Assembly: GCF_014843845.1 (NCBI RefSeq)
Contig: NZ_JHQS01000008.1
Span: 62,001 to 126,000, forward strand
DNA: 64,000 bases
From: Mesorhizobium amorphae
Lineage (GTDB): Bacteria; Pseudomonadota; Alphaproteobacteria; Rhizobiales; Rhizobiaceae
Direction of reading: 5' to 3'
The position numbers were made by a program, and so were the translations under genes. The number at the start of each line of letters is the position of its first letter. Position 1 is the stretch's first letter. The notes beneath the pieces are model-generated. The model saw only the letters and a program-made list of their open reading frames with translations, did no database searches and was not told where the DNA came from. This document shows, in pieces, positions 1-64,000 of this stretch.

Positions 1-561
1 GGAGACATAATGCGCGCGCGGCCCGTCGTGATAGGGCGCCAGCGCCAGGGTCGCCATGGCCGGGCCGAGATCGGAACCGCCGATGCCAATGTTGACGATG
101 TCGGTGATCTTCTTGCCGGTGGCGCCGGCCGCCTTGCCGGAGCGCACGGCGTCGGCAAAGGCGCCCATCGCGTCGAGGACGGCGAGGACTTCCGTCTTCA
201 CATCCTGCCCGTCGAGCACCACGCCCTTGCCGCTGAGGTTGCGCAGCGCCGTGTGCAGCACGGCGCGGCCTTCGGTGACGTTGATCTTCTGACCTGCGAA
301 CATAGCTGCGCGGCGGCCCTCGAGATCGGCGGCCGCGGCCAATTTCTCCAGCAGGTCCATCGTCTTCGCATCGACCGCGCATTTCGACCAGTCGAGCAAC
401 AGGTCGCCGTCGGTGGCGGAGAATGTCTCGAAGCGCTTGGGATCGGCGGCGAAAGCTTCGCGCATGCTGGCGGACGCGGCTGTGCGATGATCGCGCAACG
501 CGGCGAACTGTTTTTGAAAGGACGATTGATCCACTGCAAACTCCGAGACCTGAGCCATCAT
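1..561 (-). CDS. pgi: Glucose-6-phosphate isomerase, N-terminal part (cut by window edge)
   Basis: Interconverts glucose 6-phosphate and fructose 6-phosphate in the cytoplasm. The reverse strand is open for 187 codons from the ATG at 561 to the window edge, so only the first third is present and no stop is seen. Residues around 150-165 read [13 protein letters not shown], the sugar-isomerase signature of PGI, preceded by the family's N-terminal helices (QQ/FAADP.RF pattern). Two ATG codons are adjacent (561 and 558) and either could be the start; no clear Shine-Dalgarno sequence precedes them. It is transcribed away from the MocR-type regulator at 786, with which it shares a 224-bp intergenic region. 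Confidence 0.93.
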
Positions 562-785
562 TAAGGGCCGGATGTTTCCGGCGCGTGTCGTCGCGACAAT
601 GTATCGAGCCGAATTCCATCCGGTTCAATGCGCGGCGGTACGCAGTGCAGCATCAAAATCACGTGAAGGATCACTGGCATAAATCCCAGCGATCAGAAAA
701 ATTGATTGGCGCAACCCCTTGTGCCACGGTTACGTTCGGCTGGTCCAGCCAAGCAAAAAAGGCTGGCCATCGAGGAACAATTCCC

Positions 786-2279
786 ATGCCACAGCGTAAC
801 GACACGGCCATATGGTCCGGCCTGTTCCGGATTTCTGCGGAATCCGGGCAGACCCTGCAGGCACAGATCCGTCAGGCGATCGTCGCGGCCATCCTCGACC
901 GGCAGATTGCCGCTTCGATGCCGCTTCCGTCCTGCCGCATCCTGGCCGAAAAACTCGGCGTCGCCCGCGGCACGGTGGTGCTGGCTTTCCAGCAGCTGGT
1001 TGATCAGGGGTTCCTGGTGGCGCGCGAACGGCGCGGCCATTTCGTCAACCCGGACGTGCTGGCGACGCCGGCCAAGCCGCACCAGAAGGCGCCCGACCAG
1101 GCCAACGAGATCGATTGGAAGGCGCGCCGGCAGATCGCCGCCAGCGACATGCCGCCGCCGGCCAAGCACGACAACTGGATCAAGTCGTCCTACCCCTTTG
1201 TCTACGGCCAGTTCGACCCGGCGCTGTTCCCGACAGCCGAATGGCGCGAGTGCAACCGCATGGCGCTGGCCGTGCTCGAGATCCGCAACTGGGCCTCCGA
1301 CATGGTCGACCGCGACGATCCGCTGCTGATCGAGCAGATCCAGGCGCGGCTGTTGCCGCGGCGCGGCATCTTCGCCAATCCGGACGAGATCATCGTGACG
1401 CTGGGCGCCCAGAACGCGCTCTATATGCTGGCTTCGCTGCTGATGACCAAGGGCTCGAAGGTGGCTATGGAAGATCCGGGCTACCCCGACGCACGTTCGA
1501 TCTTCCGGCTGGCGGGCGCCGACATCCAACCGGTTCCGGTCGACCAGTCCGGCATCGTCACCTCGTCCATCCCCAGCGATTCCGGCTTTGTCTTCGTGAC
1601 GCCCAGCCACCATTGCCCGACCATGGTGCCGCTGTCGGCGGAGCGGCGGCAGGACCTTCTGGCGCGCGCCAACCGCCACAACCAGATCATCATCGAGGAC
1701 GGCTATGACAGCCAGTTGCTCGACGAGGCGCCTCAGCAGGCGCTGAAGAGCCTCGATCGCTCAGGCCGCGTCGTCTATGTCGGCTCGATGTCGAAGACCT
1801 TGGCTCCAGGTCTGCGGCTTGGCTACATCGTGGCGTCGGCCGGGCTGATCGCCGAGCTTCGCGCGCTGCGCCGCTTCATGCTCCGGCACCCGCCGGCCAA
1901 CAACCAGCGCGCCGTCGCGCTGTTCCTGTCGCTCGGCCATCACGAGGCGCTGGTGCGGCGGCTGTCATCCGCCTTCGACGAGCGGCGCAAGCGTCTGGTC
2001 CATGCGATTTCCGCCTTCCTGCCGGAATGGCGTTCGACCGACTCGGCCGGCGGCACGTCGCTCTGGCTCGAAGGGCCGCGTGGCACCGATTCGCGCGGCC
2101 TGGCCGAGGCGGCTGCGTCGCGCAGCGTCATCATCGAACCCGGCGACCGCTTCTTCGACCGGACCGAAAAGCCGTCGCGTTTCATGCGCTTGGGTATTTC
2201 CTCGATCGCGCTGCAGCACATCGAGCCCGGCATCCGCGAACTGGCGACGGCGGCAGGCCGCAGGCCGGCGGCAGCCTGA
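786..2279 (+). CDS. MocR/PdxR-type GntR regulator with aminotransferase domain
   Basis: About 497 aa. Residues ~20-90 form a GntR winged-helix domain (LAEKLGVARGTVVLAFQQL), and ~120-490 form a class I aminotransferase-like domain with the PLP lysine context SMSKTLAPGLRLGY. MocR proteins sense PLP or PLP adducts of amines or amino acids and usually control a neighbouring gene. The frame stays open upstream to 423, but the ATG at 786 starts where family homology begins, so the upstream part is probably not translated. It is followed by a strong terminator and then by the MttB-family gene in the same direction, which makes that gene a plausible target. The ligand cannot be told from sequence. 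Confidence 0.9.
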   Translation: MPQRNDTAIWSGLFRISAESGQTLQAQIRQAIVAAILDRQIAASMPLPSCRILAEKLGVARGTVVLAFQQLVDQGFLVARERRGHFVNPDVLATPAKPHQKAPDQANEIDWKARRQIAASDMPPPAKHDNWIKSSYPFVYGQFDPALFPTAEWRECNRMALAVLEIRNWASDMVDRDDPLLIEQIQARLLPRRGIFANPDEIIVTLGAQNALYMLASLLMTKGSKVAMEDPGYPDARSIFRLAGADIQPVPVDQSGIVTSSIPSDSGFVFVTPSHHCPTMVPLSAERRQDLLARANRHNQIIIEDGYDSQLLDEAPQQALKSLDRSGRVVYVGSMSKTLAPGLRLGYIVASAGLIAELRALRRFMLRHPPANNQRAVALFLSLGHHEALVRRLSSAFDERRKRLVHAISAFLPEWRSTDSAGGTSLWLEGPRGTDSRGLAEAAASRSVIIEPGDRFFDRTEKPSRFMRLGISSIALQHIEPGIRELATAAGRRPAAA

Positions 2280-2300
2280 CAGGCTACTTGGAGCCAATTC

Positions 2301-2328
2301 AAAACGGGGCCGGAAACGGCCCCGTTTT
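2301..2328 (+). terminator. Intrinsic terminator after the MocR-type gene
   Basis: An 11-bp arm AAAACGGGGCC and its exact complement GGCCCCGTTTT flank GGAAAC, giving a GC-rich stem closed by a GAAA tetraloop and followed by TTTTCTTT. It starts 22 bp after the regulator's stop and separates that transcript from the MttB-family gene. Confidence 0.85.
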
Positions 2329-2476
2329 CTTTAGCGCCCTGGCATATGCGACGGGACCCGCTGGCTCATAGGCTGTACCAATGCCGGCGGCATAGTCGAT
2401 GCATAAAGGGGACGAAGCAGGCCGATGGTGGACCAACCGCCGCCTCCTGCTTCGCGGCTAAAGGTGGAGTGCCTCC

Positions 2477-4066
2477 ATGTCAGTGGCTCTTGAGAAGCAG
2501 GAAGCGTCGAGCGACCAACGTTCGCGGCGCTCAGGCGGGCGCGAAGCGCGTCGCGCCATGCGAGCGGCACCGCTCGCCGACGATATCAGGCCGGTGCGCG
2601 CCGGCCTCGAAGGCGGCAGTTATGGACCGCTCGGCGAGAACGATCGCGAGCGCATCCACGAGGCGGTGCTGACGCTGCTGGAGACCGTTGGCTTCGCCAA
2701 CGCCATTCCCTCCTGCATCGAGGCGCTGACCAAGGCTGGCGCCACCTACGGCGATGATGGGCGCATCCGCTTCCCGCGAGCGCTGGTGCTGGACACCATC
2801 AAGAAGGCGGCGCGGCATTTCACGCTGCACGGCCAGGACCCGAAGCACGACATGCTGATCAAGGGCAAGCGCGTGCATTACGGAACGGCGGGTGCTGCCG
2901 TGCACCTGGTCGACGTCGAGAAGCGCGAATACCGCGAGTCGCTTTTGCAGGACATCTATGACGCCGCCCGCATCGTCGAAGGGCTCGACAACATCCACTT
3001 CTTCCAGCGGCCGATGGTGCCGCGCGACATTCCCGATCCGCTCGATATGGACTTCAACACGCTCTACGCCTGCGTGATGGGAACGTCCAAGCATGTCGGC
3101 ACCTCGTTCACGGTGCGCGAGAATGTGCAGCCGGCGCTTGAGATGCTTTACGCGATCGCTGGCGGCGAGGAGAATTTCCGCGCCCGGCCATTCGTGTCGA
3201 ACTCGAACTGTTTCGTCGTGCCGCCGATGAAGTTCGCCGAGGACGCCTGCGGCGTGCTCGAAGCCTGCGTCGAAGGCGGCATTCCGATCCTGCTTTTGTC
3301 GGCCGGCCAGGCCGGTGCCACGGCGCCGGCGGCGATTGCCGGCGCGGTGGTGCAAGCGGTGGCCGAAGTGCTTGCCGGCCTCGTCTATGTCAACGCCATC
3401 AAGCCCGGCCACCCGGCGATCTTCGGCACCTGGCCATTCGTCTCCGATCTCAGGACCGGCGCCATGTCGGGCGGCTCGGCCGAGCAGGCGGTACTGACCG
3501 CGGCCTGCGCGCAGATGGCGCAATTCTACGATTTGCCGGGCGGCTCGGCCGCCGGCATGACGGATTCGAAATTGCCCGACATCCAGTCCGGCTATGAAAA
3601 GGGCATCACCGATGTGATGGCCGGTCTGGCCGGGCTCAACCTCGTCTACGAATCGGCCGGCATGCATGCCTCGCTGCTCGGATTCTGCCTGGAAAGCCTG
3701 ATCATCGACAATGACATGCTGGGCCACTGCCTGCGCTGCGTGCGCGGCATCGAGGTGACCGACGAGGCGCTGTCGATCGACACCATCGCCGATGTCTGCC
3801 TGAAGGGACCGGGTCACTATCTCGGCAACGAGCAGACACTCAGGCTGATGCAGACAGAATATTTCTATCCGGCCGTCGGCGACCGTTTCTCGCCGAAGGA
3901 ATGGAACGAAAAGGGCCGGCCCGACATATTGCAGCGGGCGATCATCGAGAAGAAGCGCGTGCTTGCCGAACGCTTCCCGCGCCACGTGCCGAAGCTGGTC
4001 GACGACAAACTGCGCGCCCGCTTCGGCGAGATGATCAAGCTGCCGCGCGGCGGCATGGGCGGTTGA
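2477..4066 (+). CDS. Trimethylamine methyltransferase (MttB) superfamily protein, non-pyrrolysine
   Basis: 529 aa, COG5598/MttB-type TIM-barrel methyltransferase. Members transfer a methyl group from a quaternary or tertiary amine to a corrinoid protein; the non-pyrrolysine branch includes the glycine betaine enzyme MtgB. The frame has no in-frame TAG, and the region that carries pyrrolysine in MttB reads GMTDSKLPDIQSGYEKG. The start is set by the ATG at 2477 with AAGGTGGAG 7 nt upstream. The N-terminal ~35 residues are Arg/Ser-rich and poorly conserved. No MttC/MtgC-like corrinoid protein, RamA or methyltetrahydrofolate methyltransferase gene lies in the window. The substrate is unknown; glycine betaine or a similar methylamine is an inference. 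Confidence 0.85.
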   Translation: MSVALEKQEASSDQRSRRSGGREARRAMRAAPLADDIRPVRAGLEGGSYGPLGENDRERIHEAVLTLLETVGFANAIPSCIEALTKAGATYGDDGRIRFPRALVLDTIKKAARHFTLHGQDPKHDMLIKGKRVHYGTAGAAVHLVDVEKREYRESLLQDIYDAARIVEGLDNIHFFQRPMVPRDIPDPLDMDFNTLYACVMGTSKHVGTSFTVRENVQPALEMLYAIAGGEENFRARPFVSNSNCFVVPPMKFAEDACGVLEACVEGGIPILLLSAGQAGATAPAAIAGAVVQAVAEVLAGLVYVNAIKPGHPAIFGTWPFVSDLRTGAMSGGSAEQAVLTAACAQMAQFYDLPGGSAAGMTDSKLPDIQSGYEKGITDVMAGLAGLNLVYESAGMHASLLGFCLESLIIDNDMLGHCLRCVRGIEVTDEALSIDTIADVCLKGPGHYLGNEQTLRLMQTEYFYPAVGDRFSPKEWNEKGRPDILQRAIIEKKRVLAERFPRHVPKLVDDKLRARFGEMIKLPRGGMGG

Positions 4067-4087
4067 GGCGCCTGTCTCGGAAACCGG

Positions 4088-4486
4088 TCAGTCGGCGCTC
4101 AGCCTGTATTGCTCGACCACTTCGGCGCTGATCAGCTTGGCATGCAGCGCCATAAGCACGATCTGCGCATCGAAACTGTCGCCGACGTCGAGGGCCGCCT
4201 CGATCCGGCGTTCCGCATCCAGCCGCCGCTCGGTGCCGTTGGCCTGCTCGAATGTCTGCGGCCCGGCGATGCAGTAGGCGAAAAGCTGCGCCATGGATCG
4301 ATAAGCGTCTGACGGCGGCTCGTCGGGCCAGTGATCCTTCATCAGATTGACGATGGTGAGCTTCACGCCCTCCGGAACAAGGGCTGGATGAAGGTCGGCA
4401 CCGCGCAGCGCCGCGTCGAGCTCCCTGAGGTCCCCCGAGCGGCCGAACATTCCAAGAAAACCAAGGGAAGAGCGCCGTTTTGTCAT
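4088..4486 (-). CDS. Conserved hypothetical protein (132 aa)
   Basis: A soluble, acidic 132-aa protein starting MTKRRSSLGFLGMFGR, with a middle section ALRGADLHPALVPEGVKLTIVN and a helical C-terminal half. I recognise no catalytic motif, signal peptide or membrane segment. It converges on the MttB-family gene (21 bp between stops) and is divergent from the GFA gene. Regular GC-rich codon use supports a real gene; the function is unknown. Confidence 0.6.
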   Translation of the reverse strand: MTKRRSSLGFLGMFGRSGDLRELDAALRGADLHPALVPEGVKLTIVNLMKDHWPDEPPSDAYRSMAQLFAYCIAGPQTFEQANGTERRLDAERRIEAALDVGDSFDAQIVLMALHAKLISAEVVEQYRLSAD

Positions 4487-4648
4487 GATGATCCTGTTCC
4501 GCTTTCAAACAATATGGGCAGCGCGCGCCGCTATTGCACATGCAGGCGGATTGCCAGGAGCGATCGGGTGCCTATCTGGCGTAGCTGCAAACATGAGTCT
4601 GGCTTCGCCGACCATCGACGGGACAGTGCAATTCTGCGAGGAGAACCC

Positions 4649-5068
4649 ATGAAGAAGACCTATCACGGCAGCTGCCATTGCGGCGCGGTGCATTTCGAGG
4701 CCGATCTCGACCTCGCCGAGGGCATCCGCAAATGCAACTGCAGTTTCTGCTGGAAGCTCGGCTACAGGAAATCCTTCACGGCCTTCGAGGCGCTGCGCGT
4801 AACGGATGGCCGCGACCGGATGCGGGAATACAAGGCGAGCCCATCCAACTGGCCGGAAGGCGACATCAACCATTATATGTGCCCGAACTGCGGCGCGAAC
4901 TTCTTCTCCCGCGGCTACCTCGATTTCATGGGCGGCAATTTCTGGGCGGTGAATGTCGCCTGCCTCGACGATGTCACCGAGGAGGAACTCGCCGCCGCGC
5001 CGATCATCTACGAGGACGGCAAACGCGACCGGCAAGACCAACCGCCCGAGATTACCGGATATTTGTGA
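4649..5068 (+). CDS. GFA-family (glutathione-dependent formaldehyde-activating enzyme-like) zinc protein
   Basis: 139 aa, single GFA/CENP-V domain. The zinc cysteines are visible: SCHCGAV near residue 10, CNCSFC near residue 32 and CPNCG near residue 80, matching the C-x-C, C-x-C-x2-C and C-x2-C set. Gfa of Paracoccus speeds condensation of formaldehyde with glutathione, but many relatives have no proven activity. The start at 4649 is preceded by GCGAGGAG at a good distance; the longer upstream frame has no coding character. Closeness to the MttB-like gene and to formate dehydrogenase is suggestive of formaldehyde handling but not proof. Confidence 0.85.
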   Translation: MKKTYHGSCHCGAVHFEADLDLAEGIRKCNCSFCWKLGYRKSFTAFEALRVTDGRDRMREYKASPSNWPEGDINHYMCPNCGANFFSRGYLDFMGGNFWAVNVACLDDVTEEELAAAPIIYEDGKRDRQDQPPEITGYL

Positions 5069-5116
5069 GCGGGTCCCGGACCAAACCAGGAAGGCACGTC
5101 GTCAGGCCAGGCGTAA

Positions 5117-5149
5117 AAAGGGCGGCTTGATCAGACCAAGCCGCCCTTT
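5117..5149. terminator. Bidirectional intrinsic terminator between converging genes
   Basis: A perfect 13-bp stem (AAAGGGCGGCTTG and its complement) around a 7-nt loop, with an A tract on the left and TTT on the right. It sits between the convergent GFA gene and the dehydratase gene and can serve both. Confidence 0.85.
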
Positions 5150-5179
5150 GTCGCTTGCACGAGCGCCGCGATGTGCCGC

Positions 5180-6988
5180 TCAGTGGTTGTCGCGCGGCAC
5201 GCCCCTGGTGTGCGCCACATCCTGGTATTTCACCGCCGGCTTCAGCACCATGCCGGCCGAAAACTGGTCGACCATGCCGCGCTGGATCTCTTGCCACGGC
5301 GTCTGGTGCTGCGGATAGTGATAGCCGCCATTGTTCTGCAGCGCCGCGCGCCGCGTGGCGATCTCTTCGTCGCTGACGAGGATGTTGGCGGTGCCCTTGT
5401 TCAGGTCGATGCGGACGCGATCGCCGGTCTTGAGCAACGCCAGGCCGCCGCCGATCGCGGCTTCGGGCGAGGCGTTGAGGATCGACGGCGAGCCCGACGT
5501 GCCCGACTGGCGGCCGTCGCCGATGCAGGCCAGCGCATGGATGCCCTTCTTGATGAGATAGGCCGGCGGCTGCATGTTGACGACCTCGGCACCGCCCGGA
5601 TAGCCGATTGGACCGGCCCCGCGCATGAACAGGATGGTGTGCTCGTCGATGCCTTGCGCCGGATCGTCGATACGGGCGTGGTAATCCTCCGGCCCATCGA
5701 AGACCATGGCGTTGCCCTCGAAGGCTTCCGGGTCTTTCGGGTTGGACAGATAGCGCTCGCGGAATTCCGGCGAGATGCCGCTGGTCTTCATGATCGCCGA
5801 ATCGAACAGATTGCCCTTCAGGTTGATGAAGCCGGCATTGGCCTTGAGCGGCTTGGCGACGGTGCGGATGACGTCGGCGTTCTCGTTGGCCACGCCCTTG
5901 CAGTTGTCGCCGATCGACTTGCCGTTGGCGGTCATCGCTTCGGGGTGCGGCAACAGCCCGGCCTTCAGCAGTTCGGCCACAACGGCCGGCACGCCGCCGG
6001 CGTGGTGATAGTCCTCGCCGAGATATTCGCCCGTCGGCTGCAGGTTGACGATCAGCGGCACGTTGAGGCCGACCGTCTGCCAGTCGTCATTGTCGAGCGG
6101 CACGCCGAGATGGCGGGCGATGGCATTGAGATGGATCGGCGCGTTGGTCGAGCCGCCGATGGCGGAATTGACGACGATGGCGTTCTCGAAGGCCTGCCGC
6201 GTCATGATGTCGGACGGCTTCAAATCCTCATGCACCATCTCGACGATGCGCTTGCCGGTTTCGTAGGAAATCTGGCCGCGCTCGCGGTAGGGTGCGGGAA
6301 TGGCGGCCGAACCCGGCAACTGCATGCCAAGCGCCTCGGCCAGCGAGTTCATGGTGGTGGCGGTGCCCATGGTGTTGCAATAGCCGGTGGACGGCGCCGA
6401 GGAGGCGACGATGTCCATGAACTCGTCATAGTCGATCTCGCCGGCCGACAGGCGCTGGCGGGATTCCCAGACGATGGTGCCGGAGCCGGTGCGCTTGCCC
6501 TTGTGCCAGCCATTGAGCATCGGGCCGACCGACAGCGCGATCGCCGGGATGTTGACCGTGGCCGCCGCCATCAGCATGGCGGGCGTTGTCTTGTCGCAAC
6601 CGATGGTGAGCACGACGCCATCGAGCGGATAGCCGTACAGCACCTCGACCAGGCCGAGATAGGCGAGGTTGCGATCGAGGGCTGCGGTCGGGCGCTTGCC
6701 AGTCTCCTGGATCGGATGGCACGGGAACTCGAAAGGGATGCCGCCCATCGAGACGATGCCCTCGCGCACGCGCTTGGCCAGTTCGATGTGGTGGCGGTTG
6801 CAGGGCGACAGATCGGAGCCGGTCTGGGCGATGCCGATCAGCGGCTTGCCCGACATCAGCTCGGCGCGCGTCAGCCCGTAGTTCAGGTAGCGCTCGAGAT
6901 AAAGCGCCGTCATGCCCGGGTTATCAGGGTTGTCGAACCACTCCTGCGAGCGAAATTTCTTCTTATCTGTGGGGGCGCCGGCCATCAT
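5180..6988 (-). CDS. IlvD/Edd-family sugar-acid dehydratase, D-xylonate dehydratase-like
   Basis: About 602 aa, [Fe-S]-dependent dehydratase. The N-terminus [22 protein letters not shown] and C-terminus [19 protein letters not shown] follow the sugar-acid branch typified by Caulobacter XylD rather than true IlvD. Cluster and metal motifs are [12 protein letters not shown] (~60), [13 protein letters not shown] (~130) and [20 protein letters not shown] (~200). It would convert xylonate or a similar aldonate to the 2-keto-3-deoxy acid. ATG codons cluster at 6997, 6988 and 6985; GGAG at 6990-6993 favours the inner ones. No sugar dehydrogenase or keto-acid aldolase gene is adjacent, so the exact sugar acid is uncertain. 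Confidence 0.88.
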
Positions 6989-7133
6989 GGTCTCCATATT
7001 TGTAGGACAAATCGATATGGCAACGCGCCGAAGCAGGCAAGAGGCATGCGCGATCCGAACCAACACTTTGGTGCGATAGACACAACAGCGCCCCTGCGCT
7101 AGGGCTTCGAGCCAATCTTTCCGGGAGGTTTTG

Positions 7134-7583
7134 ATGGCTTTGGTGATCGAAGGCGAGGAACGCATCGCCGCACCCCTGCAAAAAGTGTGGGAAGCGTTGA
7201 ACGATCCCGAGATCCTCAAGGACACCATCCCCGGCTGCCAGAGCCTCGAGATGAAGTCGGCGACCGAGATGGCGGCGACCGTGGTGCTGAAGATCGGGCC
7301 GATCAAGGCGACGTTCAACGGCGAGGTGACGCTGAAAAACCTCAAGCCGCCGCATTCCTATACGATCCAGGGCGAGGGCAAGGGGGGCATCGCCGGCTTC
7401 GCCAAGGGCGGCGCCGACGTGACGCTGACATCAGACGGGCCGGACACGACGGTGCTCAAATACGCTGCCAAGGCCGATGTCGGCGGCAAGATCGCCCAGC
7501 TCGGCAGCCGGCTGATCGAATCGACCTCGAAGAAGCTGGCGGGGCAGTTTTTCTCGAGCTTTGGCGAGAAAGTGGGCGGCTGA
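7134..7583 (+). CDS. CoxG-like SRPBCC protein (CO dehydrogenase subunit G family)
   Basis: 149 aa, whole length one START/SRPBCC fold: [34 protein letters not shown] at the start, an internal [17 protein letters not shown] loop, and a C-terminal amphipathic helix. CoxG anchors CO dehydrogenase to the membrane and binds its quinone pool. Stand-alone copies without coxMSL, as here, are common and of unknown role. The ATG at 7134 has GGGAGG 8 nt upstream. It is divergent from the dehydratase gene (145 bp) and converges on mrp. Confidence 0.85.
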
Positions 7584-7595
7584 GCCGCGGCCGAC

Positions 7596-8762
7596 CTACT
7601 CGAACACGATGCTTGGCACCGCGGCTTCCGCCGCGCCGCGTTCCTCATTGACCCGGTCCCATACCTTAGCTGCGATATCCCGATAGATCTTCGCTTCGGC
7701 GCTCTCCGGCTTCGAGACCACCACCGGCGTGCCGGCATCCGAGCTTTCGCGGATGCCCATTTCGAGCGGCACCTCGCCGAGGAAGGTGACGCCGAGGCGC
7801 TCGGCTTCGCGGCGGGCGCCGCCATGGCCGAAAATGTCGTAGCGCTTGCCGGTGTCGGGCGCGAGGAAGTAGCTCATGTTCTCGACGATGCCGAGCAGCG
7901 GCACGTCAACCTTCTTGAACATGTTGAGACCTTTTCGCGCGTCGATCAGCGCGAGGTCCTGCGGCGTCGAGACGATGACGGCGCCGGCCAGCGGCACCTG
8001 CTGCGCCATGGTCAGCTGGGCGTCGCCGGTACCAGGCGGCATGTCGACGACCAGCACGTCGAGCGGACCCCACTCGACCTCGCGCAGCATCTGCGTCAGC
8101 GCCGACATCACCATCGGCCCGCGCCAGATCATCGGCGTCTCTTCGTCGACGAGGAAGCCCATCGACATCACCTTGAGGCCATAATTCTCCATCGGTTTCA
8201 GGATCTTGCCGTCGACAGTCTGCGGCCGGCCATGGATGTTGAGCAGCCTTGGCATGGACGGGCCGTAAATGTCGGCGTCGAGCACGCCCACCTTCAGGCC
8301 GTTGGCCGCCAGCCCAAGCGCCAGGTTGACGGCGGTGGTCGACTTGCCGACGCCGCCCTTGCCGGAGGCAACCGCGATGATCGCCTCGATGCCGGGCACG
8401 CCACGCTTGCCGTGGCTGTGCGAGGCCGGCGCCTGCGGCGCAGGCCGCTGGGGTGCTGCCGGCGCCGGCCGTGGTGCGGGACGCGGCGGAACCGGAGCCT
8501 CCATGCCACCGCCTTTCTTCTCGGCGGTCAGCGCGACGATGGCGCCGGCAACGCCGGGGATCGCCTTGACCACCCGCTCGGCAGCGGCGCGCAGCGGCTC
8601 CATTTCCTGCGCGCGGGCAGCGGGAACGGTGATCGAGAAGAACACTTTGCCATCGGCGATGAAAATCTCGGAAACCATGCCGAGGTCGACGATATTGCCG
8701 GTGAAGTCCGGCCCGTTGACCGTCTTCAGGCGCTCGATGACGATTTCCTTGGTAACGGACAT
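7596..8762 (-). CDS. mrp: Mrp/NBP35-type Fe-S cluster carrier ATPase (ApbC)
   Basis: 388 aa. Residues 1-85 are a MIP18/DUF59 domain, ~90-115 an Ala/Pro-rich linker, and ~120-370 a deviant Walker P-loop ATPase with VASGKGGVGKSTTAVNLA, DADIYGPSMPRLL and VVDMPPGTGDAQLT. Such proteins bind a bridging [4Fe-4S] cluster between monomers and pass it to apo-enzymes. The usual CxxC is not evident near the C-terminus, which reads GIVENMSYFLAPDTGKRYDIFG, as is common in alphaproteobacterial members. GGAAGACC precedes the ATG at 8762. The neighbouring dehydratase and formate dehydrogenase need Fe-S clusters, but Mrp is a general factor. Confidence 0.93.
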   Translation of the reverse strand: MSVTKEIVIERLKTVNGPDFTGNIVDLGMVSEIFIADGKVFFSITVPAARAQEMEPLRAAAERVVKAIPGVAGAIVALTAEKKGGGMEAPVPPRPAPRPAPAAPQRPAPQAPASHSHGKRGVPGIEAIIAVASGKGGVGKSTTAVNLALGLAANGLKVGVLDADIYGPSMPRLLNIHGRPQTVDGKILKPMENYGLKVMSMGFLVDEETPMIWRGPMVMSALTQMLREVEWGPLDVLVVDMPPGTGDAQLTMAQQVPLAGAVIVSTPQDLALIDARKGLNMFKKVDVPLLGIVENMSYFLAPDTGKRYDIFGHGGARREAERLGVTFLGEVPLEMGIRESSDAGTPVVVSKPESAEAKIYRDIAAKVWDRVNEERGAAEAAVPSIVFE

Positions 8763-8960
8763 CAGGTCTTCCTTATGCAAGCTCGCGCCTGAGATAGTGC
8801 AGTTTCCGGACAGAACCAAGCCGTGGAGCAACGGCCGGCCTGGTGTGCCCCGGAAAACGACGGAAGCTGTCGGATTTGCCTGATCGACGGTCGCCAACCA
8901 TCCGGCGCGACCTATCTGAAGGAGCAGCATGAGCACGACATCAAGGGAAGGAGACGGATC

Positions 8961-9338
8961 ATGCTCGCAAACAGCAACGCAACGGCCAATCTCGCGGTGA
9001 AGGACCTGGCGAAGGCAAAGGCCTTTTACGAAGGGACGCTGGGCCTCAAACAGGTGGACGACATGGGCGACGAACTGGTCGTGTACAAAAGCGGCGACAC
9101 CGTCATCAATGTCTATCATTCAGAATTCGCCGGAACCAACAAGGCGACGGCGGTGACCTGGACGGTCGGCGACGAGATCGGCAGCGTCGTCAAATCGCTA
9201 AAGTCGAAAGGCGTGGCCTTCGAGCACTATGAGATGCCCGGCCTTTCGCTCGAAGGCGATATCCATGTCGGCTACGGCATGAAGGTCGCCTGGTTCAAGG
9301 ACCCGGACGGCAACATCCTAAACCTGGTGGACAAATAG
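8961..9338 (+). CDS. VOC/glyoxalase-superfamily protein
   Basis: 125 aa with paired beta-alpha-beta-beta-beta modules: NATANLAVKDLAKAKAFYEGTLGL at the start and VAWFKDPDGNILNLV at the end, both typical of the vicinal-oxygen-chelate fold. The exact reaction is not predictable. The ATG at 8961 has GGAAGGAGA about 10 nt upstream. It is divergent from mrp and 60 bp ahead of the LysR gene. Confidence 0.85.
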   Translation: MLANSNATANLAVKDLAKAKAFYEGTLGLKQVDDMGDELVVYKSGDTVINVYHSEFAGTNKATAVTWTVGDEIGSVVKSLKSKGVAFEHYEMPGLSLEGDIHVGYGMKVAWFKDPDGNILNLVDK

Positions 9339-9398
9339 GCGGCCAAGCAGCGCGAGCATGATCTGGCGCAGCCGCGCCGTGCCGGATAGCTTGCGCCG

Positions 9399-10298
9399 AT
9401 GATCGACAAGCTGGAATTCTTCATCGCTCTGGCCAAGGAAGAGCATTTCGGCCGGGCCGCGGAAGTATGCGGCGTTACCCAGCCGACGCTCTCGGCCGGC
9501 ATCAAGCAGCTGGAAGGCCAGCTTGGCGTCATGCTGGTGCTGCGCGGCTCGCGCTTTCAGGGGCTGACGCCGGAAGGCAAGCAGGTGCTGGTGTGGGCGC
9601 GCCGTATCGTCGGCGACAGCCGCACCATGCGCGAGGAGATGCGCGCGGCGCGACACGGGCTTTCCGGCCGCATCCGCATCGCCGCCATCCCGACGGCTTT
9701 AGCCATGGTGGCGCGGCTGACGACGCCGTTTCGCGAAAAGCATCCGGGCGTCACCTTCTCGGTGCTATCGCGAACCTCGATCGAGGTGCTGTCGCTGCTC
9801 GGTAATTTCGACATCGATGCCGGCATCACCTATCTCGACAACGAGCCGCTGGGGCGGGTGACCAGCGTGCCGCTCTATGACGAGCGCTATCAACTGATCA
9901 CGGCGGTGGGAAACCCCTATTCCGACCGCGACAAAGTGACATGGGCGGAAATCAGCCAATTGCCGCTCTGCCTTTTGACGCCGGACATGCAGAACCGCCG
10001 CATCATCGACCAGCATCTGGCGGAGGCCGGCGTGCAGGTGCGGCCGACGCTCGAATCCAACTCGATGATCGTCTTGTTTTCGCATATCCGCACCGGCAAA
10101 TGGTCCTCGATCATGCCGCTCAACCTTGCGGAAACATTCGGCTTTTCCGAACCGATCCGGGCCATTCCGATCGTCGAACCGGATGCCAGCCATACTGTCG
10201 GGCTGGTGGCGACGCCGCGCGAGCCGCACACGCCGCTGGTCCAGGCGCTACTGGACGAGGCGATGGCGCTGGCGGACGATTTCCACGCCCGCCGCTGA
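9399..10298 (+). CDS. LysR-family regulator, probable regulator of the fds operon
   Basis: 299 aa. An N-terminal winged helix (LEFFIALAKEEHFGRAAEVCGVTQPTLSAGIKQLEGQLG, shown by its key residues FGRAA and TQPTLS) is followed by a periplasmic-binding-like effector domain. It is directly upstream of fdsG in the same direction, as FdsR is next to fds genes in other proteobacteria. A clean 9-bp inverted repeat in the 134-bp gap before fdsG is a plausible target. The start at 9399 gives the standard N-terminus. The effector (formate or other) is unknown. Confidence 0.88.
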   Translation: MIDKLEFFIALAKEEHFGRAAEVCGVTQPTLSAGIKQLEGQLGVMLVLRGSRFQGLTPEGKQVLVWARRIVGDSRTMREEMRAARHGLSGRIRIAAIPTALAMVARLTTPFREKHPGVTFSVLSRTSIEVLSLLGNFDIDAGITYLDNEPLGRVTSVPLYDERYQLITAVGNPYSDRDKVTWAEISQLPLCLLTPDMQNRRIIDQHLAEAGVQVRPTLESNSMIVLFSHIRTGKWSSIMPLNLAETFGFSEPIRAIPIVEPDASHTVGLVATPREPHTPLVQALLDEAMALADDFHARR

Positions 10299-10322
10299 GC
10301 TAGACAGTGCTGGCTGAACAGG

Positions 10323-10345
10323 CTTGATAGAAAATATCTATCAAG
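10323..10345 (+). promoter_or_regulatory. Candidate LysR operator upstream of fdsG
   Basis: Perfect inverted repeat CTTGATAGA - 5 nt - TCTATCAAG, AT-rich, about 90 bp before fdsG. Size and dyad fit a LysR-type binding site. A second short dyad (CAGAGG-TTT-CCTCTG, 10369-10383) lies downstream and could be a weak terminator of the lysR gene or part of the operator. Confidence 0.55.
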
Positions 10346-10432
10346 CAACGGATCAGCTTTATTGATTCCAGAGGTTTCCTCTGATTTTGTAAAGACTTAG
10401 CGATAAAAGCTATCGACCAGGGAGGGCGCTGC

Positions 10433-10912
10433 ATGACGATGCAGCCTGCAAGTACCGAGATCGCATCGCGCACGGCGGCGATCGTCCAGGAATTGAAGGA
10501 CCTCGAAGGTCCGCTGCTGCCGATCCTCCACGGCATCCAGGAAGAGTTCGGCCATGTGCCGCACGACGCGCTGCCAGTCATTGCCGATGGGCTGAACCTG
10601 TCCCGGGCCGAAGTGCACGGCGTCGTCACCTTCTATCATGATTTCCGCGCCAAGCCGGCCGGCCGGCACGTGCTCAAGCTCTGCCAGGCCGAAGCCTGCC
10701 AGTCGATGGGGTCGGACGCCGTCGCCGCCAAGATCAAGCAGTTGCTCGGCATCGGTTTCCACGAGACCACCCGCGACGGATCGGTTACACTGGAGCCGGT
10801 CTATTGCCTCGGGCTTTGCGCCTGTTCGCCTTCAGCAATGCTGGACGGCGAGGTGATCGGGCGGCTCGACGACGAGAAGATCGAAGAGATCGTCGCGGAG
10901 GTACGCTCATGA
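10433..10912 (+). CDS. fdsG: NAD-dependent formate dehydrogenase gamma subunit
   Basis: 159 aa, NuoE-like thioredoxin-fold subunit carrying a [2Fe-2S] cluster. Its ligands are visible as KLCQAEACQSMG (two Cys about five residues apart) and YCLGLCACSPSAM. It passes electrons between FdsA and the FMN of FdsB. First gene of a tight operon; GGGAGGGC precedes the ATG at 10433, and the stop overlaps the fdsB start (ATGA). Confidence 0.95.
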   Translation: MTMQPASTEIASRTAAIVQELKDLEGPLLPILHGIQEEFGHVPHDALPVIADGLNLSRAEVHGVVTFYHDFRAKPAGRHVLKLCQAEACQSMGSDAVAAKIKQLLGIGFHETTRDGSVTLEPVYCLGLCACSPSAMLDGEVIGRLDDEKIEEIVAEVRS

Positions 10913-12465
10913 TCCCGCGCATCTACATTCCAGGTGACTCCGGCGCGCTGGCGCTCGGCGCCGAGAAGGTCGCAAAGACGATCGCCAAGGAATTGGCCGA
11001 ACGCGGCATCGAGGCCAAGATCGTCCGCAATGGTTCGCGCGGTGCCTATTTCCTGGAGCCGATGGTCGAAGTGGCGACCGCCAATGGCCGCGTCGCCTAC
11101 GGACCGGTGAAGCCTTCCGACGTCAAGAGCCTGTTCGACAGCGGCTTCCTCAAGGGTGGCCATCACAAGCGCTGGCTGGGCGCGCCGGACAAGATTCCGT
11201 TCCTGGCCAAGCAGACGCGCCTGACCTTCGCGCGCTGCGGCATCAACGACCCGCTGTCGCTCGATGCCTACAGGTCGCTGGGCGGGCTGAAGGGCCTGCA
11301 GAACGCTGTGGCCATGGCGCCGCTCGACATCGTCAAGCAGGTGACGGAGTCCGGTCTGCGCGGCCGCGGCGGCGCCGGCTTCCCGACCGGCATCAAGTGG
11401 AAAACGGTGCTCGATACCGCCGGCGACCGCAAATACATTGTCTGCAACGCCGACGAAGGCGACAGCGCCACTTTCGCCGACCGCATGATCATGGAGGGCG
11501 ACCCCTTCGTACTGATCGAAGGCATGACGATCGCCGGTATCGCCACCGGTGCGACAAAGGGTTTTGTCTATATCCGCTCGGAATATCCGCATGCGGTGGC
11601 GACGATGAACCGGGCTGTCGAGGTCGCGCGCAAGGCCGGCGTGCTCGGCACCAATGTGCTGGGTTCGCCCAACGCCTTCGACATGGAAATCCGCGTCGGC
11701 GCCGGCGCCTATGTCTGCGGCGAGGAAACCTCGTTGCTGAACAGCCTGGAAGGCAAGCGCGGCGTGGTTCGCGCCAAGCCGCCGCTGCCGGCAATCCAGG
11801 GCTTGTTCGGCAAGCCAACGGTGATCAACAACGTCATCTCGCTGGCCTCGGTGCCGATCATCATGGACAAGGGCGCCGCCTTCTACAAGGATTACGGCAT
11901 GGGCCGCTCGCGCGGCACGATCCCGATCCAGATTGCCGGCAACGTCAAGCATGGCGGCCTGTTCGAGGCGGCTTTCGGCATGACGCTGGGCGAAATCGTC
12001 GACGAAATCGGCGGCGGCACGGCGACCGGACGGCCGGTGAAAGCGGTGCAGGTCGGCGGACCGCTCGGCGCCTATTTCCCGCGTGCCTTGTTCGACACGC
12101 CGTTCGATTACGAAGCCTTCGCCGCCAAGGACGGGTTGATCGGCCATGCCGGCATCACCGTGTTCGACGAAACCGCCGACATGCTGAAGCAGGCACGTTT
12201 CGCCATGGAGTTCTGCGCCATCGAAAGCTGCGGCAAGTGCACACCCTGCCGCATCGGCTCGACGCGTGGCGTCGAGACCATCGACAGGCTCGCGGCGGGC
12301 ATCGAGCCGGAGAAGAACCTCGCTCTGGTCACCGATCTCTGCAACACGATGAAGTTCGGATCGCTGTGCGCACTGGGCGGCTTCACGCCCTACCCGGTGA
12401 TGAGCTCGATCACCCATTTCCCCGAGGATTTCAAGCCGGCGCCGACGCGCGTGGCGGCTGAATAG
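10909..12465 (+). CDS. fdsB: NAD-dependent formate dehydrogenase beta subunit (NuoF-like)
   Basis: 518 aa. An N-terminal thioredoxin-like extension is followed by the NuoF-type flavoprotein domain with the FMN/NADH glycine motif GLRGRGGAGFPTG and NADEGDSATF. The C-terminal [4Fe-4S] site is ESCGKCTPCRIGSTRG plus a later Cys. This subunit reduces NAD+. The ATG at 10909 overlaps the fdsG stop; the longer open frame before it is the fdsG region read out of frame. fdsA follows after 10 bp. Confidence 0.95.
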   Translation: MIPRIYIPGDSGALALGAEKVAKTIAKELAERGIEAKIVRNGSRGAYFLEPMVEVATANGRVAYGPVKPSDVKSLFDSGFLKGGHHKRWLGAPDKIPFLAKQTRLTFARCGINDPLSLDAYRSLGGLKGLQNAVAMAPLDIVKQVTESGLRGRGGAGFPTGIKWKTVLDTAGDRKYIVCNADEGDSATFADRMIMEGDPFVLIEGMTIAGIATGATKGFVYIRSEYPHAVATMNRAVEVARKAGVLGTNVLGSPNAFDMEIRVGAGAYVCGEETSLLNSLEGKRGVVRAKPPLPAIQGLFGKPTVINNVISLASVPIIMDKGAAFYKDYGMGRSRGTIPIQIAGNVKHGGLFEAAFGMTLGEIVDEIGGGTATGRPVKAVQVGGPLGAYFPRALFDTPFDYEAFAAKDGLIGHAGITVFDETADMLKQARFAMEFCAIESCGKCTPCRIGSTRGVETIDRLAAGIEPEKNLALVTDLCNTMKFGSLCALGGFTPYPVMSSITHFPEDFKPAPTRVAAE

Positions 12466-12475
12466 GAGCTGGCAG

Positions 12476-15385
12476 ATGAACATCAAGGCCGACTTCCCGA
12501 TACTCATCGAAGAGATCGATTTCGGAACCCCGCAATCGAATGCGGAACAGCAGGTCACGCTGACCGTCGATGGCCGCAGCATCACTGTGCCGGCGGGCAC
12601 GTCGATCATGCGGGCCGCAATGGAGGGCGGGGTCGAAATCCCGAAGCTCTGCGCCACCGACATGCTGGACTCGTTCGGTTCGTGTCGCGTCTGCCTCGTC
12701 GAGATCGAGGGCCGCGGCGGCACGCCGGCGTCCTGCACGACGCCGGTTGGCGAAGGCATGGTGGTCAACACGCAGTCCGAGCGGCTCGATGCCATTCGCC
12801 GCGGCGTCATGGAGCTTTACGTCTCCGACCATCCGACAGGCTGGAACGAGAAGGCTGGAACCGGCGCCAGCGAGTTCGACGTTGTGGCAAAGTCGGTCGG
12901 CCTGACCGAGAATCGCTTCGGCGTCGAGGGTCGCAACCACGTCAAGGAAAACGGCGTCGCGCCCGGTCATGGTTCGCTGGCGGTCGACTACATTGCCCGC
13001 GATGAATCCAACCCCTATTTCACCTATGATCCGGCGCAATGCATCGTCTGCTCGCGTTGCGTGCGGGCTTGCGAAGAGGTGCAGGGCACCTTCGCGCTGA
13101 CCATCGAGGGCCGCGGTTTCGAATCGCGCATGGTCGCCGGCATGCACGAGGATTTCATCGCCTCCGAATGCGTGTCCTGCGGCGCCTGCGTGCAGGCCTG
13201 CCCGACCGACGCGCTGCGCGAGAAAACGGTGCTTGAGAAGGGCCTGCCGGAGCGCTCGGCGGTCACCACCTGCGCCTATTGCGGCGTCGGCTGCTCGTTC
13301 AAGGCCGAAGTGAAGGGCGACGAGGTCATCCGCATGATGCCCTACAAGGAGGGCAAGGCGAACCACGGCCATTCCTGCGTGAAGGGCCGTTTTGCCTATG
13401 GCTACGCCACGCACAAGGACCGCATCCTGGCGCCGATGATCCGCGAGAAGATCTCCGATCCCTGGCGCGAAGTGAGCTGGGAAGAGGCTGTTGCCCATAC
13501 GGCCAAGGAGTTCCGCCGCATCCAGTACCAGTACGGACGCACCGCGATTGGCGGCATCACCTCCTCGCGCTGCACGAACGAGGAAACCTACCTCGTCCAG
13601 AAGCTGGTGCGGCAGGGCTTCCGCAACAACAATGTCGACACCTGCGCACGCGTCTGCCATTCGCCGACCGGCTACGGGCTCGGCCAGACCTACGGCACCT
13701 CGGCCGGCACGCAGGATTTCGACTCCGTCGATTTCACCGACGTTGCCGTCGTCATCGGCGCCAATCCGGCATCGGCCCATCCGGTGTTCGCCTCGCGGCT
13801 GAAGAAGCGGCTGCGCCAGGGCGCCAAGCTGATCGTGCTCGATCCGCGACGTACCGAGATGGTCAAGTCGCCCCATATCGAAGCCGCCTATCACCTGCCG
13901 CTGAAGCCCGGCACCAATGTGGCGGTGCTGACGGCGCTGGCGCATGTCATCGTCACCGAAGGTCTCTTCGATGAAGCCTTCATCCGCGAGCGCTGCGACT
14001 GGGCGGAATTCCAGGATTGGGCGTCTTTCGTCGCCTTGCCGGAAAACAGCCCCGAAACCGTCGGCAAATTGTCCGGCGTCGATCCCGAGCTGATCCGCGG
14101 CGCGGCGCGTCTCTACGCCACCGGCGGCAATGGCGCGATCTATTACGGCCTCGGCGTGACGGAACACAGCCAGGGTTCGACCACGGTGATGGCGATCGCC
14201 AACCTCGCCATGGCCACCGGCAATATCGGCCGTCCCGGCGTCGGCGTGAACCCGCTGCGCGGCCAGAACAACGTGCAGGGCTCGTGCGACATGGGCTCCT
14301 TCCCGCACGAACTGCCCGGCTATCGCCATATCTCGGGCGAGGCCGTGCGCGACATCTATGAGAGCCTGTGGGGCGTGAAGCTCGACGACGAGCCGGGCCT
14401 GCGCATCCCCAACATGCTCGATGCCGCCGTCGACGGCTCCTTCAAGGGCATCTACATCCAGGGCGAGGACATCCTGCAGTCCGATCCCGACACCAAGCAC
14501 GTCGCCGCAGGGCTAGCCGCGATGGAATGCGTCGTCGTGCACGACCTCTTCCTCAACGAGACGGCGAACTACGCGCATGTCTTCCTGCCGGGCTCGACCT
14601 TCCTCGAGAAGGACGGCACCTTCACCAATGCCGAGCGCCGCATCAACATGGTGCGCAAGGTCATCGAGCCGAAGGCGCGCTACGCCGATTGGGAGGCGAC
14701 GCAGGAGCTTGCCCGCGCGATCGGGCTGGACTGGAACTACCGGCATCCCTCCGAGATCATGGACGAGATCGCCAAGACGACGCCGAGCTTCGCCAACGTC
14801 TCCTTCGAACTGCTCGACCGTGTCGGATCCGTGCAGTGGCCCTGCAACGAGAAGGCACCGCTCGGCACGCCGATCATGCATGTCGACGGTTTCGTGCGCG
14901 GCAAGGGCAAGTTCATCCGCACCGAGTATGTGGCGACGGACGAAAGGACCGGGCCGCGCTTCCCGCTGCTGCTCACCACCGGGCGGATTCTGTCACAGTA
15001 CAATGTCGGCGCGCAGACCAGGCGCACCGAAAATGTGATGTGGCATGCCGAAGACATGCTGGAGATCCATCCGTACGATGCCGAGAACCGCGGCATTCGC
15101 GAAGGCGACTGGGTGCGGATGGCGAGCCGTTCCGGCGAGACGACGTTGCGCGCGCTGATCACCGATCGCGTCTCGCCAGGTGTGGTCTATACGACCTTCC
15201 ACCATCCGGACACGCAGGCGAACGTGATCACCACCGACTTCTCGGACTGGGCGACCAACTGTCCGGAATACAAGGTCACCGCCGTGCAGGTGGCGCCGTC
15301 CAACGGCCCGACCGAGTGGCAGAGGGATTATAACGAGCAGGCGCGCCAGAGCCGCCGCATCGCACCGCTGGAAGCGGCGGAGTAA
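12476..15385 (+). CDS. fdsA: NAD-dependent formate dehydrogenase alpha (molybdenum) subunit
   Basis: 969 aa catalytic subunit oxidising formate to CO2 at a bis-MGD molybdenum site. In order: plant-type [2Fe-2S] domain (~30-110, CATDMLDSFGSCRVC), NuoG-type His/Cys region, two [4Fe-4S] motifs CIVCSRCVRAC and CVSCGACVQAC (~185-245), the molybdopterin-domain cluster CAYCGVGC (~265), then the oxidoreductase and dinucleotide-binding domains. The Mo ligand is cysteine (ARVCHSPTGYGL, Cys about residue 394), so this is not a selenoprotein. Length and domain order match soluble Fds enzymes such as that of Rhodobacter capsulatus. The fdhD start codon lies 2 bp after the stop. Confidence 0.96.
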   Translation: MNIKADFPILIEEIDFGTPQSNAEQQVTLTVDGRSITVPAGTSIMRAAMEGGVEIPKLCATDMLDSFGSCRVCLVEIEGRGGTPASCTTPVGEGMVVNTQSERLDAIRRGVMELYVSDHPTGWNEKAGTGASEFDVVAKSVGLTENRFGVEGRNHVKENGVAPGHGSLAVDYIARDESNPYFTYDPAQCIVCSRCVRACEEVQGTFALTIEGRGFESRMVAGMHEDFIASECVSCGACVQACPTDALREKTVLEKGLPERSAVTTCAYCGVGCSFKAEVKGDEVIRMMPYKEGKANHGHSCVKGRFAYGYATHKDRILAPMIREKISDPWREVSWEEAVAHTAKEFRRIQYQYGRTAIGGITSSRCTNEETYLVQKLVRQGFRNNNVDTCARVCHSPTGYGLGQTYGTSAGTQDFDSVDFTDVAVVIGANPASAHPVFASRLKKRLRQGAKLIVLDPRRTEMVKSPHIEAAYHLPLKPGTNVAVLTALAHVIVTEGLFDEAFIRERCDWAEFQDWASFVALPENSPETVGKLSGVDPELIRGAARLYATGGNGAIYYGLGVTEHSQGSTTVMAIANLAMATGNIGRPGVGVNPLRGQNNVQGSCDMGSFPHELPGYRHISGEAVRDIYESLWGVKLDDEPGLRIPNMLDAAVDGSFKGIYIQGEDILQSDPDTKHVAAGLAAMECVVVHDLFLNETANYAHVFLPGSTFLEKDGTFTNAERRINMVRKVIEPKARYADWEATQELARAIGLDWNYRHPSEIMDEIAKTTPSFANVSFELLDRVGSVQWPCNEKAPLGTPIMHVDGFVRGKGKFIRTEYVATDERTGPRFPLLLTTGRILSQYNVGAQTRRTENVMWHAEDMLEIHPYDAENRGIREGDWVRMASRSGETTLRALITDRVSPGVVYTTFHHPDTQANVITTDFSDWATNCPEYKVTAVQVAPSNGPTEWQRDYNEQARQSRRIAPLEAAE

Positions 15386-15387
15386 CC

Positions 15388-16218
15388 TTGGCCGCGCGCC
15401 GCAAAGCAACGACGCAGATATCGCGGCTGGCGCACCGCGCCGGCGGAACGGCGGTCGCGAACCGCATGGTGCCGGAGGAGACGCCGGTGGCGTTCTCCTT
15501 CGCCGGCACGACGCATGCGGTGATGATGGCGAGTCCGGCCGATTTCGATGATTTCGCACTCGGCTTCTCGCTGACCGAGGGCATCGTTGCCGCTCCTGAC
15601 GAGATCGAGGCGATCGAGGTCGAGGATCTTGGCGCCGGCATCGACATCCAGATCCGGTTGAAGGACAAGGCCAATACACGCTTCCAGGCGCGGCGGCGCC
15701 GGCTTGCCGGCCCGGTCGGCTGCGGGCTGTGCGGCATCGAGTCTATCGAAGAGGCCATGCGCTCGGTCGACGCGGTCGGTGCGTCAAAGCTTACGCTTGA
15801 TGCCGACGATATCGTCCGTTCGGTCAAGCTTTTGTCGAAGGTGCAGCCGTTGCACACGGAGACCGGCGCCGTGCATGCCGCGGGCTTCTATATCCCCGGC
15901 AAGGGCATCGTCATGGCGCGCGAAGATGTCGGCCGCCACAACGCGCTGGACAAGCTGGCTGGCGCGCTGGTCAAGGCCGGCATCGATGGTGCGTCGGGCG
16001 CCGTGGTCGTGACGTCGCGCGTGTCGGTCGAGATGGTGCAGAAGACGGCGGCGATCAGCTCGGCCTTCATCATTGCCGTCTCGGCGCCGACGGCGCTTGC
16101 CATCCGCACGGCCGAGGCCGCCGGGATGACGCTGGTGGCGTTGGTTCGCGGCGACGATTTCGATGTTTTCACCCACCCGGACCGGGTGGCTCCCGGAGTT
16201 GCCAAGCATGTCGCATGA
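15388..16218 (+). CDS. fdhD: Formate dehydrogenase accessory sulfurtransferase FdhD (FdsC)
   Basis: 276 aa. FdhD hands a sulfur from the IscS-type desulfurase to the molybdenum cofactor of formate dehydrogenase. The active-site cysteine loop reads VGCGLCGIES (~110), and the family signature EDVGRHNALDKL is near 185. Translation appears to begin at a TTG (15388) two bases after the fdsA stop, suggesting translational coupling. The reading frame overlaps the start of fdsD by 11 bp. Confidence 0.93.
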   Translation: MAARRKATTQISRLAHRAGGTAVANRMVPEETPVAFSFAGTTHAVMMASPADFDDFALGFSLTEGIVAAPDEIEAIEVEDLGAGIDIQIRLKDKANTRFQARRRRLAGPVGCGLCGIESIEEAMRSVDAVGASKLTLDADDIVRSVKLLSKVQPLHTETGAVHAAGFYIPGKGIVMAREDVGRHNALDKLAGALVKAGIDGASGAVVVTSRVSVEMVQKTAAISSAFIIAVSAPTALAIRTAEAAGMTLVALVRGDDFDVFTHPDRVAPGVAKHVA

Positions 16219-16516
16219 CGAAGAACACATTATGAGCACCAAGGAAAAGCTGGTGCGCATGGCCAACCAGATCGCCGATTTCTTCCATTCCAAGCCGCGC
16301 GAGGAAGGCATTGCCGGCGTTGCCGAGCACATCAACAAGTTCTGGGAACCGCGCATGCGGCGGCAGCTGTTCGAGATGCTGGACGGCGGCACCGAGAATT
16401 TCAACGAGTTGGTGGTGGCCGCCTCCGCCAGGATCAAGCGGCCCAAGGCACCAGAACAGGCCGACAAGAACATCGGCTACACCGGGCCTGCCCCGGCCGA
16501 GAACGCAGCCCGCTGA
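16208..16516 (+). CDS. fdsD: Formate dehydrogenase delta subunit
   Basis: About 102 aa from ATG 16208, or 94 aa from ATG 16232. The small FdsD protein is part of, or a maturation partner of, soluble Fds complexes. Core residues LVRMANQIADFFHS, EGIAGVAEHINKFWEPRMRRQL match the family. The gene starts inside fdhD and closes the operon; a palindromic repeat with terminator potential follows. Confidence 0.92.
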   Translation: MSHDEEHIMSTKEKLVRMANQIADFFHSKPREEGIAGVAEHINKFWEPRMRRQLFEMLDGGTENFNELVVAASARIKRPKAPEQADKNIGYTGPAPAENAAR

Positions 16517-16550
16517 AATAGCCTGACAACAGCAACAGCGCGCCGATCCG

Positions 16551-16574
16551 CCTTCCCCCACTTGTGGGGGAAGG
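16551..16574. repeat. Intergenic palindrome, terminator-like
   Basis: Perfect 10-bp arms CCTTCCCCCA and TGGGGGAAGG around CTTG, between the converging fdsD and VOC genes. Related CTTGTGGG-type palindromes occur at 19180, 32321 and 36844, so this is probably a dispersed element that also ends transcripts. Confidence 0.7.
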
Positions 16575-16589
16575 CAAGTGCGCCTCCAC

Positions 16590-17060
16590 TCACCCCTTCG
16601 CCGCCTCTTCGATCTTGGCGATGTCGATCTTGCTCATCTGCATCATCGCTGACATCACCCGGCCGGCCTTGGCCCGGTCCGGATCCAGAAGCAGGCGCGG
16701 CAGTTGCTCCGGCACGACTTGCCAGGAGACGCCGAACCTGTCCTTCAGCCAGCTGCATTGCGACGGTTCGCCGCCGCCGTCGATGAGCCTGTCCCAGAAA
16801 TAATCGACCTCTTCCTGCGTCTTGCAGTCGATCGACTGCGACATGGCCTCGTTGAACTTGAATTGCGGTCCGCCGTTGAGCGCCTGGAACTGCACGCCAT
16901 CGAGCTCGAACGAGGTCACCAGCACCTTGCCTTCATCTGCATGACCCTTTGGCCAGCGCATCACGCTCAGCACCTTCGAGTTCTTGAAGATGGAGACGTA
17001 GAAATTCATCGCCTCTTCGGCCTGGTCGTCGAACCACAGGCAGGTGGTGATCTTTTGCAT
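16590..17060 (-). CDS. PhnB-type VOC-family protein
   Basis: 156 aa, glyoxalase/bleomycin-resistance fold of the PhnB / 3-demethylubiquinone-methyltransferase-named family. Typical stretches are CLWFDDQAEEAMNFYVSIFKNS, DGVQFQALNGGPQFKFNEAMS and CSWLKDRFGVSWQVVP. These proteins are widespread and mostly uncharacterised. GGAGCACGAC precedes the ATG at 17060. It is divergent from ilvD (263 bp apart). Confidence 0.85.
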   Translation of the reverse strand: MQKITTCLWFDDQAEEAMNFYVSIFKNSKVLSVMRWPKGHADEGKVLVTSFELDGVQFQALNGGPQFKFNEAMSQSIDCKTQEEVDYFWDRLIDGGGEPSQCSWLKDRFGVSWQVVPEQLPRLLLDPDRAKAGRVMSAMMQMSKIDIAKIEEAAKG

Positions 17061-17323
17061 GTCGTGCTCCTCGGGTTGCTTCGTTTGCCATTGCGGTAAC
17101 GGCTGACTCCGAGAATGGTGCCATGCCGTCTGCCCAAGGACGGCCGTGCCGAACGCGATCCGACAATGGCATGCAATTTTTTCGGAAAGTCCGGTTTTTC
17201 GGGAAAATCTGGCGCAGCGCAAAATTGTGGCCAGACCAGACTATGACGTCTATAACGCCTGCGATCCGAATTCAGCGCCGCCACGCGCCGCATGGAGCGC
17301 AGCCCGCCAGCTAAGGAAAGTTC

Positions 17324-19168
17324 ATGCCTGCCTATCGTTCCCGCACCACCACCCATGGCCGCAACATGGCCGGCGCCCGCGGCCTGTGGCGCGCGACCGG
17401 CATGAAGGATTCGGATTTCGGCAAGCCGATCATCGCCGTGGTCAATTCCTTCACCCAGTTCGTGCCGGGCCATGTCCATCTCAAGGATCTCGGCCAGCTG
17501 GTCGCGCGCGAGATCGAGAAGGCCGGCGGCGTCGCCAAGGAGTTCAACACCATCGCCGTCGACGACGGCATCGCCATGGGCCATGACGGCATGCTCTATT
17601 CGCTGCCGTCGCGCGAGCTGATCGCCGACTCGGTCGAATACATGGTCAATGCCCACTGCGCCGACGCCATGGTCTGCATCTCCAATTGCGACAAGATCAC
17701 GCCCGGCATGCTGATGGCCAGCTTACGCCTCAACATCCCGACCGTCTTCGTCTCCGGCGGGCCGATGGAAGCCGGCAAGGTGGTGCTGGCCGGCAAGACG
17801 CAGGCGCTCGACCTGGTCGACGCCATGGTCGCCGCCGCCGACGACAAGATCTCGGACGAGGACGTCAAGATCATCGAGCGCTCGGCCTGCCCGACCTGCG
17901 GCTCCTGCTCCGGCATGTTCACCGCCAATTCGATGAACTGCCTGACCGAAGCGCTCGGCCTGTCGCTGCCGGGCAACGGCTCGACGCTCGCCACCCACGC
18001 CGACCGCAAGCGCCTGTTCGTCGAGGCCGGGCATCTCGTCGTCGATCTCGCCCAGCGCTATTACGAGCAGGACGACGAGACGGCGCTGCCACGCAGCATC
18101 GCCTCAAAGGGCGCTTTCGAGAACGCCATGACGCTCGACATCGCCATGGGCGGTTCGACCAACACCGTGCTGCACATCCTCGCGGCAGCGCATGAGGGCG
18201 AGGTCGACTTCACTATGGAAGACATCGACCGGCTGTCGCGGCGTGTTCCGGTGCTGTGCAAGGTCGCGCCGGCGAAGTCCGACGTGCACATGGAAGACGT
18301 TCACCGTGCCGGCGGCATCATGGCCATCCTCGGCCAGCTCGACCAGGCCGGGCTGATCAACCGTGACCTGCCGACGGTGCACACCGCGAGCCTCGGCGAG
18401 GCGCTCGAGCATTGGGACATTTCCCGCACTTCGAGCCAGAACGTGCGCGATTTCTTCCTGGCGGCACCCGGCGGCGTGCCGACGCAGGTCGCCTTCAGCC
18501 AGGACCGCCGCTGGGACGAGCTCGATCTCGACCGAGAGAAGGGCGTCATCCGCTCGGCGGACACGCCCTTCTCAAAGGATGGCGGCCTTGCCGTGCTGAA
18601 GGGCAATCTGGCGCTCGACGGCTGCATCGTGAAGACCGCGGGCGTCGACGAATCGATCCTGAAATTCACCGGTCCGGCGCGGGTGTTCGAAAGTCAGGAC
18701 GCCTCGGTCAAGGCGATCCTGTCCAACGAGGTCAAGGCCGGCGATGTCGTCGTCATCCGCTATGAGGGACCGCGCGGCGGCCCCGGCATGCAGGAAATGC
18801 TCTACCCGACCAGCTATCTGAAGTCGAAAGGCCTTGGCAAGGCCTGCGCGCTGATCACCGACGGCCGCTTCTCCGGCGGCACGTCGGGCCTGTCGATCGG
18901 CCACGTCTCGCCGGAAGGGGCGGAAGGCGGGCTGATCGGCCTGGTCCGGGAAGGCGACACGATCGAGATCGACATCCCCAAGCGCAAGATCCACCTGGCG
19001 GTTAGCGAGGCCGAACTGACTGCGCGGCGCGCGGCGATGGAGGCGAAGGGCGCGACGGCCTGGAAGCCCGAGGAAAAGCGCAAGCGCAAGGTTACGACGG
19101 CCCTGCGCGCCTATGCTGCCTTCGCCACCAGCGCTGACAAAGGTGCGGTCAGGCACGTGCCGGACTAA
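17324..19168 (+). CDS. ilvD: Dihydroxy-acid dehydratase
   Basis: 614 aa. Dehydrates 2,3-dihydroxy-isovalerate and -methylvalerate in branched-chain amino acid synthesis. Signatures are [16 protein letters not shown] (~120) and [24 protein letters not shown] (~195; written here across the Cys ligands), plus [15 protein letters not shown] near the C-terminus. Length and motifs match the E. coli-type enzyme and differ clearly from the sugar-acid dehydratase at 5180-6988. It is transcribed alone; the 263-bp upstream region shows no obvious leader peptide. Confidence 0.96.
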
Positions 19169-19179
19169 GGACCGCTTTA

Positions 19180-19202
19180 CCTTCTACCCTTGTGGGAGAA
19201 GG
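19180..19202. terminator. Palindromic element between converging ilvD and ABC exporter genes
   Basis: CTTCT-a-CCC, loop TTGT, GGG-AGAAG, a 8-bp stem with one bulged base. It sits 12 bp after the ilvD stop and just before the convergent exporter stop. Same CTTGTGGG-type core as the element at 16551. Confidence 0.55.
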
Positions 19203-19210
19203 GAGGCGCC

Positions 19211-21010
19211 TCACGGCATCAGCTGATATTCATAAAGCTTCTGATAGAGCCCGCCCTGCTTGAGCAAGATCTTGTGCGGGCCGCTTTCCACGACCTTGCC
19301 TTTCTCCAGCACGACAATCGTGTCGGCCTGGTGCACGGTCGACAGGCGGTGGGCAATGACGATGGTGGTGCGCCCGACCGTCAGCTGCTGCAGCGCGTCG
19401 CGGAACAGGGCCTCGGATTCGGCGTCGAGCGCGCTGGTTGCTTCGTCGAGCAGCAGGATCTCGGCATTGCGCAGCATGGCGCGGGCGATCGAGATGCGCT
19501 GGCGCTGGCCACCCGAAAGCAGCGCGCCATTCTCGCCCACATCCGTCTCGTAGCCTTTCGCCTGGGCGCTGATGAAGTCGTGCGCATTGGCCGCCTTGGC
19601 GGCAGCGATCACCTCGTCGTTGGTCGCGTCCTGACGCCCAAGCCGGATGTTGTGCATGATGGTGCCGGCAAACAGGAACGTGTCCTGGCTGACATAGGCG
19701 ATCTTTTCCCTGACCGAAGCCAGCGTTGCGTAGGAGATGTCCTGGCCGTCGAACCGCACCTCGCCGCTTTGCGGATCGTACATGCGCATGATCAGGTTCA
19801 GTATGGTCGACTTGCCGCTGCCCGAAGGCCCGACCAGCGCCGTCATCTTGCCGGCCGCAAGCGTCAGGTCGAATCCTTCGAACACAGGTTGGCTTTCCGG
19901 ATAGGCGAAGCTGACCGCGTCGAAGCGGATCTCGCCCGGACCGGGCTGCAGCGGTTTGGCGCCGGGCTTTTCGGCAAGCGTCAGCGGCCGGTCGGCCAGC
20001 TGGAACATCATGCGCACGCCGACGATGCCGGTTTCCAGCGAAATGCGCACGCGCGCCAGGCGCTTTGCCGGCTCATAGGCGAGCAGCAGCGCCCCGATGA
20101 AGGCCATAATGTTGCCCGGCATCTGGCCGCCCCGCACGACCAGGAAGCCGCTGACGAAGACGGCCCCGGCGATTGCCAGCCCGGCGAGCGTCTCCATCAC
20201 CGGGCTGGTGGCAGCCTCCAGCGTCGCGATGTTGTTGGCGCGGTTCTCCACGTCCGACACGGCCTTGTACATACGCTTGCGCATCGCGCCTTCGAGACCG
20301 AAGGATTTGACGACGCGCACGCCGATTGCCGTTTCCTGCATCACATGCACGATCTGGCCGAGCGAGCGGAATTCCTGGGCCGCAATCTTGCGCACACGCT
20401 TCAGGATGCGGTTGACGCCGTAGATGGCAATGGGCCCGACGACGAAACAGATCAGGGACAGCGCCGGCTGCTGCCAGACCATGACCGCCACCAGGACAAC
20501 CAGCGTCACCAGGTCGCGCACATAGGATGTGACGACGAGGTCGAGGACGCTGCGCGCGGCCTGCGCATTGTTGGTCATGCGGGTGATCAGGTCGGACGAC
20601 GAGGTCGAATGGTAGAATTCGATGCCTTGCGCCAGGATACGGTCGTAGATCTTGCGTTGACGGTCGGCGATGATGGCGTTGCCGACCCGGCTCATGAAAT
20701 AAGCCTGGATGAAATTGGCGAGGCCCTTGAGGATGAAGATCGTGGCGACCCCCGCCGCAATCAGGTTGATGCGGTCGATCCTCTTGTAGACCACGAATTC
20801 GTTGGTGATCTGGCTCAGGATCCAGGCGCTGGCGCCGGTCGTAGCGGCCACCACCAGCATAGACAGCATGGCGGCGCCATAGCCGAACTTATGCTCTCGG
20901 AAGGATTCCTTGACCAGCCTTGCGATAAGGCGCTGGTTCTCCGTCGAGCGGAAGAAGCGAAACAAACGGCTGATCCCATGCCTGGCTGATACGAATTTCG
21001 GTTTCGCCAT
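19211..21010 (-). CDS. ABC exporter, MsbA-like fused permease/ATPase
   Basis: About 599 aa half-transporter. Residues ~30-330 hold six predicted membrane helices (type IV exporter fold). The C-terminal ATPase has Walker A GPSGSGKST, signature LLSGGQRQR, Walker B ILLLDEATSALD and the H-loop IVIAHRLST. This architecture suits lipid or drug export (MsbA, LmrA). The start at 21010 (MAKPKFVSARHG) is preferred; an open extension to 21139 would run into the promoter of the divergent amidohydrolase. The substrate cannot be inferred. Confidence 0.9.
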   Translation of the reverse strand: MAKPKFVSARHGISRLFRFFRSTENQRLIARLVKESFREHKFGYGAAMLSMLVVAATTGASAWILSQITNEFVVYKRIDRINLIAAGVATIFILKGLANFIQAYFMSRVGNAIIADRQRKIYDRILAQGIEFYHSTSSSDLITRMTNNAQAARSVLDLVVTSYVRDLVTLVVLVAVMVWQQPALSLICFVVGPIAIYGVNRILKRVRKIAAQEFRSLGQIVHVMQETAIGVRVVKSFGLEGAMRKRMYKAVSDVENRANNIATLEAATSPVMETLAGLAIAGAVFVSGFLVVRGGQMPGNIMAFIGALLLAYEPAKRLARVRISLETGIVGVRMMFQLADRPLTLAEKPGAKPLQPGPGEIRFDAVSFAYPESQPVFEGFDLTLAAGKMTALVGPSGSGKSTILNLIMRMYDPQSGEVRFDGQDISYATLASVREKIAYVSQDTFLFAGTIMHNIRLGRQDATNDEVIAAAKAANAHDFISAQAKGYETDVGENGALLSGGQRQRISIARAMLRNAEILLLDEATSALDAESEALFRDALQQLTVGRTTIVIAHRLSTVHQADTIVVLEKGKVVESGPHKILLKQGGLYQKLYEYQLMP

Positions 21011-21141
21011 CTGGGCGAGAGGCGGCTTATAAAGCGAGTTGCTGCCGGATGGAACCTTTCGCCGCCGCGAAAGGAAATGGCTGCGGCAGGGTGACTTTTG
21101 CGCCACGATGGGACGTTGATTCTTCGAGGGGATGATCACAG

Positions 21142-22434
21142 ATGGATTTCGACCTCATCGTGCGCGGCGGCACGCTGCCTGACGGCAGGGTTGCCGATAT
21201 CGGCATCACCGCTGAGACGATCGCAGCGATCGAGCCCGACCTGAACGCTGACGCGGGCACAGTCATCGATGCGCATGGCGACCTGGTCGCACCGCCTTTC
21301 GTCGATCCGCATTTCCACATGGATGCCACGCTCTCCTACGGCATTCCGCGCATCAATGCGTCCGGCACCCTGCTGGAGGGCATATCGCTATGGAGCGAGC
21401 TGAAGCCGCTTCTGACGCACGAGGCGGTGCGCGAGCGCGCGCTCGCCTATTGCGACTGGGCCGTATCGATGGGCCTTCTCGCCATCCGCACCCATGTCGA
21501 TGTCTGCGACGATCGCCTTTTGGCGGTGGAGGCCTTGCTCGACGTCAAGAAGACGGTCGCGCCCTATATCGACCTGCAGCTGGTCGCCTTCCCGCAGGAC
21601 GGGCTCTATCGTTCGCCGACGGCGCTTGAGAACACCGTCCGCGCGCTCGACATGGGCGTCGATATCGTCGGCGGCATTCCGCATTTCGAACGCACCATGG
21701 CCGACGGCACGCGTTCGGTGACGGAACTCTGCGAAATCGCCGCCAGGCGTGGGCTGATGGTCGACCTGCATTGCGACGAGACCGACGATCCGCTGTCGCG
21801 CCATATCGAGCAGCTTGCCTATGAGACGCAGCGGCTCGGCCTGCAAGGCAGGGTGGCCGGTTCACACCTTACCTCCATGCACTCGATGGACAATTATTAC
21901 GTCTCCAAGCTGTTGCCGCTGATCGCCGAGGCCGGCGTGTCGGCCATCCCCAATCCGCTGATCAACATCATGCTGCAAGGCCGCCACGACACTTTTCCCA
22001 AGCGCCGCGGCCTGACGCGCGTCAAGGAAATGCTCGCCATGGGCATCCGCGTCGGCTGGGGCCAGGATTGCGTGCTCGATCCCTGGTATTCGCTGGGCAC
22101 GGCCGACATGCTCGACGTCGCCTTCATGGGCCTGCACGTCGCCCAGATGTCGAGCCCCGCCGACATGGCGCGCTGCTTCGACATGGTCACCAACGTCAAC
22201 GCGGCCATCATGGGGCTCGATCATCTCGGCCTCGCCGTCGGCAAGCGCGCCAGTCTCGTCGTCCTCGACGCCGGCAATCCGGTCGAGGCCATTCGTTTGC
22301 GCCCTGAACGTCTCTGCGTCATCGCCAGGGGCAAAGTGGTTGCCAAGCGGACGAAGCAGGAAACCCGCCTGTCGATCGCCGGCCGACCGACACAGGTGAG
22401 CCGTCGGCACAAGGCAGCCGGCTCCCTGTCATAG
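21142..22434 (+). CDS. Cytosine deaminase-like amidohydrolase
   Basis: 430 aa metal-dependent deaminase close to E. coli CodA over its full length (DLQLVAFPQDG, NPLINIMLQGRHDTFPKRRG, FDPWY/LGTADML context). Metal and catalytic residues are kept: HFH after VDP (~58), HCDE (~208), the His of GSHLTSMHS, and the Asp of GWGQDCVLDPW (~309). The residue after that Asp, which contacts the base in CodA (Asp314), is Cys here, so the substrate may differ from cytosine. GAGGGGATG lies upstream of the ATG. It is divergent from the ABC exporter; no cytosine permease is adjacent. Confidence 0.88.
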   Translation: MDFDLIVRGGTLPDGRVADIGITAETIAAIEPDLNADAGTVIDAHGDLVAPPFVDPHFHMDATLSYGIPRINASGTLLEGISLWSELKPLLTHEAVRERALAYCDWAVSMGLLAIRTHVDVCDDRLLAVEALLDVKKTVAPYIDLQLVAFPQDGLYRSPTALENTVRALDMGVDIVGGIPHFERTMADGTRSVTELCEIAARRGLMVDLHCDETDDPLSRHIEQLAYETQRLGLQGRVAGSHLTSMHSMDNYYVSKLLPLIAEAGVSAIPNPLINIMLQGRHDTFPKRRGLTRVKEMLAMGIRVGWGQDCVLDPWYSLGTADMLDVAFMGLHVAQMSSPADMARCFDMVTNVNAAIMGLDHLGLAVGKRASLVVLDAGNPVEAIRLRPERLCVIARGKVVAKRTKQETRLSIAGRPTQVSRRHKAAGSLS

Positions 22435-22549
22435 GCGAGCCGAGCCTTTCAGGCCCAAAAGGCCAGCCTCTCTGCATCAAGGCTCTCCGCTTCGTCTGGC
22501 CATAATTAAGTCTACAATAAGCCTCCACTTTGGTTCGAGGAGGATCACC

Positions 22550-22804
22550 ATGTGGCAAAAGACTGTGATGGCGGTTGTGCTGGCGGCGGCTTGTGCGGGC
22601 TGCATGTCGGCGGAGGACCGCCGCGCCGCAGATGAGGCGAAATGCCGGTCCTACGGCTTCACCAAGAAGAACGACGCCTTCGCCGAATGCCTGCAGCGCA
22701 TCGACCTCGATCGGCGCGCGGAACTCCGAAGCGCATCGGCTTTCGATCCCTGGGACAGGCCGATCCTCTATCGCCCGATCATCATTCGGCCGCAGCCTAA
22801 ATAG
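22550..22804 (+). CDS. Small putative lipoprotein
   Basis: 84 aa. An N-terminal hydrophobic stretch VMAVVLAAACAGCMS ends at cysteines suited to lipoprotein processing, although neither Cys sits in a perfect lipobox. The mature part has CRSYGFTKKNDAFAECLQRIDLDRRAELR, a pattern I recognise from small rhizobial lipoproteins of unknown role. GAGGAGG precedes the ATG. It is probably monocistronic. Confidence 0.75.
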   Translation: MWQKTVMAVVLAAACAGCMSAEDRRAADEAKCRSYGFTKKNDAFAECLQRIDLDRRAELRSASAFDPWDRPILYRPIIIRPQPK

Positions 22805-22932
22805 CGGATCGTACCGACGCGGCCTGCCGAAAGCGCACGGAAGGCATAGAACCAGCCGATTTCCGCCGCTGGTCTTATCGACTCCCTCGAATTCCGCTCG
22901 TCAAATCGGCCGCTTGCGTCTACGGAGCCGGC

Positions 22933-23856
22933 ATGGCTACCTCCCTTGCCCGCAATCTTACGATCAGGAACGTGCTTTTGGCCGGCATCTTGCTGATGCT
23001 GGCCGGCGATTTCCTGTTTGCGCTCAACGACGCGATGGGCAAGTGGCTGGTCGCCAGCTTCTCCGTCGGCCAGGTCGTGCTGATCCGTTCGGTCGGCGCC
23101 TTTTTCGTGCTCGGCCCGATGATCGCCAACCAGGGCGCCGGCAAGCTGTTCAAGATGGAGCGTCTGGAACTGCAGGTCCTGCGCGTGGTGATGACGACGC
23201 TCGACACTGCGCTGTTTTACGCCGCCGTCGTCTATCTGCCGCTCGCCGACGTGATGAGTTTCTACATGGCAGGACCGATCTATGTCGCGGCGCTGTCGCA
23301 CTTCCTGCTTGGCGAAAAGGTCGGTTGGCGCCGTTGGGCGGCGATCCTGGTCGGCTTCTGCGGCGTCCTGATCATGTTGAAGCCGTCTTCGGCGGCGTTT
23401 TCGCTGTCCTCGATATTCGCGCTCGTCGGCAGCATCTCCTTCGCCTTCGCCATCATCCTCAACCGGCGGCTGCGCGGCACCAGCGACACCACTCTGGTCA
23501 CCTGGCAGACCATCGGCACGCTGGTCGTTGGCGGCGTGCTGAGCATCGGCGCGTGGCAGACGCCGTCGGCGCTCGACTTCGGCGCCATGCTGCTGCTCGG
23601 CATCGTCTCCTGCGCTGCTCACCTGATGATCACCAGGGCGCTGAAGCTGGCGCCGGCCTCGACGCTGGCGCCGCTGCACTACACGCTGCTCCTGTGGGCG
23701 GTTGTCTTCGGCCTGGTCTTCTTCGGCGACGTGCCCGGTCCGCGTATCCTGATCGGCTCGGCCATCGTCGTGCTCGCCGGTCTGTTCATCTTCCACCGCC
23801 AGAAGGTGGTCGACACCGTGGTACCGCCGGAGAACGTGCCGAAGGGCGTGAACTGA
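22933..23856 (+). CDS. EamA/DMT-family permease
   Basis: 307 aa, ten predicted membrane helices in two EamA repeats, with GDFLFALNDAMGKWLV in helix 1 and the family's conserved Pro/Glu turns (LLGEKVGWRRWAAILVGFCGVL). Family members export metabolites such as amino acids or take up small solutes. It is convergent with the kinase gene at 23869 (12 bp between stops). A second, distinct EamA gene lies at 46749. Confidence 0.88.
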   Translation: MATSLARNLTIRNVLLAGILLMLAGDFLFALNDAMGKWLVASFSVGQVVLIRSVGAFFVLGPMIANQGAGKLFKMERLELQVLRVVMTTLDTALFYAAVVYLPLADVMSFYMAGPIYVAALSHFLLGEKVGWRRWAAILVGFCGVLIMLKPSSAAFSLSSIFALVGSISFAFAIILNRRLRGTSDTTLVTWQTIGTLVVGGVLSIGAWQTPSALDFGAMLLLGIVSCAAHLMITRALKLAPASTLAPLHYTLLLWAVVFGLVFFGDVPGPRILIGSAIVVLAGLFIFHRQKVVDTVVPPENVPKGVN

Positions 23857-23868
23857 ACCGAGCCGGGC

Positions 23869-24771
23869 TTAACCCTGGCGCACGGCCGCCAGATGCCGTG
23901 AAAATTCCGGCGTCTCCATCAGCGCCTTGCAGCGGGCGAAGCGGCCGTCAGCATAGGCGCGGAAATCGTCGACCGGATTGTTGTTGGCAAGCTGCAGCAG
24001 TCCCCACAGTGTCCACAACAGATCGCACATTGCCTTGTAGATGACGACGCGGCCGCGCTCGACCGGTTTCGGCTGGCGACCGAAATAGGCGCGCATCAGT
24101 TCTTCATCCTGCGCGGTATCGAACTTGCCTTCGACCGAGAGGTCGCCGAGATCCCAGAGCGGATCGTTCATCCCCGAATATTCCCAGTCGACGATCCACA
24201 TCCGCTCGCCGGTGTCGAGAAAGTTCTCGCACAGCGGATCGCAGTGGCAGGCGGCAAGCGGCAGCGGATGGGCAGCAAGTGCGGCACGCACGGTTTCGGC
24301 CTCGCGCACGACATCGTGGTAGCCATGCGGCAACGCCACGTCCTTGGTCGACAGCACCTTCAGATAATCGTCGATCATCGCAAACAGCTCGAAGCGGAAA
24401 GGAAACACCGCACCGGAAGTGTGCAGCTTGCGGAAGACCTCACCCGCGCGCGCCTGGCTGCCCGGACGCAGTTTGAACTTTTCCGGCGACATCGTCTCGG
24501 CGCCGGCGATGAACCGGCTCACCATCACGCCCGTGCCGGCGTCGACATGCAGCACCTGCGGACTGACGCCGGCCTTCGCCGCCTCGCGCGCCGCCACGGC
24601 TTCATTGGCGCGGTTGATATACTCCTCGGTGCCTCTGCCGGGGATGCGCAGGCAGAAATCACCGGCCCTGTAGACAAGATTGGTGAGGCCGCCGAGCCGT
24701 TCCAGCGGTCCCTCATAGCCGGCCAGCGCTGGAATGGTGGCCAGTGCCGCGCGTGCTATCTCATCCGCCAT
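23869..24771 (-). CDS. Choline/ethanolamine kinase-like phosphotransferase (APH family), copy 1
   Basis: 300 aa, protein-kinase-like fold. The Brenner motif reads CHCDPLCENFL (catalytic Asp and Asn) and the metal-binding motif reads IVDWEYSGMNDPLWDLGDL, both typical of LicA-type choline kinases. The likely reaction is ATP-dependent phosphorylation of choline, ethanolamine or a similar amino-alcohol. A homologue lies at 27974-28858, with a SAM methyltransferase and a GcvT/FAD enzyme between them. The substrate is unproven. Confidence 0.85.
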   Translation of the reverse strand: MADEIARAALATIPALAGYEGPLERLGGLTNLVYRAGDFCLRIPGRGTEEYINRANEAVAAREAAKAGVSPQVLHVDAGTGVMVSRFIAGAETMSPEKFKLRPGSQARAGEVFRKLHTSGAVFPFRFELFAMIDDYLKVLSTKDVALPHGYHDVVREAETVRAALAAHPLPLAACHCDPLCENFLDTGERMWIVDWEYSGMNDPLWDLGDLSVEGKFDTAQDEELMRAYFGRQPKPVERGRVVIYKAMCDLLWTLWGLLQLANNNPVDDFRAYADGRFARCKALMETPEFSRHLAAVRQG

Positions 24772-24873
24772 CGCCTCGATCCCCCTTCACGCCTTTATTA
24801 TCGCGGCGACGGTTCCACAGTTTTCGCCGTTTGGCTATCATCCCGTGACAGGCAAAGAGTCGGGCGAGCGGCA

Positions 24874-25506
24874 ATGGCACACAGCAAGCAGAACACTGCG
24901 CTCGGCGCGGCCTATGCGGCAAAGCGACCCGAGGAGGTGGCGGCGCTCTACGACAGCTGGTCCGACACCTACGATGCCGACATGTCGACCGCCGGCTATC
25001 GCCATCCGACGATCTGCCTCGCTCTGCTCGCCCGCCATCTGCCCCGCGGGGCAGCCCCGCTTCTCGATGCCGGCGCCGGCACCGGGCTCAGCGGCGAATG
25101 GCTTGCCATCACCGGCTACCCGCAAGTCGAGGCGCTCGACATTTCCGAGGGCATGCTGGCCAAGGCGGCGGCCAAGGGTATCTATTCGGCGCTTCACTGC
25201 CTGGCGCTCGGCGGGCCGCTGCCTTTCGCGGACAATGCCTATGCCGGAATCGTCTCGGCCGGTGTCTTCACTTCGGGCCATGTCGGCGCCGAAGGACTGG
25301 ACGAGCTGATCCGCATCTGCCGGCCGGGCGGCGCGATCGTGCTGACGGTCAAGAACACGCTGTGGGAGGCGGGCTTTGCCGCGCGCATCGCCGAATTGGA
25401 GGCGCAAGGCGTCGTCACGCGCGACGAGGAGACGGCGCCCTATGTCTCCATGCCGGGCGAGGCCGATACCGTGCCCAGCCGAGGTCTTGTCCTGCGCGTC
25501 ATCTGA
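24874..25506 (+). CDS. Class I SAM-dependent methyltransferase
   Basis: 210 aa. The Rossmann SAM motif I is LLDAGAGTGLSGEWL (~65), followed by VEALDISEGMLAKA and a late FTSGHVGAEGLDELIRICRPGG, which fits the Methyltransf_11/25 group. The start at ATG 24874 follows GGGCGAGCGG; the longer open frame upstream has no family similarity. It is divergent from kinase 1 and convergent with the flavoprotein gene. The methyl acceptor is unknown; the neighbours suggest an amine or phospho-amine, but this is only context. Confidence 0.85.
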   Translation: MAHSKQNTALGAAYAAKRPEEVAALYDSWSDTYDADMSTAGYRHPTICLALLARHLPRGAAPLLDAGAGTGLSGEWLAITGYPQVEALDISEGMLAKAAAKGIYSALHCLALGGPLPFADNAYAGIVSAGVFTSGHVGAEGLDELIRICRPGGAIVLTVKNTLWEAGFAARIAELEAQGVVTRDEETAPYVSMPGEADTVPSRGLVLRVI

Positions 25507-25523
25507 TCGAGACTGGAGAAGGC

Positions 25524-27977
25524 CTAAGCCCTGATCCTTTCTCCCGCCGGATCATACAGCGGCTCGAGATGGATCTTTGCCCGCGTACGTTCCATCGCCA
25601 CCACCAGCTCGTAGTCGCCGGAGGCGAGGAAGTCGTCGCTTATGCCCTCGGCATTGCGCACATAGCCGAAGCCGACATTCTTGGCCACCGTATAGCCATA
25701 ACCGCCGCTGGTGAGATAACCGACCGGCGCGCCGTTGCGCAGGATCGTCTCGCGACCGACCAGCACGATCTCCGGATCGTCGACCGTGAAGCCGGCAAAG
25801 CGTTTCTTCGGCGCGTCGCCATTGACCTTCTCAAGTGCCCGCCGGCCGACGAAATCGGTGTTCTTCCTCAGCTTCACCGCCCAGCCAAGGCCGGCCTCCC
25901 GAGGCGTGTCGTTGGGCGTGATGTCCGAGCCCCAGGCGCGATAACCCTTTTCCAGCCTGAGCGATTCCAGCGCCCGGTAGCCGACCGGGCGGATGTCGTA
26001 TGTCTTGCCCGCCACCATCAGCGCGTCGAAGATCTCGCCGGTTGCCGTGATCGGCACATGCAATTCCCAGCCGAGTTCGCCGACATAGGTGACGCGTAGC
26101 GCACGAATTGTATGGCCGGCAATGGCGAACTCGCGCGCATGGCCGAATGGGAAGGCGGCGTTCGACACATCCGCGTCGGTCACTGCTGAAAGCACGTCGC
26201 GGGAACGCGGTCCCATCAGCGACAGCGTGCCGAAATCCTCGGTGACGTCGCTGAAGGTGACGTCGAGATCCTTGCCGACATGGTCGTCAATCCACGCGAA
26301 ATCATGCGTGCGGAAACCTGTGCCGGTGACGATGTAGAACTCTTCTTCGCCAAGCCGCGCCACGGTCAGATCGGCCTCGATGCCGCCGCGCGTGTTGAGA
26401 AGCTGCGTGTAGGTCAGCCGGCCGACCGGCTTGGCGACATCGTTGGCGCAGATCCAGTCCAGCGCCTTCTGCGCATCCGCGCCGGTCATCTCGTATTTGG
26501 CGAAGGACGACTGGTCGAAAATGCCGACCTTCTCGCGCACATGCCTGTGCTCCTCGCCAACCGCCGAGAACCAGTTCGGCCGGCCCATCGAATAGATGTC
26601 TTCCGGTTTGCTGCCCTCGGACGCGAACCAGTTCGGCCGTTCCCAGCCGAGTTTCGAGCCGAACACAGCGCGATGCATCTTCAGCCGCTCATAGAGCGGC
26701 GAAACAATGCGCGGCCGTCCCGACAGGTACTCCTCATGCGGGAAACCAATCGTGTAGTGCTTGCCATAGGCTTCCAGCGTGCGGTCGCAGACCCATTGCC
26801 GGTCGCGGTGCAGGCCGGAAAACCGCCTGATGTCGACCACCCATAGATCGAGCGGCGCTTCGCCATCGACCACCCATTGCGCCAGCACCCAGCCAGCGCC
26901 GCCGCCGGAGGCGATGCCGAAGGCGTTGAAGCCGGCGCCGACGAACATGTTGGCGCATTCAGGCGCCGTGCCGAGGATGAAATTGCCGTCCGGGGTAAAG
27001 CTTTCCGGACCGTTGATCATCTGCTTGACGCCGACGGTCTCCAGCGCCGGAACGCGCGCAATCGCCTGGCTCATATGCTGCTCGAAATGATCGTAGTCGT
27101 CGTCGAACAGACGGAATTCCCAGTCGTTCGGAACGTCGCCCCCGGGGAGATCAGTCATCCAGGCCTGCGGGTTCGGCTCATAGCCGCCCATCACCAGCCC
27201 GCCGACCTCTTCCTTGAAGTAGGTACGGCGGTCGGGGTCGCGGATGGTCGGCGCGTCGGTCGCCAGGCCCTCGATCTTCTCGGTGATGATGTACTGGTGC
27301 TTCACCGGCTGCAGCGGCACGTTGATGCCGGCCATGGCACCCACCTGCCTTGCCCATTGCCCGGCGCAGTTCACCACCTTGTCGCAGGCAATATCGCCTT
27401 TGCTGGTCTTCACCGCGGTGATGCGTCCGTCCTTCATCTCGAAGCCGGTGACGCGGACATCCTCGAACAGTTTCGCGCCATGCATGCGTGCGCCCTTGGC
27501 CAGCGACTGCGTAATGTCGGACGGGCTTGCCTGTCCGTCGGTCGGCAGCCAGTTAGCGCCGGCGAGATCACCGGTCTCGAGCAGCGGCCACATTGCCTTG
27601 ACCTCGGCCGGCGACAGCAACTGCATGTCCATGCCGAAGCTTTTGGCCGTCGTCGCCAGCCTTTTGTATTCGGTCCAGCGGTCGGCATTGGTGGCCAGCC
27701 TGAGGCATCCGGTCATCTTCCAGCCGGTGGCGAGACCGGTTTCGGCCTCCAGCCCCTTGTAGAGCTCGACTGAGTATTTGAGCACGCGGGTGATCGAAGC
27801 CGACGAGCGCAACTGCCCTACAAGGCCTGCCGCATGCCAGGTCGAGCCCGAGGTCAGCTTGCCCTGTTCCAGCAGCACGACATCGGCCTTGTGGTCGCGC
27901 GCCAGATGATAGGCCGTCGAACAGCCGATGATGCCGCCGCCGATGACGACGATCCCGGCATGGCTGGGCAAGGTCAT
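25524..27977 (-). CDS. FAD-dependent oxidoreductase with GcvT domain (dimethylglycine/sarcosine dehydrogenase-like)
   Basis: 817 aa. Residues 1-380 are a DAO-type FAD domain (VVIGGGIIGCSTAYHLA, then GSTWHAAGL, where the His aligns with the covalently flavinylated one of DMGDH/SARDH), ~385-440 an FAO_M linker, and ~445-815 a GCV_T plus GCV_T_C tetrahydrofolate domain (RLTYTQLLNTRGGIEADLTV; GLGWAVKLRKNTDFVGRRAL). Such enzymes oxidatively demethylate N-methyl amino compounds and pass the C1 unit to folate. The ATG at 27977 overlaps the upstream kinase stop (ATGA), so the two are translationally coupled. Substrate unproven. Confidence 0.9.
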   Translation of the reverse strand: MTLPSHAGIVVIGGGIIGCSTAYHLARDHKADVVLLEQGKLTSGSTWHAAGLVGQLRSSASITRVLKYSVELYKGLEAETGLATGWKMTGCLRLATNADRWTEYKRLATTAKSFGMDMQLLSPAEVKAMWPLLETGDLAGANWLPTDGQASPSDITQSLAKGARMHGAKLFEDVRVTGFEMKDGRITAVKTSKGDIACDKVVNCAGQWARQVGAMAGINVPLQPVKHQYIITEKIEGLATDAPTIRDPDRRTYFKEEVGGLVMGGYEPNPQAWMTDLPGGDVPNDWEFRLFDDDYDHFEQHMSQAIARVPALETVGVKQMINGPESFTPDGNFILGTAPECANMFVGAGFNAFGIASGGGAGWVLAQWVVDGEAPLDLWVVDIRRFSGLHRDRQWVCDRTLEAYGKHYTIGFPHEEYLSGRPRIVSPLYERLKMHRAVFGSKLGWERPNWFASEGSKPEDIYSMGRPNWFSAVGEEHRHVREKVGIFDQSSFAKYEMTGADAQKALDWICANDVAKPVGRLTYTQLLNTRGGIEADLTVARLGEEEFYIVTGTGFRTHDFAWIDDHVGKDLDVTFSDVTEDFGTLSLMGPRSRDVLSAVTDADVSNAAFPFGHAREFAIAGHTIRALRVTYVGELGWELHVPITATGEIFDALMVAGKTYDIRPVGYRALESLRLEKGYRAWGSDITPNDTPREAGLGWAVKLRKNTDFVGRRALEKVNGDAPKKRFAGFTVDDPEIVLVGRETILRNGAPVGYLTSGGYGYTVAKNVGFGYVRNAEGISDDFLASGDYELVVAMERTRAKIHLEPLYDPAGERIRA

Positions 27978-28858
27978 GTCAGTATCCCGTATTTTGTCCG
28001 GTAGTTTTCCAGCGCCGCTTCCAGCCGCGTCAGGTTTTCCTCGGTATAGGCGATGTAGTCGATGCCCGGCGCGTCGAGGTAGAGTTCGGAGACCATGCTC
28101 CACATCGCCTCGCGCAGCAGCGAGGCGCATTGCATGGCCGCATGCGAGCGGCGGATCGCTTCGTCCGGCTCCTTCATGAAGTAAGCCGTGAGCAGGGCGA
28201 AGGATTCCTGGTCGCTCAGGCCGGCATTCGAGGCAGCCCCAGCAAGGTCGAACATAGCGGTGTTGAAGCCGGCATATTCGAAGTCGATCAGCCACAGCCT
28301 GCTGCCGTCGTCGAGAATGTTGGCCGGCAAAAGATCGTTGTGACCGAAGACGATCGGCAGCAGCTTCTGTGCCCGCTCGAGCTCGTCCGCCAGCGTCAGG
28401 AGATAGGGCAGGTCGCCCCGCTTGCGGCTGCCGCCTTCCTCCAGCGTGCGCGCATAGTCGCGGATGACGTGGAACACCCAGAACATGAAGCCGGCGCCGG
28501 AGATGTGGTTGGGCATCTCGCGGTGGAAACCGCGCATCAGGGCCGCGACGCGGCCGATGTTGGCGCGCACGTCTTCGGCCGTATAGGTCCTGGCGCCCAG
28601 ATATTCCGTCACCATGATGCCCGGCTCTGCATAGCGGACTGCAGGTGCGAAGCCGGCGGCATGGGCCGCCCGTGATGTCATAACTTCGCGCTCGCGAAAG
28701 ACGTGGTGGAAAGGATAGTCCTGGCCGAAGCGAACGACATGCCGCCCGGCCGCGTCCTTGACCACATAGTTGGCGTTGCTGAGGCCGCCCGGCAGCGGCG
28801 CAATCTCGATGCTGCCGGTCCAGCAAGGCAGGGCGCGGATGCGGTCTTCGGCAATCAC
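27974..28858 (-). CDS. Choline/ethanolamine kinase-like phosphotransferase (APH family), copy 2
   Basis: About 294 aa. Nucleotide-fold start GGLSNANYVVKDAAGRHVVRFG, Brenner motif GHNDLLPANIL, and metal motif LIDFEYAGFNTAMFDLAG follow the LicA/choline kinase pattern. I prefer the GTG at 28858 with AGGGA 9 nt upstream; an in-frame ATG at 28903 would add 15 residues. First gene of a two-gene operon with the GcvT/FAD enzyme, whose start overlaps its stop. A strong terminator hairpin lies about 70 nt upstream in its leader. Confidence 0.85.
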   Translation of the reverse strand: MIAEDRIRALPCWTGSIEIAPLPGGLSNANYVVKDAAGRHVVRFGQDYPFHHVFREREVMTSRAAHAAGFAPAVRYAEPGIMVTEYLGARTYTAEDVRANIGRVAALMRGFHREMPNHISGAGFMFWVFHVIRDYARTLEEGGSRKRGDLPYLLTLADELERAQKLLPIVFGHNDLLPANILDDGSRLWLIDFEYAGFNTAMFDLAGAASNAGLSDQESFALLTAYFMKEPDEAIRRSHAAMQCASLLREAMWSMVSELYLDAPGIDYIAYTEENLTRLEAALENYRTKYGILT

Positions 28859-28926
28859 GGGATCATCCCTGGTTCGGCTGACCTTCGACAAAGCGCCGCA
28901 CATAGCGCAACGCTGGCGGGGAGAAA

Positions 28927-28983
28927 CACAAAAACCTCGTCGGTGCGGGACGCCGGGTCATTATCCCGCACCGCACCGACGAG
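28927..28983 (-). terminator. Terminator-like hairpin in the leader of the kinase-flavoprotein operon
   Basis: Read on the minus strand, a 15-bp stem (CTCGTCGGTGCGGGA pairing with TCCCGCACCGACGAG, with a 5-nt bulge from a repeated CGCAC) is followed by GTTTTTGTGTTTC, the layout of an intrinsic terminator. It lies about 70 nt before the operon's start codon and in divergent space, so it does not end any known gene. On the plus strand it is followed by CCCCTTTT. Confidence 0.6.
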
Positions 28984-29275
28984 CCCCTTTTGGCCAGGTA
29001 TTTGAGCCCCCGGCATCCGCCCCCGCGGATCTGAAAATTCCTTGCGCAGGCCCGTTCCAGACGGTCTGGCCGGTGCGTTTGCGTGCGGCTCGGCATCAAC
29101 CTCCAGTGGCAGTTCTGAGCCTGTCACGCAATTGATCTCACGCCAGTGCTGACCGGCTGTCAATGAAAAGCTGTGACTTTTTTTGGGTGTTTTGCCCGAA
29201 AACATAAGCAATTCCTTTAAAAACGTTTGAATTGCCTTAGAATCGGTCAGCAGCGCAAGTCCCCGGGAAAGCCGC
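28984..29275. other. Divergent intergenic region between kinase operon and deoR
   Basis: About 290 bp without a convincing gene; the open frames here are short and lack coding character. It becomes AT-rich from about 29165 (a run of seven T, then AAACATAAG), which fits promoters, and it contains the dyad at 29209-29236. I found no match to a known riboswitch consensus by eye. Confidence 0.5.
29209..29236 (+). promoter_or_regulatory. Candidate DeoR operator
   Basis: Inverted repeat GCAATTC - 14 nt - GAATTGC, about 40 bp upstream of the deoR-type start codon, inside the AT-rich promoter zone. Position suggests autoregulation and control of the divergent operon. Coordinates may be off by one base. 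Confidence 0.45.
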
Positions 29276-30052
29276 ATGGTCCACTCGAAACGGCATGGCG
29301 AGATCCTGCGCCTCCTGCAGGAGGAGGGCACCGTCAGCATCGCCAGCCTGGCCGACCGTTTGGGGGTGTCTCTGGAAACCGTGCGGCGCGACGTCAAGCC
29401 GCTCACCGGCGACGGTTCCGTCCTCAAGATGCATGGCGCCATCGGCCTGCCGTCACTGGTCGGCGAGGCGCCGTTCGAGCGGCGCATGCGTGACAACGCC
29501 GACGCCAAGCGCCTCATCGCCCGCATGGTCGCCGCCACCATCCGCGACGGCGAATCGATCATGCTCGACACCGGCACGACGACGTCGTTCCTCGCCCGCG
29601 AGCTGCTCGGTCACCGGCGGCTGACGGTGGTCACCAATTCGTCCGACATCGCCCGCACTTTGGCCACCATCAATGGCAACAAGGTCTATATGGCCGGCGG
29701 CGAACTGCGCAGCGATTCCGGCGCGGCCTTCGGCGCCTCGGCCATCGAATTCGTCAGCCGCTTCTCCGTCAGCCACGCGGTGATCTCCATCGGCGCCGTC
29801 GACGCCGTGGCGGGCGTCATGGACTATGACCTGGATGAAGCCGAGTTCGCCCGCATGGTGCTGTCGCGCGGCCAGCGTTCCCTCGTCATCACGGACCACT
29901 CTAAGTTCGGCCGCCAGGGGCTGGTCCAGGTCTGCGGCTTCGACGGCTTTTCCGAACTCGCCACCGACCACCCACCGCCGCACGACATAGCCGCCGCCCT
30001 TGCCGAGTCCGGCGCGCGGCTGAGCATTGCGAGCGCCGAAGCCGGGTTCTGA
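29276..30052 (+). CDS. DeoR/GlpR-family transcriptional regulator
   Basis: 258 aa. The N-terminal DeoR helix-turn-helix reads RHGEILRLLQEEGTVSIASLADRLGVS followed by ETVRRDV (shown by key parts), and the C-terminal DeoRC sensor domain has ESIMLDTGTTTSFLAREL, VTNSSDIARTL and ITDHSKFGR. DeoR regulators usually answer to phosphorylated sugars or related phospho-metabolites. With kinase genes divergently upstream, a phosphorylated kinase product is a reasonable effector, but this is inference. Confidence 0.9.
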   Translation: MVHSKRHGEILRLLQEEGTVSIASLADRLGVSLETVRRDVKPLTGDGSVLKMHGAIGLPSLVGEAPFERRMRDNADAKRLIARMVAATIRDGESIMLDTGTTTSFLARELLGHRRLTVVTNSSDIARTLATINGNKVYMAGGELRSDSGAAFGASAIEFVSRFSVSHAVISIGAVDAVAGVMDYDLDEAEFARMVLSRGQRSLVITDHSKFGRQGLVQVCGFDGFSELATDHPPPHDIAAALAESGARLSIASAEAGF

Positions 30053-30099
30053 TACCCCGGCCACTTCCCAGCGCGGCCTTCGTCGTGCTTAGTCCGGCC

Positions 30100-31011
30100 A
30101 TGGCCTTCACCATCCGCCAACTGCAGTTCTTCGTCGCCGTCGCCGAGCAAGGCACGGTGTCGGGCGCCGCCCAGAACCTGTCGATCTCGCAATCCTCGGT
30201 CACCGAGGCGATCAAGGAGCTTGAGAGTGATCTCGGCGTCGAGCTGTTCGAGCGCCATCCGCGCGGCCTCAACATCACCCACAAGGGCCACCAGTTCCTG
30301 CGCCACGCGACCAAGATCCTGGCCGATGTGTCCGATGCGCGGCGCGCCTTCTTCGGCGACCAAATGGTGGCCGGCGGCCGCCTGCAGCTCGGCGTCACCT
30401 CGCTGGTCGCCGGCTATGTGCTCTCCGACCTTCTCGCCCGCTACCGTCGCGCCTATCCGGGCGTCGAGGTCTCGGCCATCGAGGACAATGGCGATTACCT
30501 TGAACACCTGCTGATCGGCGGCAAGCTCGACATCGCCGTCATGGTTACCTCGAACCTGCGCGACCGCACCGCACTGCAGTCGGAAATCCTCGAGGTCTCG
30601 GCCTACCGCTTGTGGGTGCCGCTCAGCCACAAGCTGGCCAGCGCCGACATCATCGGCATCGGCGACATCGCCGGCGAACCGCTGATCATGCTCACCGTCG
30701 ACGAGATCGAGGAGAACACCGGCAAGCTTTTGGTGGCGATTGGCGCCAAGCCTCATGTTGCCTTCCGCACCCGCTCGGTCGAAGCGGTACGCAGCCTGGT
30801 TGCCACAGGTGCCGGCGTGGCGCTGCTGCCTGACCTCGTCTACCGGCCGTGGTCGCTGGAAGGCGACCGTATCGAATCGCGCGACATTTCCGGCACTCTG
30901 CCCGTGGTCCAGGTCGGCATGGTCTGGCGCCGCGGTTCCAGCCTGCCGCAGGCGGCGCGCGACTTCATCGGCCTTGCCCAGTCGCAGCGCACGGTCCGCC
31001 AGCGGCCCTGA
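30100..31011 (+). CDS. LysR-family transcriptional regulator next to ydcS-like operon
   Basis: About 303 aa from ATG 30100 (MAFTIRQLQFFVAVAEQGTVSGAAQ); a GTG at 30085 is an alternative. Winged helix at ~1-60 with SQSSVTEAIKELE, then a LysR effector-binding domain. It sits 142 bp upstream of the ydcS-like gene in the same direction, with a T-N11-A dyad between, so it is the likely regulator of that operon. In E. coli the matching operon is preceded instead by the MocR-type gene ydcR. Confidence 0.9.
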   Translation: MAFTIRQLQFFVAVAEQGTVSGAAQNLSISQSSVTEAIKELESDLGVELFERHPRGLNITHKGHQFLRHATKILADVSDARRAFFGDQMVAGGRLQLGVTSLVAGYVLSDLLARYRRAYPGVEVSAIEDNGDYLEHLLIGGKLDIAVMVTSNLRDRTALQSEILEVSAYRLWVPLSHKLASADIIGIGDIAGEPLIMLTVDEIEENTGKLLVAIGAKPHVAFRTRSVEAVRSLVATGAGVALLPDLVYRPWSLEGDRIESRDISGTLPVVQVGMVWRRGSSLPQAARDFIGLAQSQRTVRQRP

Positions 31012-31030
31012 CAAGGCCCGGCCTCGACCT

Positions 31031-31045
31031 ATCGGTAAAACCGAT
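31031..31045 (+). promoter_or_regulatory. Candidate LysR binding site before the ydcS-like gene
   Basis: Dyad ATCGGT-AAA-ACCGAT, which contains the T-N11-A pattern of LysR boxes. It lies about 110 bp upstream of the start codon, the usual place for a LysR activator site. Confidence 0.5.
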
Positions 31046-31153
31046 ATCGACTTTCTGATAAATGAATTTGCGAAACCGGAAATTTCGCCGCACCTTTCAT
31101 TTCAGGGACCAAAGCCGCCGCGAGAGTGCGGCCCCTAAAATGGGAGATCGACG

Positions 31154-32308
31154 ATGAATTCATTCCTGAAGTCATGCACTGCATTGACGGTTGCGCTGAC
31201 CTTCTCCGGCCAGGCCATCGCCCAGGTCAAGGAGCTCGGCAAGGGCGAGGGCGAGGTCAATATCGTCGCCTGGCCGGGCTATATCGAGCGCGGCGAAACC
31301 GACAAGGGCTATGACTGGGTGACGTCCTTCGAGAAGGACACCGGCTGCAAGGTCAACGTCAAGACAGCCAACACGTCGGACGAAATGGTGTCGCTGATGA
31401 ATGAGGGTGGCTTCGATCTGGTCACGGCCTCGGGGGATGCCTCGCTGCGGCTCGTCGCCGGCAAGCGCGTGCAGCCCATCAACACCGATCTCGTCCCGAG
31501 TTGGAAGACGGTCGACGACCGGCTGAAGGATGCGCCCTGGTTCACGGTCGACAAGGTGCATTACGGCGTTCCCTACCAGTGGGGTCCGAACGTGCTGATG
31601 TACAACACCGAAGTCTTCAAGGAAGCGCCCAAGAGCTGGAACGTCGTCTTCGAGGCGATGGACCTGCCCGACGGCAAGCCGAACAAGGGCCGCGTCCAGG
31701 CCTATGACGGACCGATCCACATCGCCGACGCAGCCAACTATTTGATGTTCCACAAGCCGGAACTCGGCATCAAGGATCCCTACGAGCTGACCGAGGACCA
31801 GTACAAGGCCGCACTCGACCTGCTGCGCGTCCAGCGCACGCTGGTTGGCCGCTACTGGCACGACGCCGCCATCCAGGTCGACGATTTCCAGAACGAGGGC
31901 GTCGTGGCCTCGGGCTCGTGGCCCTACCAGGTCAACACGCTGGTCGCCGCCAAGAAGCCGGTCTCTTCGACCATCCCCGAGGAAGGCGTCACCGGCTGGG
32001 CCGACACCACCATGATGGAGGCCGACGCGGCCCATCCGAACTGCGCCTATATGTGGCTCGAGCATTCGCTGTCGCCGAAAGTGCAGGGCGATGTCTCGGC
32101 CTGGTTCGGCTCGCTGCCCGTGGTGCCCGCCGCCTGCAAGGGCAATGAACTGCTTGGCGAAGAAGGCTGCAAGACCAACGGCTACGACAATTTCGACAAG
32201 ATCAAGTTCTGGAAGACGCCGGTGTCGAAATGCGCCAGCGAAAACAACCAGTGCGTGCCTTATTACCGCTGGGTGTCGGACTATATCGGCGTCATCGGCG
32301 GCCGGTGA
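31154..32308 (+). CDS. ydcS: ABC transporter substrate-binding protein, YdcS/PotD type
   Basis: 384 aa periplasmic protein with a signal peptide (LKSCTALTVALTFSGQAIAQ). It resembles E. coli YdcS from end to end: VAWPGYIERGETDKGYDWV, FDLVTASGDASLRLVAGKRVQ, ASGSWPYQVN and KVQGDVSAWFGSLPVVP. The family binds polyamine-like solutes; E. coli YdcS has also been linked to polyhydroxybutyrate and DNA uptake. It is separated from the ATPase gene by a 217-bp gap holding a long palindromic element, unlike the tightly packed genes that follow. Confidence 0.9.
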   Translation: MNSFLKSCTALTVALTFSGQAIAQVKELGKGEGEVNIVAWPGYIERGETDKGYDWVTSFEKDTGCKVNVKTANTSDEMVSLMNEGGFDLVTASGDASLRLVAGKRVQPINTDLVPSWKTVDDRLKDAPWFTVDKVHYGVPYQWGPNVLMYNTEVFKEAPKSWNVVFEAMDLPDGKPNKGRVQAYDGPIHIADAANYLMFHKPELGIKDPYELTEDQYKAALDLLRVQRTLVGRYWHDAAIQVDDFQNEGVVASGSWPYQVNTLVAAKKPVSSTIPEEGVTGWADTTMMEADAAHPNCAYMWLEHSLSPKVQGDVSAWFGSLPVVPAACKGNELLGEEGCKTNGYDNFDKIKFWKTPVSKCASENNQCVPYYRWVSDYIGVIGGR

Positions 32309-32320
32309 TTTCGCCCATTG

Positions 32321-32448
32321 CCCTACCCTTTGTGGGGAGGGCCAACGCGTAACGTTGGGGTGGGGTCAGCGAGGTGGGGGGATTCTCGGCAAGTCTTGCC
32401 AGATCACCCCCACCCGCGACTTCGCGCGACCTCCCCATAAGGGGCGCG
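32321..32448. repeat. Long imperfect palindrome inside the ydc-like operon
   Basis: A GC-rich element folding on itself: CCCTTTGTGGGGAGG at the left end pairs with CCTCCCCATAAGGGG at the right end, and GTTGGGGTGGGG pairs with CCCCCACCC. The CTTTGTGGGG core ties it to the shorter palindromes at 16551, 19180 and 36844. Placed between the binding-protein gene and the ATPase gene, it may act like a REP element on the 3' end of the ydcS-like message. Confidence 0.7.
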
Positions 32449-32525
32449 CAGTTCGCTGGCCCCGCCCGCAATCCGTGGCGGCGCTGGCGATATCGACAAA
32501 TCAACCGGCAACAGACTGACAGCCC

Positions 32526-33524
32526 ATGACCTCCGCCGTCTCCTTCCAAAAAGTCTCCCGCCATTTCGGCAGCGTGCGCGCCGTCGATGCGGTCGATCTC
32601 GACATCGCGCCGGGCGAATTCTTCGCCATGCTCGGCCCGTCCGGGTCCGGCAAGACCACCTGCCTGCGACTGATTGCCGGTTTCGAGCAGCCGACCGCGG
32701 GCTCGATCTCGATTTTCGGCGAGCGTGCAGAGGGCGTCCCGCCCTATCGCCGCAACGTCAACACCGTCTTCCAGGACTATGCGCTGTTCCCGCATCTCAA
32801 CGTGCTCGACAATGTCGCCTACGGGCTGATGGTCAAGGGCATCGGCAAGCTGGCACGGCAAAAGGCGGCCGAAGAGGCGCTGTCGCTGGTGCGGCTGCCG
32901 GGCTATGGTGCGCGTCGGCCGGGTCAGCTTTCCGGCGGCCAGCGCCAGCGCGTCGCGCTGGCGCGTGCCCTGGTCAACCAGCCCAAGGTGCTGCTGCTCG
33001 ACGAGCCGCTCGGCGCGCTTGATCTCAAGCTGCGCGAGAACATGCAGGACGAGCTGAAATCGCTGCAGAAGGCGCTTGGCATCACCTTCGTCTTCGTCAC
33101 CCACGACCAGGGCGAGGCGCTGTCCATGGCCGATCGCGTCGCCGTCTTCAACGACGGCAAGATCATGCAGATCGGCACGCCGGAGGATATCTACCAGCGG
33201 CCGAAGACGCGCTTCGTCGCCGATTTCGTCGGCTCCTCCAACGTGCTGCCGCCGGATTTCGTCCAGCGCTATTCCGGCCAGCACCGCTGGGGCAGCCTGC
33301 GCCCCGAATCCATCCGCGTCGGCCGCGGGGCCAAGGGCGACGGCGTTGCCGCCCGTCTCGTCTCGACCAATTATCTCGGCGCTACGACAAGGCTGGCGCT
33401 CGATGCCGACGGGCTGAGGCTGCACGCCATCGTGCCGGCAGGCACTGCGATGCCGGAGGAAGGTGAAGCGGTCGTGCTCACCTTCAATCGCGAACATCTG
33501 CATCTGATGGACGAGCCGACATGA
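32526..33524 (+). CDS. ydcT: ABC transporter ATP-binding protein, YdcT/PotA type
   Basis: 332 aa. Walker A LGPSGSGKTTCLRL, Q-loop VFQDYALFPHL, signature QLSGGQRQRVALARAL, Walker B VLLLDEPLGALD and switch His VTHDQGEA, then a C-terminal TOBE domain (LRPESIRVGR). It energises the permeases encoded directly downstream. It overlaps the next gene by 4 bp (ATGA). Confidence 0.92.
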   Translation: MTSAVSFQKVSRHFGSVRAVDAVDLDIAPGEFFAMLGPSGSGKTTCLRLIAGFEQPTAGSISIFGERAEGVPPYRRNVNTVFQDYALFPHLNVLDNVAYGLMVKGIGKLARQKAAEEALSLVRLPGYGARRPGQLSGGQRQRVALARALVNQPKVLLLDEPLGALDLKLRENMQDELKSLQKALGITFVFVTHDQGEALSMADRVAVFNDGKIMQIGTPEDIYQRPKTRFVADFVGSSNVLPPDFVQRYSGQHRWGSLRPESIRVGRGAKGDGVAARLVSTNYLGATTRLALDADGLRLHAIVPAGTAMPEEGEAVVLTFNREHLHLMDEPT

Positions 33525-34489
33525 CCCTTGACGCTGCCATGCCGCGCACCACCGCCCCCGCCATCCTGCCGGGAAGCGGCGGCCTGCGCGGCACGCTGTC
33601 CGACCTTTTCTGGCGCCGGCCGCAACTCCTGCTTTTGCTCATGCTGCTGCCGCCGGTGCTGTGGCTTGGCATCGTCTATATCGGCTCGCTGTTTGCGCTC
33701 TTGCTGCAGAGCTTCTTCTCGATCGACGAGTTCTCCGGCCTGATCAACCGCGAGTTCACGCTGAAGACCTATGGCGACCTGTTCCAGGCCGCCAATCTCG
33801 ACATCATCCTGCGCACGGTGACGATGGCGGCGCTGGTCACGCTGGCTTCGGCGATCATCGCCTTCCCCATCGCCTACTATGCGGCGCGCTATGCGCGCGG
33901 CCGCTGGAAGGCCCTGTTCTATCTCGGCGTCATGCTGCCGCTGTGGTCGAGCTATCTGGTCAAGATCTATGCCTGGAAGCTGATCCTCGCCAAGGAAGGC
34001 ATCCTCACCTGGCTGCTCGCCAAGCTGCACCTCCTGTGGCTGCTCGATGGCTGGCTGTCGCTGCCGATTGTCGGCGGCAATTCGCTGTCGGTGTCCTTCA
34101 CCGGCACCTTCATCGTTTTCGTCTATGTTTGGCTGCCATTCATGATCCTGCCCGTTCAGGCCGCCCTCGAGCGCGTGCCCGGCAATCTGGTCGAGGCCTC
34201 GTCCGATCTCGGCGCCTCGCCCGGCCAGACCTTCCGCAACGTGCTGTTTCCGCTGGCGCTGCCCGGCATCGTTGCCGGCTCGATCTTCACCTTCTCACTG
34301 ACATTGGGCGACTATATCATCCCGCAGATCATCGGCACGTCACGGCTGTTCATCGGCCAGGCCGTCTATTCGCAGCAAGGCACTGCCGGCAACATCCCGC
34401 TCGCCGCCGCTTTCACCGTGGTGCCGATCGTCATCATGGGCTTCTATCTGTGGGGCGCCAAGCGCATGGGAGCCTTCGATGCGCTCTGA
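33521..34489 (+). CDS. ydcU: ABC transporter permease, YdcU/PotB type
   Basis: 322 aa with about six membrane helices and the EAA-type coupling loop [27 protein letters not shown] (key residues EAS.DLGAS) that docks onto the ATPase. The N-terminal ~30 residues are an extended cytoplasmic Pro/Ala-rich segment. It overlaps the next permease by 11 bp. Confidence 0.92.
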
Positions 34490-35294
34490 CCGCGGCCCGT
34501 CGGCCCCTCTCGGACTGAAGATCGCCGCTGCCTGCGGCCTGCTCTTCCTGCATCTGCCGATCCTACTGATCTTCGTCTATGCGTTCACGACCGAAGAGAA
34601 AAGCTTCGTCTGGCCGCCGCCGGGGCTGACCACGCAATGGTTCGCCGTCACCTGGAATCGTCCGGATGTGTGGGAAGCGCTTTCGCTGTCGGTCCGCGTC
34701 GCGGCCATCTCCACGGCCATCGCGCTGGTGCTGGGCACGCTATGCGCCGCCGCTGTCTCGCAGACGCGCTTCTTCGGCCGTGAAACCATTTCGCTGCTGG
34801 TCATCCTGCCGATCGCGCTACCCGGCATCATCACCGGCATCGCGCTGCGTTCGGCTTTTTCGCTGGCCGACATCCCGTTCTCGTTCTGGACGATCGTGCT
34901 CGGCCACGCCACCTTCTGCGTGGTCGTCGTCTACAACAATGCCGTCGCCCGTTTCCGTCGTACCTCAGGCTCGATGATCGAAGCCTCGATGGATCTCGGC
35001 GCCGATGGCTTCCAGACCTTCCGGCATGTCGTGTTGCCCAACATCGCCACGGCTCTGCTAGCCGGCGGCATGCTGGCCTTCGCCCTTTCTTTTGACGAAG
35101 TCATCGTCACCACCTTCACCGCCGGCCAGCAGCAGACCGTGCCGATCTGGATGCTGGAGGAACTGATCCGTCCCCGCCAGCGCCCCGTCACCAATGTCGT
35201 GGCCATGGTCGTGGTGCTGGTGACGCTGCTGCCCATACTTCTTGCCTATTACCTGACCCGCGACGGCGACCAGATCGCCGGTTCGGGCAAATAA
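34479..35294 (+). CDS. ydcV: ABC transporter permease, YdcV/PotC type
   Basis: 271 aa, six predicted membrane helices and the coupling loop [24 protein letters not shown]. Partner of the upstream permease. Position and sequence fit YdcV. The aldehyde dehydrogenase gene follows after 25 bp with a GGGAGAG ribosome-binding site. Confidence 0.92.
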
Positions 35295-35319
35295 CCCAAA
35301 GAATAAGGGAGAGATTTCC

Positions 35320-36747
35320 ATGGACACCCAGATGCTGATCGGCTCGATCTTCGACAAGGGCACCGAGACCGAGGAGCCGATCCTCAATCCAAAGACCGGG
35401 GCGACCATTCTCAACCTGCCGGAAGCCAGCCCGGCGCAGATCGAGGCGGCAGTGGCTGCGGCGGAAAAAGCGTTCGTCTTGTGGTCGCGCACCACGCCGG
35501 CGCAGCGCTCAGGCTATCTGCTGAAGATCGCCGATCGCATCGAGGCCGAAGCGCAAGAATTCGCCGCGCTCGAGGCGTTGAATTGCGGCAAGCCTATCAA
35601 TGCCGTGCTCAATGACGAGATCCCGGCGATCGTCGACTGCTACCGCTTCTTTGCCGGCGCTGTCCGCTCCATGCCAGGCGTGGCCGCCGGCGAATATCTG
35701 CCCGGCCACACCTCGATGGTCCGCCGTGACCCGATCGGTATCGTCGCCTCGATCGCACCGTGGAACTATCCGCTGATGATGATGGCATGGAAGCTGGCGC
35801 CGGCGATCGGCGGCGGCAACACCGTCGTCTTCAAGCCGTCCGAGCAAACGCCGCTGACGGCGCTAAAGCTGGCCAAGATCCTCGCCGATGTCCTGCCGGA
35901 AGGCGTCGTCAATGTCGTGCTCGGCCGTGGCGATAGCGTCGGCAACACGCTGATCAACCATGCCAAGGTCAATATGATCTCGATCACCGGTGACGTCGCC
36001 ACCGGCAAGAAGGTGCTGCAGGCCGCCGCCAAGTCGGTCAAGCGCACGCATCTCGAACTCGGCGGCAAGGCGCCAGTCATCGTCTTCGACGACGCCGATC
36101 TCGGCGCCGTGGTCAACGGCCTGCGCGCCTTCGGCTACTACAATGCCGGCCAGGACTGCACCGCTGCCTGCCGCATCTATGCCGGCAGGAAGATATACGA
36201 CAAGCTCGTCGCCGATCTCTCCTCGGCCGTTTCGACCATCAAATACAACCGCCCCGACGACACAGAGAACGAGATCGGGCCGCTGATCTCGCGCCGCCAA
36301 CGCGACCGCGTCTCCAGCTTCGTCGAGCGCGCCTCGGAACTGAAACACATCGAGATCACCACCGGCGGCAAGCCGGGCGAGGGCTCGGGTTTCTTCTACC
36401 AGCCGACGGTCGTTGCCGGCGCGCTGCAGGAAGACGAGATCGTGCGCCGCGAAGTGTTCGGTCCGGTCGTTTCGATCACACGCTTCTCCGAGGTCGACGA
36501 GGCCGTGAACTGGGCCAATGACAGCGACTACGGGCTGGCGTCGTCGGTGTGGACGAAGGACGTCTCGCGCGCCATGGCAACGGCAGCCCGCCTGCAATAC
36601 GGCTGCACCTGGATCAACACCCATTTCATGCTGACCAACGAGATGCCGCATGGCGGAGTGAAGCAGTCGGGCTACGGCAAGGACATGTCGCTCTACGCGC
36701 TTGAGGACTACACCGCCGTGCGGCATGTGATGGTGGCGCATGGGTGA
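35320..36747 (+). CDS. patD: Gamma-aminobutyraldehyde dehydrogenase (YdcW/PatD type)
   Basis: 475 aa, nearly the length of E. coli PatD and very similar ([75 protein letters not shown]). Catalytic residues are the Cys of GQDCTAACR and the Glu of ELGGK. It oxidises 4-aminobutyraldehyde from putrescine to GABA with NAD+. Linkage to a PotD-type importer mirrors ydcSTUVW of E. coli and supports polyamine use. No putrescine aminotransferase gene is present in the window. Confidence 0.93.
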
Positions 36748-36769
36748 GGAGTGGTCCGCGTAGCGGACG

Positions 36770-36791
36770 AAAAGCCAACGATTTGGCTTTT
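36770..36791. terminator. Intrinsic terminator after the ydc-like operon
   Basis: AAAAGCCAA, a 3-nt loop, then TTTGGCTTTT, so a stem with A and T tracts on its two sides, 22 bp after the aldehyde dehydrogenase stop. It can work in both directions between the converging operon and prfC. Confidence 0.75.
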
Positions 36792-36843
36792 CGAACGACG
36801 AACGCCCGGAGCCATAGCGGAGGGCCGGGAGCCCGTCGCAGCA

Positions 36844-36879
36844 CCTTCCCTTCTCCGCTTGTAAGGTGAGAGGGGAAGG
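36844..36879. repeat. Imperfect intergenic palindrome before the prfC stop
   Basis: CCTTCCCTTCTC near the left end pairs with GAGAGGGGAAGG at the right end across a CGCTTGTAAGGT loop. It is related in sequence to the CTTGTGGG palindromes elsewhere in the window and may serve as the prfC terminator. Confidence 0.55.
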
Positions 36880-36887
36880 GCCGCAGC

Positions 36888-38480
36888 TTACGCTGCCTTG
36901 TCGCGCACCTGATAATCCTTCACCGCGGCAAACCGGATCGCCTTCCAGCGCTCGGCTTCGTAGTTGAGCGAGAAGGCGTGCTGGGCCAAAAACACCGGGT
37001 CGTTGTCGAGATCGCGAGCGATGTCGCCGCGATGCGCCTCGATGAAACGCTGGACCTCGGCCTTGTCGTCGGACGATATCCAGCGGCAGACGGAAAAGCG
37101 CGACATCTCGAAATCGACGGGCAGCGTGTATTCGAAGTTCAGCCGTTCCTTCAGCACGTCGAGCTGCAGCGCGCCGACGACGCCGACGATGGCCGGTGAG
37201 CCGTCCTCCGGTGAAAACAGCTGCACGACGCCTTCTTCGGCCATCTGGTGCAGCGCTTCCTTGAGCTTCTTGGCCTTCATCGCGTCGCCGAGGCGAACGC
37301 GGCGCAGGATTTCCGGAGCGAAATTAGGCACGCCGCGGAACAGGATCTCCTCGCCCTCGGTCAGTGTATCGCCGATGCGCAGCGTGCCATGGTTGGGAAT
37401 GCCGACGACGTCGCCGGCAAAAGCCTCGTCGGCGGTGACGCGCGTGCGGGCGAAGAAGAATTGCGGCGCCGACAGGCTCATCGGCTTGCCGGTACGCACC
37501 AGTCTGGCCTTCATGCCGCGCTCAAGCTTGCCCGAGCAGACGCGCACGAAAGCGATGCGGTCGCGGTGGTTCGGGTCCATGTTGGCCTGGATCTTGAAGA
37601 CGAAGGAGGTCATCTTGTCCTCGGTCGCCTCGACCTTGCGGCTGTCGGCCTCCTGGGCGCGCGGCGGCGGCCCGAAGGCGCCAAGCGCCTCGATCAGGTC
37701 GCGCACGCCGTAGTTGCGCAGCGCCGAGCCGAAATAGACCGGCGTCAGATGGCCCTCGCGGAAAGCATCGATGTCGAGCGGGCGGCAGGCTTCGCGCGCC
37801 AGTTCCAGTTCCTCGATGAAGGCCTCGCGCTCATTGTCCGGCAACAGACCGGCGACGCGGTTGGAATCGGGACCGTTGACCGGCGTGCGCTCCTTCTCCT
37901 CGTCGCCCCTGCGCACGGCATTCAGCGCCAAATGATAGGTACCGGAAAAAGTCTTGCCGCGGCCGATCGGCCAGGTGATCGGGGCGGTATCCAGCGCCAG
38001 CTTCTGCTCGATTTCGTCGAGGATCTCGAACGGATCGCGGCTTTCGCGGTCCATCTTGTTGACGAAGGTGATGATCGGGATGTCGCGCAGCCGGCAGACC
38101 TCGAACAGTTTCAGCGTGCGCGGTTCGATGCCCTTGGCGGCATCGATGACCATGACGGCGCTGTCCACCGCCGACAGGGTGCGGTAGGTGTCGTCGGCGA
38201 AATCCTCGTGGCCGGGCGTATCCAAGAGGTTGAAGACATTGTCCTCATATTCGAAGGTCATCACCGAGGTGACGACCGAAATGCCGCGCTCGCGCTCGAT
38301 CTTCATCCAGTCGGACCGGGTCTGGATGCGGTCCTTCTTGGCCTTGACCTCGCCGGCAAGCTGAATGGCGCCGCCGAACAGCAGCAGCTTTTCGGTGAGC
38401 GTGGTCTTGCCGGCGTCGGGGTGGGCGATGATCGCGAAAGTGCGGCGGCGCGATACCGCCTGTTCGATGTCTTCAGCCAA
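36888..38480 (-). CDS. prfC: Peptide chain release factor 3
   Basis: 530 aa translational GTPase that recycles RF1/RF2. G-motifs are visible: AHPDAGKTTLTEKLL (G1), DTPGHEDFADDTYRTL (G3) and FVNKMDRESRDPFEILDEIE (G4, key NKMD). Domains II and III follow (SRFSVCRWISSDD). The start appears to be TTG at 38480; no ATG gives the full conserved N-terminus. It converges on the ydc-like operon and is divergent from the oxidoreductase gene. Confidence 0.95.
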   Translation of the reverse strand: MAEDIEQAVSRRRTFAIIAHPDAGKTTLTEKLLLFGGAIQLAGEVKAKKDRIQTRSDWMKIERERGISVVTSVMTFEYEDNVFNLLDTPGHEDFADDTYRTLSAVDSAVMVIDAAKGIEPRTLKLFEVCRLRDIPIITFVNKMDRESRDPFEILDEIEQKLALDTAPITWPIGRGKTFSGTYHLALNAVRRGDEEKERTPVNGPDSNRVAGLLPDNEREAFIEELELAREACRPLDIDAFREGHLTPVYFGSALRNYGVRDLIEALGAFGPPPRAQEADSRKVEATEDKMTSFVFKIQANMDPNHRDRIAFVRVCSGKLERGMKARLVRTGKPMSLSAPQFFFARTRVTADEAFAGDVVGIPNHGTLRIGDTLTEGEEILFRGVPNFAPEILRRVRLGDAMKAKKLKEALHQMAEEGVVQLFSPEDGSPAIVGVVGALQLDVLKERLNFEYTLPVDFEMSRFSVCRWISSDDKAEVQRFIEAHRGDIARDLDNDPVFLAQHAFSLNYEAERWKAIRFAAVKDYQVRDKAA

Positions 38481-38610
38481 TTTTTGGAATCCTGTCTGTG
38501 GCGCGGGCTTCTAGCAGCGCTTTCCCGGCCTGTCGACGGTTTTGGGCGGATGGGCCCCGACCGCGCTTGAGCTTGGACCGCCGCAATGGCATCAGGGAGC
38601 TCAATTCGGA

Positions 38611-39696
38611 GTGAGTTCAGCATTGAGCAAAGCGAAGGAAGTCATCGTCATCGGCGCCGGCATCATCGGCGCCTCCATCGCCTGGCATCTGGCCAAGGCC
38701 GGAGCGCGGGTGACGGTGATCGCAGATAGCGGCGCCGGCGGTGTCGCGACACCGAATTCCTTTGCCTGGATCAATGCCAGTTGGGGCAATCCGGAGATCT
38801 ATTTCCGGCTGCGCACCTTCGCGATGGCCGAATGGACGCGGCTGGCAAGGGACCTGCCCGGCCTGCCGCTGGCCTGGTGCGGCAGCCTGTGCTGGGACAT
38901 GCCGGTGGACAGGCTGGAAGCGCATGCCGCCGAGCATTCGTCCTGGGGCTATGGCGTCGAGCGTATCGGCCGCGAACAAGCGGCGCGCATCGAACCCAAT
39001 CTCGTAGAGCCTCCCGACTTCGCCCTCCATGTCGCCGAGGAAGGCGTGGCCGAACCGGTCGCCACCGCGAAAGCGCTGCTGGCCGATGCCGAACGGCGCG
39101 GCGCGAGAATGATGGTCGGAGCCGTCACCGCCCTGGTGCACAGCAATGGCAAGGTCACCGGCGTGGCGATTTCGGGGCAACGGATTGCCGCGGACGAGGT
39201 GGTGATCGCTGCCGGCGCCGGTGCTCCGGCCATCGCCGCGACGACCGGGATCAACCTGCCGATCGAAACGCCGGCCGGCCTGATCGCCCACTCGCGCCCG
39301 TACAAAAAGCTGCTCAACGGCCTGGTGATGGGCGAGCCGCTGCATATGCGCCAGACGCTGGAGGGCCGCATCATTGCCGGATCCGATTTCGGCGGCGGCG
39401 ATCCCGGCATGGACCCCGAAGCCACCGCGCGGGATCTGTTCACGACGGCGAAGAGCATGCTGCGCGGTGCCGACGGGCTGGAGCTGGATTTTCACACGAT
39501 CGGTTACCGGCCAACGCCCATCGACGGTTTTCCAATCATCGGCCGCGCCGACGGCGTCGCCGGCCTCTACGTCGCGGTCATGCATTCCGGCATCACGCTG
39601 GCGCCGGCTGTCGGTCTGTTTGCCACCCGCGAAATCCTCGACGGCGAGCGTGATCCGCTGCTTGCGCCCTATGGGCTTGGCCGCTTCGCTCAATAG
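38611..39696 (+). CDS. FAD-dependent oxidoreductase (DAO family)
   Basis: About 361 aa from GTG 38611; TTG 38626 is an alternative, and the frame is open further upstream. The FAD Rossmann motif is VIVIGAGIIGASIAWHLAKAGARVTVI (key GAGIIGAS), and the C-terminal half carries GYRPTPIDGFPIIGRADGVAGLYVAVMHSGITLAPAVG, typical of glycine/D-amino-acid oxidases. It probably deaminates or demethylates an amino acid. The stop overlaps the convergent amidase stop by 7 bp. Substrate unknown. Confidence 0.87.
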   Translation: MSSALSKAKEVIVIGAGIIGASIAWHLAKAGARVTVIADSGAGGVATPNSFAWINASWGNPEIYFRLRTFAMAEWTRLARDLPGLPLAWCGSLCWDMPVDRLEAHAAEHSSWGYGVERIGREQAARIEPNLVEPPDFALHVAEEGVAEPVATAKALLADAERRGARMMVGAVTALVHSNGKVTGVAISGQRIAADEVVIAAGAGAPAIAATTGINLPIETPAGLIAHSRPYKKLLNGLVMGEPLHMRQTLEGRIIAGSDFGGGDPGMDPEATARDLFTTAKSMLRGADGLELDFHTIGYRPTPIDGFPIIGRADGVAGLYVAVMHSGITLAPAVGLFATREILDGERDPLLAPYGLGRFAQ

Positions 39697-41063
39697 CCCG
39701 GCGGGCGGCGAAAGCCGCCGGTGAGCGGTTCGATTGCCTTGGCGATGCCGAGCAGCCGCGATTCCGACCAGCGCTTGCCGACTAGCTGCAGGCCGATGGG
39801 CAAGCCATTGCTGTCCTGTCCGCAGGGCATCGACAGTGCCGGATGGCCGGAATAGTTGAAGACCGCGCCATAGGCGGGCAGGATCCAGTAGCTTTGCTGC
39901 TTGCCATCCACATTGATCGGCGTTCCCGGTTCGCAATGCGGAAACGCCGTGCACATCGCGACCGGGCACAGCAAGGCATCGCAGTCCACGAAGAAGCGGT
40001 CCCAGGCGAGGATCGAGCGGTCGCGGCGGGCGAGCGCCTCGAACCAGCGGGAGACAGTCGAAGGCTGCTCGGGCGATTCCGGCTGCGCTGCCTCCAGCAT
40101 CATGCCGATCAGTTCGCCGCCCTGTTCCAGATCGTCGTGCAGGTCGAGCTTAGGCAGTTTGGCTTCTTCGACGGTGGCACCCTCGCCCTGCAACTGGCGG
40201 GCAAGGTTTTCGACGGTAGCGCTGATCTCGCCGGCCACCGGAAAGCCGGGAAAGGTAGCCGCGATGGCGATGCGCAGCGATTTGAGGTTGAGCGTCTCCA
40301 TGGGCTCGACCGGCACCGGCGCGAGGTCGGTGTCGCTTCCGTCCGGTCCGGCGATGATCTGGTGGATCAAAGCCAGGTCCTCGACGGTCCGCGCCAGCGG
40401 GCCGAGACAAGACATCAGCCGCACGCTGCGCGCAGCGCCGCCGGGATCGGGAAAGGCGCCGGCCAGCGAGATTCGATGCTCGGTCGGCTTCAGGCCGTAG
40501 ACGCCGCAGAAGCTGGCAGGCAGGCGGATCGAATCCTGCATGTCGGTGCCGACCTCGAACGGCGTCATGCCCGTTGCGACCGCCGCGGCCGCGCCGCCGC
40601 TGGAGCCGCCGGCGGTACGGTCGAGGTTCCACGGGTTGCCGGTGCGGCCGAACAGCGGATTGTCCGACTGCCAATCACCCAGCATCGTCGCGACATTGGT
40701 CTTGCCGACAAGAACGCCACCAGCTGTCTTAAGCCGCACAACGACTGGGCTGTCCGCCTTCGCCGTGTAGTCGGCGAAAGGCGGGAAGCCGACCGTGGTC
40801 TTCATGCCTGCCGTTTCGTGCATGTCCTTCAGCGTGAAGGGCACGCCATGCAACGGGCCGAGGGCGTCGCCGCGCGCCAATACTGCGTCGGCCTCTTTCG
40901 CACGCTCGCGGGCCCCTTCCCTGTCAAGAATGACGACCGCGTTGACCGCTCCGTTGTGCCGGTCGATCTGCGCCAGATGCACCTCCAGCGCTTCGACGGC
41001 GGAGATATTTCGTGCGGCGATCGCGGCAGCGAGTTTGATGGTGGAGGAAAAGGCGAGGTCCAT
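39690..41063 (-). CDS. Amidase-signature family protein
   Basis: 457 aa, GatA/amidase fold. The Ser-cis-Ser-Lys triad can be placed: Lys79 in PFTLKD, Ser154 in TAGGSSGG and the nucleophile Ser178 in GTDMQDSIRLPA. The usual sequence before the nucleophile is GGS; here it is QDS, so the oxyanion-loop glycines are replaced. The rest of the signature (SFCGVYGLKPT) is intact. No gatB/gatC lies nearby, so this is a stand-alone amidase of unknown substrate. Confidence 0.88.
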   Translation of the reverse strand: MDLAFSSTIKLAAAIAARNISAVEALEVHLAQIDRHNGAVNAVVILDREGARERAKEADAVLARGDALGPLHGVPFTLKDMHETAGMKTTVGFPPFADYTAKADSPVVVRLKTAGGVLVGKTNVATMLGDWQSDNPLFGRTGNPWNLDRTAGGSSGGAAAAVATGMTPFEVGTDMQDSIRLPASFCGVYGLKPTEHRISLAGAFPDPGGAARSVRLMSCLGPLARTVEDLALIHQIIAGPDGSDTDLAPVPVEPMETLNLKSLRIAIAATFPGFPVAGEISATVENLARQLQGEGATVEEAKLPKLDLHDDLEQGGELIGMMLEAAQPESPEQPSTVSRWFEALARRDRSILAWDRFFVDCDALLCPVAMCTAFPHCEPGTPINVDGKQQSYWILPAYGAVFNYSGHPALSMPCGQDSNGLPIGLQLVGKRWSESRLLGIAKAIEPLTGGFRRPPGY

Positions 41064-41240
41064 GACAATACTCCGGCTGGCGGCCGCGCTTGTCCATCAA
41101 GATGGCGGGCTGCGGCTCGGCTTCAAGCGAAGTTCAGCATGGGAGGGCGTTGTGGCGCTTGATTGGTATTGCGCTGGATCCGTCGAGGTCGACGCGCTAC
41201 GGCGCCCCCCCTGTCCTGCGGGCGTGGCGGCAATTTGCAA

Positions 41241-42041
41241 TTAGACGACGAGTGCCAGCTTGGCCGACGCGGGCGCGAAGGCACGAATGGCCATGCCATC
41301 GCTGCCGATGGTGACGAAGCTCGATGGCGGGATCGCCTGCCAGTCGCCGCCGTCGCGGTCGAAGGGCTCCGACACGATGCAGCGGCCGCCACCATTGCGG
41401 AAGATGGAGGTGTAGAGCGTCGGCGCGTGGACGTCGGTCGCGTAGCGCACGGCGTAGAGCGCCTGCCCATCCGAAAAAGCGGCGGTGAGCCTCAAAGCCG
41501 GCTCAAGACCGGCGCGGCGGGAGGCTTCGATGACGCGGCTGGTGGCACGCGACACTGCCCCTTGCGGATCCGCCGAAAGACCCTCGTCGATCATCAAGAG
41601 AAAAAAGAGTTCGGAATCGGTGGTGCCCTCGCGCTGGTCGAAAACGGCGTCGGAGAGCGAATTCTCCAGCGCGCGGCGAATCTTTTCGAAGCCGCCGATC
41701 TGGCCGTTGTGCATGAACGACCAGTTGCCGGAGATGAACGGGTGGCAATTCATGCGGCTGGTGGCGCCGCCCGTCGAGGCGCGCACATGGGCGAGGAACA
41801 GGCCGGATTTGATCTGCCGGCACAGGCTCTTCAGGTTGGGATCCGACCAGGCCGGCAGGATGTCGCGGTAGAGGCCGGGCTCCGGCCGGTCGCCATACCA
41901 GGCGAGACCAAAACCGTCGCCATTGGTCGGCGACTTGGCTTCCTGGGCGCAGTGGCTCTGGGCGATCAGCGAGTGGCAGGGCGCCGTGACGATGTCTTCG
42001 AGGAAGACCGCTTCACCAAGATAGGCCGCCCACCGGCACAT
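41241..42041 (-). CDS. Class II glutamine amidotransferase (YafJ-like)
   Basis: 266 aa Ntn-hydrolase. Cys2 (MCRWAAYLG) would be the catalytic nucleophile after Met removal, and GATase II residues NGDGFGLAWYG, LAHVRAST and HNGQIGGF are present. Unlike PurF or GltB it has no synthase domain, which places it with YafJ/EgtC-like proteins of mostly unknown partner. It is 15 bp downstream of the DUF6356-type gene and probably cotranscribed with it. Confidence 0.87.
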   Translation of the reverse strand: MCRWAAYLGEAVFLEDIVTAPCHSLIAQSHCAQEAKSPTNGDGFGLAWYGDRPEPGLYRDILPAWSDPNLKSLCRQIKSGLFLAHVRASTGGATSRMNCHPFISGNWSFMHNGQIGGFEKIRRALENSLSDAVFDQREGTTDSELFFLLMIDEGLSADPQGAVSRATSRVIEASRRAGLEPALRLTAAFSDGQALYAVRYATDVHAPTLYTSIFRNGGGRCIVSEPFDRDGGDWQAIPPSSFVTIGSDGMAIRAFAPASAKLALVV

Positions 42042-42056
42042 CGCTTCTACCGTCCG

Positions 42057-42308
42057 TTATGCGCGATCCATCAGAGCCGCCGGCTCCTTGGTCGCGTGCG
42101 AGCCTCTGTTGTGCGTCCGCTCGTAGAGTTCGCGGACGATTCGGCTTGCCGTAGTCTCGAACAGAAACGGCAAGAAAGCGTGAACGAGCGCGGCACCCGC
42201 AGCCATCGACAGGCGCGAGCAGAACCACGCGGCGAAGGCCATATGGCTGAAATAGCTCTCGCCGACCTTGGCCGGGTGCGAGGTGAAGAGCTTCGAAAGC
42301 TGCGTCAT
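42057..42308 (-). CDS. DUF6356-type small membrane protein
   Basis: 83 aa. HPAKVGESYFSHMAFAAWF is followed by a hydrophobic segment (MAAGAALVHAFLPFLFETTASRIV), which I recognise from a small alphaproteobacterial family (DUF6356) with one membrane helix and no known role. It is probably the first gene of an operon with the glutamine amidotransferase; GGAGGATC precedes the ATG. It is divergent from the Lrp-type gene. Confidence 0.75.
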   Translation of the reverse strand: MTQLSKLFTSHPAKVGESYFSHMAFAAWFCSRLSMAAGAALVHAFLPFLFETTASRIVRELYERTHNRGSHATKEPAALMDRA

Positions 42309-42403
42309 GGTGATCCTCCTGCCGGGATAAGCCCCGATGCTGGGTATCCTGCCACGGGCCGAAGGTTCAATGGTCTCAATTTGTCCTTGTCATGACCTAC
42401 AAT

Positions 42404-42421
42404 TTGGGACATTCATCCCAA
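42404..42421 (+). promoter_or_regulatory. Candidate autoregulatory operator at the lrp-type start
   Basis: Dyad TTGGGA - 6 nt - TCCCAA ends one base before the ATG at 42423, with a CAATTTG direct repeat at 42378 and 42400. The location would let the regulator block its own gene and affect the divergent operon. Confidence 0.45.
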
Positions 42422-42422
42422 T

Positions 42423-42893
42423 ATGTCGCAGGAAATCGACGAAATAGACCGAAGATTGCTGGCCGAGCTGCAACGTGACGGCACGCTGTCGGTCGACCAG
42501 CTCTCGGAAAGAGTGTCGCTGTCGCGCAATGCCTGCTGGCGACGGGTCAAACGGCTGGAAGAGGACGGCGTCATCACCGGGCGAGTGGCGCTGGTCGATG
42601 CCGACAGGGTTGGACTCGGGCTATCGGTGTTCATCCTGATCCGCACCTCCAACCACGATCCCGACTGGCTGCACAAATTCCGGGCCGCGGTGACCGGCTT
42701 TCCCGAGATCACCGGCGTCTACCGCATGTCCGGCGATCTCGACTACGTGCTGCGCGCCCGAGTCGCCGACGTGAAGGCCTATGATCGGCTCTACCAGCGG
42801 CTGATCGCCAAGGTGCCGCTGTCCGACGTCTCGGCCTCTTTCGTCATGGAAGAGATCAAGGAAACGACGGTCGTGCCTGTGGAACTGCGCTGA
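42423..42893 (+). CDS. Lrp/AsnC-family transcriptional regulator
   Basis: 156 aa. The AsnC-type winged helix (IDEIDRRLLAELQRDGTLSVDQL, then LSRNACWRRVKRLEEDGVI) is followed by an RAM/ACT-like ligand-binding domain (GDLDYVLRARVADVKAYDRLYQRLI). Such regulators sense amino acids. It is divergent from the small membrane protein and amidotransferase genes, which are possible targets. Confidence 0.92.
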   Translation: MSQEIDEIDRRLLAELQRDGTLSVDQLSERVSLSRNACWRRVKRLEEDGVITGRVALVDADRVGLGLSVFILIRTSNHDPDWLHKFRAAVTGFPEITGVYRMSGDLDYVLRARVADVKAYDRLYQRLIAKVPLSDVSASFVMEEIKETTVVPVELR

Positions 42894-42977
42894 ACCGGAA
42901 CCGTCACAAAAGAAAGGAGTTGATAGCCTTGCGGCCGAGTTGACCGAATCGGGATTCGTGCCGATAGGAATGGCTTT

Positions 42978-43463
42978 ATGCGCGCAGCCCTTTATCCCAC
43001 TTCCGTCATCGGCCCCTCCGTCGGTTTCGTCAGGTTACCCCATGGCGAAGGCCTGCCGCTTCCAGCCTATGAAAGCGCGGGCGCAGCCGGCATGGATCTG
43101 CGCGCTGCGGTGCCGGACGACCGTCCGTTGCTGATCCTGCCCGGAAAACGCGCTTTGGTGCCGACCGGGCTGATCCTGGAAATTCCGGAGGGCATGGAAG
43201 GCCAGGTTCGGCCACGTTCGGGCCTTGCCTTCAAGCATGGACTTACTGTCCTCAATTCACCGGGCACGGTCGACAGCGACTATCGCGGCGAGGTGAAGGT
43301 GCTGCTGATCAACCTCGGCGACGAGGACTTTGCCGTGACGCGCGGCATGCGGATCGCCCAGATCGTCTTTGCGGCGGTGACCCAGGTGGCGATCGAGGAG
43401 CGCTCGCTCGCCGGCGGTACAGCGCGCGGCTCTGGCGGATTCGGATCGACCGGCACCGCTTAA
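42978..43463 (+). CDS. dut: dUTP diphosphatase
   Basis: 161 aa homotrimeric dUTPase that hydrolyses dUTP to dUMP. All five motifs are recognisable, including [41 protein letters not shown] and the C-terminal [10 protein letters not shown] arm. The stop overlaps the start of the HAD gene (TAATG), so the two are coupled. Confidence 0.96.
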
Positions 43464-44119
43464 TGGGAACACCTAAACTCGTCATTTTCGACTGCGACGG
43501 GATCTTGGTCGATACCGAGAACCTTGCCAATCAGCGCCTCGCCGAATGGCTGAGCGCCGCCGGTTTCACAACCACGCTCGAATACTGCCGCAAGCATTTC
43601 TCCGGCCGCAGCATGGTCTCGGTGCAGCAGGAGGTCGAGGCGACCGGCGTGAGCCTCGGCGCCGATTTCGTCGAGCGCTGGAATGCAGGCTTGCCGGACC
43701 TGTTCGCGCATGGTGTCGAGGCGATCCCTTATGTGCGCGAATTCATCGAGAAAGTGCGGGCGGCCGGCATCGACTACTGCGTCGCCTCTTCGGCGCGGGT
43801 GTCGAAGATGCATATCACGCTTGGCCAGACCGGGCTGCTGCCGCTGTTCGAGCACGCCATGTTCTCTTCGACCATGGTCGGGCGCGGCAAGCCGTTCCCG
43901 GACCTGTTCCTCCATGCCGCGAAGACGATGGGCTTCGCGCCCGCCGACTGCATCGTCATCGAGGACAGCGTCGCCGGGACCGAGGCCGGCATAGCCGCAG
44001 GCATGCGCGTTTTTTCCTATCACGCCGATCCGTATTCCGATCCCGACGGCTTGGCCGAGGCCGGCGGCATCCTGTTCGACGACATGCGCGAACTGGCCGG
44101 CCTGGTGCCGATCCACTGA
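43463..44119 (+). CDS. HAD-superfamily phosphatase (subfamily IA)
   Basis: 218 aa. Motif I is IFDCDGILVDTE, motif II VASSARVSK, motif III a Lys in GRGKPFPD, and motif IV VIEDSVAGTEAG. The cap is helical, so phosphoglycolate phosphatase- or beta-phosphoglucomutase-like. The real substrate is a small phosphorylated compound that cannot be named from sequence. Coupled to dut. Confidence 0.88.
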   Translation: MGTPKLVIFDCDGILVDTENLANQRLAEWLSAAGFTTTLEYCRKHFSGRSMVSVQQEVEATGVSLGADFVERWNAGLPDLFAHGVEAIPYVREFIEKVRAAGIDYCVASSARVSKMHITLGQTGLLPLFEHAMFSSTMVGRGKPFPDLFLHAAKTMGFAPADCIVIEDSVAGTEAGIAAGMRVFSYHADPYSDPDGLAEAGGILFDDMRELAGLVPIH

Positions 44120-44197
44120 GCTGATTTCGGCCAGCGGACCTTGCTGTATGCCTCGTTTGTCCGTGCTAGCTTGATGCCCGCCAGCCCGGGGCCACGC

Positions 44198-45049
44198 ATG
44201 AACCTTTTGCTTCGCTTTGTCCTTTTCTGCCTGTTGCTGCCTTGCCTTGGGGCGACGGCGGGTGCGCAAGGCGTCAGCTTTCCCGATCTGGATACTGCCC
44301 TGCCCGGCCAGCAGGATGTCACCTATCTCGACCTTGCCAGAATGGTCATTCCGGATGTGAAGAGAGGTACGGACGGCTTTTATGGCGGCACCTTGCCGAT
44401 CGATATGCGCCACATCGAGGGTCCGGATAGCGGTGGCTCGCCGCCGCCGACATCGAGCCTCCCCAACGCCGCCGTGCTCGACATCAAGACCGGCGGCAAG
44501 GACCGGCTGACGATGCTGTTCGACCTCGGCGACTCTCCCGACAGCGCCGAAGGCTTTGCGGTGCTGGCACTCTACGATCTCAGCGGCAAACCGAAACTGC
44601 TCGACGCCGTCAATGTCGCCGTCGACAGGAGCAGCTATTTCCGTGAACCGAACAGACTTTCGCTTGGCGCCGGCGACGATGCCGTCGTCACCATGAGCAC
44701 GCATTTCAACTCGAACCAGGGCTATGTTGGCACAGCACTGATCATGGTCCGCGACGACCGCTTCCAGCTGATCGACATGATCTACACGTTCGATGAAAAT
44801 GTCTGCGCCTACAGGCGCACGCAACACCTGGCGTTTCAGACAAGTGGCGACAATCAACCCTATGCGGCGATCAAGGTGACGGTCACCGACGCCACCGTGC
44901 CCGGCGAGGAGGATTGCGGGGAAGCTCGGTCGGAGGCTTCCTCGCACGATATCTCGGTCACCTATAACTGGGACAAGGTGGTGTCGCGCTACGTGAAGGA
45001 CTCCGACGCGTTCGAGCGTTTGTCAGCAGAGAACGCCAAACGCTTCTGA
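44198..45049 (+). CDS. Secreted hypothetical protein (283 aa)
   Basis: An N-terminal signal peptide MNLLLRFVLFCLLLPCLGATAGAQ predicts export. The rest is a soluble, beta-rich, acidic domain with a low-complexity GGSPPPTSS turn, two late cysteines (NVCAYR and EEDCGEA) and no motif I recognise. ATG 44198 gives a clean signal peptide; an upstream in-frame ATG at 44174 is less likely. It may belong to a rhizobial family of periplasmic proteins; function unknown. Confidence 0.7.
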   Translation: MNLLLRFVLFCLLLPCLGATAGAQGVSFPDLDTALPGQQDVTYLDLARMVIPDVKRGTDGFYGGTLPIDMRHIEGPDSGGSPPPTSSLPNAAVLDIKTGGKDRLTMLFDLGDSPDSAEGFAVLALYDLSGKPKLLDAVNVAVDRSSYFREPNRLSLGAGDDAVVTMSTHFNSNQGYVGTALIMVRDDRFQLIDMIYTFDENVCAYRRTQHLAFQTSGDNQPYAAIKVTVTDATVPGEEDCGEARSEASSHDISVTYNWDKVVSRYVKDSDAFERLSAENAKRF

Positions 45050-45128
45050 CCCAAACGCATTCGTTTGCCCGGCGGAAACCGGCACGATAGACTCCGCATC
45101 ACAATTCCGTATCTGAAGGAAACTCTTC

Positions 45129-45932
45129 ATGGACAAGGGCAAGATCTTTCGCGACCTGCATGCCTCGACCTTCGTCATGCCCAACCCCTGGGATGTCGGC
45201 ACGACGAAGCTTCTCGCCTCGTTCGGCTTCAACGCGCTGGCGACGACCAGCGCCGGCTTTGCCTTCTCGCGTGGCCTGCCTGACGGCGCGGTGACGTTCG
45301 ACGCCATGATCCACCATTGCCGCGAGGTGACAGCGGCGACCAGCCTGCCGGTCTCGGCCGATCTCGAGCGCGGCAAGGGCGACAGCGCCGAGCGTGCCGC
45401 CGAAACCATCTTCGCGGCCGAAGCCGCCGGCCTTGCCGGCTGCTCGATCGAGGACCACACCGGCGATCCCGACAAACCGATCTACGATTTTTCGCATGCG
45501 GTCGAGCGCGTCGCAGCAGCGGTCGAGGCGGCGCGGGCGCTGAAGCGCGATTTCGTCTTCACGGCGCGGGCCGAGAATTTCCTGTGGGGCCGGAACGACA
45601 TCGACGACACGATCAAGCGGCTGCAGGCTTTCGAGAAAGCCGGCGCCGACGTGCTCTACGCGCCCGGCCTCGGCGATATCGAGACGGTGCGCACCGTGTG
45701 CTCGGCGGTGAGCAAGCCGATCAATGTCATGGCGCGGCCGGGCTTCACCGTCGCCGACCTTGCCCAGGCAGGCGTCAAGCGGATCTCGCTCGGGCCGTGG
45801 CTGACCAATTTCGCCTTCGGCATGTTGGAGACGGCGGCGCGCGAGATCCAGGAGGAAGGCACTTTCGGCTTCACCCGATCCGCCATGCCGTTCGGCAAGC
45901 TGCAGACGCTGTTTGGCAAGTCCGGCGAATGA
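45129..45932 (+). CDS. Isocitrate lyase/PEP mutase-family protein
   Basis: 267 aa TIM barrel. The core sequence GCSIEDHTGDPDKPIYDF, SADLERGKGD and the catalytic-loop ARAENFLWGRNDIDDTI match the ICL/PEPM superfamily (oxaloacetate decarboxylase or 2-methylisocitrate-lyase-like branch). The typical ICL KKCGH cysteine loop is not present, so it is not a canonical isocitrate lyase. Ribosome-binding site AAGGAAAC. Reaction unresolved. Confidence 0.85.
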   Translation: MDKGKIFRDLHASTFVMPNPWDVGTTKLLASFGFNALATTSAGFAFSRGLPDGAVTFDAMIHHCREVTAATSLPVSADLERGKGDSAERAAETIFAAEAAGLAGCSIEDHTGDPDKPIYDFSHAVERVAAAVEAARALKRDFVFTARAENFLWGRNDIDDTIKRLQAFEKAGADVLYAPGLGDIETVRTVCSAVSKPINVMARPGFTVADLAQAGVKRISLGPWLTNFAFGMLETAAREIQEEGTFGFTRSAMPFGKLQTLFGKSGE

Positions 45933-45973
45933 CGCCTACCGTCGTCGACGTGGCGGCGAGCCGCTGAGGATAT

Positions 45974-46672
45974 TCACCGGCGGCTTTCGCGTGCCGAGAC
46001 CGCCTTGTGGAGATGCACCATGATGGCGGCCGCGAAGAGCGGCGTCACAAGGTTGAGCAAGGGCACGGCGAGGAAAGCGGCGATGACCAGCCCGGCGAGA
46101 AACACCGTGCTGGCATACTTTCTGCGCAGGCCCTTGGCCTCCTCCTCCGGGCGAAAGCGCATGGCGGCGAATTCGAAGAACTCGCGCCCGAGCAGGTAGC
46201 CGTTTACGATGAAGAAGGCGGCTATGTTGATGCCCGGCACCAAAAGCAGCAGCAGGGCGACGATGTTGCCGAGGATGACGACGCCGAAGAATTTTATCGA
46301 CAGCACCAGCGAGCGTAGCGCCGGCACGGCGCGTCCGGCCGGATCGCCGGGATAGTCGGTGCGCTCGACCACTTCGGCGACATCATCGAGGAACAGGCCG
46401 GCAATGATCGCCGTCGCCGGTGCGATGAGCAACGCCATCCCGAAGGCAAGAGCGATGGCGGCGATGATGCCGCTCAGCCATCCGGCCCAGGACGGCAAGC
46501 CGGGCAGCAGCGTCTCGACCCACGGCAGGGCCAGCCAATCGACAAGACCCGTCAGACCGAACCACAGCGCGACCAGCGCCAGCAGGGTCAGCCCGAGCGT
46601 CTTCAGGAAAACCGCTCGGAATTCGGGAGAGAATAGCTGACTGGCAGCGGCGCGGGCAGCGTCAAGGATCAC
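45974..46672 (-). CDS. EI24/CysZ-like membrane protein
   Basis: About 232 aa from GTG 46672, with at least four long hydrophobic segments; it fits the EI24-domain family, which includes the sulfate importer CysZ. The frame is open to 46735, but that extension lacks homology and approaches the upstream permease gene. It is probably cotranscribed with the EamA permease gene at 46749. Confidence 0.8.
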   Translation of the reverse strand: MILDAARAAASQLFSPEFRAVFLKTLGLTLLALVALWFGLTGLVDWLALPWVETLLPGLPSWAGWLSGIIAAIALAFGMALLIAPATAIIAGLFLDDVAEVVERTDYPGDPAGRAVPALRSLVLSIKFFGVVILGNIVALLLLLVPGINIAAFFIVNGYLLGREFFEFAAMRFRPEEEAKGLRRKYASTVFLAGLVIAAFLAVPLLNLVTPLFAAAIMVHLHKAVSARESRR

Positions 46673-46748
46673 GGCGTTTCCACCCCCTGGGACAAAACGG
46701 ACATCTCCGAGATAGGCGGAGACCCGACAGGCCACAAGAGCGACTTAC

Positions 46749-47651
46749 CTACCCGGCAAGTGCTGCCTTGCGGGCCGGGATGGTCATGGCCGCCACACCG
46801 GCGACGACAAAACCCATGCCGAGCCAGGCCGTCGGGCCGAGGCTCTCGCCGAGGAAGAGCGCGCCGATGCCGACGCCGATCGGCACGCGCAGATAGGCCT
46901 GCGACGTCGTGCCGACCGAACCCAGCGTGTGGATGAGGCGGAAAAAGATCGAGAACGCGAGCGCGGTGGAAAAGACCGACAGTCCAAGCAGCGCAAGGAC
47001 TGACGCGGTCGAGGGCGAAAGCGTCCAGGGCCGGTCGAAAATGAGACTCAGAGGGATGAGGATTGCCGTGCCGCAGATCATCGAGCCGGCGGCGGGCAGC
47101 ATCGGGTCGAGTCCCCTGAAGTTGCGCCCGAAAATAGCGGCACCCGCGTAGCTGACGGTGGCGGCGATGACGGCAAGCTGCGCCCAGAGCTGATGGCCAA
47201 GGCCGCCCAGCGCTTGCGCGCCGACGATGAGACATATGCCGGCGATGCCCGCGCCGACGCCGACCAGCTTGCGCAGCGTCACCGGTTCGTGGCGGGTGAT
47301 CAGCGCCGTCAGCAGGAAGGTGAAGATCGGCGAGGTCGCGTTGAGGATGGTGGCAAGGCCGGCATCGATGGAGCGTTCGGCGGCGGCAATCAGCGTGAAT
47401 GGGACAACGCTGTTCAGGCAGGCCTGGAACATGAACCGGCGCCAGGTCACCGCATCCCTCGGCATGGCGAGGCCGCGCCAGCGGATGAGAGCGAGCAGGA
47501 TGCCGCCGGCGATCAGTGTCCGCCCTGCGATGAAGGTCACCGGCGGGATCGTCTCGACGCCGACCTTGATGAAGGAGTAGGACGCACCCCAGAGCACGGC
47601 CAGCACACCGAGCAGGGCCAGTTCGGTGGTCATGTTGGTCTTTTCGGGCAC
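46749..47651 (-). CDS. EamA/DMT-family permease
   Basis: 300 aa, ten helices in two EamA repeats (VLWGASYSFIKVGVETIPPVTFIAGR; SQAYLRVPIGVGIGALFLGESLGPTAWLGMGFVVAG). Likely metabolite or drug/metabolite exporter of unknown substrate. ATG codons at 47651 and 47633 are both possible starts. The region upstream holds tandem and inverted repeats. Confidence 0.87.
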   Translation of the reverse strand: MPEKTNMTTELALLGVLAVLWGASYSFIKVGVETIPPVTFIAGRTLIAGGILLALIRWRGLAMPRDAVTWRRFMFQACLNSVVPFTLIAAAERSIDAGLATILNATSPIFTFLLTALITRHEPVTLRKLVGVGAGIAGICLIVGAQALGGLGHQLWAQLAVIAATVSYAGAAIFGRNFRGLDPMLPAAGSMICGTAILIPLSLIFDRPWTLSPSTASVLALLGLSVFSTALAFSIFFRLIHTLGSVGTTSQAYLRVPIGVGIGALFLGESLGPTAWLGMGFVVAGVAAMTIPARKAALAG

Positions 47652-47735
47652 TGCCGGTTCGCACCTCGGAAACTTCGATCGGTCCCGCTTCTAGCTCAAG
47701 AAGAAACGAAAATGCTTCGATCTGGATGCAACCAT

Positions 47736-47765
47736 AGCTGCCACGGTCTAAGCTGCCATGGTCCA
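47736..47765 (+). repeat. Tandem 15-bp direct repeat
   Basis: Two adjacent copies, AGCTGCCACGGTCTA and AGCTGCCATGGTCCA, with two differences, about 85 bp upstream of the EamA start codon (minus strand). It could be a regulator site or a small duplication. The gene-free stretch 47652-48023 otherwise holds the terminator and palindrome listed next and nothing coding that I can support. Confidence 0.55.
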
Positions 47766-47868
47766 GTTCGATCCGACGGCTGCCGCAGCGAAGTGCCAAT
47801 GGCAGCCACAGGTCGGCGTCGCGGAAGACAATGCCGATTTTCGGGGTAGGCAAAGCGGCTCCAACTCC

Positions 47869-47907
47869 AGAGCCTGATCCAGCCCGATTGAATCGGGCTG
47901 GGGCTCT
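47869..47907 (+). terminator. Strong hairpin with T-rich tail
   Basis: An 11-bp inner stem (CCAGCCCGATT and its complement) inside a second 6-bp stem AGAGCC/GGCTCT, followed by ATTTTCTGTTT. On the plus strand it has terminator form but follows no recognised plus-strand gene, so it may be part of a mobile palindromic element. Confidence 0.55.
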
Positions 47908-47919
47908 ATTTTCTGTTTG

Positions 47920-47966
47920 ACCATGATCTTGTCCGAAAACCGGGTTCCACTTTTCGGGATCATGGT
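47920..47966. repeat. Rhizobial dispersed palindrome
   Basis: ACCATGATC and GATCATGGT arms with inner arms CCGAAAA and TTTTCGG around a CCGGGTTCCAC loop. I recognise this ATGATC...TTTTCGG motif as a repeat found many times between genes in Mesorhizobium-type genomes. Confidence 0.65.
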
Positions 47967-48023
47967 CTAAACCCGCGCGCGGCCGGCATGGCAGAAAGCC
48001 GGTGGTTGTTGGCGGAGATATTG

Positions 48024-49016
48024 ATGCCGGACTATGACGTGCTTTGCATCGGCAATGCCATTGTCGACATCATCGCCCAGTGCGACGAGGCGTTCCTCGA
48101 GACCAACGGCATCATCAAGGGGGCGATGAACCTGATCGACACCAGGCGCGCCGAGCTGCTCTACAGCCGGATGGGCCCGGCGATCGAGGCGTCCGGCGGC
48201 AGCGCCGGCAACACGGCGGCGGGCATTGCCAGCTTTGGCGGCCGCGCCGCCTTCTTCGGCAAGGTGTCCAACGACCCGCTCGGCGAAATCTACACCCATG
48301 ACATCCAGGCCCAGGGCGTCGCCTTCGATACCAAACCACTCGAAGGCGAACCTCCGACGGCACGCTCGATGATCTTCGTCACGCCGGACGGCGAGCGCTC
48401 GATGAACACCTATCTCGGCGCCTGCGTGGAGCTCGGCCCGGAGGACGTCGAGGCCGACAAGGCCTCGGGCGCTGCGGTCACCTATTTCGAGGGCTATCTG
48501 TGGGATCCGCCGCGCGCCAAGGAGGCGATCAGGCAGACCGCGCGGCTGGCTCATGCTGCCGGACGCGAAGTGTCGATGACGCTGTCGGATTCGTTCTGCG
48601 TCGACCGCTACCGCGACGAGTTCCTCGACCTGATGCGATCGGGCACCGTCGACATCGTATTTGCCAACAGCCACGAGATCAAATCCCTCTACCAGACCGC
48701 TTCCTTCGAGGTGGCGCTGGCCGCCATCCGCAAGGACTGCAAGATCGCCGCCGTCACCCGCTCGGAAAAGGGCTCGGTCATCGTGCGCGGCGACGAGACC
48801 GTCACCATCGAGGCGACGACGATCAAGGACCTGGTCGACACCACCGGCGCCGGTGACCTCTACGCCGCCGGTTTCCTCTACGGCTACACGACGGGACGCA
48901 GCCTGAAGGACTGCGGCGACCTCGGCTCGCTGGCGGCCGGGCTGGTCATCCAGCAGCTCGGTCCGAGGCCGCGGCAGAATTTGCGTCGCGAAGCCGAGCA
49001 GGCGGGGTTGTTGTAG
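48024..49016 (+). CDS. Adenosine kinase-like PfkB-family sugar/nucleoside kinase
   Basis: 330 aa ribokinase fold. The PfkB signature near the C-terminus is DLVDTTGAGDLYAAGFLYG, with catalytic Asp in GAGD, and the N-terminal signature is GGSAGNTAAGIASFGGRAAFFGKV. Alphaproteobacterial proteins of this length and pattern are annotated as adenosine kinase. ATG 48024 has GGAGAT upstream; an ATG at 47988 in frame is less likely. A terminator follows at 49161. Confidence 0.88.
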   Translation: MPDYDVLCIGNAIVDIIAQCDEAFLETNGIIKGAMNLIDTRRAELLYSRMGPAIEASGGSAGNTAAGIASFGGRAAFFGKVSNDPLGEIYTHDIQAQGVAFDTKPLEGEPPTARSMIFVTPDGERSMNTYLGACVELGPEDVEADKASGAAVTYFEGYLWDPPRAKEAIRQTARLAHAAGREVSMTLSDSFCVDRYRDEFLDLMRSGTVDIVFANSHEIKSLYQTASFEVALAAIRKDCKIAAVTRSEKGSVIVRGDETVTIEATTIKDLVDTTGAGDLYAAGFLYGYTTGRSLKDCGDLGSLAAGLVIQQLGPRPRQNLRREAEQAGLL

Positions 49017-49039
49017 TCCCGCCGCGTCACCCCTGACGG

Positions 49040-49138
49040 GCATCAAACGACGCCACCTGTCGCGCGCCTTACGACAATTTCGACCCCAGCAACGCCGACG
49101 CGATCGGCGGCATCGTTCGCTTCCAGCGCTCGTTCTGA
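49040..49138 (+). pseudogene. Possible C-terminal remnant of a lost gene
   Basis: Just after the adenosine kinase stop, an open frame of about 33 codons without a start ends NFDPSNADAIGGIVRFQRSF and TGA. The composition is protein-like and is followed by a good terminator, as for a genuine 3' end. I cannot name the parent family. Confidence 0.3.
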
Positions 49139-49160
49139 TCGGAGCCCGCAATCTCGACAA

Positions 49161-49190
49161 AAAGGCCTGCGGCAAACGCCGCGGGCCTTT
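49161..49190 (+). terminator. Intrinsic terminator
   Basis: A 13-bp stem AAAGGCCTGCGGC with its complement (one T-G wobble), AAAC loop, ending in TTTAT. It lies between the adenosine kinase gene and the convergent GGDEF gene. Confidence 0.85.
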
Positions 49191-49232
49191 ATCATTTCGA
49201 GGAGCGCTACGGTGTTGCGATGAGCGCGCCGC

Positions 49233-50216
49233 TCAGGCGGTCCGGCGATGCTTGCTGGCCGCAGGCTCCAGGGCGTCGGCGGTGACCAGCCGGTTGCGGC
49301 CGTTTTTCTTGCCGACATACATCAGCCGGTCGGCCAGCGCGACCAGAGCGTCGCCGTCGCCGGCTTCGGATGGATAGATGGCGACGCCGATGGTGCAGCT
49401 GACCTGGATGTCGCCGTTCGGCGCCGGAACCTTGATGCGAAGCCGTTCCAGGACGCGTTCGGCGACGCGCACGGCCTTTTGCCTTGCCTGGTCCGCTTGC
49501 CCCGAAAACAGCAAGGCGAACTCGTCGCCACCGAGCCGCGCCACGAAATCGTCGCTGCGCAGGACGGATCGAAGGTGGTTCGACACGCCCTGCAGCAGCG
49601 CGTCGCCGGCCTCGTGGCCGAGCGTGTCGTTGACCTCCTTGAACTGGTCGAGATCGATGAACAGAAGACCGGCCGTCTGGCCGTTACCGGCGCAGCGGGC
49701 GACCACCGATTTGAGCTCGTTGTGGAAGGCGCGCCGGTTGGGCAGGTCGGTCAACAGATCGTGGTTAGCCGAATGGTCGCTCTGCTGCTTGGCCAGCTCG
49801 ATCTCGTGCTTTTGCGCGGAGAGCTCCTCGTTGGCGACCTTCAGATCCTGCAGCAGCTGGGCGTTGAGGTCCTCGACAACCTTGCGGTCGCTGATGTCGA
49901 CGACGAACCCTTCCAGGAATTCGAGCTCGCCGGCATCGTCCCAGACGCCGCCGCCGATCTCGCGGACCCAAAGCGCTTCGCCGACCTTGGGCACGATGCG
50001 ATAGTCGACGTTCCAGTTGCGGCGCGCCTCGAGCGCTGCGTCGACGGCAGCATAGACGGAGGCAAGATCGTCCGGGTGGATGGCCGAAACATAGTCGCGC
50101 ACGGCATTGTGCACGAAATCCGTGGGCGGATAGCCGCTGACGGTGAAAATGCCGTCGCTGATATAGAGCATGGTGTAGGATTGATCGTTGCGGCAGCGGT
50201 AGAGATAGCCGTCCAT
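49233..50216 (-). CDS. PAS-GGDEF protein, probable diguanylate cyclase
   Basis: 327 aa. Residues ~1-115 are a PAS/PAC sensor (IFTVSGYPPTDF, IVPKVGEALWVREIGGGVWDD), ~115-145 a coiled-coil linker, and ~150-315 a GGDEF domain with an intact active site (RLGGDEFALLF) and DLDQFKEVNDTLGHEAGD. It probably makes c-di-GMP. The PAS domain is cut at its front: conserved-looking HDERLDALLSITGR lies in frame upstream without a start, while an ATG at 50305 (MKHDGVSVSAVGHRP) is one base out of frame. So the intact gene may have begun at 50305 and suffered a one-base deletion. Confidence 0.82.
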   Translation of the reverse strand: MDGYLYRCRNDQSYTMLYISDGIFTVSGYPPTDFVHNAVRDYVSAIHPDDLASVYAAVDAALEARRNWNVDYRIVPKVGEALWVREIGGGVWDDAGELEFLEGFVVDISDRKVVEDLNAQLLQDLKVANEELSAQKHEIELAKQQSDHSANHDLLTDLPNRRAFHNELKSVVARCAGNGQTAGLLFIDLDQFKEVNDTLGHEAGDALLQGVSNHLRSVLRSDDFVARLGGDEFALLFSGQADQARQKAVRVAERVLERLRIKVPAPNGDIQVSCTIGVAIYPSEAGDGDALVALADRLMYVGKKNGRNRLVTADALEPAASKHRRTA

Positions 50217-50458
50217 GCGGCCGGTGATGCTGAGCAGCGCGTCGAGCCGCTCGTCGTGGTAGGCCTGTGGCCGACCGCCGATACAGAAACCCCGTCATGC
50301 TTCATGGCCGCACCCCCATTTGGCGGTCTGAGCGCGCCGCAGATGCCGTTACGGCAAGTCGGCAAAGAGGTTCTATATCCGCTGAGTATTATCAATCTGT
50401 TATGGGGGTGTGGATTTGCCGAGGCGTGCGGCGACCGACTAGCTACCAGCGGAATAGG

Positions 50459-51268
50459 TCACGCATCAGGCCCCACTAAGGTTCTATTCCCAACGCAAGC
50501 CTGCTCTTTGACAGGAACCTGCTCGATTATTCCAGCCGACTTATCCGAAAATCTCTTGATTTGTCCGCGTTTGTATTTGGAAATCATTCCTGACTCCCAC
50601 GCTTGGTAGCTTCTCGTTTTAAGATTTCGTTTTGTTGAAATGATCTGTTCAAAATGCCGATCAAAATCACGCTCAAAGGCGTTTGGAGAAGATACCAAAT
50701 CGTGAATCAGCATAGCGAGAGCTTCGAGTAACGACAGCTTAAACCTAACCGATAGGGCATTTTCTTTTTTTATTGCCGCTATCATCGGCCCAGATATATC
50801 TGTCTCTTCCGAATTTAGAGGGCGACTCCACTGCCCGTGCGCTAATGTATTCCTCATTTCAATAACCGGAGTTAGTTCACCCGAAATAACATCTGAAAGC
50901 GCACCATACCTCATCAATGCTGTAGGTTTTAGTGTCTGTTCTGACAGCTTTGCTTTTGGCACGTTATAACGTTTGCGATAGCCTAGTTCGAGTGACGAAT
51001 GCCACGATTCAATCTGTGAGCGCTTGTCGAATATTTGCTTGCGGGCTGAGTCGTCAAATCCCGAGGATTCATATAGAAGCTTTTTAAGGCGGCATTCGGC
51101 CCAAGCTCCTGTGAGTAGCAAGAGGATTTTGATCAGAGTGTCCGCTGATAGCTTATCCTCTCTCGCAAGCGCTGCACGCAGCTCTCGCTCCGTGTGCATG
51201 ATGCCATCGTGTACGGCCTTCAGATTCAGGACGTGGGCTTTGTACAAATCCGGAGCGCTGAGGGCCAT
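50459..51268 (-). CDS. AT-rich hypothetical protein with HEPN-like RNTLAH motif
   Basis: 269 aa from ATG 51268. The gene is clearly richer in A and T than its neighbours. All-helical appearance; the stretch VIEMRNTLAHGQW around residue 130 matches the R-N-x3-H motif of HEPN ribonucleases, and the long Lys/Arg-rich C-terminus could bind RNA. HEPN proteins often act in toxin-antitoxin, abortive-infection or anti-phage systems, but I see no antitoxin, MNT or ATPase partner here. Its GGGAG ribosome-binding site lies in the hairpin at 51280-51326. Accessory origin and the HEPN call are inference. Confidence 0.6.
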   Translation of the reverse strand: MALSAPDLYKAHVLNLKAVHDGIMHTERELRAALAREDKLSADTLIKILLLLTGAWAECRLKKLLYESSGFDDSARKQIFDKRSQIESWHSSLELGYRKRYNVPKAKLSEQTLKPTALMRYGALSDVISGELTPVIEMRNTLAHGQWSRPLNSEETDISGPMIAAIKKENALSVRFKLSLLEALAMLIHDLVSSPNAFERDFDRHFEQIISTKRNLKTRSYQAWESGMISKYKRGQIKRFSDKSAGIIEQVPVKEQACVGNRTLVGPDA

Positions 51269-51279
51269 TAATCCAGAAC

Positions 51280-51326
51280 TCCCGGCCACCAAAAGGCAAA
51301 TATGACTTGCCCTTTGGTGGCCGGGA
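51280..51326 (-). promoter_or_regulatory. 20-bp hairpin covering the Shine-Dalgarno of the HEPN-like gene
   Basis: Minus strand: TCCCGGCCACCAAAGGGCAA, 7-nt loop, TTGCCTTTTGGTGGCCGGGA, a 20-bp helix with one G-U wobble. The last GGGA of the 3' arm is part of GGGAG, 10 nt before the start codon at 51268. The 5' arm is also the 3' part of the tRNA-like sequence at 51313-51378. There is no T tract, so it is not a normal terminator. Confidence 0.7.
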
Positions 51327-51378
51327 ATCGAACCCGACTAGACTCCTTGCGGCATGTTTCCATTACACCATCACCCAA
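51313..51378 (-). tRNA. Degenerate tRNA-like sequence (probable pseudo-tRNA)
   Basis: On the minus strand: acceptor TTGGGTGA opposite CCACCAAA (six of eight pairs), a good D arm GTGT-AATGGAA-ACAT with A14 and G18G19, and a good T arm TCGGG-TTCGATT-CCCGG. The anticodon arm plus variable region is only 15 nt instead of about 22 and does not fold, and no CCA is encoded. No anticodon can be read, so it cannot be a normal tRNA. It is either a decayed tRNA, as left by an integration event, or a tRNA mimic. Confidence 0.4.
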
Positions 51379-51458
51379 GCTTTCGATCGCACAATCCGTA
51401 GTACTGGGCAAGTAATCACGAGTCAGTCATTGACTGCAGAACCTTCCTTACTGGAACG

Positions 51459-53738
51459 TCAAGCCCCCGCCGTATAGGCCGCGATCGCCGCCATGTTGAC
51501 GATGTCTGAGTCCTTGGCATTCAGCGAAACGATCTGCACCGGCTTGTTGAGGCCGACCAGCAGCGGGCCGATGACGGTCGAGCCGCCGAGCTCCTGCAGC
51601 ATCTTGGTCGAGATCGAGGCCGAGTGGAACGCGGGCATGATCAGCACGTTGGCGGGGCCGGTCAGGCGGATGAACGGGTATTGCGCCATGGCGCGGGCAT
51701 TGAGCGCCACGTCGGCGGCCATCTCGCCGTCATATTCGAAATCGACGCGGCGCTTGTCGAGGATGCGCACCGCTTCCTGCACGCGCTCGGAGCGTTCACC
51801 CTGCGGATGGCCGAAGGTGGAGTAGGCGAGCATGGCGAGCCTCGGCTCGTAGCCCATGCGGCGGGCAAAGCCTGCCGCTTCCTCGGCGATGTCGGCGATC
51901 TGCTCGGCATTCGGCATATCGTGCACGGCAGTGTCGGCGACCAGTACCGTTCTGCCCCGCGCGAGCACGATCGACACGCCGATGACGCGGTGGCCGGGCT
52001 TGGCGTCGATGATGCGACGGATGTCGTCGAGCGCCGTGGAATAGTTGCGGGTGACGCCGGTGACGATGCCGTCGGCATCGCCCAGCGCCACCATGCAGGC
52101 GGCGAAATGGTTGCGGTCATTGTTGATCAGGCGCTGGCAATCGCGAAACAGGAAGCCCTTCCTCTGCATGCGTTCATAGAGATAGTCGGTATAGATGCCG
52201 TTGCGGCGCGACAGCCTGGCATTGATGATCTCGATGCCTTGCTTGTTGAGCTCGATGCCGGCGTGCTTGGCGTTTTCCTTGATGACGTCGTCGCGGCCGA
52301 GCAGGATGGCGGTGCCGAGCTTCTGGTTCACATAGGAGACGGCAGCGCGCATGACCTGCTCCTCCTCGCCCTCGGCGAAGACGATGCGCTTGGGCTGGCG
52401 ACGCACGCGGTCATAGATGCGCTGCAAGGTCGAGGCTATCGGGTCGCGGCGGGCCGAAAGTTCCTGCGCGTAGCGGTCGAGATCGAGGATCGGCTTGCGG
52501 GCGACGCCCGACTCCATCGCGGCCTTGGCGACCGCAAGCGGGATGGCCGCGATCAGACGCGGATCGAACGGCACCGGGATGATGTAGTTGGGGCCGAATT
52601 TCGGCCGGTTGCCCTGATAGGCGGCGGCGACGTCGTCGGGCACGTCCTTGCGCGCCAGTTCGGCCAGCGCGCGTGCGGCAGCGATCTTCATCTCGTCATT
52701 GATGGTGGTGGCCCTGACATCCAGCGCGCCGCGAAAGATGTAGGGGAAACCGAGCACATTGTTGACCTGGTTCGGATAGTCCGAGCGCCCGGTCGCCATG
52801 ATGGCGTCGGTGCGTATCTCGGCCACTTCCTCCGGCGTGATCTCCGGGTCGGGATTGGCCATGGCGAAGATGATCGGGTTCTTGGCCATCGACTGCACCA
52901 TCTTGGTGGTCAGCGCGCCCCTGGCGGAGAGGCCGAGGAAGACATCGGCGCCATCCAGCGCCTCGGCCAGGCTGCGCGCCTCGGTCTTGACGGCATGCGC
53001 CGACTTCCACTGGTTCATGCCTTCGGTGCGGCCCTGGAAGACCACGCCCTTGGTGTCGCACAGGATGATGTTTTCCGGCGAAAAGCCCATCGCCTTCATC
53101 AGCTCGATGCAGGCGATGCCTGCCGCCCCCGCGCCGTTGCAGACCATCTTCGTGGTCTTCATGTCGCGGCCGGTGATCTCCAGCGCGTTGATCAGGCCGG
53201 CGGCCGAGATGATGGCGGTGCCGTGCTGGTCGTCATGGAAGACGGGAATGTCCATCAATTCGCGCAGCCGCTGCTCGATGATGAAGCATTCCGGCGCCTT
53301 GATGTCCTCGAGGTTGATGCCGCCGAAGGAGGGGCCGAGGAAGCGCACGCAGTTGATGAACTCGTCGGCATCCTCGGTGTCGACTTCGAGGTCGATGGAA
53401 TCGACATCGGCGAAGCGCTTGAACAGCACCGCCTTGCCTTCCATCACCGGCTTGGAGGCGAGCGCGCCGAGATTGCCGAGGCCGAGGATGGCGGTGCCGT
53501 TGGAGATGACGGCGACCATGTTGCCGCGCGTCGTGTAGTCGAAGGCGCGGCTCGGGTCCTCGGCGATGGCGCGCACCGGAACGGCGACGCCCGGCGAATA
53601 GGCGAGGCTGAGATCGCGCTGCGTCGCCATCGGTTTGGTGGCGACGATCTCCAGCTTGCCCGGGCGGCCCATGGCGTGGAATTCCAGCGCCTCCTGGGCG
53701 CTGACGGAGGGGCCGCTGTTTTCGGTTTTCCTGGCCAT
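51459..53738 (-). CDS. maeB: NADP-type malic enzyme with phosphotransacetylase-like domain
   Basis: 759 aa. Residues ~1-430 form the malic enzyme (LSLAYSPGVAVP; FHDDQHGTAIISAAGLINAL; NAD(P) site MVCNGAGAAGIACIELM) and ~440-759 a PTA_PTB domain that is usually regulatory rather than catalytic. It decarboxylates malate to pyruvate; in rhizobia the DME and TME enzymes share this layout, and DME is needed for nitrogen fixation in Sinorhizobium. NAD versus NADP preference cannot be told here. Start at ATG 53738. Divergent from mutS across 239 bp. Confidence 0.93.
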   Translation of the reverse strand: MARKTENSGPSVSAQEALEFHAMGRPGKLEIVATKPMATQRDLSLAYSPGVAVPVRAIAEDPSRAFDYTTRGNMVAVISNGTAILGLGNLGALASKPVMEGKAVLFKRFADVDSIDLEVDTEDADEFINCVRFLGPSFGGINLEDIKAPECFIIEQRLRELMDIPVFHDDQHGTAIISAAGLINALEITGRDMKTTKMVCNGAGAAGIACIELMKAMGFSPENIILCDTKGVVFQGRTEGMNQWKSAHAVKTEARSLAEALDGADVFLGLSARGALTTKMVQSMAKNPIIFAMANPDPEITPEEVAEIRTDAIMATGRSDYPNQVNNVLGFPYIFRGALDVRATTINDEMKIAAARALAELARKDVPDDVAAAYQGNRPKFGPNYIIPVPFDPRLIAAIPLAVAKAAMESGVARKPILDLDRYAQELSARRDPIASTLQRIYDRVRRQPKRIVFAEGEEEQVMRAAVSYVNQKLGTAILLGRDDVIKENAKHAGIELNKQGIEIINARLSRRNGIYTDYLYERMQRKGFLFRDCQRLINNDRNHFAACMVALGDADGIVTGVTRNYSTALDDIRRIIDAKPGHRVIGVSIVLARGRTVLVADTAVHDMPNAEQIADIAEEAAGFARRMGYEPRLAMLAYSTFGHPQGERSERVQEAVRILDKRRVDFEYDGEMAADVALNARAMAQYPFIRLTGPANVLIMPAFHSASISTKMLQELGGSTVIGPLLVGLNKPVQIVSLNAKDSDIVNMAAIAAYTAGA

Positions 53739-53977
53739 GATGCTCTTGATTTCCTCGCCGGTGCGGCACCCTTGAGATGGACGCCATGTTTTTGTGAGCT
53801 TCCGGATTAAGGCCACACGAGGACGCTGTAAACCGCCAAGCGATCCGGAAAAGCGCTTCTGGCATGTCACGGACTGTCGGCGGTCCGGCGCCGGCAACAG
53901 CGGGTGCGGCCGCTTCTTCCCCTGCTTTTCGAGCCGCCGGCATTAAACCCGGCAAGCACATCTGCTAGCGTGCCGGC

Positions 53978-56701
53978 ATGAACATGCACACGCCAACCGA
54001 GCCCGACGCCCCAGAGGCGATGACGCCTGCGACAGTTGCCGCTCCAACGCCGATGATGGAGCAGTATATCGAGATCAAGGCGGCGAACCCGGATTCGCTA
54101 CTGTTCTACCGCATGGGCGATTTCTACGAGCTGTTCTTCGACGACGCCGAGAAGGCGAGCCGGGCGCTCGGCATCGTCTTGACCAAGCGCGGCAAGCACC
54201 TGGGCCACGACATTCCGATGTGCGGCGTGCCTGTGCATGCGGCCGACGACTATCTGCAGAAGCTGATCGGCCAGGGATTTCGCGTTGCCGTCTGCGAGCA
54301 GATCGAGGATCCGGCGGAAGCCAAGAAGCGCGGCGGCAAATCGGTGGTGCGACGCGACGTGGTGCGGCTGGTGACGCCCGGCACCATCACCGAGGACAAA
54401 TTGCTGGCGCCGTCGGAATCGAGTTTCCTGATGGCGCTGGGGCGCGTGAAGGGCGGGGCGGAGCATTCATTCGCGCTGGCCTGGATCGAGATCTCGACCG
54501 GCGTCTTCCGCGTCGCCGAAACCACCGCCGACCGGCTGCTGGCCGACGTGTTCCGGGTCGATCCGCGCGAGCTGATCGTCGCCGAACCGGTATTCTACGA
54601 TCCGGAGCTGAAGCCGGTGTTCGACGTCATCGGCCGCGTCGCCAGCCCGCAGCCGCCGTCATTGTTCGATTCGGCCTCGGCCGCGGGGCGCATCGCCCGC
54701 TTCTTCGAAGTGGCGACGCCGGACAGTCTCGGCACGTTTTCGCGCGCCGAGCTGTCGGCGATCTCCGGCACGATTGCCTATGTCGAGAAGACGCAGAAGG
54801 CCGAACGGCCGCCGCTGTCGCGGCCCGAACGCGAGGAAGCCGGCTCGACGCTGTTCATCGACCCGGCGACGCGCGGCAATCTGGAGCTACTTCGTACGCT
54901 ATCGGGCAGCCGCGACGGCTCGCTGTTCAGGGCGATCGACCGCACGGTGACCGGTGGCGGCGCAAGACTGCTGGCCGACCGGCTGATGGCGCCGCTGACC
55001 GATCCGGCGGCGATCGCGGCGAGGCTGGATTCGGTGTCGTTCTTCCGCTCGGAGACGCGGCTCTGCCAGGCGGTGCGGACGAGCCTGAAGAGCGTCGCCG
55101 ACATGCCGCGCGCGCTGTCCCGGCTGGCGCTCAACCGCGGCGGCCCGCGCGATCTCGGCGCGCTGCGCGCCGGCTTCGAGGCGGCGGGCGCGATCGCCGA
55201 GATCATTGCCGCGACCGCCCTGCCCCAGGAATTGGCGGCAGCGCTCACCGCCATCAAGGCGTTGCCGCGCACGCTCTCAGAGCATCTCAGCCGGGCACTC
55301 AGCGAGGAGCTGCCGCTGCTCAAGCGCGACGGCGGCTTCGTGCGCGGCGGCTATCACGCCGAACTCGACGAGATGCGGGCATTGCGCGACGAATCGCGCA
55401 AAGTGATCGCGGCGCTGGAGCGCTCGCTGATCGAGGAGACCGGCATCCGCTCGCTGAAGATCCGGCACAACAATGTGCTCGGCTACTACATCGAGGTGAC
55501 CGCCAACCACCATTCCATCATGACCGGCAGCGACGGCGCCAAGGCGCGCTTCATCCACCGCCAGACCATGGCCAACGCCATGCGGTTCACCACGACGGAA
55601 CTCGCCGAACTCGAGACAAAAATCGCCAACGCCGCCGACCGGGCGCTGAGCATCGAACTGGCCACTTTCGACAGGCTGACGGCGGAGGTGGTCGGCGAAG
55701 CAGACAGCATCCGCGCCGGCGCCGAGGCGCTTGCCGTGATCGACGTCTCGGCGGCGCTGGCGCTCCTCTCGGAAAGTGAGGCCTGGTGCCGTCCTGTGGT
55801 GGATTCCAGCCTCGCCTTCGATATCTCCGGCGGCCGGCATCCGGTGGTCGAACAGGCGTTGCGGCGCTCGGGCGAAGGACCGTTCGTCGCCAATGATTGC
55901 GACCTGTCGCCGGAAGGCAGCGCGAAGAACGGCGCGATCTGGCTGCTGACCGGCCCCAACATGGGCGGCAAATCGACCTTCCTGCGGCAGAACGCGCTGA
56001 TCGCCATCCTGGCCCAGACAGGCTCCTTCGTGCCGGCGCAAAGCGCCCATATCGGTGTCGTCGACCGACTGTTTTCGCGCGTCGGCGCCTCCGACGATCT
56101 GGCGCGCGGCCGCTCGACCTTCATGGTCGAGATGGTCGAGACGGCTGCGATCCTCAACCAGGCGGGCGAGCGGGCGCTGGTGATCCTCGATGAAATCGGT
56201 CGCGGCACCGCCACCTTCGACGGCCTGTCGATCGCCTGGGCGGCTGTCGAATATCTGCACGAGAAGAACCGCTGCCGGGCGATCTTCGCCACGCACTTCC
56301 ACGAGATGACGGCGCTGGCCGGCAAGCTGCCGCGGCTGCACAACGTCACCATGCGGGTCAAGGAGTGGGAAGGTGACGTGGTCTTCCTGCACGAGGTCGG
56401 CAAGGGTGCCGCCGACCGCTCCTACGGCGTCCAGGTGGCGCGGCTCGCCGGCCTGCCGGAAGCCGTGGTCGGGCGAGCGAAGGAAGTGCTGCACCAGCTG
56501 GAGGAAGGCGAGGTTTCGGGCAAGGCCAACCGGCTGGTCGACGACCTGCCGCTGTTTTCGGTGGCGGTGAATCGGGAAGCGCCGAAGCCGGTGAAGAACG
56601 ACGCACTGGGCGAGGCGCTCGGTGCGATCAATCCCGATGAAATGACGCCGCGCGAGGCGCTGGAAGCGCTGTACCGGCTGAAGGGGATGGCGGGGAAGTA
56701 G
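53978..56701 (+). CDS. mutS: DNA mismatch repair protein MutS
   Basis: 907 aa, full-length MutS. The mismatch-binding domain I has the FYELFFDDA motif (Phe-x-Glu), later come the lever and clamp domains, and the ATPase has Walker [15 protein letters not shown], Walker [16 protein letters not shown] and the FATHFHEM segment. It recognises mismatches and recruits MutL. Start [15 protein letters not shown] gives a short disordered N-terminus typical of alphaproteobacteria. Confidence 0.97.
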
Positions 56702-56719
56702 CCCGTCCGCTCGCGTCGA

Positions 56720-57565
56720 TCAGATCATCTCCAGCCCGCGCTTGCGCGTCGGCGGCGGGAAGGCGCGGTCGAGCTCGGCGACATCCTCTGAACTCAGGCT
56801 GATGTCGAGCGCGGCGGCGTTCTGGCGCACATGCTCCTGCCTGGTCGCTTTGGGTATGGCGATGACGCCCGGCTGTGCCATCACCCAGGCAAGCGCGATC
56901 TGCGCCGGGGTGGCGTTGTGGCGGGCGGCGATGGCCTCGAGTCTGGCGTTGCGCGCCAACGCGCCCTGCTCGACCGGCGAATAGGCCATCAGCGGAATGC
57001 CGCGTTTCCGGCTCCACGGTGCGAGGTCGAATTCGGGGCCGCGCCGCGACAGATTGTAGAGCACCTGGTTGGTCTGGACATCGCCGCCGGCAGGCAGGCC
57101 GACCAGTTCCTCCATCTCGTCGGTGTCGAAATTGCTGACGCCCCAGTGACGGATCTTGCCGGCCTTCTTCAGTGTCTCGAACGCCTCGACCGTCTCCGCC
57201 AAAGGCACGCTGCCCGGCCAATGCAAGAGATAGAGATCGATGCGGTCGGTCGCGAGGCGTTTCAGGCTGCTCTCGCAGGCCCGCTGCACACCGGCGCGAG
57301 AGGCGTTGGACGGCAGCACCTTGGAGACCAGGAAGGTGTCGTCGCGGCGCCCGGCAATGGCCTCCGCCACCACCTCCTCGGCGCCGCCGCTGGCATACAT
57401 TTCGGCGGTGTCGATGAGGGTAATGCCGAGATCCAGCCCTAGCCTGAGTGCGGCAACCTCATCGGCACGGCGACGTGCATCCTCGCCCATTTTCCAGGTG
57501 CCCTGGCCGAGCACGACAATGGCTTCGCCCGAGGGTAAAGTGGTGGTTCTGATCGTTGACGGCAT
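56720..57565 (-). CDS. Aldo/keto reductase
   Basis: 281 aa AKR barrel with the Asp-Tyr-Lys-His tetrad in place: [17 protein letters not shown] (Asp, Tyr), [12 protein letters not shown] (Lys) and [10 protein letters not shown] (His), then [14 protein letters not shown] for NADPH. It reduces an unknown carbonyl compound. It is convergent with mutS (18 bp between stops). Confidence 0.92.
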
Positions 57566-57656
57566 GACGTGCTCCAGTTGGCGCCGGATCGCAGCACAGG
57601 CGAGCCGTGAAATCCAGACGAGAGTCCTGTCCGAACGTTCGCGGTTACGCCTGCCG

Positions 57657-58049
57657 CTACTTCACCGGATGGGCGGCGAGCCAGGCCTGCATCTCTTTGA
57701 TCTCGGCTTCCTGCGCCGCGATGACGCCTTCAGCCAGCTTGCGGATTTCCGGGTCCTTGCCGTTGGCAAGCTCGACCTTGGCCATGTCGATCGCGCCCTG
57801 ATGATGCGGGATCATGCCGCGGACGAAATCGACATCGGCATTGCCGGTATATTCGATCGCCATCATGTCGGCGTGCATCTTGTCCATCGCCGCCTTGTAG
57901 CCCGCGGCCGAAGGGTTTTCCGCGCCCATCGCCATGCCGGACATGTCGTGCTTCATTTCCTCGGATTGGGCCGGAACGCTTTCGAGGAACACCGCGAGCA
58001 GCATTCCCGCCGCCATCAGCAAAAGCACAATCTTCTTGGCCAGATTCAT
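57657..58049 (-). CDS. DUF305-family periplasmic protein (copper-associated)
   Basis: 130 aa. An N-terminal hydrophobic segment [19 protein letters not shown] exports or anchors it. The mature part has the DUF305 core [31 protein letters not shown] and is rich in Met and His suited to Cu(I) binding. Family members such as CopM bind copper. It lies 44 bp downstream of copA and is probably cotranscribed. Confidence 0.87.
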
Positions 58050-58093
58050 CCGTGATCTCCTGTTGAATGGAATGTCGTATTTGGGAGTTTTGC

Positions 58094-60601
<2,508 letters not shown>

Positions 60602-60633
60602 CCGAAATGCCTCTTATGTCTCGATCTGGTGAG

Positions 60634-60664
60634 GAGGTAGGGCTTCCAGTAACTGGAAGGTCAA
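60634..60664 (-). promoter_or_regulatory. CueR/MerR-type promoter of copA
   Basis: On the minus strand, -35 TTGACC (60664-60659) and -10 TACCTC (60639-60634) are separated by 19 bp, the long spacer of MerR-family promoters. The spacer contains the dyad CTTCCAGT-T-ACTGGAAG, close to the CueR operator of copper-response genes. The start codon lies 33 bp downstream. No cueR gene is present in the window, so the regulator must act in trans. Confidence 0.8.
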
Positions 60665-60775
60665 GGGCCAGTGTCGACTTTTCGTGCCGAGGCGGTCGGC
60701 GAAAAAATACCGCGCGCGGTTGCGCCCATATGCTAAGGACGCCCACTTCCCGCAATCGCATCGATCCCCGTTCAA

Positions 60776-61621
60776 ATGAAGTGTCTGGTCATCAACCTCG
60801 ATCGGTCCCGGGACCGGCTTGCCCACATGACGGTGGAGCTGGCCCGCATCGGCGTTGCGTTTGAACGGGTTGCGGCGATCGATGCATGCAATCCATCCGA
60901 CATGGCCGCGACAGCGCCATACAGGAATTCGTTTCCATCGAACTTGTCCGATGCTGAGATCGCCTGCTTTTTGAGCCACATTGCATGTTGGCGCATCGTT
61001 GCTGAAAGCAATGATGCCTACGCCGCAATCCTTGAAGACGATGTGCTGATTTCAGCCGTGGCCCGCCCATTGTTTGCCGACAGCGACTGGATTCCGGCCG
61101 ATGCCGACATTGTCAAGCTGGAGACAGTCTTCAGCAAGACCTCTGTCTCCAGAATCCACACTTCCGTCGGTTACGGCCATTCCGTGTCCAGGCTCCTGGG
61201 GGCGCATCTCGGCACTGCGGGCTATATCGTTTCGAAACGGGCCGCGCGCGATCTTATCGAGGCAACATATGAGCTCGCCGCTCAGGTCGATTGCGTGATG
61301 TTCGATCCCGCCTTCCAGACATCGTGGCGCAAGACAACTTATCAGCTCATACCGGCGCTGTGCATGCAGACCCAGTTCCTGAGCGATGACGAAGCAGTGC
61401 TGCCGAGCCAGATCATTGATGCGACACCCAGGGCGCTGGCGACGCCTGCGAGCGAAAAACGAAAGAGGTCTACTCCCGAAAAAGTCCTGACCGAGGTCAA
61501 ACGGACATGGCACCAAGCCAGCAAAGTTTTCCAGCTGGAGCGGGAAATGATCATTCCGTTCCGCTATCATGGCAAAAGTGTCCGTCCGCCCCGTCCTGGG
61601 CATCGTTTGAAGGCGCTGTAG
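60776..61621 (+). CDS. Glycosyltransferase family 25 protein
   Basis: 281 aa. MKCLVINLDRSRDRLAHM at the start, GEIAC-like AEIACFLSHIACWR, and ILEDDVLI (the catalytic DxD-like acidic motif) are hallmarks of GT25 enzymes that add galactose or similar sugars to lipopolysaccharide. The gene is somewhat less GC-rich than the neighbours. It is divergent from copA (174 bp) and followed by a broken copy of its own C-terminus. Confidence 0.87.
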   Translation: MKCLVINLDRSRDRLAHMTVELARIGVAFERVAAIDACNPSDMAATAPYRNSFPSNLSDAEIACFLSHIACWRIVAESNDAYAAILEDDVLISAVARPLFADSDWIPADADIVKLETVFSKTSVSRIHTSVGYGHSVSRLLGAHLGTAGYIVSKRAARDLIEATYELAAQVDCVMFDPAFQTSWRKTTYQLIPALCMQTQFLSDDEAVLPSQIIDATPRALATPASEKRKRSTPEKVLTEVKRTWHQASKVFQLEREMIIPFRYHGKSVRPPRPGHRLKAL

Positions 61622-61641
61622 ACGGTCACGTTTCTCTTTTC

Positions 61642-61773
61642 ATGCCGCGGCCAGGCCTGGCACGACAGCTTGCCGATTTCTGCCGGCTGCGGCAGCGGAA
61701 GACCATCCCGTTCGAACACCAGGGCAAGCGTGTTCGACCGCCCCATACCCAGCACCGCGAAAACGCGCTATAG
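61642..61773 (+). pseudogene. Fragment of a second GT25 gene (C-terminal tail)
   Basis: A 43-codon frame starting MPRPGLARQLADF whose end, RKTIPFEHQGKRVRPPHTQH and ENAL, parallels the end of the upstream protein (EMIIPFRYHGKSVRPPRPGH and KAL). It lacks the catalytic domain. It looks like the leftover of a tandem duplication or of a lost second glycosyltransferase. Confidence 0.6.
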
Positions 61774-61806
61774 ACGCCGCCGAAAAGGCGAGACCGACCT
61801 CCGCAT

Positions 61807-64000
61807 ATGGCAAAAATATCCCTGAAACTCGACGAGCTGATCGACGGCGACGCCTTGCGCCGCGAGATGACGGCGCTGACCGCGGCAACGGCCGGCGACG
61901 GTTCCGGCCAGGCCACGCGAGGCCGCGTCCTCCAGCTTCTCAAGGGCCGGCTCGCCGACGGCCGCAAGGTCGCCGAGACCATGCTGAAGGACGATGGCGG
62001 CGGCACCGCCTGCGCCGCCCGGCTGTCACATCTCATGGACGAGATAATCCGCGCGCTCTACGATTTCGCCGCGACCCATGTCTACCGCGTCAAGAACCCG
62101 TCTTCTGCCGAACGCATGGCCGTGGTCGCGGTCGGCGGCTATGGCCGCGGCACGCTGGCGCCGGGCTCCGACATCGACCTTTTGTTCCTGCTGCCCTACA
62201 AGCAGACGCCGTGGGGCGAGCAGATCGTCGAATACATGCTCTACATGCTGTGGGATCTCGGCCTGAAGGTCGGGCACGCCACCCGCAACATCGACGAGTG
62301 CCTGAGGCTGTCGCGCACCGACATCACCATCCGCACCTCGATCCTGGAAGCGCGCTTCCTGTGGGGCGAGCTGAAACTCTATGACGAGCTTCTGACGCGT
62401 TTCGACCACGAGGTGGTGCGGACGACCGGCCCCGAATATGTGCAGGCAAAACTTGCCGAGCGCGACGAGCGCCATGCCAAGGCCGGCGAAAGCCGCTATC
62501 TCGTCGAACCCAACGTCAAGGACGGCAAGGGCGGCCTGCGCGACCTGCAGACGCTGTTCTGGATCGCCAAGTATTTCTACCGGGTGCGCACCGGCGAGGA
62601 ACTGGTCGACAAGGGTGTCTTCACCGAAGCCGAATACCGCGAATTCCTCAAGGCCGAGGATTTCCTGTGGGCGGTGCGCTGCCACATGCATTTCCTCACC
62701 GGCAAGCCCGAGGAGCGGCTGCATTTCGACATCCAGCGCGAGATCGCCGAGCGGCTGGGCTACACCACCCATCCCGGCCTGTCGGCGGTCGAGCGCTTCA
62801 TGAAGCACTACTTCCTCGTCGCCAAGGATGTCGGCGACCTGACCCGCATCTTCTGCGCGGCACTGGAGGAGGAACAGGCCAAGCATGTGCCTGGCTTCAA
62901 CCGTATCTTCCTCACCTTCTCGCGCCGCAAGCGCAAGCTCGCCGGCACGTCCGATTTCATCGTCGACAACCACCGGATCAACGTCGCCGGCGACATGGTG
63001 TTCGAGCGCGATCCGGTCAATCTCTTGCGGCTGTTCTGGTTCGCCGACAAGCATGGGCTGGAGTTCCACCCCGATGCGCTGAAGCTGCTCACCCGCTCGC
63101 TCGGCCTGGTCAACAAGTCGCTGCGACGCGACGAGGAGGCCAACCGGCTGTTCCTCGACATCTTGACCTCGGACCGCAACGCCGAGCTCAACCTCAGGCG
63201 CATGAACGAGGCGGGGCTGCTTGCCAAGCTGATCCCCGACTTCGGCAAGATCGTCGCCATGATGCAGTTCTCGATGTACCACCACTATACGGTGGACGAG
63301 CACCTGATCCGCTGCATCGGCGTGCTGGCCGAGATCGAGCGCGGCGACGGCGAGAAGGTGCATCCGCTGTCGCACACGCTGATGCCGGGACTGAAGAAGA
63401 GCCGCGAGGCGCTCTATGTGGCGGTGCTGCTGCACGACATCGCCAAGGGACGCCTGGAGGACCATTCGGAGGCTGGCGCGCGCATCGCGAGGCGCATCTG
63501 CCCGCATATGGGGCTTTCGGCGGCCGACACCGAAACCGTCGCCTGGCTGGTCGAGAACCACCTCGTGATGTCGATGACGGCGCAGACGCGCGACCTCAAC
63601 GACCGCAAGACGATCGAGGATTTCGCCTCGATCGTGCAGTCGGTCGAGCGGCTGAAGCTGCTGCTGATCCTGACCGTCTGCGACATCAGAGGCGTCGGGC
63701 CGGGCGTGTGGAACGGCTGGAAGGGCCAGTTGCTGCGTACGCTCTATTATGAGACCGAGCTGCTTCTGACCGGTGGCTTCTCTGAAGTGTCGCGCGCCGA
63801 GCGCACTGCCGCCGCGCGCGAGCGGCTGGCCGAGGCGCTGGCGGATTGGCCGGCCAAGGACCGCAAGCGCTATGTCGCCCAGCACTACGAGAACTACCTG
63901 CTGACCGTGGACCTCGCCGACCAGCTGCGCCACGCCGAATTCATCCGCGAGGCGGACGCGGCGGGCAAGAAGCTCGCCACCATGGTCAAGACCCACCAGT
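61807..64000 (+). CDS. glnD: Protein-PII uridylyltransferase, N-terminal three quarters (cut by window edge)
   Basis: About 731 codons are present; the stop lies beyond the window. GlnD adds or removes UMP on PII proteins in response to glutamine. The nucleotidyltransferase motif [21 protein letters not shown] is near residue 115, the GlnD-specific [18 protein letters not shown] near 240, and the HD hydrolase motif [19 protein letters not shown] near 545. The C-terminal ACT domains would follow outside. The start ATG 61807 gives [11 protein letters not shown]. Confidence 0.96.

Follow-up and report, generated by a model that had tools for sequence, protein, structure and literature searches.

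Does the leader of a HEPN-like gene in Mesorhizobium amorphae, in which a tRNA-like sequence runs directly into a long hairpin, act as a switch on that gene, or is it a trace of some past event in the DNA? An earlier reading made from the letters alone (the sequence-only reading) had raised the first possibility, and had given as the plain alternative a scar left by integration at a tRNA gene. We examined the locus in the window, by which we mean the whole stretch of 64,000 nucleotides analysed here, and compared it with homologs from genome contigs, plasmids, phages, viral contigs and whole genomes. The features of the locus are listed in Table 1.

Table 1. Positions of the leader, gene and insert, numbered from the first letter of the window
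Feature	Position	Strand	Basis
Inserted stretch, ~1.05 kb	50408..51456	.	Missing between the same flanks in relatives (BLAST of flanks)
HEPN-like gene, 269 aa	50459..51268	-	PHROG family phrog_12663 (function not assigned there), E = 1.1e-83; motif RNTLAHGQW
GGGAG, likely ribosome-binding site within hairpin 3' arm	51279..51283	-	Sequence; 10 nt before ATG at 51268
23-bp hairpin sharing T-stem and acceptor 3' strands with the tRNA-like element	51279..51327	-	z = -9.4; covariation; 20/23 element-bearing leaders
tRNA-like element: short acceptor, D arm, collapsed anticodon arm, T arm	51314..51377	-	Sequence and covariation; 23/24 loci
T arm, loop TTCGATT	51321..51337	-	Sequence and covariation
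D arm of tRNA-like element	51354..51368	-	D stem 100% of cells paired in 12 leaders; 2/4 pairs changed on both sides
Weak promoter-like pair TTGCCC, 17 nt, GATCGA	51383..51411	-	Placed by eye where relatives' clearer promoters lie; predicted only

The HEPN-like gene and its relatives

The gene had been taken to encode a HEPN-like protein, and its motif supports this. The window protein is probably all-helical, and its R-x4-H motif (R139-x4-H144), which lies within the R-x4-6-H pattern of HEPN proteins, is invariant among 34 close and 21 diverged proteins; the product is predicted to be a HEPN-type ribonuclease. The family comprises at least 255 protein clusters, and the only family assignment found for it is phrog_12663. 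Otherwise the window protein showed no family match at E <= 0.001, Abi_2 included, and it falls in no Pfam or PADLOC family, and so in no known type III toxin family. The Abi_2 profile gave no match for six relatives at E <= 1, AbiF was not among the matches listed by Foldseek or VIA-align, and sequence search found no relative of solved structure. Weak matches were obtained only with the member from a Rhodococcus plasmid (L015), to phrog_2158 'abortive infection' (E = 0.0022) and to Cas13e (E = 0.0072, far under the Cas13e cut-off).

The gene is rare. Among 385 genomes of the class, a match was present in one, that of the window itself; it was also found in two of 398 genomes of the phylum (own included), and in further genome sets in one of 321 (the centre genome itself) and four of 295 (centre included); the leader is present in two of 146 genomes of the genus, again counting the window's own. 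One member from Pseudoalteromonas (P0075) represents 86 contigs, far above most other members, perhaps owing to recent spread. A 3' fragment of a homolog, covering 45% of the query, lies beside sitABCD in E. coli lambda-like phages (six records) and in one E. coli plasmid; the tRNA-like element is absent from the two of these seven records that were inspected (L016 3001-3366 and L017 2501-2866).

Leaders were compared among 24 loci with upstream DNA, namely the window, L012-L015, L018-L023, L025, L026, L167, L168, L221, L225-L227, L231, L232 and L234-L236, some of which are close relatives. L012 is from Mesorhizobium, L013 from Pseudoroseomonas, L014 from a plasmid of the cyanobacterium Kovacikia, and L015 and L168 from plasmids of Rhodococcus and Raoultella, respectively. 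The loci are spread over alpha- and gammaproteobacteria, a cyanobacterium, Rhodococcus and viral contigs, and protein identity falls to about 19%. Excluded before any counts were L024 (its contig starts at the gene), L222 (its leader is that of L221), duplicate records of the same contigs and the 3' gene fragments in E. coli records. A non-redundant set of 18 loci (A5) was also made without the near copies L012, L025, L226, L227 and L232.

The inserted cassette

In the window the gene lies between a malic-enzyme (maeB-type) gene at 51459-53897 and a PAS-GGDEF gene at 49233-50216. Both flanks are within reach in 4 of 24 relatives by BLAST, and there the spacing from maeB to the GGDEF gene is 77, 104, 193 and 273 bp versus about 1.05 kb in the window. 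The insert consists of the leader and the gene; no integrase was seen inside it, and the empty sites of relatives that were inspected contain no tRNA-like element. Within the window's genome the element occurs at a single place, and there is no second copy of the palindrome that forms the hairpin. In Mesorhizobium sp. LMG 17147 (L012, G131:C11:526198-529290) a maeB fragment sits directly upstream of the cassette and the full maeB match about 2.4 kb off, as if the cassette had moved together with a piece of its former flank.

Seven of 20 neighbour proteins of the relatives could be matched. PifA and PDC-S33 lie next to L168, and a weak PDC-M58A match next to L015; the other four are a resolvase at L021, a terminase at L225, a dGTP diphosphohydrolase domain at L018 and, at L013, a polysaccharide enzyme carrying a lipase domain. 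The Rhodococcus record also has an AbiGi-type gene and a restriction endonuclease annotated nearby. We infer a role in defence for the cassette, which is probably a phage-defence or toxin module. Elsewhere in the window, Rfam PYLIS_3 (the pyrrolysine insertion sequence of mttB) matches at 3557-3656 (+) with 53.2 bits against a cut-off of 38, within a long open frame (2462-4063).

The tRNA-like element

The leader had been described as containing a tRNA-like sequence with D and T arms and a collapsed anticodon arm, and such an element is indeed present, the limits first proposed for it being off by 1-2 nt at most. In the window the D stem reads GTGT/ACAT and the D loop contains GG; the collapsed arm is CC-GCAA-GG, the T arm is TCGGG-TTCGATT-CCCGG, and the 3' strand of the acceptor, CCACC, leads into AAAG. 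Compared with the 7 bp of a tRNA the acceptor is short, with four of five pairs in the window and 4-5 in the other 22 loci bearing the element. Constant in most loci, besides these 4-5 pairs, are the GG of the D loop, the T loop TTC(A/G)A (which is also the pattern by which T loops were searched) and AAAG or a near variant after the acceptor. The arm at the anticodon position varies, from GCAA or TTCG tetraloops up to several tens of nucleotides.

Folded alone, the tRNA-like part is no stabler than shuffled sequences (z = -0.03; 97 of 200 as good), and it was therefore judged by comparison among loci. ARAGORN finds no tRNA in the window, and Rfam has no match at the element there at gathering score. 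Among relatives, ARAGORN calls a tRNA in 6 of 22, with anticodons that differ or have two bases, and the Rfam tRNA model scores above its gathering score in 4 of 10. From this pattern and the variable anticodon arm we conclude that the element is tRNA-like and does not look like a working tRNA. It is also unmatched by the T-box families of Rfam, both in the window and in 10 relatives. The element is perhaps of tRNA descent. Its D arm, ATGGTGTAATGG, is common to many phage tRNAs of viral contigs (L046-L165, among the matches listed), and phage tRNAs with the D arm ATGGTGTAATGG are a possible origin of the mimic.

The hairpin and the shared strand

The long helix reported to contain most of the GGGAG is a perfect hairpin of 23 pairs with a loop of 3 (arms 51327-51305 and 51301-51279); its stability is -41.1 kcal/mol, and none of 200 shuffles is as good. 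The lower half of its 5' arm (51325-51314) is at the same time the T-stem 3' strand and the acceptor 3' strand of the tRNA-like element, and the two folds consequently exclude each other, as the sequence-only reading had argued.

Retention of the element with the gene, and covariation of both folds, had been named beforehand as checks on that reading, and both were borne out. The tRNA-like element is found upstream of the gene in 23 of the 24 loci, of which 20 also have the hairpin, with at least 16 and up to 20 of 20 pairs. The miss is L236, which was the weakest match of its homolog search and enters none of the covariation sets; the hairpin is lacking in L014 (10/20 pairs) and L234 (9/20) and weak in L026 (12/18).

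Over the 18 non-redundant loci, for which the acceptor strands were chosen manually and each hairpin register was the best-scoring one, two choices that raise the pairing, 95.0% of cells in the T stem and acceptor are paired (shuffled 61.6%) and 56 are changed on both sides (shuffled 15.3; 0/500 shuffles as good). Eight of these ten pairs are changed on both sides, a number also reached by 114 of 500 shuffles. For the hairpin, pairing is 85.5% (shuffled 56.4%) with 106 double-changed cells (31.1; 0/500), and 18 of 20 pairs are changed on both sides (1/500). When the partner is shifted by 1-3 columns, the pairing of both folds falls to 28-52%; the tolerated pairs of both include G-U. In a MAFFT alignment of 12 leaders, the 14 tRNA-type pairs of D stem, T stem and acceptor are paired in 94.6% of cells (shuffled 74.4%), with 36 double-changed cells versus 12.5 in shuffles (0/500). 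A single comparison illustrates the point: from L019 to L235 the acceptor goes from GGCG/CGCC to AACG/CGTT, and the hairpin arm has changed along with it.

Because registers were chosen for each locus, foreign downstream DNA was given equal register freedom as a control. It yielded 12.6 of 20 pairs (sd 2.0) versus 17.1 for a locus's own DNA, poor-hairpin loci included; only 6.5% of 306 foreign pairings reached 17/20, and the acceptor reached 5/5 in 72% of own versus 14% of foreign pairings. Comparison among the loci shows both predicted folds to be kept by compensating changes though they share one strand.

These results bear on the integration scar, in which the element would be what is left of a tRNA gene at which integration took place, and the palindrome a product of chance. 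Such an origin would suit a D arm like those of phage tRNAs and a stretch that is an insertion missing in relatives. We nevertheless consider it highly improbable, because some relatives show an empty site with neither leader nor gene and because both folds covary in unrelated genomes; the retention of the element with the gene and its restriction to one place in the genome speak against it as well. Very unlikely, too, is a palindrome that acts as DNA, for example as a site at which the mobile cassette binds a protein or recombines, and that has no function at the RNA level. The cassette does move, and perfect palindromes can serve as DNA sites, but G-U pairs are tolerated here, the D stem and T loop are conserved though a palindrome needs neither, and the window's genome holds no second copy.

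Search for further copies

The combination of the two folds is largely confined to this family in the material searched. A survey of 284 sequences yielded 987 distinct T-arm-like sites; such a hairpin follows 22 of them, and 20 of the 22 are leaders of this family (L226, with the motif SHGQW instead of AHGQW, being counted in); the others are L264, a tRNA-Arg, and L196. A covariance model (R1) scored 8 of 11 leaders outside its training above the best ordinary tRNA of the loci examined (30.2 bits). As for the remaining three, L014 scored 30.1 bits and L234 8.9, and L026 was not among the matches listed. Run over 381 genomes of the class, R1 gave 91.9 bits for the window and at most 33.2 bits in any other genome; some match at E <= 0.01 was present in 105 genomes, and the four matches outside the window's genome with the best E-values are, according to ARAGORN, ordinary tRNAs. 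R1 thus showed no strong gene-free copy of the leader in these 381 genomes, a null that covers strong copies only, since diverged members (30-34 bits) blend with tRNAs and diverged copies could hide among them. A DNA-pattern search of viral contigs gave, among the matches listed (at least 120), full-length arms like those of ordinary phage tRNAs and no new member, and a stricter pattern returned three contigs, the known loci L018 and L020 and a tRNA-Ala.

Transcript start, order of folding and the ribosome-binding site

In 16 of the 23 element-bearing loci, the -10 of the best sigma-70 match within a 170-nt region ends 3-9 nt short of the element, the gap being exactly 6 nt in 12 of them, where 1.1 loci would be expected and at most 4 were seen in 200 shuffles that preserved single-base composition only; the 16 include the close relatives L168, L226 and L227. 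From the position of these matches just upstream of it, the element is predicted to be the mRNA 5' end in most relatives, with the start at its first base. The loci outside the 16 are the window, which scores low, L012, L019, L021, L025, L232 and L234, and a stricter scan found no promoter before the element in the window. A start downstream of 51326, which would leave the elements out of the mRNA and had been put forward as grounds for abandoning the sequence-only reading, is accordingly not indicated in relatives, but neither the window nor L012 belongs to the 16.

When 9 of the 23 leaders were folded at growing lengths, the T stem and/or acceptor appeared in the shorter fragments and the lower hairpin took over at about 94-123 nt, its final probability being 1.0 in four leaders, 0.70-0.88 in four and 0.5 in L231. 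The early T stem is weak and the acceptor strong in L013 and L231, and tRNA-like pairs are temporarily lost at middle lengths in L013, L015 and L021. When the leaders of the 20 hairpin loci are folded complete, enforcing the tRNA-like pairs costs about 7-31 kcal/mol relative to the free fold.

The hairpin had been supposed to mask the ribosome-binding site and the tRNA-like fold to free it. For the window this is what folding predicts, the ribosome-binding region being 10% unpaired when the leader folds freely and 53% with the tRNA-like pairs enforced. Under this constraint the start region opens in 16 of the hairpin loci, whereas it stays closed in the remaining four of the 20 (L020, L225, L226 and L232). 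Masking applies less widely. From the end of the hairpin to the start codon the distance is 6-17 nt in 13 of the 20 loci and 23-66 nt in the other seven (L013, L018, L168, L226, L227, L231 and L232, the start codons of L231 and L232 having been assigned by hand). Because of these seven, masking of the start site is common but not universal, and the conserved feature is the exclusion of the two folds.

A proposed mechanism

We regard it as about an even proposition that this bistable leader, with its two exclusive folds, is an RNA switch controlling the predicted HEPN ribonuclease, most likely via binding by that protein. Transcription would start at the first base of the element in most relatives, so that the tRNA-like fold would be made first. 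The T stem and/or acceptor would form early and be displaced by the hairpin once its second arm emerges, as predicted for nine leaders, and in roughly two thirds of the loci that have it, the hairpin would then cover the ribosome-binding site. The tRNA-like state may be held by an elbow-recognising protein, for which the HEPN protein itself is the likeliest candidate, and the amount made of a possibly toxic RNase would thereby be set. The leader would then be a compact switch in which one strand serves two folds, both retained by selection. Counting against the switch are L236 without the element, L014 and L234 without the hairpin and L026 with a weak one, the failure of masking in 7 of 20 loci, the four loci whose start region stays closed when the tRNA-like pairs are enforced, the weak promoter of the window, the ordinary stability of the tRNA-like part by itself, and the weak early T stem or passing loss of tRNA-like pairs in L013, L015, L021 and L231.

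More tentatively, the cassette may be a one-gene defence module in which the HEPN RNase recognises a tRNA mimic at the 5' end of its own mRNA by the elbow, and the strand-swapping hairpin makes the mimic brief or limits it to shortened RNA. The mimic would in that case be an antitoxin or docking site and also a timer: the RNase would be restrained as long as the mimic stays intact, and would be made or released once the elbow becomes engaged or is lost, for example during phage attack on tRNAs.

A related possibility, which we think doubtful, is that transcripts terminated or processed at the hairpin yield a short tRNA-like RNA, which acts in trans by binding the HEPN protein and holding it inactive, like RCd22 and AbiF in C. 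difficile. The order of parts, promoter, structured RNA, hairpin and HEPN gene, is as in AbiF (PMC12373285); the upper hairpin is followed by 3-6 U in several relatives; and a transcript ending at the hairpin would retain the tRNA-like fold, as fragments of that length partly do. On the other hand, no intrinsic terminator or terminator-like site was found in the window's leader, the U runs are short or absent in five loci (L015, L021, L023, L025 and L225), and there is no match to Abi_2 or RF03085.

It is unlikely that the mimic is instead a sensor of infection or damage, with a host or phage tRNA enzyme, not the HEPN protein, binding, cutting or modifying it and so turning the gene on or off. 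The constancy of the elbow parts (D and T arms) beside a variable arm in the anticodon place would agree with this, as would the position of some cassettes near defence or phage genes, but no partner gene recurs among the 20 neighbour proteins and no single enzyme is indicated.

Comparison with known systems

A literature search of titles and abstracts, with subscription papers mostly outside it, gave no description of a tRNA-like element before a HEPN gene. Several known systems share single traits with the locus. The E. coli thrS leader, which serves autoregulation by tRNA mimicry, is likewise an mRNA leader resembling a tRNA next to a ribosome-binding site; the mimic here, in contrast, combines D and T arms with an anticodon arm that is reduced or variable, and it precedes a HEPN-like gene whose product may bind it. 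Type III toxin-antitoxin systems such as ToxIN, whose antitoxin RNA is made of repeats, also place an RNA element upstream of a predicted RNase gene, whereas the present locus has a HEPN-like protein that is probably all-helical and, in place of the known antitoxin repeats, a tRNA-like element. The mascRNA-type tRNA-like RNAs, which are eukaryotic and cut from long non-coding RNA, resemble the element in that their D and T arms go with an anticodon arm of small size, but the element is bacterial and predicted at an mRNA 5' end.

The closest known kind is AbiF with its upstream RNA. In a C. difficile prophage, AbiF, a HEPN protein of the Abi_2 family, is preceded in the same transcription unit by the RNA RCd22 (motif RF03085), which binds AbiF in trans and keeps it inactive (PMC12373285). 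The two systems have in common a structured RNA directly before a HEPN gene in one transcription unit (shown for AbiF, predicted here) and a mobile, prophage-type setting. They differ in that the leader here is tRNA-like and has a strand in common with the hairpin, and in that neither an Abi_2 match nor a terminator is found in the window; RF03085 has no match in the window, nor in 10 relatives at E <= 0.5. Membership in AbiF is therefore not supported. The present comparison connects a HEPN-like family that has no name with a structured RNA accompanying it in three bacterial phyla. If the protein does bind the mimic, it would be another HEPN RNase, beside AbiF, that is governed by RNA before its gene, and this would bear on the possible origin of RNA-guided HEPN enzymes such as Cas13.
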